From positions 1-48,934 of the forward strand of contig QMZC01000005.1 of assembly GCA_003662995.1 (NCBI GenBank): 48,934 nucleotides of DNA. The letters are read 5' to 3'. The DNA is from Archaeoglobales archaeon (GTDB taxonomy: Archaea; Halobacteriota; Archaeoglobi; Archaeoglobales; Archaeoglobaceae). Position 1 is the first letter of the stretch. Each line of letters starts with the position of its first letter. The notes beneath the pieces were generated by a model. The model made no database searches, had not been told where the DNA came from, and saw nothing but the letters and a program-made list of their open reading frames with translations. Positions 1 through 48,934 of the stretch are shown here, piece after piece. Both the position numbers and the translations under genes were made by a program.

Positions 1-1
1 C

Positions 2-88
2 GTCGGAGATGTTGATTTAGAGACAACAAAGAGCTATGTTCAGAGGCAGGAGGAAATCCATCAGGCTAAGCTCTCTCAATACGGTTAG
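2..88 (+). CDS. C-terminal fragment of an IS-encoded protein, probably TnpB
   Basis: An open frame enters from the left edge and ends in TAG after 28 codons, with the tail sequence ETTKSYVQRQEE then HQAKLSQYG. It stops four bases before a perfect hairpin of the kind that closes IS200/IS605 elements, so the simplest reading is the last residues of a TnpB-type RNA-guided nuclease whose 3' end overlaps the element's guide RNA. The stretch ETTKSYV also resembles the C-terminal end of tyrosine recombinases, so an integrase tail is the alternative. Too little is present to decide, and the body of the gene lies outside the window. Confidence 0.4.
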   Translation, partial: VGDVDLETTKSYVQRQEEIHQAKLSQYG

Positions 89-92
89 GAAG

Positions 93-122
93 CCACAGGC
101 TTTAGCCTGTGGAGGATGTCAC
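93..122 (+). mobile_element. IS200/IS605-like right-end hairpin
   Basis: CCACAGGC (93-100) and GCCTGTGG (105-112) form a perfect 8-bp stem with a TTTA loop, followed by AGGATGTCAC to position 122. The pattern GAAGCC-hairpin-GGAGGATGTCAC directly after a tnpB-like reading frame is, from memory, typical of the right end of archaeal IS605-group elements, where it is also the 3' part of the guide (omega) RNA. If so, the bases after about 122 are the flank or guide-matching DNA. The left end is outside the window. Confidence 0.55.
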
Positions 123-435
123 TTTTATCGATTCTCTCACCATCTTCACAAGCCTCATCGGGTTCAAAATCCATTTTTTATACCCCTCATCTACTTGATA
201 ATTACTGATTTAAACAATATAAAATTTTTCGATTTTCTTTATTAATTTTGATTGTATAAGTTATTAAATTTTTTAGAGCAAATTGTATAACCAAATCACA
301 ACTTAACCTTATTGGGTTCAATATTTTAGAAGCAAAGAAAAATAATCTAAAGAAAAAGTATAAACCCGAACCATACGGACATAAATTGCTTAACAATGGT
401 TTACCAGTCGCAGGTGGTATTGCTTTGTTTAAATT
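123..435. other. A+T-rich intergenic stretch, no gene seen
   Basis: This stretch after the IS-like end has short open frames in several phases, but they lack ribosome-binding sites, a protein-like composition or any recognisable motif. A tract around 160-175 resembles a tRNA T-arm (GGGTTCAAAATCC), but no acceptor or anticodon stem surrounds it. I assign nothing here. Confidence 0.5.
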
Positions 436-681
436 TTATCCCCCAAATATCAAATCCAACAAGTCCTCAATGCCACCCTTCTTCCCGTCAAGAATTTCCG
501 CATCGTAAACTTCTGTGTATCCGCAATTTGTACATGTCACGAAGTAGTACTTATTTCTCTGCCAGTCAGCCCACCTTTCCAGCAAACTTGCTCCCGTCAT
601 TGCAAGTTTTTTGACTTTTGCCCTCTGCACACCACACTTTGGACATTTAAACCGATTAGCAATCTCCTCTTCAACTTTCAT
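436..681 (-). CDS. Small zinc-ribbon protein (COG3478/DUF2082-like)
   Basis: An 81-residue protein with two zinc-binding knuckles, CPKC (residues 13-16) and CTNC (50-53), separated by a basic stretch and a conserved-looking ERWADWQRNKYYFVTC segment. It ends in a short acidic tail. This is the pattern of the small nucleic-acid-binding zinc-ribbon proteins found in many archaea and bacteria, whose exact role is unknown. A TATA-like A/T block near 704-715 is centred about 27 nt before the ATG, so the message is probably leaderless. It sits downstream of, and on the same strand as, the FAD oxidase gene but has its own promoter. Confidence 0.75.
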   Translation of the reverse strand: MKVEEEIANRFKCPKCGVQRAKVKKLAMTGASLLERWADWQRNKYYFVTCTNCGYTEVYDAEILDGKKGGIEDLLDLIFGG

Positions 682-750
682 GAATAGTATTTTACAAGAT
701 TGTTAAAAAATTTTATGTTAATATTAAGATAAAACGATGCTATTTTTAAT

Positions 751-2106
751 TCAATTAACAACTTTGTCCGGATTCATTATTCCGTTGGGGTCAAATAATT
801 TCTTTATACCCTTCATCAATTCCAGTTCATTTTGACTTAAAAACTCTGCTAAATTCTCCCTTTTCACAAATCCAACACCATGCTCACCGGTAATAAACCC
901 TCCAAGCTCTTTAGCAATCTTAAACGCCTCTTTTTTAAACTTCGCATACTTTTCTTCTCCATTCTCACATTTTAACGGATGTTGATGTACGTTGCCGTCT
1001 CCAGCATGTCCGTAAGTTATTATCTGTAATCCCAAATTTTTGGCAACCTCATTACACCTCTTTAAATATTCCGGGATTTTGGCTATGGGTATTGAGACAT
1101 CCATAATGTCAATTATCTCATCCTTCAAACCCTCATAAAACATGCTCCTTATCTCCAACAGATCTCTCTGCTCTTTAACACTACTCGCAACGAAGATGTT
1201 TAATGGGTTTTTACATGCTTTTTCGATCTTCTCAGCAATTTCTATTAGCTCGTCCTCATCCTTTGCTTCAATCACAAGCATTAAATGAGCTTCCCCATCT
1301 TTACTAACCCATCTTTTTCCAACAACCCTTTCACCGTATTTTATTGCCTCGACTTCAATGTATTCAATCGCCAAAGGTGTAATAACATTCAGAATTCTTG
1401 AAACGGACTCTATCGCATCGCTTACACCATCAAATGGAATTACGAGTGTGTAATTCTTCTTTGGTTTTGGTAAAATTCTGATAATAGCCTTTGTTACAAT
1501 GCACAGCGTACCCTCACTTCCTATTATCAAATGCATCAAGTTATAGCCAGTTACGTTCTTTATAACCTTCCCACCAAGCTTTAAAACTTCACCGTTTGGC
1601 AAAACAACTTCTAATCCTAAAACATAATTTCTCATAACCCCATACTTTACAGCCCTAACCCCTCCAGCGTTTGTGGAGATCATCCCCCCAATCGTAGCAC
1701 TCTCATCGCCCGGATGGGGCGGGAAGCTCAATCCAACCCTTTCTACAGCTTCAATTAATGCTCTTAAGGTTACTCCAGCCTCGCACGTGACTGTCAAATT
1801 TTGAGTGTCAATCTCTAAAATTCTGTTTAATTTTTCCATCGAAATAACTATGCTAGGCTTTATCGGTACTGCACCTCCACTCAATCCCGTCCCCCCACCT
1901 CTAACAACAATGGGAATTCTGTTTTTATTAGCATATCTGACAACCTTTGATATTTCATCAACGCTCGACGGCTTAACAACTACAACGTTTTTGTTTGGTT
2001 TTGGTGCAACGTCTTTGGGGGTTTCATCGTACAAATATGCTTCTACATTCTTATCGACAAGTGTTATTGAATTTAAATAATCGGCAATTTCTTCAATATT
2101 GAGCAT
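751..2106 (-). CDS. FAD-linked D-lactate/glycolate-type dehydrogenase (GlcD/Dld family)
   Basis: A 451-residue flavoprotein of the vanillyl-alcohol-oxidase fold. The PCMH-type FAD-binding half has VRGGGTGLSGGAVP (about residues 68-81), HPGDESATIGGMISTNAGG (about 130-150) and VIKNVTGYNLMHLIIGSEGT (about 180-200). The C-terminal FAD-oxidase half carries YGHAGDGNVHQHPL and GEHGVGFVKR. Family members oxidise D-lactate, glycolate or other 2-hydroxyacids and pass electrons to quinone or an Fe-S partner. In Archaeoglobus such an enzyme is a D-lactate dehydrogenase feeding lactate oxidation; applying that here is inference. No Fe-S partner subunit lies next to it. The ATG has a TATA-like box (minus strand, about 2124-2135) 25 nt upstream, which supports the start. 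Confidence 0.9.
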   Translation of the reverse strand: MLNIEEIADYLNSITLVDKNVEAYLYDETPKDVAPKPNKNVVVVKPSSVDEISKVVRYANKNRIPIVVRGGGTGLSGGAVPIKPSIVISMEKLNRILEIDTQNLTVTCEAGVTLRALIEAVERVGLSFPPHPGDESATIGGMISTNAGGVRAVKYGVMRNYVLGLEVVLPNGEVLKLGGKVIKNVTGYNLMHLIIGSEGTLCIVTKAIIRILPKPKKNYTLVIPFDGVSDAIESVSRILNVITPLAIEYIEVEAIKYGERVVGKRWVSKDGEAHLMLVIEAKDEDELIEIAEKIEKACKNPLNIFVASSVKEQRDLLEIRSMFYEGLKDEIIDIMDVSIPIAKIPEYLKRCNEVAKNLGLQIITYGHAGDGNVHQHPLKCENGEEKYAKFKKEAFKIAKELGGFITGEHGVGFVKRENLAEFLSQNELELMKGIKKLFDPNGIMNPDKVVN

Positions 2107-2193
2107 AAATTTAGTACATCAAAGCTTATAAATTTCTATTGCCTATTTAAATGTTCAATCATCATAATCAACCAATTTAACAGCTAAAAATTT

Positions 2194-2228
2194 ACGAATC
2201 CCATAAACTATATTAAAACAGAATTCGT
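2194..2228 (+). promoter_or_regulatory. Promoter of the peptide transporter with flanking inverted repeat
   Basis: A TATA-like element (AACTATATTAAAA, about 2206-2218) lies about 26 nt before the likely transcription start near 2237. It is flanked by the inverted repeat ACGAAT (2194-2199) and ATTCGT (2223-2228), which could be an operator controlling the binding-protein gene. The repeat is short, so operator function is inference. Confidence 0.4.
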
Positions 2229-2249
2229 TATTCATAAATGGTGGTGAAG

Positions 2250-3827
2250 ATGAAAAAACTAGCAATTTTGTTCGTTATTGCAGTATTGATTGCTTTCAGT
2301 GGTTGCGCACAACCAGAGAAAAAAGCCACACCAACACCTGTAGCAACAGAAACACCTGAGACAAAAGCGATAACAATCGGTGTAACGGATAAAGTGACAG
2401 ACTTAGACCCGGCAAACGCCTACGACTTCTACACTTGGGAGGTCTTGCAAAACGTAATGGGAGGGTTAATGAGGTACAAGCCTGGAACTACTGATTTAGA
2501 GCCATACTTGGCTGAAAGCTACGAAATAAAGGATAACGGATCGGTTTACATATTCCATCTGAGAAAGGACTTGAAGTTCGCTGATGGTACACCTTGTAAA
2601 GCAGAGGATGTCGTGAGAAGCATAAACAGAGTCATGACGATTGCTGGCGATCCATCGTGGCTTGTAACCGACTTTGTTGACAAAGTCGAGGCTGTTGATG
2701 AATATACAGTCAAATTCACATTGAAGAAACCAATCTCATACTTCCTCGCTTTGGTAGCCACGCCTCCATACTTCCCAGTGCATCCAAATTACAAGGCAAA
2801 TGAAATAGATGCTGATCAGACTGCTGGTGGTGTTGGACCATACAAGATTTCAAAGTGGGTGAGAGACCAGGAGTTGATACTTGAGCCAAATCCGTACTTC
2901 TTTGGCGACAAACCCAAAACAGACAAGATAATTGTCAGATTCTATCAAGATGCTACAACGCTAAGACTGGCTATTGAGAAGGGTGAAATTGACATAGCAT
3001 GGAGAACATTAGCCCCAGTTGACATTCAATCGTTGAAGCAGAATGCAAACCTCAACGTAATTGAGGTTCCTGGAGCTTTCATAAGATACCTCGTGTTGAA
3101 TGGAAACGAGTCAACGGAGTATCCAACAAAGGATAAGCTTGTGAGGCAGGCTATTGCTGCTGCAATTGACAGAAACGATATTGCCCAAAGGGTTTACTTG
3201 GGTTCAGTTGAGCCATTGTATTCATTAGTGCCAAAGGGCATGTGGAGTCATAAGGATGTCTTCAAGACGATGTACGGTGATGGCAACCTTGATTTAGCCA
3301 AACAATTGCTTACCCAAGCAGGATATAGCGAAGAAGATAAGCTCATGCTTGAACTATGGTGGACTCCCACCCATTACGGCGATACAGAAAAGGATTTGGC
3401 TCAAGTTCTGAAGGAACAACTTGAGAAGACTGGAATGATAAGTGTTGAATTAAAGAGTGCCGAATGGGCTACATACGTTGATTATGCGAGGAAGTCGGCA
3501 ATGATGGCATCACTGTTTGGCTGGTATCCAGACTACATCGATCCAGACGACTACACAACGCCGTTCTTGAAGACTGGAGCTAACAGATGGCTTGGCTTTC
3601 CATACAGCGATGCAGAGATGGATGAATTGCTTGAGAAGGCTGCAACCTCAACAGACATAAATGAAAGGACGAAGTATTACGAGCAGGTGCAAGACAAGTT
3701 GGGAGAGGATGCACCTATTGTGCCCCTCATCCAAGGAAAGCTCTTCGTTGTTGCCAAGAAGAACATTGGTGGCATAGTATTGGACCCAACGATGATATTC
3801 AGATACTACTTGTTGTATTGGCAATAA
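2250..3827 (+). CDS. Peptide ABC transporter, substrate-binding lipoprotein (SBP family 5)
   Basis: This encodes the extracellular binding protein of a dipeptide/oligopeptide-type importer. A lipoprotein signal runs MKKLAILFVIAVLIAFSGC, with the lipobox Cys at residue 19, followed by a Thr/Pro-rich linker and the SBP_bac_5 domain with typical segments (YEIKDNGSVYIFHLRKDLKF, FADGTPCKAEDVV). I chose the ATG at 2250 rather than the in-frame ATG at 2238. GGTGGTGA lies just before 2250, and 2238 falls at the predicted transcription start. The protein is then 525 residues. Two permeases and two ATPases follow, giving a full transporter. A T-rich tract and a new TATA box separate it from the permeases, so it may be expressed at its own level. 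The substrate class (peptide, nickel chelate or sugar oligomer) cannot be told from sequence. Confidence 0.9.
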   Translation: MKKLAILFVIAVLIAFSGCAQPEKKATPTPVATETPETKAITIGVTDKVTDLDPANAYDFYTWEVLQNVMGGLMRYKPGTTDLEPYLAESYEIKDNGSVYIFHLRKDLKFADGTPCKAEDVVRSINRVMTIAGDPSWLVTDFVDKVEAVDEYTVKFTLKKPISYFLALVATPPYFPVHPNYKANEIDADQTAGGVGPYKISKWVRDQELILEPNPYFFGDKPKTDKIIVRFYQDATTLRLAIEKGEIDIAWRTLAPVDIQSLKQNANLNVIEVPGAFIRYLVLNGNESTEYPTKDKLVRQAIAAAIDRNDIAQRVYLGSVEPLYSLVPKGMWSHKDVFKTMYGDGNLDLAKQLLTQAGYSEEDKLMLELWWTPTHYGDTEKDLAQVLKEQLEKTGMISVELKSAEWATYVDYARKSAMMASLFGWYPDYIDPDDYTTPFLKTGANRWLGFPYSDAEMDELLEKAATSTDINERTKYYEQVQDKLGEDAPIVPLIQGKLFVVAKKNIGGIVLDPTMIFRYYLLYWQ

Positions 3828-3828
3828 T

Positions 3829-3850
3829 TCCTTTTTTAATTTTTTATTCT
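3829..3850 (+). terminator. T-rich terminator after the binding-protein gene
   Basis: Immediately after the stop codon lie runs CCTTTTTTAATTTTTTATTC, matching the oligo-T terminators used by archaeal RNA polymerase. It probably lets the binding protein be made in excess over the permeases downstream. Confidence 0.5.
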
Positions 3851-3937
3851 GTTAATTTCAGCTAAATTAAATATCTTTCGCTTTCAGATTATTTAAAAAC
3901 TGGTAAACTTTTTAATACTAGCGTTACAGCTTAGTCG

Positions 3938-4948
3938 ATGGCATCCCTAAAGGCATACATAGTTACAAGGGCATTGTTGGTTATACCAACTGTACTTATA
4001 TTGCTGACCGTAGTCTTCTTTATACTTAGAATATTGCCCGGCGATCCAATAGCGGCAATGGTTGGGCAAAAAGTACCGCCAGAAGTGGTCGAGAAGTTGA
4101 GGGAAGAGGCAGGGTTGAACAAACCTTTAATTGTTCAATATTTTGAATACTTGTTTAACATCCTTAGAGGAGACTTTGGCAAATCGATGATTTGGGGTAA
4201 AAGACCCGTTATAGATGAAATAATGCTTCGGTTTCCCGCCACACTTGAATTAACGATTTTCGGATTTACGTTGAGCGTTTTGATCGGAGTTATAACTGGA
4301 GCAATTGCCGCTTTTAGAAGGGGCAGTAAGATCGACTCTTCAATGAGAATATACAGCATCGTTGCCTATACTTTGTTCATTCCTTGGTTTGGTATGCTTT
4401 TGCAGATGCTCTGTGGTGTATATCTAAAACTACTCCCGATAGGTGGAAGGATAACTCCTGGGAGTGAGCCGACAACAATAACCTCATTATACGTTTTGGA
4501 TAGTTTGTTAACACTAAACTTCAACGCTCTGATTGATTCTTTATCCCACATCTTCCTACCCGCTTTGGTTTTGGGAATTGTGCTGTCTGGAGCTTATACA
4601 AGATTGCTGAGAAACAACCTAATTGACGTCCTAAGCCAAGACTTCATAGTTGCTTATAGGGCGAGGGGTGTGAGGGAGAGAAAGGTTGTGAAGCATGCGA
4701 TGAAGAATGCTTTCATCCCAGTCATAACGTTGATGGGTTTGCAATTTGCAATACTGCTTGCGGGAGCAGTGTTAACAGAAACAACCTTCTCATGGCCCGG
4801 TATGGGTACTTTCTTGCTTGAAAGAATTCAGTATAGGGATTACACATCAGTTCAGGGAGCGATAGTGTTTTACGCTTTGTTTGTGGCTTTGATAAGTTTG
4901 ATCGTTGACATAGTCTATGCACTACTCGATCCAAGAATAAGGTATTGA
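3938..4948 (+). CDS. Peptide ABC transporter permease, DppB/OppB type
   Basis: A 336-residue integral membrane protein with about six transmembrane helices. The first is at residues 10-30 (LVIPTVLILLTVVFFILRIL) and is followed by the family motif LPGDPIAAMVG. The ATPase-docking EAA loop is visible as YRARGVRERKVVKHAMKNA near residue 245. It should pair with the DppC-type permease ten bases downstream to form the membrane pore. The ATG lies about 25 nt after a TATA-like CTTTTTAATACT (about 3908-3919), so the permease-ATPase part of the cluster seems to have its own leaderless promoter. Confidence 0.93.
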   Translation: MASLKAYIVTRALLVIPTVLILLTVVFFILRILPGDPIAAMVGQKVPPEVVEKLREEAGLNKPLIVQYFEYLFNILRGDFGKSMIWGKRPVIDEIMLRFPATLELTIFGFTLSVLIGVITGAIAAFRRGSKIDSSMRIYSIVAYTLFIPWFGMLLQMLCGVYLKLLPIGGRITPGSEPTTITSLYVLDSLLTLNFNALIDSLSHIFLPALVLGIVLSGAYTRLLRNNLIDVLSQDFIVAYRARGVRERKVVKHAMKNAFIPVITLMGLQFAILLAGAVLTETTFSWPGMGTFLLERIQYRDYTSVQGAIVFYALFVALISLIVDIVYALLDPRIRY

Positions 4949-4957
4949 GGTGACAGC

Positions 4958-5812
4958 ATGGAGGTAAAGAATCTCGCAACAACGGTGTTCAAAATCCCCG
5001 ATGTGGAAGGACGATGGATGGTTGTAAGCGGTTTAGCTATGGTCTGCGTAGTTTTAATTATGGCTGTGTTTGCCCCCTTAATTGCCCCATACGATCCAAC
5101 TAAGTCGAGTGGTGATGTTCTTAGCTCACCTTCAGCCAAACACCTAATGGGAACGGATAACTTGGGTAGAGACATCTTTTCCCGCATTATTTATGGATCA
5201 AGAATCGTTTTGATGGTTGTTTTTTCCGCCTCTTTTCTCTCAATGTCAATTGGTGTGCCTTTGGGTTTGATTTCAGGATATTTTGGCGGTAAACTTGATA
5301 GGGCAATCTCAATGCTCATGGACAGCATGTACGCATTTCCAAGCTTAATATTAGCCATCGCTATTGCTGCCATGTTGGGGCCAAGTGTTATCAATGCAGT
5401 GGTTGCAATTTCAGTCGTTTACGTTCCGACTTACTTCAGGATGATTAGAGGACAAACGTTGTCTTTGAAATCAAGGCTCTTCGTTGAAGCTGCAAAGGCT
5501 ATAGGGGCAAAAGACATGAGAATAATGGGGAGATACATTTTACCAAACGTGGTTACAACCGCAGTAGTTGTATTTTCGTTGAGTGTCGCAGACGCAATAT
5601 TGACTGAGGCTGGTTTGAGCTTTCTGGGTTTTATTGTTACAGCCCCAACTCCAGACTGGGGGTTTGAATTAAGTGCAGGAAGACCCTATTTGCCTGCAGG
5701 CTATTGGTGGATGATCACGTTTCCCGGTTTAATGGTCATGTTGCTTTCATTGGGATTCGCTCTGATTGGAGAGGGGTTGAGTGAAATCTACGCACCGAGG
5801 AGGGAGAGATGA
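4958..5812 (+). CDS. Peptide ABC transporter permease, DppC/OppC type
   Basis: A 284-residue permease with a cytoplasmic N-terminus, a first helix at about residues 27-45, the family signature HLMGTDNLGRDIFSRIIYGS near residue 66, and an EAA loop AAKAIGAKDMRIMGRYILPN near residue 185. It forms the heterodimeric channel with the preceding DppB-type permease. It lies 9 nt after that gene, with GAGGTGACAGC before its ATG as ribosome-binding site. Its last codons overlap the next ATPase gene by 4 nt, showing tight translational coupling. Confidence 0.93.
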   Translation: MEVKNLATTVFKIPDVEGRWMVVSGLAMVCVVLIMAVFAPLIAPYDPTKSSGDVLSSPSAKHLMGTDNLGRDIFSRIIYGSRIVLMVVFSASFLSMSIGVPLGLISGYFGGKLDRAISMLMDSMYAFPSLILAIAIAAMLGPSVINAVVAISVVYVPTYFRMIRGQTLSLKSRLFVEAAKAIGAKDMRIMGRYILPNVVTTAVVVFSLSVADAILTEAGLSFLGFIVTAPTPDWGFELSAGRPYLPAGYWWMITFPGLMVMLLSLGFALIGEGLSEIYAPRRER

Positions 5813-6762
5813 TGCTGCTCGATGTAAAGAATCTGAAGACGTACTTCTATTCAAAACGTGGAGTTTTAAGGGCAGTTGACAACGTTAGCATCGGTGTTGA
5901 TAGGCGAGAATTTATATCAATAGTTGGAGAGAGCGGTTGCGGTAAATCAACCTTAGCTTATTCAATTATTCGCCTTGTAGATACTCCAGGAAAGATTGTT
6001 GATGGCAAAATCGTTTTTGATGGTAGGGATTTGGTTAAGTTGAGCGAAGAGGAAATGAGGAGGTTGAGGGGTAAAGAGATTGGGATGGTCTTTCAAGACC
6101 CGATGACGAGTTTAGATCCATTAGAAAAGATTGGAGATCAAATCGTTGAGACGATAATTGAGCATGAAAGGGTTGACAAGAAGGAAGCATGGGAGAAAGC
6201 ATCAATACTGCTTGAGAAAGTTGGATTGCCGGGAGATAGAGTAAATTATTATCCCCACCAGCTTTCTGGTGGACAGAGGCAGAGGGTTATGATTGCCTTA
6301 GCGGTCTCTTTAAATCCAAAGCTGTTGATCGCTGATGAACCTACAACAGCCTTAGATGTAATCGTTCAAGAGAAGATAATGGACTTGCTTGAGGATATGA
6401 AGAAAGAAGACAGGGCTATAATCTTAATCACCCATGATTTTGCCTTAGCTGCTGACAGAAGTGATAAGATTGCTGTAATGTACGCCGGATGGCTAATTGA
6501 ATTCGGCAAAGCAAACAAGCTTGCCAATGAGCCTCTCCATCCATATTCAGAGGGATTAATTGGCTCAGTTCCAGATGTGTGGGAGGATAGAGATATTAAG
6601 CCAATGCTCGGCTTTCTTCCAGACTTAATTGATCCACCAAAGGGTTGCAGATTTAAGCCGAGATGTCCAAAGGCGATGGATGTGTGCGATAAAGAGCCAC
6701 CAACGTTTAGCGTTGATGGAAGGGTTGTAAAATGCTGGTTGTATGGTGAGAACAATGGCTGA
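5809..6762 (+). CDS. Peptide ABC transporter ATP-binding protein, DppD/OppD type
   Basis: A 317-residue ATPase with Walker A GESGCGKST (about residues 40-48), Q-loop in GMVFQDPMTSLDP, signature LSGGQRQRV, Walker B LLIADEPTTALD and switch His in ITHD. The C-terminal oligopeptide-transporter tail (GCRFKPRCPKAMDVC) has the cysteine cluster that binds an Fe-S cluster in some relatives. It powers uptake together with the OppF-type ATPase that overlaps its 3' end. GAGGAGGGAGAG precedes the start codon. A second ATG follows at once at residue 2, so the exact start could be one codon later. Confidence 0.93.
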   Translation: MMLLDVKNLKTYFYSKRGVLRAVDNVSIGVDRREFISIVGESGCGKSTLAYSIIRLVDTPGKIVDGKIVFDGRDLVKLSEEEMRRLRGKEIGMVFQDPMTSLDPLEKIGDQIVETIIEHERVDKKEAWEKASILLEKVGLPGDRVNYYPHQLSGGQRQRVMIALAVSLNPKLLIADEPTTALDVIVQEKIMDLLEDMKKEDRAIILITHDFALAADRSDKIAVMYAGWLIEFGKANKLANEPLHPYSEGLIGSVPDVWEDRDIKPMLGFLPDLIDPPKGCRFKPRCPKAMDVCDKEPPTFSVDGRVVKCWLYGENNG

Positions 6763-7738
6763 AGTAATTGAGGTAAAAAATCTAAAGAAGTATTTTCCCG
6801 TGCAAAAATCAGTAATAGAAGTGTTGCTGTCAAAGAAAATTGAATACATTAGGGCTGTTGATGACGTGTCTTTCAAAATGGAGAAGGGCGAAGTGTTGTC
6901 TTTGGTTGGGGAGAGCGGTTGCGGTAAAACAACGACTGGTAGGATTCTCGTTGGACTTGAAGAGCCTACAGATGGAAAAATAGTGTTTAAGGGAAAGGAC
7001 GTCACCAAATTAAGCAAGGAAGAATTTAGGAAGATAAGAAAACATCTACAAATGATCTTCCAAGACCCATACGCATCTCTAAATCCCAAGATGAAGATCG
7101 GGGAGCATTTGGAAGACCCATTACTAATTCACAACATCGCTGAAAATAGGGAAGCTAAGGAGTTGGCATTGCAGATGTTGGAAAGGGTTGGACTGGTGCC
7201 TGCTGAACAATTCTACAACAGATTGCCGTATCAGCTTTCTGGCGGGCAGAGGCAGAGGGTAGCGATTGCGAGGGCTATGATTCTAAAGCCTGAGTTTGTT
7301 GTTGCTGATGAACCGGTTTCAATGATCGATGTTAGTTTGAGGGCATCAATTTTGGACTTGTTAATGTCTTTCAAAGCAGAGTACAGCTTAAGCATGTTGT
7401 TTATCACCCACGATTTATCGGTTGCAAGGCTTGTTGGGGATAGAATTGCTGTAATGTATTTGGGAAAAATTGTGGAGATTGGGGAGACGAGGAAAGTCAT
7501 ACACCATCCAAAACATCCATATACAGCAGCATTACTGTCTGCAGTCCCGTCGTTCTTGAAGAGGGAGATTAACATTGAAATCATTGGTGATGTGGCAAAT
7601 CCAAGGGAGCCACCATCTGGATGCAGATACCATCCGAGATGTCCATTCGCAAAAGAAATTTGCAGTAAGGAAGAGCCAAAGCTTGAAGGTAAAGGACATT
7701 TGGTAGCTTGTCACTTTCCGTTGGATTTGGATTTGTAA
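6755..7738 (+). CDS. Peptide ABC transporter ATP-binding protein, DppF/OppF type
   Basis: The second ATPase of the transporter, with Walker A GESGCGKTT, FQDPYASLNPKM, signature LSGGQRQRVAIARAM, a slightly divergent Walker B (VVADEPVSMID) and ITHD. The C-terminal tail is again Cys-rich (GCRYHPRCPFAKEIC). I prefer the ATG at 6755, because GGTGA at 6745-6749 is correctly spaced for it; an upstream in-frame ATG at 6743 lacks a site. The protein is then 327 residues and overlaps the preceding gene by 8 nt. It is the last gene of the transporter cluster and ends convergently with lysO. Confidence 0.92.
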   Translation: MAEVIEVKNLKKYFPVQKSVIEVLLSKKIEYIRAVDDVSFKMEKGEVLSLVGESGCGKTTTGRILVGLEEPTDGKIVFKGKDVTKLSKEEFRKIRKHLQMIFQDPYASLNPKMKIGEHLEDPLLIHNIAENREAKELALQMLERVGLVPAEQFYNRLPYQLSGGQRQRVAIARAMILKPEFVVADEPVSMIDVSLRASILDLLMSFKAEYSLSMLFITHDLSVARLVGDRIAVMYLGKIVEIGETRKVIHHPKHPYTAALLSAVPSFLKREINIEIIGDVANPREPPSGCRYHPRCPFAKEICSKEEPKLEGKGHLVACHFPLDLDL

Positions 7739-7775
7739 CTGTTCTGCAAACTTAAGACCCAAATTCTAAAGATAA

Positions 7776-8357
7776 TCAAAGCGATGTTACCAACATCAGC
7801 AACAAAGGAACGGCTGCAGATATTATAAATCCGTGGACAAAGGCTATTAGCGAAATCTGCGGGTTTGAAAAGCTTGAGATTATTGGTAATGTGGAATCCA
7901 TTGTCGTTGCCCCACCAATCGATATTGCCGCCTTTTTGTCATTCAGCTTTGGGTAGAGAAATATCGTCATCACTTCTCGCAAGAAGTTTGATGTAAAACC
8001 TAAGGCTCCAGCAAAAGAGCCGATCGTTTTTGCTAGAAATGGGCCTGTCAATGAATACCACCCCATTCCCAAGGCTACGGATGCTGAAAGTTTTAAATCG
8101 AGTTTTAGCAGGAAAGATAAAACTACTCCAGCAATCAAAGAGCCCGCAATCGTGCCAATACAAAGGACTGCGCCATCTCTCCAAACTTCTTTGAACTTCT
8201 CAACCTTTGCATCTCTTCCTATCTCAATGCCGATAACGAAAAGTAAGATTATCAGAAACAGCTCAACGAGCAAATCAGTAAAGCTTACGGTGGTTGAAAA
8301 ACCAACCAACATTCCTAAGACCAAGGTTAATAACACAACAACTATGAGTTTAGTCAT
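7776..8357 (-). CDS. lysO: LysO-family exporter, C-terminal module (DUF340)
   Basis: A 193-residue membrane protein with about six hydrophobic helices and the glycine/proline-rich core (ALGMGWYSLTGPFLAKTIG) of the LysO/YbjE family. In E. coli this family is one chain that exports lysine. Here the family is split: the small N-terminal half is encoded just upstream, and this ATG follows the TAA of that gene directly and in the same frame. GAGGTG ends 5 nt before the ATG, so re-initiation is plausible. The two parts probably assemble into one transporter. Lysine as substrate is carried over from the bacterial member and not shown here. Confidence 0.8.
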   Translation of the reverse strand: MTKLIVVVLLTLVLGMLVGFSTTVSFTDLLVELFLIILLFVIGIEIGRDAKVEKFKEVWRDGAVLCIGTIAGSLIAGVVLSFLLKLDLKLSASVALGMGWYSLTGPFLAKTIGSFAGALGFTSNFLREVMTIFLYPKLNDKKAAISIGGATTMDSTLPIISSFSNPQISLIAFVHGFIISAAVPLLLMLVTSL

Positions 8358-8615
8358 TTAAACACCTCGCATTGCCTTTGAAAAGATGTATGAGAATGCT
8401 ATTGTCGTTAAAGCAAACACCAACGACAAAACTCCTACTTGGGACAACTCTTGCAAATCTAACGTGTTTCCTATGTTTACTCCTAAAAAGAAGATTAAGA
8501 AAAGTAATACGATGTACATAAGCTTGTTTGTTGGGATATCCTTATCTTTAAACAAGATTCCCACAACTAATCCAAGAATTAAGGCTAATAAGTAGTATAT
8601 CAAGTTATCACCCAA
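8358..8615 (-). CDS. LysO-family exporter, N-terminal module (DUF340)
   Basis: An 85-residue hydrophobic protein with about three helices (YYLLALILGLVVGILFKDKD at residues 6-25, then two more), matching the N-terminal third of single-chain LysO proteins. Its TAA stop is followed without a gap, in the same frame, by the ATG of the C-terminal module. Its 5' end overlaps the signal peptidase gene by 8 nt, so all three are likely co-transcribed. The split looks natural, because the downstream half has its own ribosome-binding site. A recent nonsense mutation cannot be excluded without comparison. Confidence 0.7.
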   Translation of the reverse strand: MGDNLIYYLLALILGLVVGILFKDKDIPTNKLMYIVLLFLIFFLGVNIGNTLDLQELSQVGVLSLVFALTTIAFSYIFSKAMRGV

Positions 8616-9114
8616 AAATTAGCCTGAAGTAACCAACAAAAGGTATCCTAAACTTTGCAACACCAACAATCCACTCCTTCTTTACTGGATTTGAGAGATA
8701 GGGTTGATCGTACATGGCGTTGTGGTCTCCCTTAGTTATGTATCCAGAATTTGGTGCTGGCTCACCATTTGGCATCTTCTCCCCTTCTTCAACCCAATAC
8801 ATAGCTCTATGTATGACTGGTGTCCTGCCTTTAACTCCATTTGGATAATAGACTATAACATCACCGTAATTTCCAAAGCTTTTGTATCCTGTTTGCTTGC
8901 CCTCCTCCCACGTCACAATTTTTGTTCTGTCAGGACTAACAAGAAAAACTACGTCTCCTTTGTACATGTTTGGCACCATACTCCCAGATTCGACTGCCAC
9001 CATGAAGGGCCATGTACCAGTTATGGCAATACCAACACCAACCACAACCGCAACTATAATTAAAGTTGAGAGTAAGTCTTTCAATAGATTGATTGCTTTA
9101 GCCTTAATGTCCAT
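8608..9114 (-). CDS. Archaeal signal peptidase I (S26B)
   Basis: A 168-residue membrane protease that removes signal peptides during Sec export. There is one N-terminal membrane helix (about residues 15-37), then the catalytic serine in VESGSMVPNM. The archaeal/ER-type histidine is in TKGDHNAMYD, where bacterial enzymes use lysine. The C-terminal helix IPFVGYFRLIFG completes the fold. Its ATG is only 17 bp from the divergent DNA polymerase gene, so its TATA-like element (minus strand of about 9134-9145) must lie inside that gene's first codons. The message would be leaderless. It leads a short unit with the two LysO-type genes. Confidence 0.9.
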   Translation of the reverse strand: MDIKAKAINLLKDLLSTLIIVAVVVGVGIAITGTWPFMVAVESGSMVPNMYKGDVVFLVSPDRTKIVTWEEGKQTGYKSFGNYGDVIVYYPNGVKGRTPVIHRAMYWVEEGEKMPNGEPAPNSGYITKGDHNAMYDQPYLSNPVKKEWIVGVAKFRIPFVGYFRLIFG

Positions 9115-9131
9115 AACAGGGAGGATGAAGG

Positions 9132-10604
9132 ATGGTAATTAAAGATATCGAATCTAAGTTAATTATTACAAAATTCGCCATGCATGGCTACAATGTACAC
9201 CCGTCAGCAATTGAAATTCTCAAAGAATTTAGGGATGAATTGGATGATTTAATTCCCAAAATTTGTAGGGCAGTTGATGGTAGTTTTATTCTGACATCTG
9301 ACGACATTCTTCCCATCTTAAACGAAATTAGGATTAAAAAGAAGAGAGATGTAGAAATGAGATCTGTAAGCTTAAACGGTTCAGCGTTAGATGTAACGCC
9401 TAAGGAATCCATTTGCGTTTTAAAGGATGTTACTGGCGTTTCAGCGTGTGAAGGTAACGTTGACGACTTTGTTGCATACTTCAATTCGAGGTTTGAGAAA
9501 CTGTCAAGGATTTTGAGGCAGCGGTTTAACAGCGTAAGCATCTCCAACGTTAAGAAGATTAAATCTGATAACGTTGAGGTCATAGGGATGGTTAAAGACG
9601 TTAGAGAAACGCAGAATGGTAATGTTCTCGTTGAATTGGAAGATAATACAGACTCAATACGTTTTATTGCTACGGGAAAGCTTAAAGACACAGCTTTAGA
9701 GTTGATGGGAGATGAGGTTATAGGCGTCACTGGGGTGTTGAGAGGAAACAACATAATTGCCGACAGAATAGTCTTTCCAGATGTGCCGTTAAATGGGAAT
9801 AAGAAAAAGAAAGATTTTTCGATTGTCTTCATCTCCGACACACACTTTGGGAGTAAGGAGTTTTTGGAGAAGGAATGGGATGTGTTTGTGAAGTGGTTGA
9901 ATTTTGAAGTTGGGAATGAGAAGATGGTTGAGGTTGCTGAAAGTGTGAGGTACGTTGTTCTTGCTGGAGACGTTGTTGATGGTGTAGGAGTTTATCCAAA
10001 TCAGGATAAAGATTTGGCAATTTTAGATGTCTATGGGCAGTATGAGGAGGCGGCAAGGCAGATTGAAAAAATACCCAAGAGGATCAAGGTTATCGTAGCA
10101 CCCGGAAACCACGACGCTGTTAGGCAAGCAGAACCTCAGCCAGCATTACCGAAAGAGTTCGCAAACTTATTTTCAAACAACGTTATGAACGTTGGAAACC
10201 CGTCGCTCCTCAATTTGGATGGACTGAAATTGTTGATTTACCACGGAAGAAGTCTGGATGATGTTGTCACAAAGATTCCAAGGTTGAGCTATTCAAAGCC
10301 CCAAGAGGCAATGGTGGAGTTGTTAAAAAGAAGACATTTAGCACCGATGTATGGGGGGAGGAGTCCAATAGCTCCAGAGAAGGAGGACTATTTGGTGATT
10401 GACGAAATTCCAGACATACTGCATGGAGGGCATGTTCACACTTACGGTACAACGTTTTATAGGGGTGTATTTGTTGTGAATTCAAGCACGTGGCAAGCTC
10501 AAACGGAGTTTCAGAAAAAGGTCAATTTGAATCCAATGCCGTGCAACGTTGCCGTTTATACGCCGGGTGGAGAGGTTGTGAGATTGAAGTTTTACGGGGG
10601 TTAA
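9132..10604 (+). CDS. polB: DNA polymerase D (Pol II) small subunit DP1
   Basis: A 490-residue small subunit of the euryarchaeal replicative DNA polymerase, which carries the 3'-5' proofreading exonuclease. After an N-terminal region, an OB-fold (about residues 150-220) precedes the calcineurin-like phosphoesterase domain. All metal motifs are intact: FISDTHFGS (about 234-242), LAGDVVDG (about 277), APGNHDA (about 328), YHGRS and LHGGHVHTYG (about 434). It should partner the large subunit DP2, which is not in this window. GGGAGGATGA precedes the ATG at good spacing. The gene ends convergently with hef. Confidence 0.95.
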   Translation: MVIKDIESKLIITKFAMHGYNVHPSAIEILKEFRDELDDLIPKICRAVDGSFILTSDDILPILNEIRIKKKRDVEMRSVSLNGSALDVTPKESICVLKDVTGVSACEGNVDDFVAYFNSRFEKLSRILRQRFNSVSISNVKKIKSDNVEVIGMVKDVRETQNGNVLVELEDNTDSIRFIATGKLKDTALELMGDEVIGVTGVLRGNNIIADRIVFPDVPLNGNKKKKDFSIVFISDTHFGSKEFLEKEWDVFVKWLNFEVGNEKMVEVAESVRYVVLAGDVVDGVGVYPNQDKDLAILDVYGQYEEAARQIEKIPKRIKVIVAPGNHDAVRQAEPQPALPKEFANLFSNNVMNVGNPSLLNLDGLKLLIYHGRSLDDVVTKIPRLSYSKPQEAMVELLKRRHLAPMYGGRSPIAPEKEDYLVIDEIPDILHGGHVHTYGTTFYRGVFVVNSSTWQAQTEFQKKVNLNPMPCNVAVYTPGGEVVRLKFYGG

Positions 10605-10681
10605 TTTTTAGGTTATATAGCTTTTAGCAGAAAATCTAACGTTTAACCAAACGATGTAATCGGCGAACTTATCAACTTAAG

Positions 10682-12919
10682 CTAATCAAATATAAATTCC
10701 GCTTCGTCGTATGGGGTCGTCATCAACCTCCTAATCTTTCCAGCCGTTTTCTTACCAATTTTTGGAACTTTTGTTAGTTCTTCTTCGCTTGCAGTGGCTA
10801 TTCTTTCAATCGTCTTAAACTCGTTGAGCAAGTTTTTGGCTATAACAGGCCCAATGTCTGAGATTGCCGACACAACGTACTCCTGCTGCTCTTTCAAACT
10901 TCTCTTAGTCTTTCCAGCATGCAATGATACTTGCCTCTCCTTAGCTTCCTGCTCCCTTTTAGCTATAGCCAGTATCAATTCAGCCGTCTCGTTCGTATTT
11001 GATGTTTGTACTATTGGTATGCCCAAATCCACAGCTATTGCAGCAATAGCCCCCCTTATTGCGTTCGGATGCACCCTCCTGTAAAGGTTATCACCCTCAA
11101 TTATCAGCAACGGCTTTTGATAGGCGTTTTTTAACCTTAAAAGCTGTCCAAACAACCTTTCCTTTCCAATTAAACTATCAGCAAAATCCTCAACAGTCTT
11201 TCTTTCGATTGCGACCCTATCACTCACAACGTAGTCTGCAACGTCCAAATTCTTTATTCTTATATCCACACCCAAATCGTATAGGTGTTTAACCACTCCT
11301 GACTTTGCTTCTCTCGAATCCACATAAACTGTTAGCTTAGGGTATTCAAGTTCATAGAACTTCTCTAAATTGCTCTGTTGTTTGTCAACTTTGATCTTTA
11401 ATTTTTCTTTTAATTCGTAGAGCTTTTCGTACATCATCCTCTCTTTCCTCAAACTTGCCCAGTAATATCCTTCATCTCTCGTCCCTTTGGTTATTAAAAC
11501 CACTATTTTACCTTCTCTAACCCTTCCAGTCCTCCCTTTCCTTTGTATAGCCCGAATCTCTGATGGTACAGCCTCATAAAACACGACCAAATCCGTTGAT
11601 GGAATATCCAATCCTTCTTCACCAACAGAAGTCGCTACTAAAACCTTGATTTCCCCCTTCCTGAACTTGTCAAGGATCTCAACTTGCTCTCTCTGTCTCA
11701 TTCCCTTGTCATCCACCCTATTTGCCTGCCCCACGAACTTTGATGTTGGGGCTAATCCTTGCAATTCCTTTGCTATAACCTCAGCAGTATCTCTAAAATT
11801 CGTAAATACAATTATTCTTGAGTCTTTGTTTCTATTTAACTGCTTGGAAACTATCTCCTTCAATTTCTCTATCTTTGGATGCTCCACCTTACACTTCACA
11901 GCTTTGATGACGGCTTCTCTAAAAACGGGATCGTTTACTATGCTCTTTGCCGCCTTACTGCCTCCTTTGGATTTACCCTCGCTAACAAGTTTTTTTAAGT
12001 AGTGTTTTAAAGCATCTAATCCTTGAGTTTCAATCAATTCGATTCCATGCATAATCTTCATTATCTCAGCTAAAATTGACAAAGCATCAAAGAGCTGGCT
12101 ATTGTTTGTCTCTACAGCCTCAACCTGCAAAGTCTCTTGCAAGGCTAGTAGGTCTTTTTTGCTCATGTTTTTTACAGCAAATCCCAACTTCTCAAGTTTT
12201 TTGTATCTAATCTCCAAAGCTCTCTCTAAAGCATCTTTTATCTCTTTAAGCTCCTCTGGCATCTCAATCTTAACCCATTCAATCTTCTTTTCATGAACGT
12301 AGGGCTTTACGTCTCTGCTGTATTCGGTCCTGATTTCAATCTCTTCAATTGCCAAATTCTCTACAACTTCTCTAATTCTTTCGATGTCACTGCCCGGAGA
12401 GGCTGTTATAGCTAAAATCAACGGATCTTTAGATTGCTTCAAATACTCTTTTGCAATAAAAACGTAAGGGTAATTACCAACAGCCCTATGGGCTTCATCA
12501 AACGTTAGATGTACAACATCTTTCAACGATATTCTTCCCGTAATTAAGTCGTTTTCGATGACTTGGGGAGTAGAGACAACAAGCTTTGCATCCTTCCACA
12601 ACTCCCCCCTCTTCTCAGGCTTGATCTCACCACTCAACGCCACAATTTCATCGGGATTTATCTTCAAATTCTCCCTAAAAAAGCTTGCATGCTGCTCAAC
12701 CAAAGGCTTTGTTGGGGCAAGTATCAAAGCCTTTCCGTCTTTATTCAACAGCCTGCTTGCTATAACTAACAAGGCTATGACCGTTTTGCCCAACCCAGTA
12801 GGGATTATTACTAACGTGTTTTTTATTAAAGCCGTTGCAGCAATGGCTATCTGGTAATTCCTCCTTTCAATCTTTTTTTCTTTGATTAATGGATGTGTTA
12901 CGTATTCTTTTGTGTCCAC
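10682..12919 (-). CDS. hef: Hef helicase-nuclease (FANCM/XPF-like)
   Basis: A DNA repair protein acting on stalled or branched replication forks. The N-terminal SF2 helicase has PTGLGKT, the Walker B motif in TFDEAHRAVGNY, TASPG and QRKGRTGR. The C-terminal XPF-type nuclease has VYVDSREAKSGVVKHL and VSDRVAIERKTVEDF, and is followed by a tandem helix-hairpin-helix (DIGPVIAKNLL, VPKIGKKTAGKI). Both halves look active. The longest frame opens at a TTG at 12970, but I prefer the GTG at 12919. A TATA-like block (forward TATAAAAAATAT, 12941-12952) is centred 27 nt before it, indicating a leaderless start, and the residues from there match the usual Hef N-terminus. This gives about 745 residues. Confidence 0.93.
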   Translation of the reverse strand: MDTKEYVTHPLIKEKKIERRNYQIAIAATALIKNTLVIIPTGLGKTVIALLVIASRLLNKDGKALILAPTKPLVEQHASFFRENLKINPDEIVALSGEIKPEKRGELWKDAKLVVSTPQVIENDLITGRISLKDVVHLTFDEAHRAVGNYPYVFIAKEYLKQSKDPLILAITASPGSDIERIREVVENLAIEEIEIRTEYSRDVKPYVHEKKIEWVKIEMPEELKEIKDALERALEIRYKKLEKLGFAVKNMSKKDLLALQETLQVEAVETNNSQLFDALSILAEIMKIMHGIELIETQGLDALKHYLKKLVSEGKSKGGSKAAKSIVNDPVFREAVIKAVKCKVEHPKIEKLKEIVSKQLNRNKDSRIIVFTNFRDTAEVIAKELQGLAPTSKFVGQANRVDDKGMRQREQVEILDKFRKGEIKVLVATSVGEEGLDIPSTDLVVFYEAVPSEIRAIQRKGRTGRVREGKIVVLITKGTRDEGYYWASLRKERMMYEKLYELKEKLKIKVDKQQSNLEKFYELEYPKLTVYVDSREAKSGVVKHLYDLGVDIRIKNLDVADYVVSDRVAIERKTVEDFADSLIGKERLFGQLLRLKNAYQKPLLIIEGDNLYRRVHPNAIRGAIAAIAVDLGIPIVQTSNTNETAELILAIAKREQEAKERQVSLHAGKTKRSLKEQQEYVVSAISDIGPVIAKNLLNEFKTIERIATASEEELTKVPKIGKKTAGKIRRLMTTPYDEAEFIFD

Positions 12920-13083
12920 AACTAAATTAATTTGTGGCAGTATAAAAAATATCTGAACGTGATGTATCAAAAGTTAGTTACAAAGCAGTGACAAACGATT
13001 TTGAAAAAAGCAAAGAAACTTTATCATCTGTTATTTTTTGTAACCGACATGTATGTTGATTTATAACGATTTGTTATCAGTTT

Positions 13084-13118
13084 TGCTAATATAGTTGAGG
13101 AAAAGGAGGTGATAAAAA
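13084..13118 (+). promoter_or_regulatory. Strong Shine-Dalgarno site before a small unknown gene
   Basis: AAAAGGAGGTGATAAAAA sits just before the ATG at 13119. It is one of the best matches to the 16S rRNA tail in the window, and marks the small ORF as really translated. Confidence 0.6.
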
Positions 13119-13418
13119 ATGGATGAATTTGAAATATTGGTGGTAGAATTAGAAGAGTTGTTGGAGGAATTTAGGAGTGTGTATGGAAGCTATATGGATA
13201 AGGTAAATAAATCAAGTCTGGTAGATGAAAATAGGGTTCTTCTTGACAGATATCTAATCATAAATCTATTTGAGATATTAATCACGGAATCTAACGGTGA
13301 GATGGTAGAACACATGGGAGAATTCATCAAATTTGCTATTGCAAATGCAGTAATAGCAATACTAAACAATAAGTTGGAAAATTTGCCTGATGGGGAAATG
13401 AATAGAGCCTATGCGTGA
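13119..13418 (+). CDS. Small acidic helical protein of unknown function
   Basis: A 99-residue protein that I do not recognise. It begins with an acidic, Leu/Glu-rich segment (MDEFEILVVELEELLEEF) that could form a coiled coil, followed by a second helical part rich in Ile, Leu and Ala. There are no Cys and no membrane helix. A very good ribosome-binding site (AAGGAGGTGAT) supports translation. Upstream 13020-13100 is A+T-rich and would hold the promoter. No clear operon partner is seen; the PD-(D/E)XK-like gene starts about 180 nt later with its own upstream A/T tract. Confidence 0.6.
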   Translation: MDEFEILVVELEELLEEFRSVYGSYMDKVNKSSLVDENRVLLDRYLIINLFEILITESNGEMVEHMGEFIKFAIANAVIAILNNKLENLPDGEMNRAYA

Positions 13419-13595
13419 GATGAATCGTGCGGATTTAGAAAAATTAGAAGCTGAAATAATATGATACATCATAAAGAATAAAGATAACAAATGACGTTCT
13501 GAGTTAAATTCTTTTTTATTTTTATTGATTAAAAACAAAAATTTTAGAAAGTAAAACTACAAAAACATTATGTATTGGATTCAAAGTAATAGATT

Positions 13596-14186
13596 ATGCT
13601 AAATTACGGTGAAGAACTAGCATATTGGTATTTGAGGTTAAATGGATTTTTTATTATATCTAATTTCGTGCTACACACCGAAAACAAAACGATGCGTGGA
13701 GATGCAGACCTTCTTGCAATAAGGTTGCCTAGAACTGTAGAATATATAGGTAGAAAAGAAGTTTCATTTGATGATGAAGGTTTATTTAATTATATTGATA
13801 AAAATAAAATTGTTGGCATTATTGCGGAGGTAAAAGCAGGTTTTACAAATTCTTCAAACAAATTAAACATCTTTACCGATAAAAACAAACTGAAGAAAGC
13901 GTTGCATAGGTTGGGAATGTACAAAGAGGGTGATGAAGAAGATATTTGGTATAAAAAAGAGAGAAACGGGTATCAAGTTCTAAAGGTTTTGTTTAAAAAT
14001 GTTAACAACAGCATTGACATAGAAAATGATGAGTATTTAGTCATTCCACTTCACTATGCAGAGAAATTTATAAAGAGTCGATTAAAAGAGAATGATATAG
14101 AAAAACTTGGTAGCTGGGTCTTTTTCCCATCTAACTTATTTCAACTTCTCATTTGGCAGATCAAATTTGATTCAAATTCAATTTAA
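13596..14186 (+). CDS. PD-(D/E)XK nuclease-like protein
   Basis: A 196-residue protein whose first 110 residues follow the restriction-endonuclease-like fold. There is a helix with a conserved Glu (YGEELAYWYLRLNGF, residues 4-18), then RGDADLLAIRL (Asp at about 35-37) and IIAEVKAG (about residues 75-82, giving the E-x-K). Small archaeal proteins with this pattern are annotated as hypothetical or restriction-endonuclease-like. Possible roles include structure-specific DNA cleavage or defence, but nothing adjacent decides. The coding DNA is more A+T-rich than the transporter genes, and no ribosome-binding site is evident, so transfer is possible. Confidence 0.6.
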   Translation: MLNYGEELAYWYLRLNGFFIISNFVLHTENKTMRGDADLLAIRLPRTVEYIGRKEVSFDDEGLFNYIDKNKIVGIIAEVKAGFTNSSNKLNIFTDKNKLKKALHRLGMYKEGDEEDIWYKKERNGYQVLKVLFKNVNNSIDIENDEYLVIPLHYAEKFIKSRLKENDIEKLGSWVFFPSNLFQLLIWQIKFDSNSI

Positions 14187-14236
14187 TTCAAACAAGACAA
14201 CAAAAAGATTAAGTACGCTCAAAAAGAATAAAAATT

Positions 14237-14347
14237 ATGGAATGCATTCACGATCCTGCTATAAGGTGTATTTATGATAGGGAGGAGGAGAGGGATTGCT
14301 TTAAATGTCCAATTTATGAGGCTTTAGCAGAGGATTATCCACATTAA
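14237..14347 (+). CDS. 36-residue four-cysteine protein
   Basis: A short frame encodes 36 residues with cysteines at positions 3, 11, 21 and 24 (C-x7-C-x9-C-x2-C) in MECIHDPAIRCIYD then EERDCFKCPIYEAL. That spacing would suit a small zinc or Fe-S site. A weak TATA-like GATTAAGTAC lies about 26 nt before the ATG, consistent with leaderless transcription. It has no overlap with other genes and sits upstream of the phosphate permease. The protein-like composition supports it as real; the function is unknown. Confidence 0.5.
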   Translation: MECIHDPAIRCIYDREEERDCFKCPIYEALAEDYPH

Positions 14348-14419
14348 TTTTTTTGAATGAATTGACCAAATTTTGCCAAATTTCAAAAACTTAAAATATT
14401 TGGCTTAGTAACTCCGACC

Positions 14420-15427
14420 ATGCTCACGTTAATCGTAATTTTAGCTATTATAGCTGGACTTTATATGGCTTGGAATATTGGTGCTAACGATGCTGCTAAT
14501 TCTATGGCTACATCTTACGGTAGTGGTGCTTTAACGTTAAAACAAATCATCTTTGTTGCCGCATTACTAGAATTTTGCGGAGCTGTTTTTGCGGGGCAAA
14601 GGGTTACTAATACAATTGCCAAGGGAATTGTACCAATTCAACTCTTAGACCCACATTTAGTTGCTATAGGCGCTTTGGCTGCATTGCTATCAGCAGGTTT
14701 TTGGATTACGCTCTCAACTTATTACCATCTGCCCATCTCAACAAGCCATTCAATTGTAGGAGCAATGCTGGGTTTTGGTCTTGCAGCAGTTTCACAAGGA
14801 TATTTAAAGCTTACAGACATTCAGTGGGGGGTTATGGCTAAGATTGTGGCAAGCTGGGTAATTTCACCATTGTTTGGCGCCTTTATTGCTTTCCTAATTT
14901 TCATGGCAATCAGGGTAGCTATCTTAGACAGATACACAATTTCCAAGGTTGAACACGTTTTTAGGTATTTACAAGTTTTGACTGCATGTTACGTTGCCTT
15001 TGCCCACGGTAGTAATGACGTAGCCAATGCTACTGGCCCAATTGCTGCTTCTTTGGGATTTTTAGGGCAGAAAACGCCAATATGGGTGCTGGCTATAGGA
15101 GGTTTGGGTATAGCAGTGGGTATTGCCACGTGGGGCTACAGAGTTATAGAGACTGTTGGAAAAAGGATTACAGAGTTAACCTACACAAGAGGTTTTTCTG
15201 CTGAATTTGCCACTGCTACAACTGTTTTGTCTGCTTCGATGCTTGGAATGCCAATTTCAACAACCCACACGTTGGTTGGAAGTGTTATTGGCGTTGGTCT
15301 GGCTGGTGGTTTGGCAAGTGTTGATTTAAGCGTCGTAAGAAAAATTATTATATCTTGGCTTGTAACTGTTCCAGTAGCCGCTGGGCTATCTATAGCCCTC
15401 TACACCTTGATGGTGATATTCATATGA
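14420..15427 (+). CDS. Inorganic phosphate transporter, Pit family (PHO4)
   Basis: A 335-residue permease of the cation-coupled phosphate transporter family, with about ten membrane helices. Both halves carry the family signature: [20 protein letters not shown] near residue 20 and [16 protein letters not shown] near residue 195. The phrases [12 protein letters not shown] and [12 protein letters not shown] mark the inverted repeat. A TATA-like CTTAAAATATTTGG (14390-14403) is about 24 nt before the ATG. The last codon overlaps the ATG of the PhoU-like gene (ATGA), the usual pairing for Pit transporters with a DUF47 partner. Confidence 0.94.
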
Positions 15428-16107
15428 AGTTCATAAGGAGTGTAACAGATGTATTTGGATATTCTCCATTTAAAGCCCTTAGACTGCACGCTGAAGTTTG
15501 TGGTAGGGCTGTAGGGCTACTTCAAAAGCAGTTTCACGCTTACAGAAAAGGAAAATTTGATGAAGTTGAAAAACTGAGAGATGAGATAGATGAACTTGAA
15601 CACGAAGCTGATAAGATAAAGGAAGAGATTAGGGGAAATATAACGAACTCCTTAATGTTGCTCGTTGATAGGCACGATTTGCTGAATTTTTTAACTGTTC
15701 AGGATGAGATAATCAATTACTGTGAACACGTTGGACACATGTTAACGTTCAGAAACGTCAAAACAGCTCCAGAAGATATTTGGGATGAATTTAACATTTT
15801 ACTTGCAAAGATAATGGAAGCTGTGAACGAATACGAAAAGCTGATGGATCACATTGCTACTTTGGTGGCATCGTCATTTAGCAAGAAGGAAATAGCTGAG
15901 GCATTATTACACGTTCCCGAGATTGAAAATTTGGAGCACGAGTGTGATATGATCCAAATCGGATTGCACAACAAGCTGTTTAATGCCGATGACATGCACC
16001 CCCTCGATGCTCAGTTGATGATCACGTGGGTTGTGCATCTTGGTGAGATAGCAAACAACACTGCGAGGGCTGCCGATAGATTTAGAATTATGGTTTTAAG
16101 CAGGTAA
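15424..16107 (+). CDS. DUF47 PhoU-like partner of the Pit transporter
   Basis: A helical 227-residue protein of the DUF47/TIGR00153 family, a PhoU relative that is normally encoded with Pit permeases and thought to regulate them. It shows the paired acidic helices with the metal-binding pattern ([16 protein letters not shown], residues 51-66, and [13 protein letters not shown], about 160-172). I chose the ATG at 15424 rather than the longer frame from 15355. It overlaps the permease stop by 4 nt and gives the family's usual N-terminus ([16 protein letters not shown]). Confidence 0.9.
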
Positions 16108-16187
16108 TCTGGCTGATTCATCTAATTAAAATTTCTCGTAAAAGCTTATTAATTTGGAGGTAAAATTAAAAACGAGGGGTGGTAAAA

Positions 16188-16871
16188 ATGAAGATAACTT
16201 GGTTGGGACATGCAGCTTTTTTGTTGGAGGGAGAAAAGAGGGTGTTAGTAGACCCGTTCATAACGGGAAACCCTCTCAGCCCGTTAGATGTTGAGGAAAT
16301 AAAAACAGATGTTATCGCTGTAACGCACGGACACGGAGACCACTTGGGTGATGCTGTTGAGATTGCGAAGAGAAACGATGCACCCATTGTTTGTATCCAT
16401 GAGTTGTCAAGAATTCTGGCGAGGAAGAACGTTGAGGCTGTTGGTATGAACATAGGTGGAACATCGAGGGTTAGGGGAGTGAGATTTACAATGACGCCCG
16501 CATGGCACTCATCAGATGTTGAGGAGGATGACACGATAATCAGTGCGGGGATGCCAGCAGGGATAATCGTTGAAATGGATGCGAAGGTTTACCATACTGG
16601 CGATACGGACGTATTTTTGGATATGCAGTTGATCGGTGAGTTACACAAACCTGAAATTATGCTTACACCAATCGGTGATTGGTACACAATGGGTATTAAA
16701 GGAGCAATTAAAGCCTTAGAACTTGTAAAGCCAAAGGTGGCCATTCCAATGCACTACAATACGTTTCCAGTAATTGAACAAAATCCTGAGAAGTTTAAAA
16801 AAGCTGTTGAAGAGAAACTTGATGTCAAAGTCATAATTCTCAAACCTGGGGAGAGCTTCAACTATCCCTAA
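16188..16871 (+). CDS. UPF0173 metal-dependent hydrolase (metallo-beta-lactamase fold)
   Basis: A 227-residue metallo-beta-lactamase-fold protein with ITWLGHAAFLLEG at the start, the metal motif THGHGDHLGDA near residue 47, the HSS and GDTDVFLD ligand segments, and the late histidine in AIPMHYNTFP. UPF0173 members are widespread and uncharacterised hydrolases, not known to be lactamases. The ATG at 16188 is preferred because GAGGGGTGGT lies just before it; an in-frame GTG at 16179 is inside that site. It stands alone between the phosphate genes and the DUF362 protein. Confidence 0.9.
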   Translation: MKITWLGHAAFLLEGEKRVLVDPFITGNPLSPLDVEEIKTDVIAVTHGHGDHLGDAVEIAKRNDAPIVCIHELSRILARKNVEAVGMNIGGTSRVRGVRFTMTPAWHSSDVEEDDTIISAGMPAGIIVEMDAKVYHTGDTDVFLDMQLIGELHKPEIMLTPIGDWYTMGIKGAIKALELVKPKVAIPMHYNTFPVIEQNPEKFKKAVEEKLDVKVIILKPGESFNYP

Positions 16872-16950
16872 CTTTTTCATTTTACACAGAATATATCACT
16901 AAGAGCAGGAAAATAACAACAATTAAAAAGGATTGGATTAACAAAAGGAC

Positions 16951-18042
16951 ATGCAGGAAGTTTTCTTTACCGATGCTAGGGCTAAGGTTGTTGATCCCGA
17001 TTTGTGGTATCAACCACACCTAAGCTTGGTTAGCAAGCTGGAAAAGTTGATTGATGAGAGCAATATCCTCGATTTTATATCCAAAGGAGACATCGTAGCA
17101 TTAAAAACTCATTTTGGTGAGAGAGGAACAACAAAAACGTTGAGATCAGTCTTCATCAGAAAGATTGCTGAAAAGATAAAAGAAAAGGGAGGTAGAGTTT
17201 TTGTTACAGAAACGACGGGCTTAGGATTGACGAGGGACAGATGTACAGCTTTGGGTAGATTATTAATTGCTGAGGAAAATGGCTACACTTCGCAAACAGT
17301 CAATGCACCAATAATAATAGCAGACGGTATGCTGGGATTTGACTTTGTTGAAGTTGAAGTAGATGGTAAACACCTAAAGAAGGTTTACGTTGCCAAAACG
17401 ATTGCCGAAGTTGATGCTGTGGTTTGTGCTACCCACTTCAAACTGCACATGCAGGCTGGGGTGGGTGGGAGTATAAAGAACGTTGGTGTTGGATGTGTTG
17501 CAAAACCATCCAAGTTTGACCTGCATTGTAGAAGTTATCCAAGGATCAATGAGAACTGCAATGAATGTGGTAAATGCGTTGAAATTTGTCCGACCAATGC
17601 AATAGTAAACTTCCAGATTGATGAAAGCAAATGCTTGAAATGCACCGGTTGCAAAGAGGTTTGTGAGGAAAATGCAATAGACATAGACTGGATTGAAGGT
17701 AGAGAGATCTCAGAGAGGATAGTTGAGTGTGCCAAAGGTGTTTTTGATGTAGTTGGTAAGGAAAACTTTGCATTTATAAACTTCATGATAGATGTAACTC
17801 CACACTGTGACTGCCATCCGTACAGCGACTTGCCGGTAATTTCTGATGTTGGTGTTTTCGCCTCCCGTGATATGATATCAGTTGATAAGTCCTGTCTCGA
17901 TGTTTTGGCAAGAGCCAGTCTAAATCAGGAGTCTTTGCTCGCACACAACAGATTTTGGGAGTGGACGGATCCCTTTGCCCAAATAGAATACGGTGAGGAG
18001 TTGGGATTGGGCAGTAGTAAATACAGAATTATTGAGAAATAG
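16951..18042 (+). CDS. DUF362 protein with a 4Fe-4S ferredoxin domain
   Basis: A 363-residue protein with an N-terminal DUF362 region (HFGERGTTKTLRS near residue 52, THFKLHMQAGVGGSIKNVG near 155) and a ferredoxin insertion. The first cluster motif is CNECGKCVEICP, near residue 198, and the second is CLKCTGCKEVCEEN, near residue 230, giving two probable 4Fe-4S clusters. The C-terminal part contains CDCHPYSDLPV. DUF362 proteins of this type are common in anaerobes and of unknown function; an electron-transfer or cofactor role is likely but unproven. Spacing to both neighbours suggests a single-gene unit. Confidence 0.88.
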   Translation: MQEVFFTDARAKVVDPDLWYQPHLSLVSKLEKLIDESNILDFISKGDIVALKTHFGERGTTKTLRSVFIRKIAEKIKEKGGRVFVTETTGLGLTRDRCTALGRLLIAEENGYTSQTVNAPIIIADGMLGFDFVEVEVDGKHLKKVYVAKTIAEVDAVVCATHFKLHMQAGVGGSIKNVGVGCVAKPSKFDLHCRSYPRINENCNECGKCVEICPTNAIVNFQIDESKCLKCTGCKEVCEENAIDIDWIEGREISERIVECAKGVFDVVGKENFAFINFMIDVTPHCDCHPYSDLPVISDVGVFASRDMISVDKSCLDVLARASLNQESLLAHNRFWEWTDPFAQIEYGEELGLGSSKYRIIEK

Positions 18043-18079
18043 TAAATTACTTATACAAAAAATAAAAACCTAACTCAGA

Positions 18080-19152
18080 ATGGATTGTAAGCTTAGTGTT
18101 GTAGTTACAACCTACAAGAAATTGGGATTCATAAAATACAATGTAAAGAAGCCAAGGGATTGCAATTGTGAAATCATAGTGGCTGCCGATGAGCCTGAAG
18201 ATGAACTATTGCAGTTGATAGAAGAGCACCATCTAAAAGCCACAGTAAGTGATAAAAGGGGGGGAAGTGGAGGGCGTTAAACGATGCCTTAAAACTTGCC
18301 AATGGCGATTACATCTTGTTTATTGACTCTGACACCAGAATAGACTTTGATGTTGATGAACTTCTGAGTTGTTTTGAGAGGTACGATGCAGTAGAGATAG
18401 GTAAGGAGGTAAATGCCTCATCTTTGATTGAGAAGTTGGCAAGAATTGACTATTTGAACATGTTAATAACTTCAAAACTATCCTCAAAACTGAACTCATG
18501 CTTGGGATTGAATGGTGCGGCGTTTGCAATTAAAGGGGATGTAATCAAAAAAATTGGTTTCAGAGCTAAGATAAACGAAGATACGGATTTGGGTTTGAGG
18601 CTTGCAATTAAAGGCTACAAAGTTGGGGTTTTTGGTAAGGCTATAACAAAATCACCGTCCACCTTCAAGTCTTGGTTGATACAGAGGGAGAGATGGGCAA
18701 TCGGTGGTGCTGAGGTCTTTCTTGAGTACTATAAGGAAATTTTAAAAAAGCCCAGACTCTGGATTCCTGCTTTGCTGATACTCTATCCAGCATTTTTGGG
18801 ATTTCTGGTCAATTTGATTATACAGGATGATGTATTCTTTAAAATACTCTACTTTTTACTGCCGTTTATAGTTTTCATACCTTCTAAGCTTATTTCTTTA
18901 GTTCTAGTTGTGGTTTACGGCATACATTTCTCAAAAAATGTGTTAGTCTTGTTCTCAACCTTCATGGTTTGGATGATGGTAATTTTAATTTTGGCAGAGA
19001 AGTTCAAATACAAAATAGATCTGTGGGTTTTGCCGATTTACTACTTCATCTACTCTCCATTTTGGATGATGTTGTGTATGGTGTGTTTAATCCGGGTTTT
19101 AATAGCAAGAAAGACTGGTAGAAAGATTGAGGTGGAAGGATGGGTAGTTTAA
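18080..19152 (+). pseudogene. Family 2 glycosyltransferase, frameshifted at a G7 tract
   Basis: Two frames together make one membrane glycosyltransferase. The first (18080-18280) begins LSVVVTTYKKLGF and ends just after SDKRGG. The second resumes with KWRALNDALKLANGDYILF, IDSDTRID (the DxD nucleotide-sugar motif), INEDTDLGLRLAIKG and the QRERW motif, then about four C-terminal membrane helices. The switch falls in a run of seven G (18258-18264); eight or five G would restore one chain of roughly 355 residues. It could be a sequencing error, a true pseudogene or a slippage-switched gene. Intact relatives are processive polysaccharide-type transferases. Confidence 0.8.
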
Positions 19153-19158
19153 TTTGTT

Positions 19159-19854
19159 TTATGCTGATTTAATATCTTCTGAACGGGCTTTTTCCAAGAA
19201 AAAGTCAACAAGCATTGTATACAACGAAACCAACCCCTCTCCATCTCCCACAATGCCCAAGTTCAGCCCATTTTTGAATAACATCATCACAACACTGTCA
19301 TCAAAAACGATTATCCCGTGACAAGTTTCTGCATGATACCTTTTTACAAACTCGTAAGTTTCTGCATTCTTGACAACCCTTGCATTGGACGAAGCCACAA
19401 TCAACCTGCATTTAGCCCTCTCGAGTATTTCTTTAATATCATCGGGTATGTGGGACAGGACTGCTACTATTTTTTTACTGGAATTCTCCACGTAATCCAT
19501 CAATTTGTTCATCAAGATATCCCCTCTATACACTCTGACCTCCTCAACCTCAACACTGCTTTCTATCGCTGGCAACTCCTTTTTCAACAAATTCAATCCC
19601 TCTTCCACTTTTTTTGAGAGTATGCTTATAATATCATCAACCTTCAAAGCCTTGAACTTCAACGGCTTTCCGTAGGATTCAACCAAACCCTTGTTGAGTA
19701 AAGATGTCATTACATCGTAAACCGATGTTCTTGGTATTCGGCTGTGTTCTGCAATCTCCTTTGCAGTCAACTCGCCTTTGGAAATCAACGTCAACATCGC
19801 CTTAGCCTCGTATTCAGAAAGCCCAAACGACCTTAGTGTCTCAACCAACTTCAT
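19159..19854 (-). CDS. TrmB-family transcriptional regulator
   Basis: A 231-residue regulator with the TrmB winged-helix N-terminus (LRSFGLSEYEAKAMLTLI, then IPRTSVYDVMTSLLNKGLVE at about residues 41-60), a short coiled linker and a PLD-like effector domain. TrmB proteins often bind sugars, but the ligand here is unknown. The ATG at 19854 is preferred to the upstream TTG, since a TATA-like element is centred 27 nt before it. That element is shared with the divergent exported-protein gene, so this protein probably represses or activates both itself and its neighbour. Confidence 0.88.
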   Translation of the reverse strand: MKLVETLRSFGLSEYEAKAMLTLISKGELTAKEIAEHSRIPRTSVYDVMTSLLNKGLVESYGKPLKFKALKVDDIISILSKKVEEGLNLLKKELPAIESSVEVEEVRVYRGDILMNKLMDYVENSSKKIVAVLSHIPDDIKEILERAKCRLIVASSNARVVKNAETYEFVKRYHAETCHGIIVFDDSVVMMLFKNGLNLGIVGDGEGLVSLYTMLVDFFLEKARSEDIKSA

Positions 19855-19874
19855 CAAAAACAATCTTTCGCAAA

Positions 19875-19915
19875 CTATTTATATTTTCGTATCTGTAACA
19901 ACGACAGGTGGTCGG
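19875..19915. promoter_or_regulatory. Shared bidirectional promoter of the TrmB regulator and exported-protein gene
   Basis: The near-symmetric box ATTTATATTTT (19877-19887) is centred 27 nt before the TrmB start on the minus strand. It is also about 26 nt before a likely plus-strand transcription start near 19907. The GGTGGT at 19907-19912 is the ribosome-binding site of the plus-strand gene. A single TATA element serving both genes makes coupled regulation likely. Confidence 0.55.
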
Positions 19916-21703
19916 ATGAGGTTTGCGAAACTACTTATAGCATTGGTTGTAATTCTCTTACTCTCAACAAACGTTTACGCGCTGGATTATGAAGATAAAC
20001 CAGACATTACGGCATACATAGCTGGATCGAACCATTTTGAGAGGGGTGATGAAAAGACGGTGATGTTGGTTGTGTACAATCCCGCTGAAAAAAAGAAAGT
20101 GGATTACTCTGACCTTTCAGAGTCGATGTTCTTCTCCAACAATGAAAACATGTTTTTTACAGCTTATAATGTGGAGTTGGAACTTGAAGGGAACGATTAC
20201 ATTGAAATCAAAACCCCTCCTCAGAAAATTCCCGCATTGTCACCTTTTCAGCCAGTAAACCTCCAATTTCAAATTAAAGTGTCAGATGACGTGAAAGCTG
20301 GAGAATACGATTTGAAGTTGAAGGTGAAGTTTGATAGAATTGGTGATCTGTTATCCTTGGATAAGTTCTCCTCACCTACATGGGTTTACTATCAGAAAAC
20401 AGTTCAGGGAGCAAATGAAACGACGACCTACCAATACAAAACGTTCACGCAGTATTACAAAATAAGATACGATACAGTCGAAAAGACAATAACAATACCA
20501 ATTTACATTGAAAAAGAGGCTGTTAAACTTGAAATCTTAAAAGTTAAGGCAGAAAACATGCAGGCTAAGGGTAAAGGCAAAATTACCGTTGAAGTTAAAA
20601 ACGTTGGAGAGAAAACGGGAAAAAATGCCTATCTCGTCTTAGTGACTCCTTCAGAGTTTGAGGCTAAAAATACCCTTCAATCGTTAACCACTGAGCAATT
20701 AAAATCATTGTTTGGGTTGTTGCAGATGCAGTTGATGCAGGGGAAAACACAAGCATTAACCCAGAGCGTACCGATGCTGAGCTTGTCAACTGGAACCGTA
20801 TTTGTTGGGGATTTAAAACTCTCCCAAACTGTAAGTGCAACGTTTACTCTCAAAATAAACACAAAGGAGGAAGGAAATTACCCATTCCAGATCAAAGCGG
20901 TGTATTTAGATGAGTACGGAAATATTGTTGAGAGTGATCCTGTCTCTTTCGGCGTTTACATTGAACCCGCACCGAAATTTGAGATTTTGAGCGTTGATAG
21001 TAATGTGTTGGTTAATGTCAAAGGTGATGTTAAGCTTAGCATCAGATGTGACAGGGATGTTGAGGGGGTAAGTGTTGCTTTAAAAACAACACCACCCCTC
21101 TCAGCGTTAAGCTCTGAATATTACTTGGGCGATTTAAAGGCTGATGAAGAGAAGACGGCTGTATTTAAGGTTAAAGCCTCATCTGAAGCTAAGGCAGTTG
21201 TATATCCTGCGGAAATCGTGTTTAAATACAAAGTGGCAGACGAATGGGTTGAGAGTGATGCAATAAAGATTGGAATCAAAGTAAATCCGAAGATAAAGTT
21301 TGAAATTATCGGTATTCCAGAAATTGCTGCTGGAGGGGAAAGAATAGTTTCTGTTACAATCAAAAATACTGGTAAAATTGCGATAAGAGAGGCAACAGCC
21401 CGAATAACAATTGTTGATCCGTTTTCATCAACTGACGATACAGCATACATCGGAACGCTGAACCCCAACGAATCAAAAGAGGTTAGCTTCAAGATTAAGG
21501 CGAGCAAGGATGCCACACCAAAGCTTTACGGATTGAATTTAGAGGTTAAATACAAAGATTTGGAGGGGGAGTGGGCAATAAGTGAACCCGTGAAGATGGA
21601 AATTAAAGTCACTCCAGCCAAACCACCAACAACGATGTTCATTGTGTTGGCAGTACTTGTAATGATTGCTGTTGGATATGCAATAAAGAGAAGGAGAAGG
21701 TAG
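19916..21703 (+). CDS. Exported S-layer-like protein with CARDB/NEW3-type repeats and C-terminal anchor
   Basis: A 595-residue cell-surface protein with a signal peptide (MRFAKLLIALVVILLLSTNV, cleavage after about YA). Several Ig-like repeats follow with the phrases KITVEVKNVGEKTGKNAYLV and SVTIKNTGKIAIREATARI, and then a C-terminal membrane helix followed by KRRRR. This is the COG1361 S-layer-type architecture. In archaea such proteins are commonly encoded directly before MMPL/RND transporters, as here, and probably act as their external partner. I start it at the ATG at 19916; the longer frame upstream runs back through the promoter and into the divergent regulator. Confidence 0.85.
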   Translation: MRFAKLLIALVVILLLSTNVYALDYEDKPDITAYIAGSNHFERGDEKTVMLVVYNPAEKKKVDYSDLSESMFFSNNENMFFTAYNVELELEGNDYIEIKTPPQKIPALSPFQPVNLQFQIKVSDDVKAGEYDLKLKVKFDRIGDLLSLDKFSSPTWVYYQKTVQGANETTTYQYKTFTQYYKIRYDTVEKTITIPIYIEKEAVKLEILKVKAENMQAKGKGKITVEVKNVGEKTGKNAYLVLVTPSEFEAKNTLQSLTTEQLKSLFGLLQMQLMQGKTQALTQSVPMLSLSTGTVFVGDLKLSQTVSATFTLKINTKEEGNYPFQIKAVYLDEYGNIVESDPVSFGVYIEPAPKFEILSVDSNVLVNVKGDVKLSIRCDRDVEGVSVALKTTPPLSALSSEYYLGDLKADEEKTAVFKVKASSEAKAVVYPAEIVFKYKVADEWVESDAIKIGIKVNPKIKFEIIGIPEIAAGGERIVSVTIKNTGKIAIREATARITIVDPFSSTDDTAYIGTLNPNESKEVSFKIKASKDATPKLYGLNLEVKYKDLEGEWAISEPVKMEIKVTPAKPPTTMFIVLAVLVMIAVGYAIKRRRR

Positions 21704-21717
21704 CTCAGACGATAACC

Positions 21718-23981
21718 ATGTTCAAGGAAAATCTGGAAAGTGTGCAGTATTTGTGCAAAAACATCCGGGTTTGATACTTGTAGCCATAGGTATAATTTTA
21801 CTACTCGCCACACTTTCATCCCAAAACGTCAGGTTTGAGTATGGGCACGAATCCATGTTCCCCAAGGACAACATAATTTACAAGCAAAATGAGTTGTACA
21901 CAAAGGATTTTGGAGTTGGTTCTGAGAATGCATTTATTTTCATAAAAGGAACTGATGTTCTTGATAGGGAAGTTTTGGGGTACATGTTAAGGTTATCAAA
22001 CAACTTAAAGAAAATAGATTACGTAGGTGAAATCGTTTCGCCAGCATCAATAGTTGTTAGTGTTTATGGGGAGTTGCCAAAAGATGAGGCTGTTTTGAAC
22101 AGAGCTTTGGAAATGTATGCAAAGGACATGATTCCAAAGAGGACATTTGCCTTAATGATGGTTCAAATTACAACTACGGACTCAATAAAATACAAAAAGA
22201 TAGCTGAACAGATTGTGAGGACAATAGAGTTTACACCAAAACCTCCAGATGTAATAGTTCAGCCTACTGGAGGTCCAGTTTTGAGCTATCAGATTCAGCA
22301 AGCCATTAAAAGTGGTCTTGGGATAACAACCTCGGCATCGATAGTTTTGATGATACTGATACTATTCGTTGTATTCAGCGGAGCGGTCAGAAGAAAAGTT
22401 ATGGCTTTTATGCCGTTGGTTCTGTCAATTTTTACCGTGATTGTTTTTGGATTGAGTCCCCTGATAGGAATACCCATGACAGAAGTTACCAACGCGTTCA
22501 TGCCGGTTTTGATTGGTTTAGCCATTGAGCATGCAGCACAACTGCAAAACAGATTTGAAGAGGAGAGGAGGGAGGGGAGGAGTGTTGATGAGGCTGTGAG
22601 AATTTCTATCGTAAGCACAGGTTTGGCAATAGCATTAGCAATGCTAACAACTGTAATCGGTTTTCTCTCTTCTTTGTTCTCAGGTGTTCCGGCATTGGGA
22701 TGGTTCGGAATTCTATCAGCAATCGGATTGGTTATAGCGTTTGGTTTAACTCTAACGTTTTTGCCATCTGTCTTGAAGTTAGTTGATAAAAATTTTGATA
22801 GAGATAGAGGGGATGAGAGCGAAAATAAAAAGATCAAAACTAAAATTAAAAAAGAAGGTGAGATAGGAATTCTTGAGAAAACATTAAGCCTAATTTCTGG
22901 AATAACCGCTGAGTATCCAAAGACAATTTTGGTGGTAACAGTAATCGTCTTAGTTGTTGGTGGCTATGCTTATACCAATGTAAAGCTCGAGACAAACTTT
23001 AGAAATTATGTACCTCAAGATTTGCCCGCTATAGTCCTGTTCAAGGAGTTAGAAAGGGTTGTTGGTGGTCAATATACGTACACAATTGTCCTTAAAACTG
23101 ACGAAATAGATTCTGCAACAATTAAAAAGGTAGATGAGCTTGGAAAGTATATTACTCAAAGAGAGGAGTATGTGGATAGTTATGAATCTCTGGCAACGTT
23201 ACTCAAGCGTTCAGGCGGTATACCAGACGATTCAAGACTAAGCGAGGTTTTATCTAGGATTCCTGAAGAGTCTAAGAGAAAGTACATTTCTGGCAACAGT
23301 TGGGTGGCACTGTATTTAAAGGCACACACAAAGGACTTTGTGAAACAAAAGGAATTGTATAGTTCCCTAAAAGAGGATGTGGAGTTTTTTGGCTGGAAAG
23401 ATAGCTACTACATTACTGGGCAAGCAACACTGTACATGGAAATTGGCAATATAATACTATCAAGCCAAACAATCATAACTCTTGGGGCTTATGTGTTGGT
23501 TGTCCTGCTTTTGTTTGGTGTTTACAGGTCAATTTCAAAGGCTGTTGTCCCTCTTTTGGCAATAACAACTGTAATTGCCATTGTGAACATTTTTATGCTT
23601 TCATTAGGTATGAAACAAACGATGGTGAGCGTTACTATGAATTCGATTATTCTCGGTTTAGGTATCGATTTCTCAATTCACGTTTTGGAAAGATACTTTG
23701 AAGAAAGGAGCAGATTTATGCCAATTGAAGCTGTGAAGAGAACTGTTGAAAGAACTGGAAAGGCTATAACTACTTCAGCACTAACGATGGCTGGCGGTTT
23801 TGGTGCTTTGTTACTATCTCCATTTCCAATGATGAGAGATTTTGGCTTCTTGGCATTGGTGGCGATTTTGTTCAGTCTGTTTGCCGCCCTAACAGTCGTG
23901 CCAGCATTCCTAATGATTACTGAGAAGTTGAGGGTTGATATCAATTTGAAGGAAAACAAGATCTTCGTTTCGTCTGAATGA
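21718..23981 (+). CDS. MMPL/RND-superfamily transporter (HAE3-like), 5' end probably frameshifted
   Basis: A membrane transporter of about 750 residues with the two-fold RND arrangement. Each half has one helix, a large extracellular domain and then five helices (for example GLGITTSASIVLMILILFVV, and GLGIDFSIHVLERYFEERS in the second half). The continuous frame opens only at GTG 21753, without a start signal. An ATG at 21718 gives MFKENLESVQY in another frame, and one extra T at 21750-21752 would join it to FVQKHPGLILVAIG, the normal family N-terminus. So the true start is probably 21718, with a one-base deletion. HAE3-type exporters move hydrophobic or lipid-like compounds; the substrate is unknown. 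The exported repeat protein just upstream is the likely partner. Confidence 0.85.
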
Positions 23982-24002
23982 TTTGTTGATTCTGTTAGAA
24001 AA

Positions 24003-24200
24003 TCATTCCCTTATTTTGTCCATCAACTCCTCAACGTTAATTCTTCCTTTCTTTACCTTTTTGTTTAAACCCATTGGGTCATGGAACATTGGATGCAAAA
24101 TTTCAGCACCAAAAATAGCCACCATTGCGTGTTCTTTTAACACGTGGATCTTCCACTCATCCTTGCTATCAAAATACCTGCCACAGTACTTACATTTCAC
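24003..24200 (-). CDS. Small C2H2 zinc-finger protein
   Basis: A 65-residue protein that starts with a classical C2H2 finger, CKYC at residues 3-6 and HVLKEH with histidines at about 19 and 24, followed by a short helical tail. Single-finger proteins of this size occur in many archaea and some archaeal viruses and are presumed DNA- or RNA-binding. The gene is transcribed away from the DsrE gene, with about 107 nt between the starts. It ends 21 nt from the MMPL stop codon on the other strand. Confidence 0.7.
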   Translation of the reverse strand: MKCKYCGRYFDSKDEWKIHVLKEHAMVAIFGAEILHPMFHDPMGLNKKVKKGRINVEELMDKIRE

Positions 24201-24307
24201 AACTCAAGTGAATGATTTAATCAAAAACTTTGTCGGTTTTTATCAATATTGAAAAACACGTTAAAGAATATATGTTGCTGTTTGTACCAAAACTTGGGTG
24301 ATGAAAG

Positions 24308-24697
24308 GTGAAATTCGTGATTTGCCAAACCAGTGGTGAATTGGAGAAACTGCAAGCAATGGCATCTTTAACTGGTGGTGCTGCAGCAATGGAGATGGAA
24401 GTACACGTTTTCTTGGCGATGGATGCTCTATTGGCTTTCAAAAAGGATGTGGTGGAAAACAAGGCTTGGAAGACAAGTGGGGAGGTTGGAGAAGCTTTGC
24501 TAAAATCTGGCATGCCAACGTTTATTGACTATCTTAAGGAGGCTAAGGAAACCGGAAAGGTTAAGCTTTATGCATGTGAAGCTACAATGACCTTGCTTGG
24601 ATTATCAAAAGATGAGTTGGATGATGTAGTAGATGAGGTAATAGGACTTATTGGATTTTTCGAAGTTGCCGCTGGGGGACAGTTGATTACGCTCTAA
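24308..24697 (+). CDS. DsrE/F-like sulfur-relay family protein
   Basis: A 129-residue protein of the DsrE/DsrF/TusD-like fold: VICQTSGELEKLQAMASLTG at the start, a hydrophobic VHVFLAMDALLAF strand-helix, a Cys in LYACEATMTLLGL near residue 89, and GGQLITL at the end. Members handle sulfur atoms or act in sulfur metabolism; the single conserved-type Cys would be the sulfur carrier. The GTG start has GGGTGATG upstream at good spacing. It seems to be a single-gene unit ending in a strong T-rich terminator. Confidence 0.8.
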   Translation: MKFVICQTSGELEKLQAMASLTGGAAAMEMEVHVFLAMDALLAFKKDVVENKAWKTSGEVGEALLKSGMPTFIDYLKEAKETGKVKLYACEATMTLLGLSKDELDDVVDEVIGLIGFFEVAAGGQLITL

Positions 24698-24745
24698 TTT
24701 TTTTGATTAATTTTTTAAAAAACAAAAAATAATAAAAATTAAAAA
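24698..24745 (+). terminator. T-rich terminator after dsrE-like gene
   Basis: Runs AATTTTTTTGATTAATTTTTT directly after the stop, followed by an A-rich stretch that reads as T-rich on the other strand. It probably ends transcripts from both directions, since the rubrerythrin gene ends just beyond. Confidence 0.55.
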
Positions 24746-24747
24746 TT

Positions 24748-25314
24748 TTACAAGTTCATCATATCCCGTGCAACGTAGTATCCTTTCGGATGACCGCAGG
24801 ATGGACATTCTTCTGGCGGTTCTTTGCCATGGTGTACGTAACCACACTCCAAGCAAACCCATTCAACCTCTTCATCCCTCTTGAACATCGTTCCCTTTTC
24901 AATGGCTTCAAGCAGAGCTTTGTAACGCTCTTCATGGTGTTTTTCAGCTTTTGCAATAGCTTTAAGCCTCTCAGCTATGTGCTTGTAACCTTCCTTCTCA
25001 GCCACATCCGCAAACTCCGGATACATTTCTGAAAATTCGTAGTGTTCACCGGCAATTGCTGCTTTCAAATTATCCACCATTGTTTTCCAGACTAATGGTG
25101 CTTCAGCTTCAACTTGTATTGATTCTTCTCCAAACTCTTTTATGAATTTAAACAAATTTTCAGCATGCTCCTTCTCATTTTCTGCAGTTTCTAAAAACAC
25201 CCTATGTATGAATACGTATCCCTCATCCTTTGCTACCTTTGCATAGAACGTGTACCTGTTCCTCGCCATACTCTCTCCAATAAACGCCTTAACCAAATTT
25301 TTCAAAGTCTCCAT
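24748..25314 (-). CDS. Rubrerythrin
   Basis: A 188-residue peroxide-reducing diiron protein. The ferritin-like domain carries the ligands Glu14, Glu47/His50, Glu90 and Glu124/His127. The C-terminal rubredoxin site has Cys154, Cys157, Cys170 and Cys173 (CLECG and CPSCG). Rubrerythrin reduces hydrogen peroxide to water in anaerobes. It is the last gene of a five-gene anti-oxidant cluster, two nt after the superoxide reductase gene, whose product hydrogen peroxide it would remove. The preceding AGGAGGTGTAAAT supplies a strong ribosome-binding site. Confidence 0.95.
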   Translation of the reverse strand: METLKNLVKAFIGESMARNRYTFYAKVAKDEGYVFIHRVFLETAENEKEHAENLFKFIKEFGEESIQVEAEAPLVWKTMVDNLKAAIAGEHYEFSEMYPEFADVAEKEGYKHIAERLKAIAKAEKHHEERYKALLEAIEKGTMFKRDEEVEWVCLECGYVHHGKEPPEECPSCGHPKGYYVARDMMNL

Positions 25315-25316
25315 AT

Positions 25317-25694
25317 TTACACCTCCTTAATCCACAAACTGTGGACGTTACAGTATTCTCTAACAGTAAAACTGTCCCCTACAACCTCAAATTCAGCTTT
25401 TGGTTCATCACCGGGCTTCAAGTATTTTCTATAAACCATATCCCCAGCAACAACCTCAATCCACTCTATGTAGTGATTCTCCTCCATCGGATGCGGTACC
25501 TCTCCAATTTTTACAACAATTCTATCTCCAACCTCCACAACTGGCACGTGTTTCTCCTTACCGACATCCTGTGTTTTAGCCTCAAACAACCTCATCGGCT
25601 GTCCACAACAAACCAACTGCCCCCTACTCGCATGGACAACCTCAACAATGTTTCCACAGACATTGCACTTATACACCTCATTCAACTTAACCAT
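25317..25694 (-). CDS. Superoxide reductase, desulfoferrodoxin type (2Fe-SOR)
   Basis: A 125-residue enzyme that reduces superoxide to hydrogen peroxide without making oxygen. The N-terminal desulforedoxin-like iron site is intact (Cys10, Cys13, Cys29, Cys30). The catalytic centre has His49, His68, His74, Cys115 and His118, with the conserved EKH at 47-49. It is therefore the two-iron class, not the one-iron neelaredoxin class. It lies between ferritin and rubrerythrin, which would store the released iron and remove the peroxide. AAAGGAGGTGAACGA precedes its start. Confidence 0.95.
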   Translation of the reverse strand: MVKLNEVYKCNVCGNIVEVVHASRGQLVCCGQPMRLFEAKTQDVGKEKHVPVVEVGDRIVVKIGEVPHPMEENHYIEWIEVVAGDMVYRKYLKPGDEPKAEFEVVGDSFTVREYCNVHSLWIKEV

Positions 25695-25750
25695 TCGTTC
25701 ACCTCCTTTAAACTCAAAAAATCAAAAAATGGCAAATTTCATTTGGCTTT

Positions 25751-26261
25751 TCATTTGGTCTCCTCCTCAACAAACTTCCTCTGCGCCAACTCCCTGTCAA
25801 CCATAAACAAAGCTCTTCCCTCATTCCCTACAAGCTTTAACTTCTGCACGATTTCATCTGCTGATGCCTCCTCCTCAACCTGCTCATTCACAAACCACTG
25901 GAGCATGTTGTACGTTGCATGGTCTTTCTCCCTCATCGCTAAATCAACTAAGTCGTTTATCATTGCCGTAAACTTTTACTTCGTGGTTGTAGGCAGATTC
26001 AAATGCGTGTAACGGAGATTCCCAGTCGATGGGTGGTTGTTCGATTGGCATTAGCTTCACTCTGCCACCCCTCTCAACAACGTAGTCATAAATTCTCATT
26101 GCATGCGTCACTTCTTCTTTAGCTTGCACCCTCATCCAGTTTGCAAATCCCTTGAGGTTTATGGATTCAAAGTACGCTGCCATTGATAGGTATAAATATG
26201 CGGAATAAAGCTCTGCATTTATCTGCTTGTTTAACGCTTCGAGGATTGTATCCTTTATCAT
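25751..26261 (-). pseudogene. Ferritin (FtnA-like) split by a one-base insertion
   Basis: Two overlapping frames make one ferritin. The 5' frame (26261-25944) holds [19 protein letters not shown] and [20 protein letters not shown], with diiron ligands near Glu17, Glu50 and His53, up to HEVKV. The 3' frame (to 25751) continues [19 protein letters not shown] and [14 protein letters not shown]. They join as HEVKVTAMINDL if one A is removed from the AAA at 25970-25972 (forward strand), giving about 169 residues, normal ferritin length. The insertion is in a homopolymer, so an assembly error is likely. If real, iron storage from this gene would be lost. Confidence 0.85.
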
Positions 26262-26921
26262 TTACAACCCCTTGTAGCAGAACCACCAGTCGAAGCACTC
26301 AATCTCTCCAGCCTCTGCCATCTCCAATCTTTTCTTTGCTGTTCTTTCATCCGATGCCGGTGGTATTATTACCTTGTCGCCAATCAGCTCATTGTTGGGC
26401 CAGTTTGCAGGCATAGCAACCCCGTTCTGATCTGATGTTTGTAAGCCTTTAACCATCCTCAAAACCTCATCCATGTTTCTTCCCAATTCCTGCGGATAGT
26501 ACAGAATTGCCCTTATAACACCATTTGGGTCAACAATGAAAACAGCCCTAACCGTATTCGTGCCTTTGCCGGGATGAATCAATCCCAACCTCTTTGACAC
26601 CTCTCCTGTGTCATCTGCAATTACTGGAAATTTTATTTCAATATCCAACTTTTCCTTAATCCACTCAACCCACTTTATGTGGGAGAATACTTGGTCGATG
26701 CTCAAGCCTATAAGCTCGCATCCCAGCTTTTGAAATTCATCGTACCTTTTTTGGAAGGCAACAAATTCTGTTGTGCATACTGGAGTGAAATCTGCTGGAT
26801 GACTGAAGAATACGAACCACTTGCCCTTAAAATGCTCTGGCAAAAGCATTCTTCCATGGGTTGTTTGTACTTCTGTTTCAGGAAATTTTTCCCCCAATAA
26901 TGGAATACCCATACATTTCAC
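26262..26921 (-). CDS. Peroxiredoxin, archaeal Prx6-like 2-Cys type
   Basis: A 219-residue thiol peroxidase with the peroxidatic cysteine in [10 protein letters not shown] (Cys49) and two further cysteines near the C-terminus (Cys209 and Cys215 in [12 protein letters not shown]). The spacing matches the well-studied archaeal enzyme of Aeropyrum pernix, where these residues resolve the oxidised form. It should reduce hydrogen peroxide and organic peroxides. It directly follows the small regulator and precedes ferritin with no gap, so it is part of the anti-oxidant operon. AAATAGGAGGTGAAATG provides the start signal. Confidence 0.95.
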
Positions 26922-26936
26922 CTCCTATTTTTCTCC

Positions 26937-27113
26937 TCACTTAGGAGCGTAATAGCATCTCTTAGGAGAGTGGATTTTTCCCTCCCTCTTTAACTCCTTA
27001 ATAACTTTGGAGACTTCCTTACTTTCTACTCCAATCTTTTTGGCAATGTCTCCAGGTCTTAAAGGTTTATCAGATTGCTTTAAAACATCTAGCACAGCTC
27101 GCTTTATATCCAT
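26937..27113 (-). CDS. Small winged-helix regulator heading the anti-oxidant operon
   Basis: A 58-residue DNA-binding protein that is nearly only a winged helix: MDIKRAVLDVLKQ, then PGDIAKKIGVESKEVSKVIK (recognition helix) and EGKIHSPKRCYYAPK (wing). I prefer the ATG at 27113 to one 24 nt upstream, because AGGTGGT (forward 27118-27124) is correctly placed before it. It has one Cys in the wing, which might sense oxidation; that is speculation. As first gene of the peroxiredoxin-ferritin-SOR-rubrerythrin unit it is a good candidate for the operon's regulator. Confidence 0.75.
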   Translation of the reverse strand: MDIKRAVLDVLKQSDKPLRPGDIAKKIGVESKEVSKVIKELKREGKIHSPKRCYYAPK

Positions 27114-27137
27114 ACTAACCACCTGTTTACTTTTCAT

Positions 27138-27216
27138 TACGTTTTCTTAAAAATTTATAAACTTTTTTTTCGAAAATCGAACTAAAGAGTTAAATAGTAA
27201 TAAAAAAAGGTTTGGT
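27138..27216. promoter_or_regulatory. Divergent promoter region between anti-oxidant operon and Lrp-like gene
   Basis: On the minus strand GTTTATAAATTT (forward 27151-27162) is a good TATA box, placing the start of the anti-oxidant transcript near 27130 with a short leader containing AGGTGGT. The plus-strand Lrp-like gene starts about 60 nt away. Either neighbouring regulator could bind here. Confidence 0.5.
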
Positions 27217-27633
27217 GTGGATAGCAAAGATAGGATGATAATTTTAAAACTCTTGGAGAACGCAAGGATTCCAAAAACGAGAATAGCGGAGATTATTGGA
27301 ATTAGTGAGACTGCTGTAAGAAAGAGGATATCCAATCTTGAAAGAAAGGGAGTAATTTTGGGTTATAGAGCTATTGTGGATTTTAAGAAGGCAGACATGT
27401 TTGTATCTCTGACGGGGGTTGATGTCAAGCCTGAGAATATCTGGAAGGTCATTGCAACTTTGAAAGATATGAGGGAGGTAAAAACTGTAATGCTAACTTC
27501 GGGTGACCATACAATAATGGTAGAGGTCATTGGAGAATCTCTTGATGATTTGTTGAATCTGCATGACAAAATCTCAAAGTTTGAGGGGGTTGAAAGGGTC
27601 TGCCCTTCGATGGTTTTGGAAGTAATTAAGTAA
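27217..27633 (+). CDS. Lrp/AsnC-family transcriptional regulator
   Basis: A 138-residue protein with the N-terminal helix-turn-helix (NARIPKTRIAEIIGISETAV, residues 15-34, then RKRISNLERKGVI) and a C-terminal RAM ligand-binding and assembly domain (TVMLTSGDHTIMVEVIGESL). Lrp-type regulators in archaea sense amino acids or act as global regulators. It is divergent from the anti-oxidant operon, so it may control it or itself. The GTG start is the only one giving the full helix-turn-helix domain. Confidence 0.88.
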   Translation: MDSKDRMIILKLLENARIPKTRIAEIIGISETAVRKRISNLERKGVILGYRAIVDFKKADMFVSLTGVDVKPENIWKVIATLKDMREVKTVMLTSGDHTIMVEVIGESLDDLLNLHDKISKFEGVERVCPSMVLEVIK

Positions 27634-27667
27634 CAAGTTGTAGTTGTGAAATAAAAAAATACAATCA

Positions 27668-29914
27668 TCAACTACATTTCGAAAATCCGCACATCCTGCA
27701 GGTCATACAACCTTCTCCATACTCCAAAATGTTCCCACACTCGGGACAAACACCACCGATGAGCTTGGTCTTATGCTCTTCTTTAATCTCCTCAGTGAAC
27801 TCCGTTAAAGGCTTGATTCCGTGTAAATCTACGCTTATTTTTCTGTATTCTCCCTTTAAATGCTTTTCCAAAACCTTAGCAACACCGTCGGCACAGGATG
27901 TGATAATTTCACCTTCATCAAAGCCTATGGATGGACATCTAATTCCCTTAAGCTGCCTTATTAACGCTTCTGGGTTTACCCAGCTCCTCAAAGCAATCGA
28001 CAATAGCCTGCCAATAGCTTCTGTTTGTGATGCAGCACAACCCCCACTTTTGCCAAGCTGCACAAATACCTCAGCAATTCCATGTTCATCTTCGTTAATT
28101 GTAACGTACAAAGCACCGCAACCGGTCTTAGTTTCTATTGTTCTACCAGCAGTTATCTTAGGTCTTGGTCTCGGTTCAATGTATCCAATGGGCTTTTTGG
28201 GCCATCTCTTTTCATCTTCCTTCTTCTTAACTCTCAAAACCTGCTCTTCTCTGCTTCCATCTCTGTAAATCGTCAATCCCTTACATCCAAGTTCGTAAGC
28301 AAGCATGAACGCTTTCTCAACATCTTTTCTTGTTGCATTATTTGGCATGTTGATGGTTTTGCTAACAGCATTGTCCGTGTATTTTTGGAATGCTGCCTGC
28401 ATTCTGACATGCCATTCAGCATCAATATCCAATGCACACTTGAATACCCTTCTTATCTCCTCAGGAATCTCGTGTATTTCCTGAATGCTACCGCTCTCAG
28501 CAATCCTTGCCAACATTTCGTCGTTGTACAAATTCAATTGCTTAAGCACATCTTCAAATATGGGATTGATCTCGAAAAACTCCTCTCCATCCAGTATGTG
28601 CATTCTTTTGAATGCTAAGGCGTAGATTGGTTCAATACCGCTTGAACAATTTGCAATTATGCTTATGGTGCCAGTTGGTGCAATCGTCGTTGTTGTTGCG
28701 TTTCGAATCTTTATCCCCTTCTTCTCCCAAACACTACCCTTCCAATTTGGGAAAACACCTCTCTCCTCAGCTAAAGCTTGAGAGGCTTTGTGAGATTCTG
28801 ACTGAATGAACGACATTAATTTTTCAGCTAATTCTATTGCTTCATCGCTGTCGTAGGGTATTTTTAGTTTAAACAGCAAATCCGCCCATCCCATTACGCC
28901 TAATCCAATCTTTCTGTTTGCTTTCGTGTTTTCTTCAATTTCTTTCAATGGATACTTGTTCATGTCGATAACATCGTCCAAAAACCTAACACAGAGCCAT
29001 ACAATTTCTTTAAGCCACTCCCAATCAATTTCATCGTTCACAACAAACTTTGAGACGTTTATGCTGCCGAGATTGCAAGATTCATACGGTAGCAAAGGTT
29101 GTTCGCCACAAGGATTTGTCGCCTCAATCTTGCCAACGTGGGGTGTTGGGTTGTGTTTGTTTATCTCATCGATGAAAATCATTCCCGGCTCCCCATTACG
29201 CCAAGCACCTTCAACAATCAAATTGAATATTTTTCTTGCCGGAATTCTCTTCACAACTTCTCCAGTTCTTGGATTTATTAAATCGTATTCCTCATCCTTC
29301 TTCAAAGCCTCAAAAAAATTGTTTGTGACAGCAACGCTTATATTGAAGTTCCTTAAAACCCCCTCCTCCCACTTTGCCGTAATAAATTCCTCAATGTCTG
29401 GATGATGAACGTTTAAAACACCCATGTTTGCCCCACGTCTTTTACCACCCTGCTTTATTTGCTCTGTTGCCGCATCAAATATCTTCATAAATGAGACTGG
29501 ACCGCTCGCCACACCCATTGTTGATTTGACGATGTCTCCTTTTGGTCTTAGCCTTGAAAAGCTAAAGCCAGTCCCTCCCCCACTCTTTTGGACTTTAGCC
29601 ATATCCCACAAGGCTTTGAATATTCCATCTATTGAATCTTCAACTGGAATGACAAAGCATGCTGAGAGCTGACTCAATTCAGTCCCAGCGTTCATGAGAG
29701 TTGGGCTATTGGGCATGAAGAGTTGTTCATCCATCATCTCGTAAAACGGTTTAGCGTACTTTTTTACATCGTTTCCATAATTTTCCTCAGCTTTAGCGAT
29801 GGCGTTTGCTACTCTCCTCAACATCTGCTCAGGCGTCTCTATTGGGTTTCCCTCCTCATCTTTAAGCAGATATCTCTTCTGCAACACAACCTCAGCAGTC
29901 TTTGACAGCTCCAT
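27668..29914 (-). CDS. nrdJ: Adenosylcobalamin-dependent ribonucleotide reductase (class II)
   Basis: A 748-residue enzyme that makes deoxynucleotides using vitamin B12, independent of oxygen. Recognisable are QLSACFVIPVEDS, the active-site region ATNPCGEQPLLPYESCNLGS, the substrate loop IAPTGTISIIANCSSG, a TSCxxLP-like C-terminal region and a Cys-rich tail (CPECG, CMTCRMCG) that handles reduction of the active-site disulfide. No ATP-cone is seen at the N-terminus. The ATG at 29914 has GGTGGTT just upstream and is preferred over the GTG at 29959, which lies in a TATA-like leader. It is a single-gene unit. Confidence 0.95.
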   Translation of the reverse strand: MELSKTAEVVLQKRYLLKDEEGNPIETPEQMLRRVANAIAKAEENYGNDVKKYAKPFYEMMDEQLFMPNSPTLMNAGTELSQLSACFVIPVEDSIDGIFKALWDMAKVQKSGGGTGFSFSRLRPKGDIVKSTMGVASGPVSFMKIFDAATEQIKQGGKRRGANMGVLNVHHPDIEEFITAKWEEGVLRNFNISVAVTNNFFEALKKDEEYDLINPRTGEVVKRIPARKIFNLIVEGAWRNGEPGMIFIDEINKHNPTPHVGKIEATNPCGEQPLLPYESCNLGSINVSKFVVNDEIDWEWLKEIVWLCVRFLDDVIDMNKYPLKEIEENTKANRKIGLGVMGWADLLFKLKIPYDSDEAIELAEKLMSFIQSESHKASQALAEERGVFPNWKGSVWEKKGIKIRNATTTTIAPTGTISIIANCSSGIEPIYALAFKRMHILDGEEFFEINPIFEDVLKQLNLYNDEMLARIAESGSIQEIHEIPEEIRRVFKCALDIDAEWHVRMQAAFQKYTDNAVSKTINMPNNATRKDVEKAFMLAYELGCKGLTIYRDGSREEQVLRVKKKEDEKRWPKKPIGYIEPRPRPKITAGRTIETKTGCGALYVTINEDEHGIAEVFVQLGKSGGCAASQTEAIGRLLSIALRSWVNPEALIRQLKGIRCPSIGFDEGEIITSCADGVAKVLEKHLKGEYRKISVDLHGIKPLTEFTEEIKEEHKTKLIGGVCPECGNILEYGEGCMTCRMCGFSKCS

Positions 29915-29959
29915 TGAACCACCATTTATAGTAGGCTTGTAAATATTTAAGCTGTTCAC

Positions 29960-30402
29960 TGGAAACGTAGGCTTTGTTGCTACTGTTTACATGTAATAAA
30001 TAAAATTTGATTATTTAGCTATGGTAATTTGTTTGTATGTTGTAAAATCTAAAATAGAAATAGTGTTTTGTCAACCTTTTTATTAAGTACAATCTTATAA
30101 GAGAATTTAAAGTAAATAAATGCAAGCATGGTTGATTTTAAAAATTTAAATAACAATGTTTTTGTGTTTTATTCCTCGTTGTAAGAGTACCTTCTAAGCT
30201 TCAATTTTTAATCAATTTCCCAACGGTTCATAGTTGCTGAGTTTTTTATGTTTTATTTGCATAACTTCATTAAATTGAGAAGGAAAAATTCAAGTATTTC
30301 ATCTTCCACACTTCATAGTGAAGTTTCCTGAAAAGATTGTGGGAAATTAGAGTTAAGCGAAAGGGCAAAGTTAAATATAATGAAACAATGAGGGAGAATG
30401 CT
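29960..30402. other. A+T-rich intergenic region between nrdJ and the methyltransferase gene
   Basis: This region of over 400 nt contains no convincing gene. An 18-codon frame from 30129 has no ribosome-binding site. Two TATA-like blocks are visible: one for nrdJ (around TTAAATATTTAC, 29940-29951) and one for the methyltransferase (TTAAATATAAT, about 30372-30382). It marks the left edge of the probably transferred segment. Confidence 0.5.
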
Positions 30403-31740
30403 ATGAAAGAGAAAACAAGGAATGAAAAAATAAAGAATGTTCAACTCACAATGTTTGGAACAAACGAATTCCCAACATATGAGGAGATTGTAGCAGAATA
30501 TTCAAAAGAGTTTGAAAAATATGTAATCCCGAAAGGAGACAATATATTTGGATTCTGGATGCAAACTTTAGCAGATTTGGAACTTCTTGATTTAGAGCTT
30601 CAAGGTCTTGCGGATTGGTATAAAATTGACCCCATAAAAAGAAATGTTGAATTAAAAGGGGATATTGAAACTATAAGAAAAAGAATAGCTCACCTGGAAA
30701 TTGTTAAAGGGAGGAGAACATTATACACTGATTTTATAGACTTATATGGTGATACAAATGCCTATGCATTCCACAACTTATATCCATACAAAGGTAAATT
30801 TTATCCGCGTGTTGTAAGGACTCTCATAAATGCGTTTGGATTGAAAGAAGAGGATACAATATTAGATCCTTTTAATGGTTCTGGGACTACAACCCATGAA
30901 GCATCTTTAATGGGCATTAAAAGCGTGGGAATAGATATAACTCCAATGGGGGTTATGTTGGCGAGATTGAAAAATGAACTCCTTTTCTTGTCTTACGATG
31001 ATTTAAATTTTTCTTTTGAAGATTTTATTGAAATTTTAAAAGCAATACATAGCAAAAACTGGTCGCATCATAATAAGACAATAGAAAATTTAATGCTTGT
31101 AATTTATTTCGATACAATAGATGCTTTTTCCAGAACTACGAGATATAATAAAAAAGGAAAAGAAGGCTTATTTATTGAAAAATTTATGTACATAAAAAAA
31201 TGCTACGAAAAATTAATCCGGCTAAAGGAGAAGTGGGAGCTAAAATTCGTGAAGGCAGATATTTATGAAGGGGATACTCTCGAACTTAAGAATAAGCACC
31301 CCAATTTCAAAGAGAAATTTGACGCGATAATCACAAGTCCACCATATTATTTCTCGATAGACTATGTGGGTAAAGACAAAATAGCTTATGAGTATCTTGG
31401 AGTAAACATGAAAGAGATCGAATCCAAATATCTTGGAATGAAAAATACACTATCCAAAAAGAAATACGGCAACTTACCATCGAAAGTGATTCTTTACTAT
31501 GAAGATCTACGAAAATCTATTGAAAATATGTTTTGGGCATTGAAACCGGGCGGAAAAATTGCTATTATAGTGGGCGACAGCACCGTTGGAGGTAAAAAGA
31601 TTCCCACAACTATGATGACCAAAAAATTTTGTGAAGAGGTGGGATTTAAGTTTAAAAAGTTGATATTCAATCCCCTTTTAGGTGCAAGGAATAGGGCAAT
31701 TAGAGGAGAAAGTATAATAATATGTGAAAAAGCGAAGTGA
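30403..31740 (+). CDS. DNA methyltransferase (SPPY, N4-cytosine/N6-adenine type) of a probable R-M system
   Basis: An amino-methyltransferase. AdoMet-binding motif I is ILDPFNGSGTTTHEASLMG (about residue 154 from this start), and the catalytic motif IV is ITSPPYYFSIDYVG (about residue 309). SPPY favours N4-cytosine methylation. The order motif I then IV, with about 150 residues between, is not the usual beta-class order. The late segment PGGKIAIIVGDSTVGG is also typical. The frame is open from a TTG at 30337. I prefer ATG 30403, about 25 nt after a TATA-like TTAAATATAAT. An unknown protein follows 6 nt later and is likely the cognate endonuclease. The A+T-rich coding DNA differs from its neighbours, suggesting transfer. 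Confidence 0.85.
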   Translation: MKEKTRNEKIKNVQLTMFGTNEFPTYEEIVAEYSKEFEKYVIPKGDNIFGFWMQTLADLELLDLELQGLADWYKIDPIKRNVELKGDIETIRKRIAHLEIVKGRRTLYTDFIDLYGDTNAYAFHNLYPYKGKFYPRVVRTLINAFGLKEEDTILDPFNGSGTTTHEASLMGIKSVGIDITPMGVMLARLKNELLFLSYDDLNFSFEDFIEILKAIHSKNWSHHNKTIENLMLVIYFDTIDAFSRTTRYNKKGKEGLFIEKFMYIKKCYEKLIRLKEKWELKFVKADIYEGDTLELKNKHPNFKEKFDAIITSPPYYFSIDYVGKDKIAYEYLGVNMKEIESKYLGMKNTLSKKKYGNLPSKVILYYEDLRKSIENMFWALKPGGKIAIIVGDSTVGGKKIPTTMMTKKFCEEVGFKFKKLIFNPLLGARNRAIRGESIIICEKAK

Positions 31741-31746
31741 ACGGCA

Positions 31747-33018
31747 ATGAAGAAGAGGAATATGCTTTGCATAAAAAGAAAGGAATCTCTTGATGTTGGT
31801 CATTTAATTCTATACAACCCCTACAAAAACATACTCTCGAATTTCATGGAATTAGCAACCAAAAAAGAAGCAAAAGATTTTGATCCTGTAGCGAAAGTGT
31901 ATCATGGTTTACTCAGCGCTCCTCCCGAAATAAGAGAATATTACGAAGCGCTATTGGGAGTCACTTCATACTATCAAGCAAGTAAAGGTGGAAGAGGAAG
32001 ATACATCGAGAAAAAATTAGCATCGTCCTTTGAATTCTGCTCATTAGATGTAAAACTAAGTCAAATTCCTTTTTGGTTAACATATCCAGCAATTCATAGG
32101 AAGAAGGGAATTTTTACACTTCAAGGCTTATCTGCTTCTGAGAAGAAATCAATTCGCAGGTTTCATTGGGATTGGATTGGAGAGAAAGATGAAGAAACTG
32201 ATTTAGGAAGTGTAATAAAAAACGAAAAAGTAATGGTATTGATGGAAATAAAGAATAGAGTAGATTCTGGTGGAACAGCAGCACGAAGGGAAATATGGAC
32301 ATCGCAAAAATTTGGAGTAATATTGGATCATCTCATAGAGGACAAAAAGATTTATCGAAAACATGAAGAAGGAGAAGTTAAAGATTTTACTTTTGCAGAA
32401 ATGCTTTTACATTTTGATATACACCATCTTGAAATGTACATAGGAATTCTCTTTGATATAACAGATTCTCCTGCTAGTATTGATGCCGATAAAAGAAATG
32501 GTTTTTATTCATCAAGTAAAGAAGGATTTAATTATTTATTGAGCAAGATGAGGGATTCCAAAAAGTTTGACATTATAGATGTAGATGATGAAAAACTACA
32601 AGTTGAAGTTAGGCACAGACTTTCTGGTATAACAATAAAGTGTGGTGCCTTATATGGAGATGAGGTGACAGAGAAACTTTTTAGACAGAGAACTCCTGTT
32701 TCTGATTTATTATTGCTGAGATATGATGATATATGGCTTTCTCAATTAATAGCAATAAGTGAAAGAGCAAATCTGTTGAAATATGGTAAAAATTATACAA
32801 TTATATTTAGAAATCTGCTCATAAAAGATTGGAATGTGAGAAAGCTATATGATGAGTTTATAACTTCTGAAGGGTCTGAAGAAGCTTTGAATAATCTTGT
32901 GGAGTATATAATTAAGAAACATAGTGAAATTTTTCCATCTGAATTATGCTCACCATCTACCGAAAAGGATGAGTATCTGGCTGATGTGATTCAATTCTTA
33001 GGAGCTGTGGAAGCATAG
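31747..33018 (+). CDS. Putative type II restriction endonuclease partnered with the methyltransferase
   Basis: A 423-residue protein I cannot place in a named family. Its position 6 nt after a solitary DNA methyltransferase, and the segment ETDLGSVIKNEKVMVLMEIK (about residues 153-172), followed by NRVDSGGTAARREIW, suggest a PD-(D/E)XK catalytic core: acidic residue, spacer, E-x-K. The basic RRFHWDWIGEKDE just before and the long C-terminal half (about 220-423) without motifs could bind the DNA target. There are no membrane helices. The composition matches the methyltransferase gene (A+T-rich, AGA/ATA codons), so the pair probably arrived together. Enzyme activity and target are unknown. Confidence 0.6.
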   Translation: MKKRNMLCIKRKESLDVGHLILYNPYKNILSNFMELATKKEAKDFDPVAKVYHGLLSAPPEIREYYEALLGVTSYYQASKGGRGRYIEKKLASSFEFCSLDVKLSQIPFWLTYPAIHRKKGIFTLQGLSASEKKSIRRFHWDWIGEKDEETDLGSVIKNEKVMVLMEIKNRVDSGGTAARREIWTSQKFGVILDHLIEDKKIYRKHEEGEVKDFTFAEMLLHFDIHHLEMYIGILFDITDSPASIDADKRNGFYSSSKEGFNYLLSKMRDSKKFDIIDVDDEKLQVEVRHRLSGITIKCGALYGDEVTEKLFRQRTPVSDLLLLRYDDIWLSQLIAISERANLLKYGKNYTIIFRNLLIKDWNVRKLYDEFITSEGSEEALNNLVEYIIKKHSEIFPSELCSPSTEKDEYLADVIQFLGAVEA

Positions 33019-33249
33019 TTTCCATCTTTGCCCTTCACTAACAGCGAGTATGCTGTTTGCTCTCGCTCATCTAAATGCTCGGCAAACCTTGCACTTCGCC
33101 TTTAACAGCTTTGTTGATTGTCTATGCCAGATGACGATCTACAACTATCAGAAACTCCACTAATTCAACTTTTCCCACTTATAGCCTAATAGAAATGCTT
33201 AAATATACAATATGTAAATGAGCATTAATGATGGGAAAAAGCATGGGTG
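33019..33249. promoter_or_regulatory. Intergenic region with trp operon promoter
   Basis: Between the putative endonuclease and trpC. The last 60 nt hold a TATA-like CTTAAATATAC (33198-33208), so the trp transcript likely starts near 33230 with a short leader. No attenuator-like hairpin or Trp-rich leader peptide is seen. The part from 33019 to about 33150 is less A+T-rich than the endonuclease gene. On the minus strand it gives a short protein-like frame without start, possibly a gene remnant. Confidence 0.45.
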
Positions 33250-33930
33250 ATGGACTTTGGTTTGGCTGAGATGATCAAGTTATACAAAAACGAAGTAAAT
33301 CCCATAATAGCGGAAATCAAGGTTTATTCACCAAAACACGGAGATCTGCTTGGAAAGAGAGATCCAATTGAAATAATGGAAATCTATGAGAGATGCGGGG
33401 TTGTGGGGATTTCGTATATAACTGCCAAGGAGTTTAAAGGCGATTTTGAGCTTTTCAGAAGGATATGTGAGGGGTCAAATCTACCAGTCTTAAGGAAGGA
33501 TTTTGTAATGGACAAACATGAGATCGAAAAAACAGCTGAGGTAGAAGCTTCAGCGATCTTGCTTATTGCAAGGTTTCTGAAGGATAAAACATCGGAATTC
33601 GTTGATTATTCATTGGAACATGGATTGGAGACGCTTGTTGAAGTCCATTCAATTGAAGATGTAGCAATTGCAAAGCAAACGAAAACAACAATGATAGGCA
33701 TAAACAACAGGGACATAACGAAATTGGAGAAAGATGATGGCAGTGTGTGCATAACGGAAAAATTGTGTAATTATTTGCCAAACAGGGTTTTAAGGGTTAG
33801 TGAGAGCGGAATAAGAACGATCGATGACTTGAGAAGGGCTTTGAGAGTTGCTGATGCTGCTTTAATCGGCACCGCTTTTATGGTTGCTGAGGATGTTGAG
33901 AAGGTTGTGAAGGAGTTCGTAAAGAGGTGA
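33250..33930 (+). CDS. trpC: Indole-3-glycerol-phosphate synthase
   Basis: A TIM-barrel enzyme that closes the indole ring in tryptophan synthesis. Catalytic residues appear in IAEIKVYSPKHGDL (Glu and Lys of strand 1), LRKDFVMD (Lys of strand 3), LVEVHS (Glu), INNRD and VSESGI (phosphate site). At 226 residues it lacks the extra N-terminal helix of longer bacterial forms, as usual in archaea. A GTG at 33247 directly before the ATG could also be the start. It opens a trpCDEGF-X-BA operon and is four nt from trpD. Confidence 0.93.
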   Translation: MDFGLAEMIKLYKNEVNPIIAEIKVYSPKHGDLLGKRDPIEIMEIYERCGVVGISYITAKEFKGDFELFRRICEGSNLPVLRKDFVMDKHEIEKTAEVEASAILLIARFLKDKTSEFVDYSLEHGLETLVEVHSIEDVAIAKQTKTTMIGINNRDITKLEKDDGSVCITEKLCNYLPNRVLRVSESGIRTIDDLRRALRVADAALIGTAFMVAEDVEKVVKEFVKR

Positions 33931-33934
33931 TTCA

Positions 33935-34909
33935 ATGCTCGACATAATAGCTAATGGCAAAGATTTGAGTTTTGAGCAGGCTTACGAACTCTTTGATGCG
34001 ATGCTGAACGAGAGCGAAATCAAAATTGCTGCCTATCTTGCAGCAATGCAGGCAAAGAACTATACCGCTGAGGAGATTGCGGGGTTGGCAAAGGCTATGA
34101 GAGACAAAGCCTTAGAGGTTGATTTTGGTATCGTTGCTGATACTTGCGGGACTGGCGGAGATGGTTTTGCCACGATAAACGTGAGCACGGCATCATCTTT
34201 GCTATTGTCGTGCTTTGTTAGGGTTGCGAAGCACGGGAACTTTTCGGTAACCTCAAAAAGCGGATCTGCAGACGTTTTGAGAGAATTGGGGATTGAAATA
34301 GAGTTACCACCAAAAAAAGCACAGCGATGCATCGAAAAAACCAACTTTGCATTTCTATTAGCTCCAAACTACCACCCAGCTTTAAGAAAAATAATGCCGA
34401 TCAGGAGGGAGCTTGGAATAAGAACAATATTCAATGTGCTCGGCCCTTTAGCTAACCCCGCAAATCCAGCCTATCAATTGGTTGGGGTGTATTCTTCCGA
34501 TTTAGTTGGGAAGATTGCGAACGCTTTGAAGATACTTGGTGTAAAGAAAGCATTGGTTGTACATGGAGACGGGTTGGATGAAGTAAGTCCAAGCAGTGAG
34601 ACGATCGTTGCAGAAGTTGGTAAAACGGTAGAAATTTATAAGATTTGCCCGGAGGATTTTGGAATTACTAAAACAAGAACAATACCATGCAACTCGGCAA
34701 AGAAGAGTGCTAGGAGGATTCTGAAGGTGTTTGCGGGAGTTATGAACGAGGATGCGAATTTTGTCCTTGTCAATGCATCGGCAGCTTTGTGTGCTTGCAA
34801 AATTGCCTCTGATTTCAAAGAGGGAGTTGAGATTGTGAAGAATGCAATTTTTGAGGGAGACGTTTTGGCGAAGGTGAGAGAGGTGAGGGATGTTAGCAAA
34901 GAAGCTTGA
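33935..34909 (+). CDS. trpD: Anthranilate phosphoribosyltransferase
   Basis: A 324-residue enzyme that joins anthranilate to PRPP. Characteristic are DTCGTGGDGFATINVSTA (PRPP-binding loop, about residues 69-86), KHGNFSVTSKSGSADVLREL and IRTIFNVLGPLANPA. The second metal-binding acidic pair is in VHGDGLDEVSP. It is not fused to TrpG, which is separately encoded. The gene overlaps the start of trpE by 20 nt, indicating translational coupling. Confidence 0.95.
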   Translation: MLDIIANGKDLSFEQAYELFDAMLNESEIKIAAYLAAMQAKNYTAEEIAGLAKAMRDKALEVDFGIVADTCGTGGDGFATINVSTASSLLLSCFVRVAKHGNFSVTSKSGSADVLRELGIEIELPPKKAQRCIEKTNFAFLLAPNYHPALRKIMPIRRELGIRTIFNVLGPLANPANPAYQLVGVYSSDLVGKIANALKILGVKKALVVHGDGLDEVSPSSETIVAEVGKTVEIYKICPEDFGITKTRTIPCNSAKKSARRILKVFAGVMNEDANFVLVNASAALCACKIASDFKEGVEIVKNAIFEGDVLAKVREVRDVSKEA

Positions 34910-36227
34910 TTTTGTAGAGCCGTTAAAGCTCTACAATGTTGTCAGAGAGGAGAGATATCCATTCATACTCGAATCCCTGAGTAAACATGAGCTCAAAGCC
35001 CGCTACACGTTCATCTCATCAAATCCTGAATTCATCGTTGAAATTAAAGAGGATACGAGGGTTGATGGAGATAAAATCTCAGATGAAAAAAGACCTTTTC
35101 AGGCGTTAAAGTCGCTATTTGAAGTTAAAACCGATGGAAACAGATTTATGGGTGGTTTTGTTGGCTTTGTTAGCTACGATTCGGTTCATGCTTATTTTGG
35201 TAATAAAGTCGAGGAGGCATCGATCTTCGCTTATTATGACCACGTTTTTGTTTACGATCACATCTCGAACAGATTCTACTATCTCTCTTTAAAAAATTCA
35301 GTTGATCAAGCAAGGTACGCTGAGAAGGTTGTAAAAAAAGCTAAAAGGACTGAATTAGATGAAAGCAAATCTCTTGGGAGTGAGATTGTCGGTTGTGACG
35401 CTGGAAAGGAGAGCTTTGAGGAGATGGTTAAGGAAGCTAAAGAACACGTTTTTGCCGGAGATGTTTTCCAAGCGGTTATATCAAGGGAATACAGAATAAA
35501 GAGTGATCTCTCAGCCTTTGAAATTTACAGAAATCTTCGCAAAATAAATCCCAGCCCCTACATGTTTTTGCTTGAGTTTGAAAAGACTGTTGTTGGCGCT
35601 TCTCCAGAAACAATGGCATCGGTTGATGGAAATCTTGTAAGGATTAACCCGATTGCTGGAACGGCGCCAAGGGGAGAAAATGAGAGAGAAGACAAGGAAA
35701 TTGCAGAAGAATTGCTGAAAGATGAGAAGGAGAGGGCTGAGCACGTTATGCTTGTAGATTTGGCAAGGAATGATGTGAGAAAGGTATCCAAGGCTGGGAG
35801 TGTTAAATTAACGAAATTCTTTGAGGTTGTTAAATATAGCCACGTTCAGCACATAGAGAGTGAGGTTGTTGGAGAGCTAAAAGATGACTTAACGATGTTC
35901 GATGCGATGGAGGCGGCGTTTCCAGCAGGTACTCTTACAGGAGCGCCAAAGGTTAGGGCGATGGAAATAATAGATGAGCTTGAAAAATCGAAGAGGAGGG
36001 TTTATGGAGGGGCTGTGGGCTATTTCTCAGTAAGTGGGCATGCTGACATGGCAATAGCGATAAGAATGGTTGAAATAGATGACGTTTGTAGGGTTAGGGC
36101 TGGAGCGGGGATAGTAGCTGATTCCGTTCCTGAAAAGGAGTACTTCGAGACGGAAAGAAAGATGGCGGCAGTGATGAAAGCTTTGGGAATAGATGGAATA
36201 ATGGGACATGATACTGATAGTAGATAA
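34890..36227 (+). CDS. trpE: Anthranilate synthase component I
   Basis: A 445-residue chorismate-using subunit. The catalytic half carries AGDVFQAVISREY, NPSPYMFLLEF, GASPETMASVDG, INPIAGTAPRGENEREDKEI, LARNDVRKVSKAGSV, FPAGTLTGAPKVRAME and GGAVGYFS. The N-terminal LESLSKHELKARYTFISSNP region corresponds to the tryptophan feedback-inhibition site of the family. It works with TrpG, which supplies ammonia and is encoded with a 20-nt overlap directly downstream. Confidence 0.95.
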   Translation: MLAKKLDFVEPLKLYNVVREERYPFILESLSKHELKARYTFISSNPEFIVEIKEDTRVDGDKISDEKRPFQALKSLFEVKTDGNRFMGGFVGFVSYDSVHAYFGNKVEEASIFAYYDHVFVYDHISNRFYYLSLKNSVDQARYAEKVVKKAKRTELDESKSLGSEIVGCDAGKESFEEMVKEAKEHVFAGDVFQAVISREYRIKSDLSAFEIYRNLRKINPSPYMFLLEFEKTVVGASPETMASVDGNLVRINPIAGTAPRGENEREDKEIAEELLKDEKERAEHVMLVDLARNDVRKVSKAGSVKLTKFFEVVKYSHVQHIESEVVGELKDDLTMFDAMEAAFPAGTLTGAPKVRAMEIIDELEKSKRRVYGGAVGYFSVSGHADMAIAIRMVEIDDVCRVRAGAGIVADSVPEKEYFETERKMAAVMKALGIDGIMGHDTDSR

Positions 36228-36786
36228 TAAGGATTCCTTCGTATGGAATTTGGCTGACTACGTTTCACTGTTCGATAAGGTTAGAGTTGTTCCAAATACC
36301 GTAACACTAAGAGAGATCAGAAAAATCGATCCAGACGGCATAATAGTTTCTCCCGGCCCCGGTTCTCCAGACAATGCAAGAGATGTTGGAAATTGTCATG
36401 AGATAATTGTCGATGCATCCATTCCAATTCTGGGTGTTTGTTTGGGGCATCAGATAATAGCACACGTTTTTGGTGGTGAAGTTGGCAGAATAAAGCCCGT
36501 TCATGGAAAAACCAGTGTTGTGAAGCATGATGGAAAAACGATCTTCAAAGGCGTTAGGAATCCGTTAAATGTTGGGAGATACCATTCTTTAGCAGTTCTA
36601 AAACTACCAAAAAATTTTGAGCTGTCCGCAATCAGCGATGATGGTGTTGTTATGGGGATAAGGTGCAAGAGAAGGGAGATAGAGGGTGTGCAGTTTCATC
36701 CGGAGAGTGTTCTGACGGAATATGAAAGGAGAGAGGGGTTGAAGATCATAGAGAACTTCGTTAAAATTTGTGGTGGTTATGGTTAA
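36208..36786 (+). CDS. trpG: Anthranilate synthase component II (glutamine amidotransferase)
   Basis: A 192-residue class I glutaminase subunit. NKDSFVWNLADY is at residues 7-18 and SPGPGSP near 48. The nucleophile Cys is in ILGVCLGHQIIAHVFGG, near residue 78, and His/Glu are in EGVQFHPESVLT, near residue 166. It hydrolyses glutamine and channels ammonia to TrpE. Overlaps on both sides (20 nt with trpE, 8 nt with trpF) show tight packing. Confidence 0.95.
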   Translation: MILIVDNKDSFVWNLADYVSLFDKVRVVPNTVTLREIRKIDPDGIIVSPGPGSPDNARDVGNCHEIIVDASIPILGVCLGHQIIAHVFGGEVGRIKPVHGKTSVVKHDGKTIFKGVRNPLNVGRYHSLAVLKLPKNFELSAISDDGVVMGIRCKRREIEGVQFHPESVLTEYERREGLKIIENFVKICGGYG

Positions 36787-37441
36787 GATTAAAATTGATT
36801 TTTTGAAGGTTTGTGGTGTTAAGGATGAAGAGGAATTAAAATTGGTTGAAAGGTATGCCGATGCTACTGGTGTAGTTGTCAGCAATTCAAAGCGAAGGGT
36901 TAGCTTGAATACGGCGAGGGAGATAATAGAGAGTGCAAACATCCCAGTTTTTGTTGTTTCAACCTCCAGCAGCTTTGAGGAATGGGGGAGAGTGATTGAA
37001 AAAACGAATGCAGAATACATCCAAATCCACACCGATTCGATTAGTCCAAAGGAAGTTGAAAGAATCAAGACGGAGTTTGGAGTCTACACTATGAAGGCAT
37101 TTAGGATTCCGAAAAGCAGTAAGGATTTCGTAAAGGATGCTGATGGAATTATAGGCAAAATTGAGATGTACGAGGTTGACAGAATACTCCTTGACACCGG
37201 AAAAGGGAGCGGAAAAACGCATGACCACAGAATCAGCAGAATTATAGCAAGGAAATTCGATGTGGTTTTAGCAGGTGGTTTAACTCCAGAGAACGTTTGC
37301 GAAATAGTAAAATTTGTTAAACCGCATGGTTTGGACGTTTCGAGCGGGGTGGAGAGAAATGGAAGGAAAGACAAAGAATTGATTGCGAAATTTGTGAAAC
37401 TTGCAAAGTTCGGTGTTTGGAATGCTGAGGGACATCTTTAA
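36779..37441 (+). CDS. trpF: Phosphoribosylanthranilate isomerase
   Basis: A TIM-barrel isomerase of 220 residues. The catalytic Cys is in FLKVCGVKDEEEL near residue 11, and the catalytic Asp is in ILLDTGKGSGKTHD near residue 140. The phosphate site follows as VLAGGLTPENV and GLDVSSGVERNGRKD. The ATG at 36779 is chosen because the preceding TGGTGG is a suitable ribosome-binding site; in-frame GTGs at 36770 and 36773 lie in it. The family hallmark KICG is replaced by KVCG, a mild variant. Its end overlaps the unknown membrane-protein gene by 20 nt. Confidence 0.92.
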   Translation: MVKIKIDFLKVCGVKDEEELKLVERYADATGVVVSNSKRRVSLNTAREIIESANIPVFVVSTSSSFEEWGRVIEKTNAEYIQIHTDSISPKEVERIKTEFGVYTMKAFRIPKSSKDFVKDADGIIGKIEMYEVDRILLDTGKGSGKTHDHRISRIIARKFDVVLAGGLTPENVCEIVKFVKPHGLDVSSGVERNGRKDKELIAKFVKLAKFGVWNAEGHL

Positions 37442-38024
37442 AATCGTAATAACCTTCACAATCCTCTACCTTTCAACCACTTTTGTCATGGCTTACATTA
37501 ACGAATCTCTCGCCTTACTGCCAACGTTAGCAATTCCGTTGTTCATACTCTGGTTCGCAAAGCATCTCGCAAACAACACCGAATACAGATGTAAATGTGG
37601 CAACGAATTTAAGATATCCGCCATTGACGTTCTTCTCAGCTTGCAACAACTCTATCTAAGACTTTTGAAATGCCCCAAATGCAATACATCCTCTTGGTGC
37701 AGAGTTGTGAGATATAAAGGTAATGAGGTGAAAGCGAAATTTAAACAGATTGATGAAAATGTCAAAACGAACTACAAAGCTTTAATTACAATCTTGATGG
37801 CATCATACCTCCTATTTTTTGCTTTCTGGCTTTTAAATAAAGAACTTTTACTTTTTATTGTTATGAGCTTTGTTTACTTGTATTTTATCGCAGTTTTGGC
37901 TTATGGGATGAAGAACAAGCTTAACAGCAGCATGTATTCTGTCATAACTCTTGTTGTCGTATTTATAACCTTCATAATGTTATTCGTCAACGTTGTTGTA
38001 TACTTGTCAGAGGTGTCGAAATGA
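37422..38024 (+). CDS. Membrane protein with cytoplasmic-type zinc ribbon, inside the trp operon
   Basis: I do not recognise this 200-residue protein. Two hydrophobic helices (about residues 5-25 and 29-46) are followed by a soluble part with CKCGN and, 30 residues later, [10 protein letters not shown], a likely zinc ribbon. Two or three more helices follow (about 124-143, 147-166 and 175-197). It starts inside trpF and its stop overlaps the ATG of trpB (ATGA), so it is surely co-translated with the trp genes. Roles could include membrane tethering, transport of an aromatic compound or simple hitch-hiking; there is no evidence to choose. Confidence 0.75.
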
Positions 38025-39178
38025 AGTTTGGAGAGTTTGGTGGAAGGTTTGTACCAGAGGTCCTGATTCCACCTTTAGAGGAATTGGAAAGGGCTTATGA
38101 GGAGATAAAGAAGGATGAGGAATTTCAGAGAAAATTAGCGTATTACTTAAAGCATTACGCCGGAAGACCTACCCCCCTCTACTTCGCTGAGAATTTGACA
38201 AAGAAAGTTAGTGGGGCTATGATTTACCTGAAACGTGAAGATCTACTGCACAGCGGGGCACACAAGATAAACAACACAATTGGTCAAGCTTTGCTGGCAA
38301 GGTACATGGGAAAAAGCAGATTGATAGCAGAAACTGGAGCGGGACAGCATGGTGTTGCAACAGCAATTGCTGGTGCATTATTTGGAATGAAGACGGAAGT
38401 TTACATGGGTAGTGAAGACGTTGAAAGGCAGAGGATGAACGTTTTCAGAATGGAGTTGTTAAATGCTAAGGTTCATGCGGTTGAAAGTGGGAGCAGAACG
38501 TTGAAGGATGCGATAAATGAGGCTTTGAGGGATTGGGTGGCAAGCTTCGAAGTTACTCATTACTTAATAGGCTCCGTCGTTGGACCACATCCCTATCCAA
38601 CAATCGTTAGGGATTTTCAGAGCGTTATTGGGAGAGAGACGAAAAGGCAGATTATTGAAATGGAAGGATGTTTACCGGACTGCATCGTTGCCTGTGTTGG
38701 CGGTGGGAGCAATGCGATCGGCATCTTTCATCCCTTCATCAAGGATAAAGTCAAGCTTATAGGCGTTGAAGCTGGTGGTGAGGGCATCGAAAAGGGAAGG
38801 CATTCAGCATCGATCGTTGCTGGAGAGAAAGGCATTTTACACGGAATGCTTTCCTACTTTCTGCAGGATGAAGATGGGCAGATGTTAACGACTCACAGCA
38901 TTGCTGCCGGTTTGGATTACCCCGGCGTAGGACCTGAGCATGCCTATTTGAAGGCGATACAGAGGGCAGAGTACGTGACTGTTAATGATGAACACGCTTT
39001 GAAAGCATTCGTTGAGTTATCGAAAACCGAAGGCATTCTACCGGCTTTGGAATCTGCCCATGCATTGGCATATGCGATGGAGATTGCAAGAGAAATGGAG
39101 AAGGATGAAGTGGTGGTTGTAAACCTGTCGGGAAGAGGAGACAAGGATCTGGAAATTGTTAGGAGGGAATTAAAATGA
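38021..39178 (+). CDS. trpB: Tryptophan synthase beta chain
   Basis: A 385-residue PLP enzyme that joins indole and serine. The family signature [18 protein letters not shown] carries the PLP lysine near residue 84. Also present are [12 protein letters not shown], the phosphate loop [10 protein letters not shown] near residue 228 and NLSGRGDKD near the end. The N-terminus [14 protein letters not shown] is that of the standard TrpB1 type, which pairs with TrpA, rather than the TrpB2 type. It overlaps both the membrane-protein gene and trpA by 4 nt. Confidence 0.97.
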
Positions 39179-39927
39179 TTGACAGGGCTTTAATAACGTT
39201 CATCACTGCTGGCGATCCGAACATCAAAGCAAGCCTTGAATTCATGCTTGCGTTGGACAAATATGCCGATGTCATTGAATTGGGAATACCCTTTAGCGAC
39301 CCGATGGCAGATGGAAAGGTAATTCAAAAAGCAAACCATAGGGCTTTGAAAGCCGGAACAAGGATAAAGGATGTGTTCAATTTAGTTAAAGAGTTTAGAG
39401 AACACTCTAACACTCCTGTCGTTCTAATGGGGTACTACAATCCTGTATACAAGCAAGGAGTTGAGAGATTCGTGAGTAAGGCGAAAGCTTCGGGAGTTGA
39501 TGGAATGATAGTTGTCGATCTACCGTTAGAAGAGGCTGAAGAATACCTTGCCATATGCGAAAGATACGGTATGGGAACGATCTTTTTGGCAGCCCCGAAC
39601 ACAGGCGAAGAAAGACTCAGAATGATTGATGAAGCAAGTTCAGCCTTCGTTTATCTGATCTCTCTCTACGGTATAACTGGAGCAAGAGACAGGGTTTCAA
39701 GCTTAGCATTTGAGTTGATAAAGAAGGCTAAATCAACGGTTAGAAAGCCAGTAGCAGTTGGATTCGGTGTGTCGAAGCCAGAGCATGTCAGAGATCTGAT
39801 TGAGGCTGGAGCGGATGGGGTCGTTGTTGGAAGTGCCTTAGTTGAAATCATAGAGAAGTATGGTGAAGATTCTGCATATGAGCTTGAAAAGAAGGTTAAA
39901 AATTTGAGGAGTGGTTTGGTGTTATAA
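39175..39927 (+). CDS. trpA: Tryptophan synthase alpha chain
   Basis: A 250-residue TIM-barrel subunit that releases indole from indole-glycerol phosphate. The catalytic Glu is in [19 protein letters not shown], near residue 36, and the Asp is in [11 protein letters not shown], near residue 115. The phosphate-binding [20 protein letters not shown] follows. It is the last gene of the operon. Its TAA is followed without any spacer by the stop codon of the ligase on the opposite strand. Confidence 0.96.
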
Positions 39928-40899
39928 TCAAATTAAACGTAACTGTTCAACCGTACATTCCTCAACACTTTTATCATCTCTCAACCTCAAAAATACTGGC
40001 GCTCTAAGTTTTCCATCCTTTGTAATTTCCAAGAATTCAACCTCGCATACATAAATCGGTTTAACCCAGTGAATTTTCCTTTTGAATTCCTCTTTTTCTA
40101 AACCCTTTGGTTTTTTATCAATCTCAACCTTCCTCAGTTCATTGTAAAAGGATTTAACAAATTCGTCATCAAATCCCGTTCCAACCTGTCCAATGTGGAC
40201 AAAGTTGTTATTGTCTTTTAAAGCCAGAACAAGTGAGCCAAAGTAACCTTCACGCCTACCTTCTCCTTCAAGCCATCCAACAATTGTGCAATCAACCGTA
40301 TTTCTTTTCTTAATCTTAATCCAGTTTTCACTCCTCTTTCCAGCTTCATATCTGCTATCAACTTTTTTGGCAATTATTCCTTCTAATCCAACCTCTGTAA
40401 CCTTGTTGTAAAACACTTCACCCTCCTTTTTAACGTAATCTGCCAGTAAAACGTGATTCGTCTCTTGAACAACTTCAGACAAAATCTTTTTGCGCTCAAT
40501 CAATGGATGGTCAAGCAGCCATTCTCCATCGTATAACACATCAAAGGCAAATAAAACAGCAGGATACAGTTTTGAAAGCAAGCTTATCTTGGTTTTTGAA
40601 ACCACATGCTCCCTCTTCTGTAATAATCTAAACGATGGTTTTCCCTCCTTTAACACAACAATTTCTCCATCTAAGATTACATTTTGCTCAACAGCATTCA
40701 GAAAATCGAGTTCTGGGTATCTGTAAGTTATGTCTATCAACCTACGATTTTGCAGCCTTATTCTTCCATTTTCAACATCAACGTAAGCCAAACATCTAGT
40801 CCCATCCCATTTTATTTCATAAATGAAGTTCTCATCGCTAAAAGGCTCTCCCTTTACAGCAAGCATTGGATAAATCTTTTTATAAAACCAGTCTGTCAT
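39928..40899 (-). CDS. ligD: ATP-dependent DNA ligase of the NHEJ (LigD-ligase) type
   Basis: A 323-residue stand-alone ligase. The adenylation lysine is in YEIKWDGTRCLAYVD (Lys of KWDG, near residue 30). Motif III is VILDGEIVVL and motif IV VGLEGIIAKKVDSRYEAGKR, then SENWIKIKKR (motif V). A C-terminal OB fold follows (IGQVGTGFDDEFVKSF onward). It lacks the polymerase and phosphoesterase domains of bacterial LigD. It follows the Ku gene by 16 nt on the same strand, so the two should act together in joining double-strand breaks. Confidence 0.93.
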   Translation of the reverse strand: MTDWFYKKIYPMLAVKGEPFSDENFIYEIKWDGTRCLAYVDVENGRIRLQNRRLIDITYRYPELDFLNAVEQNVILDGEIVVLKEGKPSFRLLQKREHVVSKTKISLLSKLYPAVLFAFDVLYDGEWLLDHPLIERKKILSEVVQETNHVLLADYVKKEGEVFYNKVTEVGLEGIIAKKVDSRYEAGKRSENWIKIKKRNTVDCTIVGWLEGEGRREGYFGSLVLALKDNNNFVHIGQVGTGFDDEFVKSFYNELRKVEIDKKPKGLEKEEFKRKIHWVKPIYVCEVEFLEITKDGKLRAPVFLRLRDDKSVEECTVEQLRLI

Positions 40900-40915
40900 G
40901 CATGAATTTTATCAA

Positions 40916-41680
40916 TTAGGCCTCAAGCGATTCTAAACTCGCTTTTAGTGCATCCATTAACGATTTTGCAGCCTTTACTTCTTCTGCAACCTTTATTTCC
41001 TTTCCAGCAATCTTAGCCTCTATCAACTTGTTTAAAGCTTCTTTATACTCGTCTCTGTACTCCTCAAGCTTTAACGGTTTTTTCATAGCCAAAATTAGCT
41101 TTTTAGCCAATTCCAACTCCTCTTTATTTACTTCTACTTCAACACCCCAGTTTGGGATTTCGTAGGGATTCCTAACCTCATCGAAGTAGTGGAGTTGAGC
41201 TAAAACCAAACCACCGTTGTATGCTTTTATCGCCACAAGATTTTCTCTCCCCCTCATCCCAATTTTACCGATTCCCATGCTGTTTGTATCTTTTAAAGCT
41301 TCTTTGAGCAAATAATACGCCCTCTCACCACCCTTGTCTGGAGATATGTAGTAAAAATTCGAGTAGTAGATGAAGTTGAGCTCACTTGGATCGAAAAACT
41401 GCTTTATATCAATGCTCTTAACGCTCCTTAGCGGCATCTTTTGGAAATCCTCATCAGTCAAAATCACATACTCGTTTTTTGCAAGTTGATAACCCCTCAC
41501 AACTTCATCCTTCGACACTTCCTTACCACACTTCTCGCACACCTTTTTAAACCTGATTCTACCCCCATCCTCTGCATGCAACATGTGAAACTGCAGTTCT
41601 TTGCTGAGTGTAGCATTGTAAAGCTTGATTGGTATGCTAACTAATCCAAATGATACGCTACCTTTCCATACAGCTCTCAT
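40916..41680 (-). CDS. ku: Ku protein (non-homologous end joining)
   Basis: A 254-residue homodimeric Ku of the prokaryotic type. The N-terminus AVWKGSVSFGLVSIPIKLY and the segment FKKVCEKCGKEVSKDEVVRG are characteristic, as is YYLLKEALKDTNSMGIGKIG in the bridge region. It threads onto broken DNA ends and recruits the ligase encoded just downstream. A TATA-like GATTTAAATTTG (forward 41702-41713) is centred 27 nt before the ATG, giving a leaderless message. Ku is rare in archaea, being best known in Archaeoglobus. Confidence 0.95.
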   Translation of the reverse strand: MRAVWKGSVSFGLVSIPIKLYNATLSKELQFHMLHAEDGGRIRFKKVCEKCGKEVSKDEVVRGYQLAKNEYVILTDEDFQKMPLRSVKSIDIKQFFDPSELNFIYYSNFYYISPDKGGERAYYLLKEALKDTNSMGIGKIGMRGRENLVAIKAYNGGLVLAQLHYFDEVRNPYEIPNWGVEVEVNKEELELAKKLILAMKKPLKLEEYRDEYKEALNKLIEAKIAGKEIKVAEEVKAAKSLMDALKASLESLEA

Positions 41681-41788
41681 GATAGTATGTTGACTTTCAA
41701 GGATTTAAATTTGTTTGAGAGACTATGTGATGTTACAACATTAAAAACAAACGTAATCCTTAAATAACCTTTTTATTTCCGTAAACCC

Positions 41789-41941
41789 ATGGCAAGATTT
41801 CCAGAGGCAGAGGCGAGACTCTTAAACGTCAAAATTTGTATGAAGTGTAACGCCCGAAACCCAATGAAGGCTAAGGTATGCAGGAAATGCGGATACAAGG
41901 GTTTAAGACCAAAATCTAAAGAGAGAAGAGGCAAGAGGTAA
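41789..41941 (+). CDS. rpl40e: Ribosomal protein L40e
   Basis: A 50-residue large-subunit ribosomal protein with the zinc site CMKCNARN and CRKCGYKG (Cys17, 20, 31 and 34) and a basic tail ending KERRGKR. The start [11 protein letters not shown] is typical of archaeal L40e. A TATA-like TCCTTAAATAACC (41757-41769) is about 25 nt upstream of the ATG, so the gene is leaderless and expressed alone. An oligo-T run after the stop probably terminates it. Confidence 0.95.
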
Positions 41942-41966
41942 ATTTTTAATTTTAAAAAATTAAATT

Positions 41967-42848
41967 TTAAAGTAACAAATCGTTTTCAAACGAGTCGCTT
42001 ATTGTTGGGCGGTCAAGGTCACAGCTTGCCTTTGTGTAATCAAAAGCCTCCTCGACTGTTACATTTCCATCTTGGGGATGATTATCCGCCAAGCCATGCA
42101 TTCCCTGCTCAAAGAAGTAGTATGTAAACTCTCCATTTTCCAAAGTTGGTATTTCATACGAATATCCATTTTCAGTTGAAGCCATAGCAATAACTCTTCC
42201 AGTGGCTTTCAGATCAGTCATTCCACCTGCGAGACACGAATCGAATGCAGAGAATATTCTTGATGTGCTAAATCCTGAGAACAACTGTTTTAAATCTCCA
42301 TCCCATAGATACACTAAGTTTGAACCGTCATGAACAACTATAGCTTCATCAATCTTTTCTCTATCACCATCATCTGCAATACCTCTTGCTCCATGACCGC
42401 TGAAGAAGAAGACGACTTCATCTCCAGTTTGCGCTTTACCCTTTACATCTTCTATAGCTGCAGTGATGTTGTCTATTGTTGCATCCCTGTCTATAAGCAG
42501 ATAAATGTTATCAGAACTGAAGCGGTAGACATTTACGAGTGTATTGTACACATCCACAGCATCATCATCCGCATATCTCAAATCATTTTCATCGCCAGGA
42601 TAATCAGAGATACCAATTATTATTGCGTATTTTTCCCCTTTACACAGTTCACCGAGAACACCAGTAGAAGCTTGCTTTGCCCGTTTGCCCCCTTTAGCCT
42701 TAGGCCCCTTTAACGTTACTTTTTTCACCAATTCAATATCTGTTGCGTGAGATGGCTTAAAATCTGGTTTGTGTTTTGCTGTGGTTACCGCTACAGTAGA
42801 AATTAAGAAAGCCAACAGTATACCTATTACTACAAATTTTTTTTTCAT
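41967..42848 (-). CDS. Exported caspase-like (peptidase C14) protein
   Basis: A 293-residue protein with a signal peptide (MKKKFVVIGILLAFLISTVA, then VTTA) followed by a basic linker (LKGPKAKGGKRAKQ) and a caspase-hemoglobinase fold. It contains KYAIIIGISDYPGDENDLRY at the start of the domain. The catalytic dyad His is in VVFFFSGHGARG, near residue 150, and the Cys is in FSAFDSCLAGGMTD, near residue 204. The acidic residues around LRYADDDAVD fit calcium-binding metacaspase-like enzymes. Because it is exported, it probably acts at the cell surface, perhaps on other proteins or on itself. The ATG at 42848 with GGTGAGGTGG upstream is preferred to the longer frame. Confidence 0.88.
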   Translation of the reverse strand: MKKKFVVIGILLAFLISTVAVTTAKHKPDFKPSHATDIELVKKVTLKGPKAKGGKRAKQASTGVLGELCKGEKYAIIIGISDYPGDENDLRYADDDAVDVYNTLVNVYRFSSDNIYLLIDRDATIDNITAAIEDVKGKAQTGDEVVFFFSGHGARGIADDGDREKIDEAIVVHDGSNLVYLWDGDLKQLFSGFSTSRIFSAFDSCLAGGMTDLKATGRVIAMASTENGYSYEIPTLENGEFTYYFFEQGMHGLADNHPQDGNVTVEEAFDYTKASCDLDRPTISDSFENDLLL

Positions 42849-42972
42849 CCACCTCACCTTTTTATTCTTCTTAATTATCACCAATAAAGTTTTCGGTTAT
42901 TAACCTTTAATAATTATAATTAGATACAATCAACACTCAAAATTTTTAAATGAACGACAACAAAACAACTCT

Positions 42973-43728
42973 ATGGACAGCAATAATAACAAAATTGAAA
43001 AGGTTGTAGAACTTTTAAGGTCATCGAAGCACACTGTAGTTTTTACTGGAGCAGGCGTATCGGTTGAAAGTGGTATCCCACCGTTCAGAGGTGCAGGAGG
43101 TTTGTGGGAGAGGTATGATCCAGAAGAGGTAGCATCAATTTATGGGTTTAAAAGGAATCCCAAAGCATTCTGGGAGTTTGCGAAGGAGTTGCTGGTTAAA
43201 ACAAAAGCAGAACCAAACAAAGCCCACTACGCAATAGCTGAACTGGAAAAAATGGGAATCGTTAAAGCTGTAATAACCCAGAACATTGACATGCTCCATC
43301 AAAAAGCCGGAAGTAGTAGAGTTTTAGAGTTGCACGGTTCTATGGAGTATGTTGACTGTTTGGATTGTCATACTGCATACAAATGGGAGGAAATAGAGAA
43401 AAAAATTGAAAAGGAGATTCCGAGGTGTGAAAGTTGTGGTAGCTACTATCTAAAGCCAAGGGTTGTGTTTTTTGGTGAGGCTTTACCGAGTGATGTGCTG
43501 AGCGAGGCTATGGATGAGGCGAGGAAGTGCGATGTGTTTATGGTTGTGGGCTCAAGCTTGGTCGTTTATCCCGCAGCTCATTTGCCATTCATTGCAAAGG
43601 AAAACGAAGCAAAGCTAATTATCATTAACTACGATCCTACAGATAGAGATGAGCTGTTCGATGTTGTCATACACGGAAAAGCTGGTGATATTTTGCTAAA
43701 AATAGTTGAAAAACTTAAGCATGTGTGA
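42973..43728 (+). CDS. cobB: Sir2-family NAD-dependent deacylase
   Basis: A 251-residue sirtuin. The NAD site is FTGAGVSVESGIPPFRG (about residues 24-40), and TQNIDMLHQKAG carries the QNID motif (103-106). The catalytic His121 is in LELHGS. A zinc site is formed by Cys129, Cys132, Cys152 and Cys155, and GSSLVVYPAAHLP binds the ribose. The archaeal relatives deacetylate Alba and other proteins. A TATA-like TTTTTAAAT (42943-42951) is 26 nt upstream, so the message is leaderless. Its end overlaps the Cys-cluster gene by 8 nt. Confidence 0.95.
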   Translation: MDSNNNKIEKVVELLRSSKHTVVFTGAGVSVESGIPPFRGAGGLWERYDPEEVASIYGFKRNPKAFWEFAKELLVKTKAEPNKAHYAIAELEKMGIVKAVITQNIDMLHQKAGSSRVLELHGSMEYVDCLDCHTAYKWEEIEKKIEKEIPRCESCGSYYLKPRVVFFGEALPSDVLSEAMDEARKCDVFMVVGSSLVVYPAAHLPFIAKENEAKLIIINYDPTDRDELFDVVIHGKAGDILLKIVEKLKHV

Positions 43729-44002
43729 GCATTGTGGTAAATGCTGCATAGAAATGGGATCAAAGATTTTTGCTACAGCTAATGATATAAATAGGTGGAT
43801 TAATGAGAATAGACAAGATATACTAAAACACGTTTTTATTTACTCTTTTAACGGTAAAATCGTGGGTGGAGAGGTTTGGTTTGATGAGTATGGAAACAAG
43901 CTTGAGTTCTGCCCGTTTATTGTAAAAGCGGGAGATAAGGTATTCTGTAAAATTCACGAAACAAAACCCGAACAGTGCAAAGAGTACAACTGTAAGCTAT
44001 AG
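43721..44002 (+). CDS. YkgJ-family cysteine-cluster protein
   Basis: A 93-residue protein with the C-x2-C-x3-CC signature (MCEHCGKCC, at the very start), a mid-chain Cys in EFCPFIV and FCKIHETKPEQCKEYNCKL near the end. This is the zinc- or iron-chelating family, some of whose members are thought to bind Fe-S or zinc clusters; the function is undefined. The ATG at 43721 overlaps sir2 by 8 nt and is preferred to the TTG at 43706. Coupling to the sirtuin suggests that they are made together. Confidence 0.85.
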   Translation: MCEHCGKCCIEMGSKIFATANDINRWINENRQDILKHVFIYSFNGKIVGGEVWFDEYGNKLEFCPFIVKAGDKVFCKIHETKPEQCKEYNCKL

Positions 44003-44011
44003 AAAAGAAAA

Positions 44012-44287
44012 TTAGGAAACATACTTTTCATCATCAGAGTGATTGAACGTTATATCCTGAAGCATTTTACTTGCCAATCCTAATAAAAGCTTATCTTCAC
44101 CAACAATCTCCTTTATGAGCATTAAAGATGCCGATTCTCGCAATTCATGACTCTTTATATCTTCAAGTAACCTAATTAACCTGTTAGCCAATCTGAAGAT
44201 TTCAGCGAGTTTAACGTCATCTTCACCCTCAATTTCCTCCTCTTCTTCATCTATCAAGTCTATTAAGATTTCTTCAAATTCGTCCAT
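44012..44287 (-). CDS. Small acidic helical protein of unknown function
   Basis: A 91-residue protein, very acidic at the start (MDEFEEILIDLIDEEEEE) and helical after that (KLAEIFRLANRLIRLLEDIK). I do not recognise it. A TATA-like GATTTAAATC (forward 44308-44317) is centred about 26 nt before the ATG, supporting a leaderless gene. Its opening residues resemble those of the 99-residue protein at 13119, but the rest does not align clearly. It is transcribed away from the glycoprotein-like gene and towards the Cys-cluster gene. Confidence 0.6.
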   Translation of the reverse strand: MDEFEEILIDLIDEEEEEIEGEDDVKLAEIFRLANRLIRLLEDIKSHELRESASLMLIKEIVGEDKLLLGLASKMLQDITFNHSDDEKYVS

Positions 44288-44388
44288 TGTAGCAGTTCTG
44301 AAGCGAGGATTTAAATCTTTTGCTCTTCACAATCCAATTACATTAGTGCAATTCCACAACTTTTATTTGTTACACGCCAACTTGGATT

Positions 44389-45288
44389 ATGGCTAAAAAA
44401 ATGGAGACCAAATCTGCAAGGATACTGGCGTTAATCTTGGCTTTAATCATGGTTGGCTCGGTTTTGGTTTACGCATTTAAAGGCTCTACAACAGTTTCTG
44501 AGAGGGAGATAAAGTTTGATATGGGCAACTTCTCCAATTGCATGAACTATCTGCCTTATGGCGCCCAATTTGTCTTGTATTTGAGTTTTAAAGGTTTGAA
44601 TGAAGAGTCTGATCTTTACACTTTGGTTCACAATGCGTTTAAGTCAAACATTGACCCTTATACCTTCAATCATATAGCCTTTCCAAACAGAGTGGGTATA
44701 GAAAGCATAATCATAGCTGAATACCCCTATCCACTTTATTTTGTTAACGTAAACAAAAGCAAGGTTTTCTTTGCATACGAGGGGCAAGAAGAATACAAGG
44801 GATATAAAATAAAGCTGAGACAAGGAGCTGCTTTGCTCGACCAAACATCTCCATTTGTTTTGGGTTATCCAACACTCGTATATGGTGTTGTGGATTTAAT
44901 TACACAAAACAACGCATCGGTTGGTGAATACACGTACAACTACACGACAAGGATATACAACTTCACAAAGGCGGATTTCAATTATGCTTTTATGCTGTAC
45001 GGTGATTTTGCAAAGGACAAAATAACGAGTAACAACACAAGCGTTGGAGATTTTTACTTCGCTGGCTTTAGAATGAATGGAAGTGTTTATGAGAAAGTTG
45101 TTGCAATTCATTTTACAAAGAACGGTTTCTTTGTTTCCACAAACGAAACTAAAAACAATACTGTATATTACTACTACCAGAATTACGAAGATGGATTAAG
45201 CATTGCGAAGATTGGAGACTACAATTTGACAAAGTTGTTTGAGACAAATCCGGAGATGAGAATTGTTGAAATAAAGATGGAGAAATAA
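44389..45288 (+). CDS. Exported, probably glycosylated protein of unknown function
   Basis: A 299-residue protein with an N-terminal membrane anchor or signal (ARILALILALIMVGSVLVYA, residues 11-30) and the remainder outside the cell. Several N-x-S/T sequons (for example NFS, NAS, NYT, NFT, NNTS, NGS and NLT) suggest N-glycosylation, which Archaeoglobales perform. It is rich in Tyr and Phe. No known domain is recognised. The RNA-kinase gene follows 16 nt later on the same strand, so co-transcription is possible although the functions look unrelated. Confidence 0.75.
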   Translation: MAKKMETKSARILALILALIMVGSVLVYAFKGSTTVSEREIKFDMGNFSNCMNYLPYGAQFVLYLSFKGLNEESDLYTLVHNAFKSNIDPYTFNHIAFPNRVGIESIIIAEYPYPLYFVNVNKSKVFFAYEGQEEYKGYKIKLRQGAALLDQTSPFVLGYPTLVYGVVDLITQNNASVGEYTYNYTTRIYNFTKADFNYAFMLYGDFAKDKITSNNTSVGDFYFAGFRMNGSVYEKVVAIHFTKNGFFVSTNETKNNTVYYYYQNYEDGLSIAKIGDYNLTKLFETNPEMRIVEIKMEK

Positions 45289-45304
45289 CTTAAATTTAGC
45301 TTGA

Positions 45305-46483
45305 ATGATGGGGGAGGAAAGGGATACAACCATAATCATTGAAAGCGGAGTTGTTGAGATAGAAGGAGAGGCTGAAGTGTTTGGCTGCCCGGTAAAAAAA
45401 GTTGTTACTAACAAACCCATTCCTGTCTATGTAAAAAAGGGAGAAGTCAGAGCAGAAGGGAAATACATAGCCTTAAAAGGTAACACAATTCCTAAAAGCT
45501 GGAAAAAGCTTGCCAATAAAGATTACAATAGAATCTTTCTGTTTGGAGATGTTGATACAGGTAAGAGTGGCTTGGCAACGTATTTGGCTAACAACATGGA
45601 TGGTTTGAAGTATGTCTTGGATTTAGATATTGGACAATCAGACATAGCGCATCCGGCAGCGATGGGTTTTGGAAATGTAGATAAAAAAATTCTCTCCATT
45701 TCGCAAATAGAGATGGAAGATGGCTTCTTTATTGGCTCAACAAGTCCGATGGGGAGAGAAGTGAGATGTATAAGGGGTGTGGCAGCACTGATGCAAAAGT
45801 TGGATGGTAAACTGAGCAAATCAGAGAAGTTGATAGTTGACACAACCGGATGGGTTAAGGGTAGGAAAGCAAGGGAGTACAAGCTGGCCAAGATTAAAAT
45901 AATCAACCCGGATGTGGTAGTCTGTTTTAATGACGTGGATTATTTAGCTGATTTGAACGCCAATTTTGACGTTTTTAATGTTGAATCTTTCGTTGTCAAG
46001 AAAAAGAGTAGGGAACACAGAATATCAATAAGGAGTGAGTTGTACAAACAATGGCTTGAAAATGCTGATGAAAGAGAGTTTAAACTTAGTGAAATTAAAC
46101 TGGGTAACACAAACTTATTTAAAGGTAAGAGAATTGAGGAGGAGTTCATTCATGAAGTAATCGACTCAAAAATCGTTTTTATTGAAAAGGGATACGACTT
46201 TCTTAACGTGTGTGTTGAGGATGGGATTGAGGTGGGTTATGAAGTCATAAAGGCTTTGAAGGGTGTTTTTAGCGTTGAAGATGTGTGTATTTTCAGCTTT
46301 GATCAACTCAAAGGTTTGGTCGTTGGATTGTATGGGGATAGATATCTGGGAATGGGGATCGTGAACGAGAGTGACCAAGAGAACATCAAGATTTTAACTA
46401 ATGTGGGGTCGGAAGTAAGGCTTATAGAATTTGGAGAGTTCAAGCTTGAAAACATGAAGGAATATATAGTTAGAGTTCCATGA
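45305..46483 (+). CDS. Clp1/Grc3-type polynucleotide 5'-kinase
   Basis: A 392-residue P-loop kinase of the archaeal Clp1 family, which phosphorylates 5'-hydroxyl ends of RNA (and DNA) in vitro. The N-terminal beta-rich domain (VEIEGEAEVFGCPVKK, residues 17-32) precedes the Walker A GDVDTGKSGLATYLANN, near residue 80. Walker B-like YVLDLDIGQSDIAHPAAMG and the lid region LIVDTTGWVKGRKAREYK follow. The C-terminal third is a small extra domain. It may take part in tRNA intron or RNA-end processing. It lies directly before yjbQ and rlmE, forming an RNA-related cluster. Confidence 0.88.
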   Translation: MMGEERDTTIIIESGVVEIEGEAEVFGCPVKKVVTNKPIPVYVKKGEVRAEGKYIALKGNTIPKSWKKLANKDYNRIFLFGDVDTGKSGLATYLANNMDGLKYVLDLDIGQSDIAHPAAMGFGNVDKKILSISQIEMEDGFFIGSTSPMGREVRCIRGVAALMQKLDGKLSKSEKLIVDTTGWVKGRKAREYKLAKIKIINPDVVVCFNDVDYLADLNANFDVFNVESFVVKKKSREHRISIRSELYKQWLENADEREFKLSEIKLGNTNLFKGKRIEEEFIHEVIDSKIVFIEKGYDFLNVCVEDGIEVGYEVIKALKGVFSVEDVCIFSFDQLKGLVVGLYGDRYLGMGIVNESDQENIKILTNVGSEVRLIEFGEFKLENMKEYIVRVP

Positions 46484-46489
46484 AGTTTT

Positions 46490-46876
46490 ATGTATATCAC
46501 AATTAACACAAAAAGCAGAATTGAAATTGTGGATATAACGAATGAGGTTGAAGGAATTGTTAAAAATAGTGGAATTGAAGATGGAATAGCGTTGGTTTAT
46601 ACAAGGCACACCACAACAGCCCTGATAATAAACGAGGCTGAAAGCGGACTTTTGGATGACATACTCAACATCATTCAAAAAATCGTTCCACAAGAGTCTT
46701 ACAAGCATAACAGAATAGACAACAATGCAGACGCTCACTTAAGAGCCACCTTACTGGGAAATTCAGTTGTGATACCAGTAGCAAATAAGAGACTTGAGCT
46801 TGGAACCTGGCAAAGGGTATTGTTTGTGGAGTTGGATGGCCCGAGAACGAGGAAAGTCTTGGTAAAGGTTGTTTAG
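46490..46876 (+). CDS. YjbQ/UPF0047 family protein
   Basis: A 128-residue protein of the widely conserved YjbQ family. TRHTTTALIINEAESGLLDD lies at about residues 36-55, and the family triad is in HLRATLLGNSVVIPVANKRL and LGTWQRVLFVELDGPR. Family members are annotated as secondary thiamine-phosphate synthase because one has weak activity; the real role is uncertain. It follows the RNA-kinase gene by 6 nt and precedes rlmE by 6 nt, so all three are co-transcribed. Confidence 0.92.
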   Translation: MYITINTKSRIEIVDITNEVEGIVKNSGIEDGIALVYTRHTTTALIINEAESGLLDDILNIIQKIVPQESYKHNRIDNNADAHLRATLLGNSVVIPVANKRLELGTWQRVLFVELDGPRTRKVLVKVV

Positions 46877-46882
46877 TTTAGG

Positions 46883-47464
46883 ATGAAGAAGCAGAAACAG
46901 GATTATTATTACTGGGAAGCGAAGAAGAAGGGGTATAGAAGTAGAGCAGCCTTTAAATTGCTTCAAATGAACAAAGAATTCAAGCTAATCAAAGAAAACA
47001 ACTGGGTTCTTGATTTAGGATCTTCCCCAGGAGGTTGGAGTCAGGTGGCTGTTGAACTTGGGGCCAAAGTTGTTGCTGTTGATTTAAATCCAATGAAGCC
47101 CATTGAAGGTGTGGAGTTTATTCGTGGAGACATAACCAAAGAAGAAACGGTGCAGAAGATTAAGGAGATTAGAGATTCTTTTGACGTTGTGATTTGCGAT
47201 GCATCCCCCAAGATAACGGGAAAGTGGACAATTGACCATCTGCTATCCATCGATTTGGCTAAAGCAGCGTTTAATATAGCAAAGTTGTTTTTGAAACGCA
47301 ACGGATGTTTTGTTGTCAAGGTTTTTCAGGGAGAAGAAATTCAAAAGCTGTTCAACGAATTTAAGCCTTATTTTAGATTTAAAAAGTTTCATTCACCAAA
47401 AGCATCAAGAAAGAGGAGTGCAGAGGTTTATTTTATCGGGAAAGGGTTCAAAAAATTGTTATGA
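46883..47464 (+). CDS. rlmE: 23S rRNA 2'-O-ribose methyltransferase, RlmE/FtsJ family
   Basis: A 193-residue methyltransferase. AdoMet site: VLDLGSSPGGWSQVAVELG (residues 42-60). The catalytic K-D-K-E tetrad is visible as RSRAAFKLLQ (Lys), VICDASPKITG (Asp), FVVKVFQGEE (Lys) and SAEVYFIGKG (Glu). Bacterial RlmE methylates U2552 of 23S rRNA. Archaea have one or more such enzymes; this one lacks the C-terminal TRAM domain of some archaeal forms. It ends the cluster with the RNA kinase and yjbQ. Confidence 0.93.
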   Translation: MKKQKQDYYYWEAKKKGYRSRAAFKLLQMNKEFKLIKENNWVLDLGSSPGGWSQVAVELGAKVVAVDLNPMKPIEGVEFIRGDITKEETVQKIKEIRDSFDVVICDASPKITGKWTIDHLLSIDLAKAAFNIAKLFLKRNGCFVVKVFQGEEIQKLFNEFKPYFRFKKFHSPKASRKRSAEVYFIGKGFKKLL

Positions 47465-47657
47465 AGTTGATTACTTTTTTATTATTTTCCAGCCGTAATA
47501 CTCCATTCCTTAGATGGTATGGAAGAAAGCTTGCCAAGTTTTTAACAGCCTTTGCTGGTTTTGATCATTAGCTATGAACCTTTCCCATCTTAAATTCTGC
47601 ATACAAATTTAAAACCACAACCCTTAAATTCATCTCCCATACTTATTTTAACATCAG

Positions 47658-47730
47658 GCCGCCGTGGCTTAGCTGGCAGAGCGGGTGACTTGTAATCACC
47701 AGGTCGCGGGTTCAAATCCCGCCGGCGGCT
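47658..47730 (+). tRNA. tRNA-Thr (anticodon UGU)
   Basis: A complete cloverleaf. Acceptor stem GCCGCCG pairs with CGGCGGC, the D arm is GGCTTAGCTGGCAGAGC, and the anticodon stem-loop is GGTGA-CTTGTAA-TCACC with anticodon TGT. The T arm is GCGGG-TTCAAAT-CCCGC. The discriminator base is T, usual for archaeal tRNA-Thr. CCA is not encoded. A TATA-like CCTTAAATT (47622-47630) is about 30 nt upstream. The 3' end is overlapped from the other strand by a small ORF, which suggests use as an integration site. Confidence 0.97.
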
Positions 47731-48076
47731 GATTTTCCTGAAGAATTAAACCCTTCTCCTCTAATCTCAAAAATTCACTAATAAACTCGATTAATTTCTC
47801 AGCAATGTCTAAATGCAAAGCTAATTCTAAAGTGTACTTATCTCCTTTAAAATTTAGTTCAAGCACAATAGAATTAGCCTCTGGTAACTCTGATTCCCTT
47901 ATTTTCATATCTACTTTACTGAACTCCTCCCAAAATCTAATACAAAAATCCTCCTGTCTATTTTCCAATACAACTTTGAGATTTGCTTGCATATACTTTG
48001 GATTTGCTCCAATCCCATCGGGGTAATACTTAGTCTTCTTCAACCTATAACTTTTCCCAAATATCCCAGACTTCAT
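47696..48076 (-). CDS. Unknown protein whose 3' end runs into tRNA-Thr
   Basis: A 126-residue protein of unknown function, with a basic start (SYRLKKTKYYPDGIGANPKY) and a helical rest (EFISEFLRLEEKGLILQ). A good ribosome-binding site (GAGGTGATAGG) precedes the ATG. Its last eleven residues (QPPAGFEPATW) are read from the complement of the tRNA 3' half, the classic signature of a frame reading through a tRNA. The natural stop may have been lost when an element integrated into the tRNA. It belongs to the very A+T-rich DNA right of the tRNA. Confidence 0.6.
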   Translation of the reverse strand: MKSGIFGKSYRLKKTKYYPDGIGANPKYMQANLKVVLENRQEDFCIRFWEEFSKVDMKIRESELPEANSIVLELNFKGDKYTLELALHLDIAEKLIEFISEFLRLEEKGLILQENQPPAGFEPATW

Positions 48077-48116
48077 CCTATCACCTCAGTTTTTAGTTCA
48101 ATTAGTTCATTTATAC

Positions 48117-48131
48117 GATAAATATATATAC
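48117..48131 (+). promoter_or_regulatory. Strong TATA box before the AbrB-like gene
   Basis: GATAAATATATATAC is centred about 27 nt before the ATG at 48152. This is one of the best TATA elements in the window and indicates a leaderless message. Confidence 0.6.
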
Positions 48132-48151
48132 TTTTCTACTCTTTTAACCAC

Positions 48152-48310
48152 ATGAAAGAACTATTGGGAACATCTAAAGTGACCAGATTCAACAAAATTA
48201 CATTAATCAAAGAAGTTGCTAAAGAGTTAAACATCAAAGAAGGTGACTTAATAGCTTTTTGGAAAGAAGGAAATAGAATTTACATAACTAAAGCTAAAAT
48301 AACTGAATAG
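48152..48310 (+). CDS. Small AbrB/SpoVT-like DNA-binding protein
   Basis: A 52-residue protein with the swapped-hairpin AbrB pattern: LLGTSKVTRFNKITLIKEVA, then KELNIKEGDLIAFWKEGNR and a final strand IYITKA. Such proteins are transition-state regulators or antitoxins and are common on archaeal plasmids and viruses. It is transcribed from a strong TATA box and is convergent with the next gene, its stop lying next to the other's. No toxin partner of PIN type is adjacent in the window. It may regulate the surrounding element. Confidence 0.75.
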   Translation: MKELLGTSKVTRFNKITLIKEVAKELNIKEGDLIAFWKEGNRIYITKAKITE

Positions 48311-48598
48311 CTATTCAACTAAAATTTGAATTCCATTCTTAACCAACAAAGCATTTTCATTTATCTCCTCATCAATGCTGAATGTTAGGCTTTTGGGCAA
48401 CTTAATGTTTAACCTATATTTTCCATTCTTCTTCTCCAAAAAGTTAAAACTGTATCCAGCATTCAAAAAACTCAAAATGTAAAATCTTGAAAATACCCTT
48501 TGCAAATCTTTAAACTCAAACTCTCCCCCTAATTTGGCAATCTCCACTATTATTGGCAAATAATCGAATAAAAAGCTTAATTCTTTCTTTCTCCACAT
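48311..48598 (-). CDS. Small protein of unknown function in the tRNA-flanking element
   Basis: A 95-residue protein, not recognised. It begins MWRKKELSFLFDYLPIIVEI and contains LGGEFEFKDLQRVFSRFYIL, which could be a winged-helix-like segment, followed by a strand-rich end (KYRLNIKLPKSL). The ATG at 48598 with GGGTGA just upstream is preferred to a GTG two codons earlier. It sits tail-to-tail, with no spacer, with the AbrB-like gene in A+T-rich DNA. Possibly a plasmid- or virus-derived transcription factor. Confidence 0.5.
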   Translation of the reverse strand: MWRKKELSFLFDYLPIIVEIAKLGGEFEFKDLQRVFSRFYILSFLNAGYSFNFLEKKNGKYRLNIKLPKSLTFSIDEEINENALLVKNGIQILVE

Positions 48599-48604
48599 TT
48601 TCAC

Positions 48605-48934
48605 CCTTCCTATTCTTTTTTTAATTTTTTATTGCTTAACTCACTTAAGTTTTTCTAAAAATTTTCCGCTGATGTTGCATTTTGGGGGGGGCGTTATTCA
48701 ACGTCAAACCCATGTCCCTCAAGGTGGTCAAGAGGGAGACTTCTTTGACTATACTTGATTTCAAGTATAGGGTAGTTGACCTATACTTGATTTCAAGAAT
48801 TTCATACTTGATTATCAACGGTAATTTTTAGAAATTATTTTTCACTAAAAATATTACAAATAGTAATATAGCTAATTAATCAGTAAATTGGAATTTTTAT
48901 TTTAATCTTTGTTAATGGTGCACTATATTTTTTC
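48605..48934. other. Gene-free right end with palindromic repeats
   Basis: No supported gene lies in these 330 nt. A run of eight G (48677-48684) is followed by short, frameless protein-like stretches on the minus strand (for example DHLEGHGFDVE ending near 48700), which may be remnants. The main structures are the palindromic repeats at 48749-48815; the rest is A+T-rich and continues beyond the window. Confidence 0.5.
48749..48815. repeat. Cluster of palindromic repeats (CTTGA-N-TCAAG)
   Basis: CTATACTTGA (49-58 of 48.7 kb) and TCAAGTATAG (61-70) form a perfect 10-bp inverted repeat around TT. TATACTTGATTTCAAG recurs exactly at 48782-48797, 32 nt after the first copy at 48750. A third weaker site, ATACTTGATTATCAA, follows at about 48804-48818. 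Direct copies of a palindrome at roughly helical spacing fit operator sites or replication iterons of the neighbouring element; function is inference. Confidence 0.6.

Follow-up and report, generated by a model that had tools for sequence, protein, structure and literature searches.

Archaeal tyrosine recombinases show a preference for the 3′ ends of tRNA genes, and the att sites they use may be short, with examples of 8, 11 and 13 bp and of 14 nt for SNJ2 (PMC8371274). According to PMC4158269, the most common arrangement among integrated archaeal viruses and plasmids places one repeat over the tRNA gene and the other beside the integrase gene. This arrangement is found in two elements of Archaeoglobi, the A. 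veneficus provirus AvPV1, which occupies a tRNA-Gly gene with a core of 27 nt, and ArcVen-P3, which occupies a tRNA-Ser gene with a core of 55 nt and encodes a split, SSV-like integrase (PMC10919331, PMC4158269). The locus described here lies in a host of the same group and would share the position of both att sites, but it differs from AvPV1 and ArcVen-P3 in its target (tRNA-Thr) and in its core of 14 nt, and from ArcVen-P3 in its intact integrase; in addition, its visible parts display no virion gene.

The window, that is, the whole 48,934-nt stretch analysed, is the complete contig C5 of an Archaeoglobales genome of 2.6 Mb (2,609,224 bases, 187 contigs), and it stops 1.2 kb past a tRNA-Thr(TGT) gene, read here as a 73-nt mature gene within the ARAGORN call. 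To the left, the tRNA is flanked by chromosomal sequence with an FtsJ/RlmE-like gene, for which 39 of 40 genomes gave a match; close matches to the tRNA itself were found in all 60 genomes searched with it. On the right side, positions 47732-48934 have a G+C content of 30.4%, compared with an average of 39.4% (sd 3.0) for windows of the same size, and 10 of the 955 overlapping windows (step 50) were as low. The strong A+T bias and the three small genes noted there by the sequence-only reading, namely p126, an AbrB-like gene and p97, are thus both real, and its AbrB label holds with a match exactly at the cut-off of NCBIfam, a further match to Pfam MazE (E 5e-4) remaining below the cut-off. The window most likely breaks off within the left end of a small element of integrative type, plasmid-like or provirus-like. 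The coordinates of the features are collected in the table.

Table. Features at the right end of the window, with positions in contig C5 and the evidence for each
Feature	Position	Strand	Evidence
FtsJ/RlmE-like methyltransferase gene, chromosomal left flank	46883..47464	+	Pfam FtsJ E 2.2e-62
tRNA-Thr(TGT), putative integration target, 3′ end rebuilt	47658..47730	+	ARAGORN 47657-47731
p126, putative element gene running into the tRNA	47696..48076	-	ORF
Putative attL core TCCCGCCGGCGGCT, exact tRNA 3′ end	47717..47730	+	Identical copy at C35:3323-3336
AbrB-family regulator, 52 aa	48152..48310	+	TIGR01439 E 1.1e-6
p97, putative element gene without a match in 59 relatives	48311..48604	-	ORF
Repeats of CTATACTTGATTTCAAG, the first a perfect palindrome, intergenic	48749..48811	.	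2/100 shuffles reach 3 matches
TTGTTAATGGTGCAC, inverse within the first 60 nt of C35	48909..48923	.	Longest of 266 end comparisons

At a threshold of E 0.001, the 59 relatives searched, of which 35 belong to the same genus or family, yielded no match to p126 or p97, so that the situation which would have spoken against an insertion, the same genes beside tRNA-Thr in all relatives, was not encountered. Searches of IMG/VR, a phage collection and a plasmid collection gave no match to either protein, nor did the genome_contigs database for p126, and the single-sequence structure models were poor (mean pLDDT 48.4 for p126 and 56.0 for p97). The true start of p97 may be the ATG at 48598. A TATA-like box was recognized by eye upstream of the AbrB-like gene, and the CTATACTTGATTTCAAG repeats, which are absent from the C35 part of the element, are possible operator or origin repeats.

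Since C5 ends 1.2 kb past the tRNA, the far end of the element was sought on other contigs of the same assembly. A loose search (E up to 10; 25 places listed) revealed on contig C35, with a BLAST E of 2.0, an exact copy of the last 14 nt of the tRNA gene, discriminator base included; under an iid model, such a 14-mer is expected 0.0016 times per genome. This copy was not among the eight places returned by a strict search with the 21-nt tRNA end and at most three mismatches, which were seven called tRNAs (that of the window included) and one place on C57, read by eye as an intron-containing tRNA-Trp. Identity between the window and C35 ends at once on both sides of the 14 nt, and its confinement to this core is the pattern seen between attL and attR. 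The copy agrees with tRNA-Thr(CGT) for 15 nt, compared with 14 nt for tRNA-Thr(TGT), and its strand is that needed for C35 to follow C5. The sequence-only reading had suggested looking for a repeat of the 35 nt from 47696 to 47730; a copy of the tRNA end does exist, but its core is reduced to 14 nt.

An intact integrase gene of 405 aa (C35:2047-3264, minus strand) starts 58 nt to the left of this copy and carries PF00589 (E 6.5e-28) and PF13495 (E 4.4e-8) domains. The make-up of Phage_int_SAM and PF00589 is assigned to the XerA/XerC/pNOB8 or SNJ2 families (PMC8371274), and this make-up in an intact gene fits a classical type of integrase. Left of the integrase gene, C35 encodes a ParE-like toxin and an AF2212-like protein of 66 aa, both of which exceed the Pfam cut-offs, as well as a protein of 159 aa whose ribbon-helix-helix match falls short of the cut-off. 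To the right of the 14-nt copy, C35 is conserved chromosome, with Bax1 (PDB 6p66, E 4e-179), XPB and an RFC-large-like AAA protein. The G+C content changes at the same border, from 30.7% in C35:1-3322 to 37.6% in C35:3337-20000. Probable counterparts of the second att copy and the integrase predicted to lie beyond the window were both located, side by side and next to conserved chromosomal genes. The direct repeat of the tRNA 3′ end is present at both borders, on two contigs whose link we infer, and the intact tyrosine integrase gene adjoins the copy on C35.

C5 and C35 very probably carry the opposite ends of a single element. Its length, the sum of C5:47717-48934 and C35:1-3336 with a gap of any size between them, would be at least 4,554 nt; no contig of the assembly bridges the two. 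Besides the att copy and the integrase, the integrated element at tRNA-Thr proposed from the window gains support from a 15-nt inverted repeat, TTGTTAATGGTGCAC, with one arm in the terminal 60 nt of C5 and the other in the opening 60 nt of C35. When the C5 end was compared with 133 contig ends in 266 comparisons, this was the best result, the next being 11 nt long, and TTGTTAATGGTGCAC occurred nowhere else in the 721,690 bases searched of the 2,609,224 of the genome. The motif GTGCAC, of which these 721,690 bases contain 44 copies, has one copy in the final 17 nt of C5 and three in the initial 230 nt of C35. In a control, 69 terminal 14-mers (three registers for each of 23 tRNAs of the genome) were sought in 714,781 bases outside called tRNAs, and only the ends of tRNA-Thr, tRNA-Gln(CTG) and tRNA-Val(CAC) had copies there; in the case of tRNA-Gln(CTG), an integrase gene also lies beside the tRNA. 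Contigs C68-C128 were read for the missing middle, and none of their 17-mers was common to the facing ends of C5 and C35.

This joining of the two contigs was weighed against an alternative in which an element does occupy tRNA-Thr(TGT) but C35 carries the far end of another one, inserted for example in an unseen tRNA-Thr(GGT) gene, the true attR being missing from the assembly. The shortness of the 14-nt core, the failure to find tRNA-Thr(GGT) in the assembly, and the presence in this genome of several other tRNA-linked integrases and of other copies of tRNA ends are all compatible with such a mismatch of ends. The rare 15-mer inverted repeat on the facing contig ends, the equally low G+C on both sides and the fitting orientation argue against it, however, and we consider it unlikely. 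Dispensing with an element altogether, and regarding the right end of the window as ordinary intergenic DNA, A+T-rich and peculiar to the lineage, whose small genes lie next to a tRNA by chance, would agree with the commonness of small orphan genes and with the lack of an integrase in the left part; the att copy and integrase on C35, the end repeat and the occurrence of p126 homologues in mobile-element settings make this very improbable.

A further alternative concerns p126 itself, whose position and direction, reading into the tRNA, are those expected of the int(N) part of a suicidal (SSV-type) integrase split at the tRNA; suicidal integrases of the pT26-2 type are reported from Archaeoglobales (PMC8371274). 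Yet searches of Pfam, PHROGs and NCBIfam matched p126 to no integrase family. Its homologues on contig C22 of the same genome and in the genome G257 are complete small genes that end in stop codons of their own, the latter at a distance of 7.6 kb from an intact integrase gene. The integrase of C35 is itself intact, with PF13495 and without PF16795. An SSV-type element was rejected on these grounds, and a role of p126 as an N-terminal integrase fragment is hardly credible. The preferred reading remains a single element with an unsplit integrase, bounded by C5 and C35.

The homologues of p126 were found with a profile of p126 and its weak relative from C22, searched against 392 genomes of the phylum, its own included. 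One further homologue emerged, a 98-aa protein of G257 (E 2.4e-13); in direct comparison, p126 is identical to it at 26 of 97 positions and to the C22 protein at 20 of 61. The C22 gene, which had no match in the plasmid collection, is located 1.1 kb before the end of its contig in a group of small genes; the product of one of these has 91% identity, over 53 residues, with a protein encoded by the G257 element. The G257 gene belongs to a stretch of an Archaeoglobaceae genome of another genus (G257:C22, L153:1099-10987) that resembles an integrated element, with a tyrosine integrase (PF00589, E 2e-18), a primase (PF04104, E 2.3e-15), a KAP-like ATPase and a TumE-like toxin paired with an HVO_A0114-type regulator. 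A p126-family gene near an integrase would be common to the two elements; the primase and the KAP-like ATPase are features of that of G257. The integrases of G257 and C35 gave no mutual match at E 1e-5 or 1e-4, and a search for 13-nt direct repeats revealed no convincing att site at the borders of the G257 element.

As had been noticed from the window, p126 terminates within the 3′ half of the tRNA gene: its stop codon (47696-47698) and its last ten sense codons (47699-47728, PPAGFEPATW) lie inside the tRNA, so that the tRNA gene supplies the codons for residues 117-126 as well as the stop. The reading frame crosses the att core and ends in tRNA sequence to the left of the 14 nt. When the att junction of the circle was joined computationally, the protein ended in QPPAGL after 121 aa, compared with QPPAGFEPATW after 126 aa in the integrated form; the last codons of p126 thus depend on the state of the element, integrated or circular. 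Relative to the last common motif, the C22 and G257 homologues stop about 18 residues earlier than p126. That p126 sits astride attP so that the exchange of QPPAGL for QPPAGFEPATW provides a protein-level readout of integration appears a long shot, and any meaning of this exchange is speculation.

We then considered the site without the element, together with the other tRNA-Thr genes. At 47 loci of relatives, 45 of them with a called tRNA-Thr, no match to Bax1 or XPB was obtained at E 1e-5, matches to RFC were weak only, and none of these loci presented an empty site. Synteny was followed at RlmE loci from 30 of the 39 genomes with an FtsJ match; among the loci examined, the pair of FtsJ gene and tRNA-Thr recurs in genus g7 only, with TGT in G007, G027 and G034 and CGT in G018. 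The ORF that follows the tRNA in G007 and G027 (PurH-like by eye) was rejected as the ancestral neighbor: its relative in the present genome is on C36, and synteny with these two genomes therefore gives no empty site. G001 belongs to the same genus as the present genome, and its contig stops 221 nt past the FtsJ gene with no tRNA in that interval. G001 also has TGT and CGT tRNA-Thr genes (L041:9298-9583 and L042:2590-2863) followed by about 200 bp of homologous sequence, with an MCM-like gene 1.7 kb to the right of the TGT copy.

Within the present genome, tRNA-Thr(CGT) on C9 has the same end as tRNA-Thr(TGT) and was tried as the place of the second att. This was rejected, as the tRNA gene is complete and has downstream of it an 83-aa ORF and then, 455 nt away, LysRS; the site therefore looks unoccupied. 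By similarity, tRNA-Thr(GGT) was not seen in the assembly, a search that a divergent copy could escape, nor was it called in any locus examined; it may have the same 3′ end. ARAGORN alone picked up a second, quite different tRNA-Thr(TGT) beside a tRNA-Ala(TGC) on C48 (L172:1235-1309), perhaps a contaminant contig, the contamination of the assembly being given as 3.17%. Elsewhere, tRNA-Thr(TGT) is followed in G015, after 3.7 kb, by a related integrase that is broken up into two ORFs, and in G020, after about 0.2 kb, by integrase fragments. In G032, of another genus, the stretch about 0.7-1.4 kb to the right of tRNA-Thr(CGT) (L191:6809-7507) carries an AbrB-like gene together with a toxin-antitoxin pair that has 91-95% identity to the C35 pair. 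The tRNA-Thr neighborhoods of these three genomes lend loose support to a hot spot.

Comparison of the C35 integrase with the phage collection identified its nearest relatives in two pleomorphic viruses of Geoglobus and Archaeoglobus, members of the Pleolipoviridae (records BK065156/BK065158), Geoglobus acetivorans pleomorphic virus 1 (GacPV1; 51% identity over 94% of the protein) and ThalV2 (45.5% over 96%); no match was found in IMG/VR. A 52-aa ORF of C35 also resembles gp21/gp25 of pleomorphic viruses (50-55% over 33-42 aa), and in the virus records the integrase gene lies near one end, as it does here. A related integrase, one feature of the Pleolipoviridae, is therefore present, but integrases are exchanged between elements and do not define membership alone. 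Within the 721,690 bases covered, neither the visible element parts nor 60 further contigs of the genome yielded a match to VP3, VP4 or Rep of the two viruses, and the integrase is accompanied here, in contrast to the pleomorphic viruses, by a toxin-antitoxin pair and other small genes. The element may be a plasmid, a satellite or a decayed provirus. Two other contigs encode small proteins like those of pleomorphic viruses: C84 (L238), with counterparts of gp09/gp12/gp13 and a HerA-like ATPase, and C90 (L244), with counterparts of gp15/gp16 and an NYN-domain protein.

The genome is rich in tRNA-linked elements. It has 14 PF00589 matches in all, and relatives of the C35 integrase are encoded on C3 (two), C21 and C39, so such genes are not rare here. 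Integrase genes adjoin tRNA-Arg(TCT) on C113, tRNA-Leu(CAA) on C67 and tRNA-Arg(TCG) on C144. On C158 (L087), a tRNA-Gln(CTG) gene has an adjacent integrase gene, and a copy of its end, 16 nt over three registers, is found on C104 (L258:559-574); perhaps a second integrated element is present, with one att site on each of these two contigs. A copy of the tRNA-Val(CAC) 3′ end lies outside any called tRNA near the end of C116 (L269:7364-7378).

In the mechanism that we propose for the tRNA-Thr(TGT) locus, the far end would supply a tyrosine integrase of the classical, unsplit type, which would recombine the attP of the element with the last 14 nt of the tRNA gene. Integration would rebuild the tRNA 3′ end exactly and leave the 14-nt direct repeat at the far end, beside the integrase gene. 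The p126, AbrB-like and p97 genes would form the tRNA end of the element, and the ParE-type toxin, its AF2212-like partner and the weakly ribbon-helix-helix-like gene the integrase end. Roles of these genes in maintenance and regulation are presumed, as are any functions beyond the family matches, and insertion by the C35 integrase, with an ability to excise, is predicted from the sequence.

The element is a case of a well-known kind. Among the titles and abstract openings returned from one literature library, none names an element in an Archaeoglobi tRNA-Thr. The review PMC8371274 has a figure in which targeted tRNAs are arranged by anticodon, those of Archaeoglobales among them, and tRNA-Thr may already be on record as a target. 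To the elements known from Archaeoglobi, the present locus adds one at tRNA-Thr with both probable borders and an integrase, and it hints that integrases like those of pleomorphic viruses may serve to mobilize cargo of other kinds. The orphan protein family of p126 becomes linked to mobile elements. Its tail PPAGFEPATW is translated tRNA and not a protein motif, which serves as a warning for annotation, and a gene whose end is written by its own tRNA offers a small, testable curiosity.
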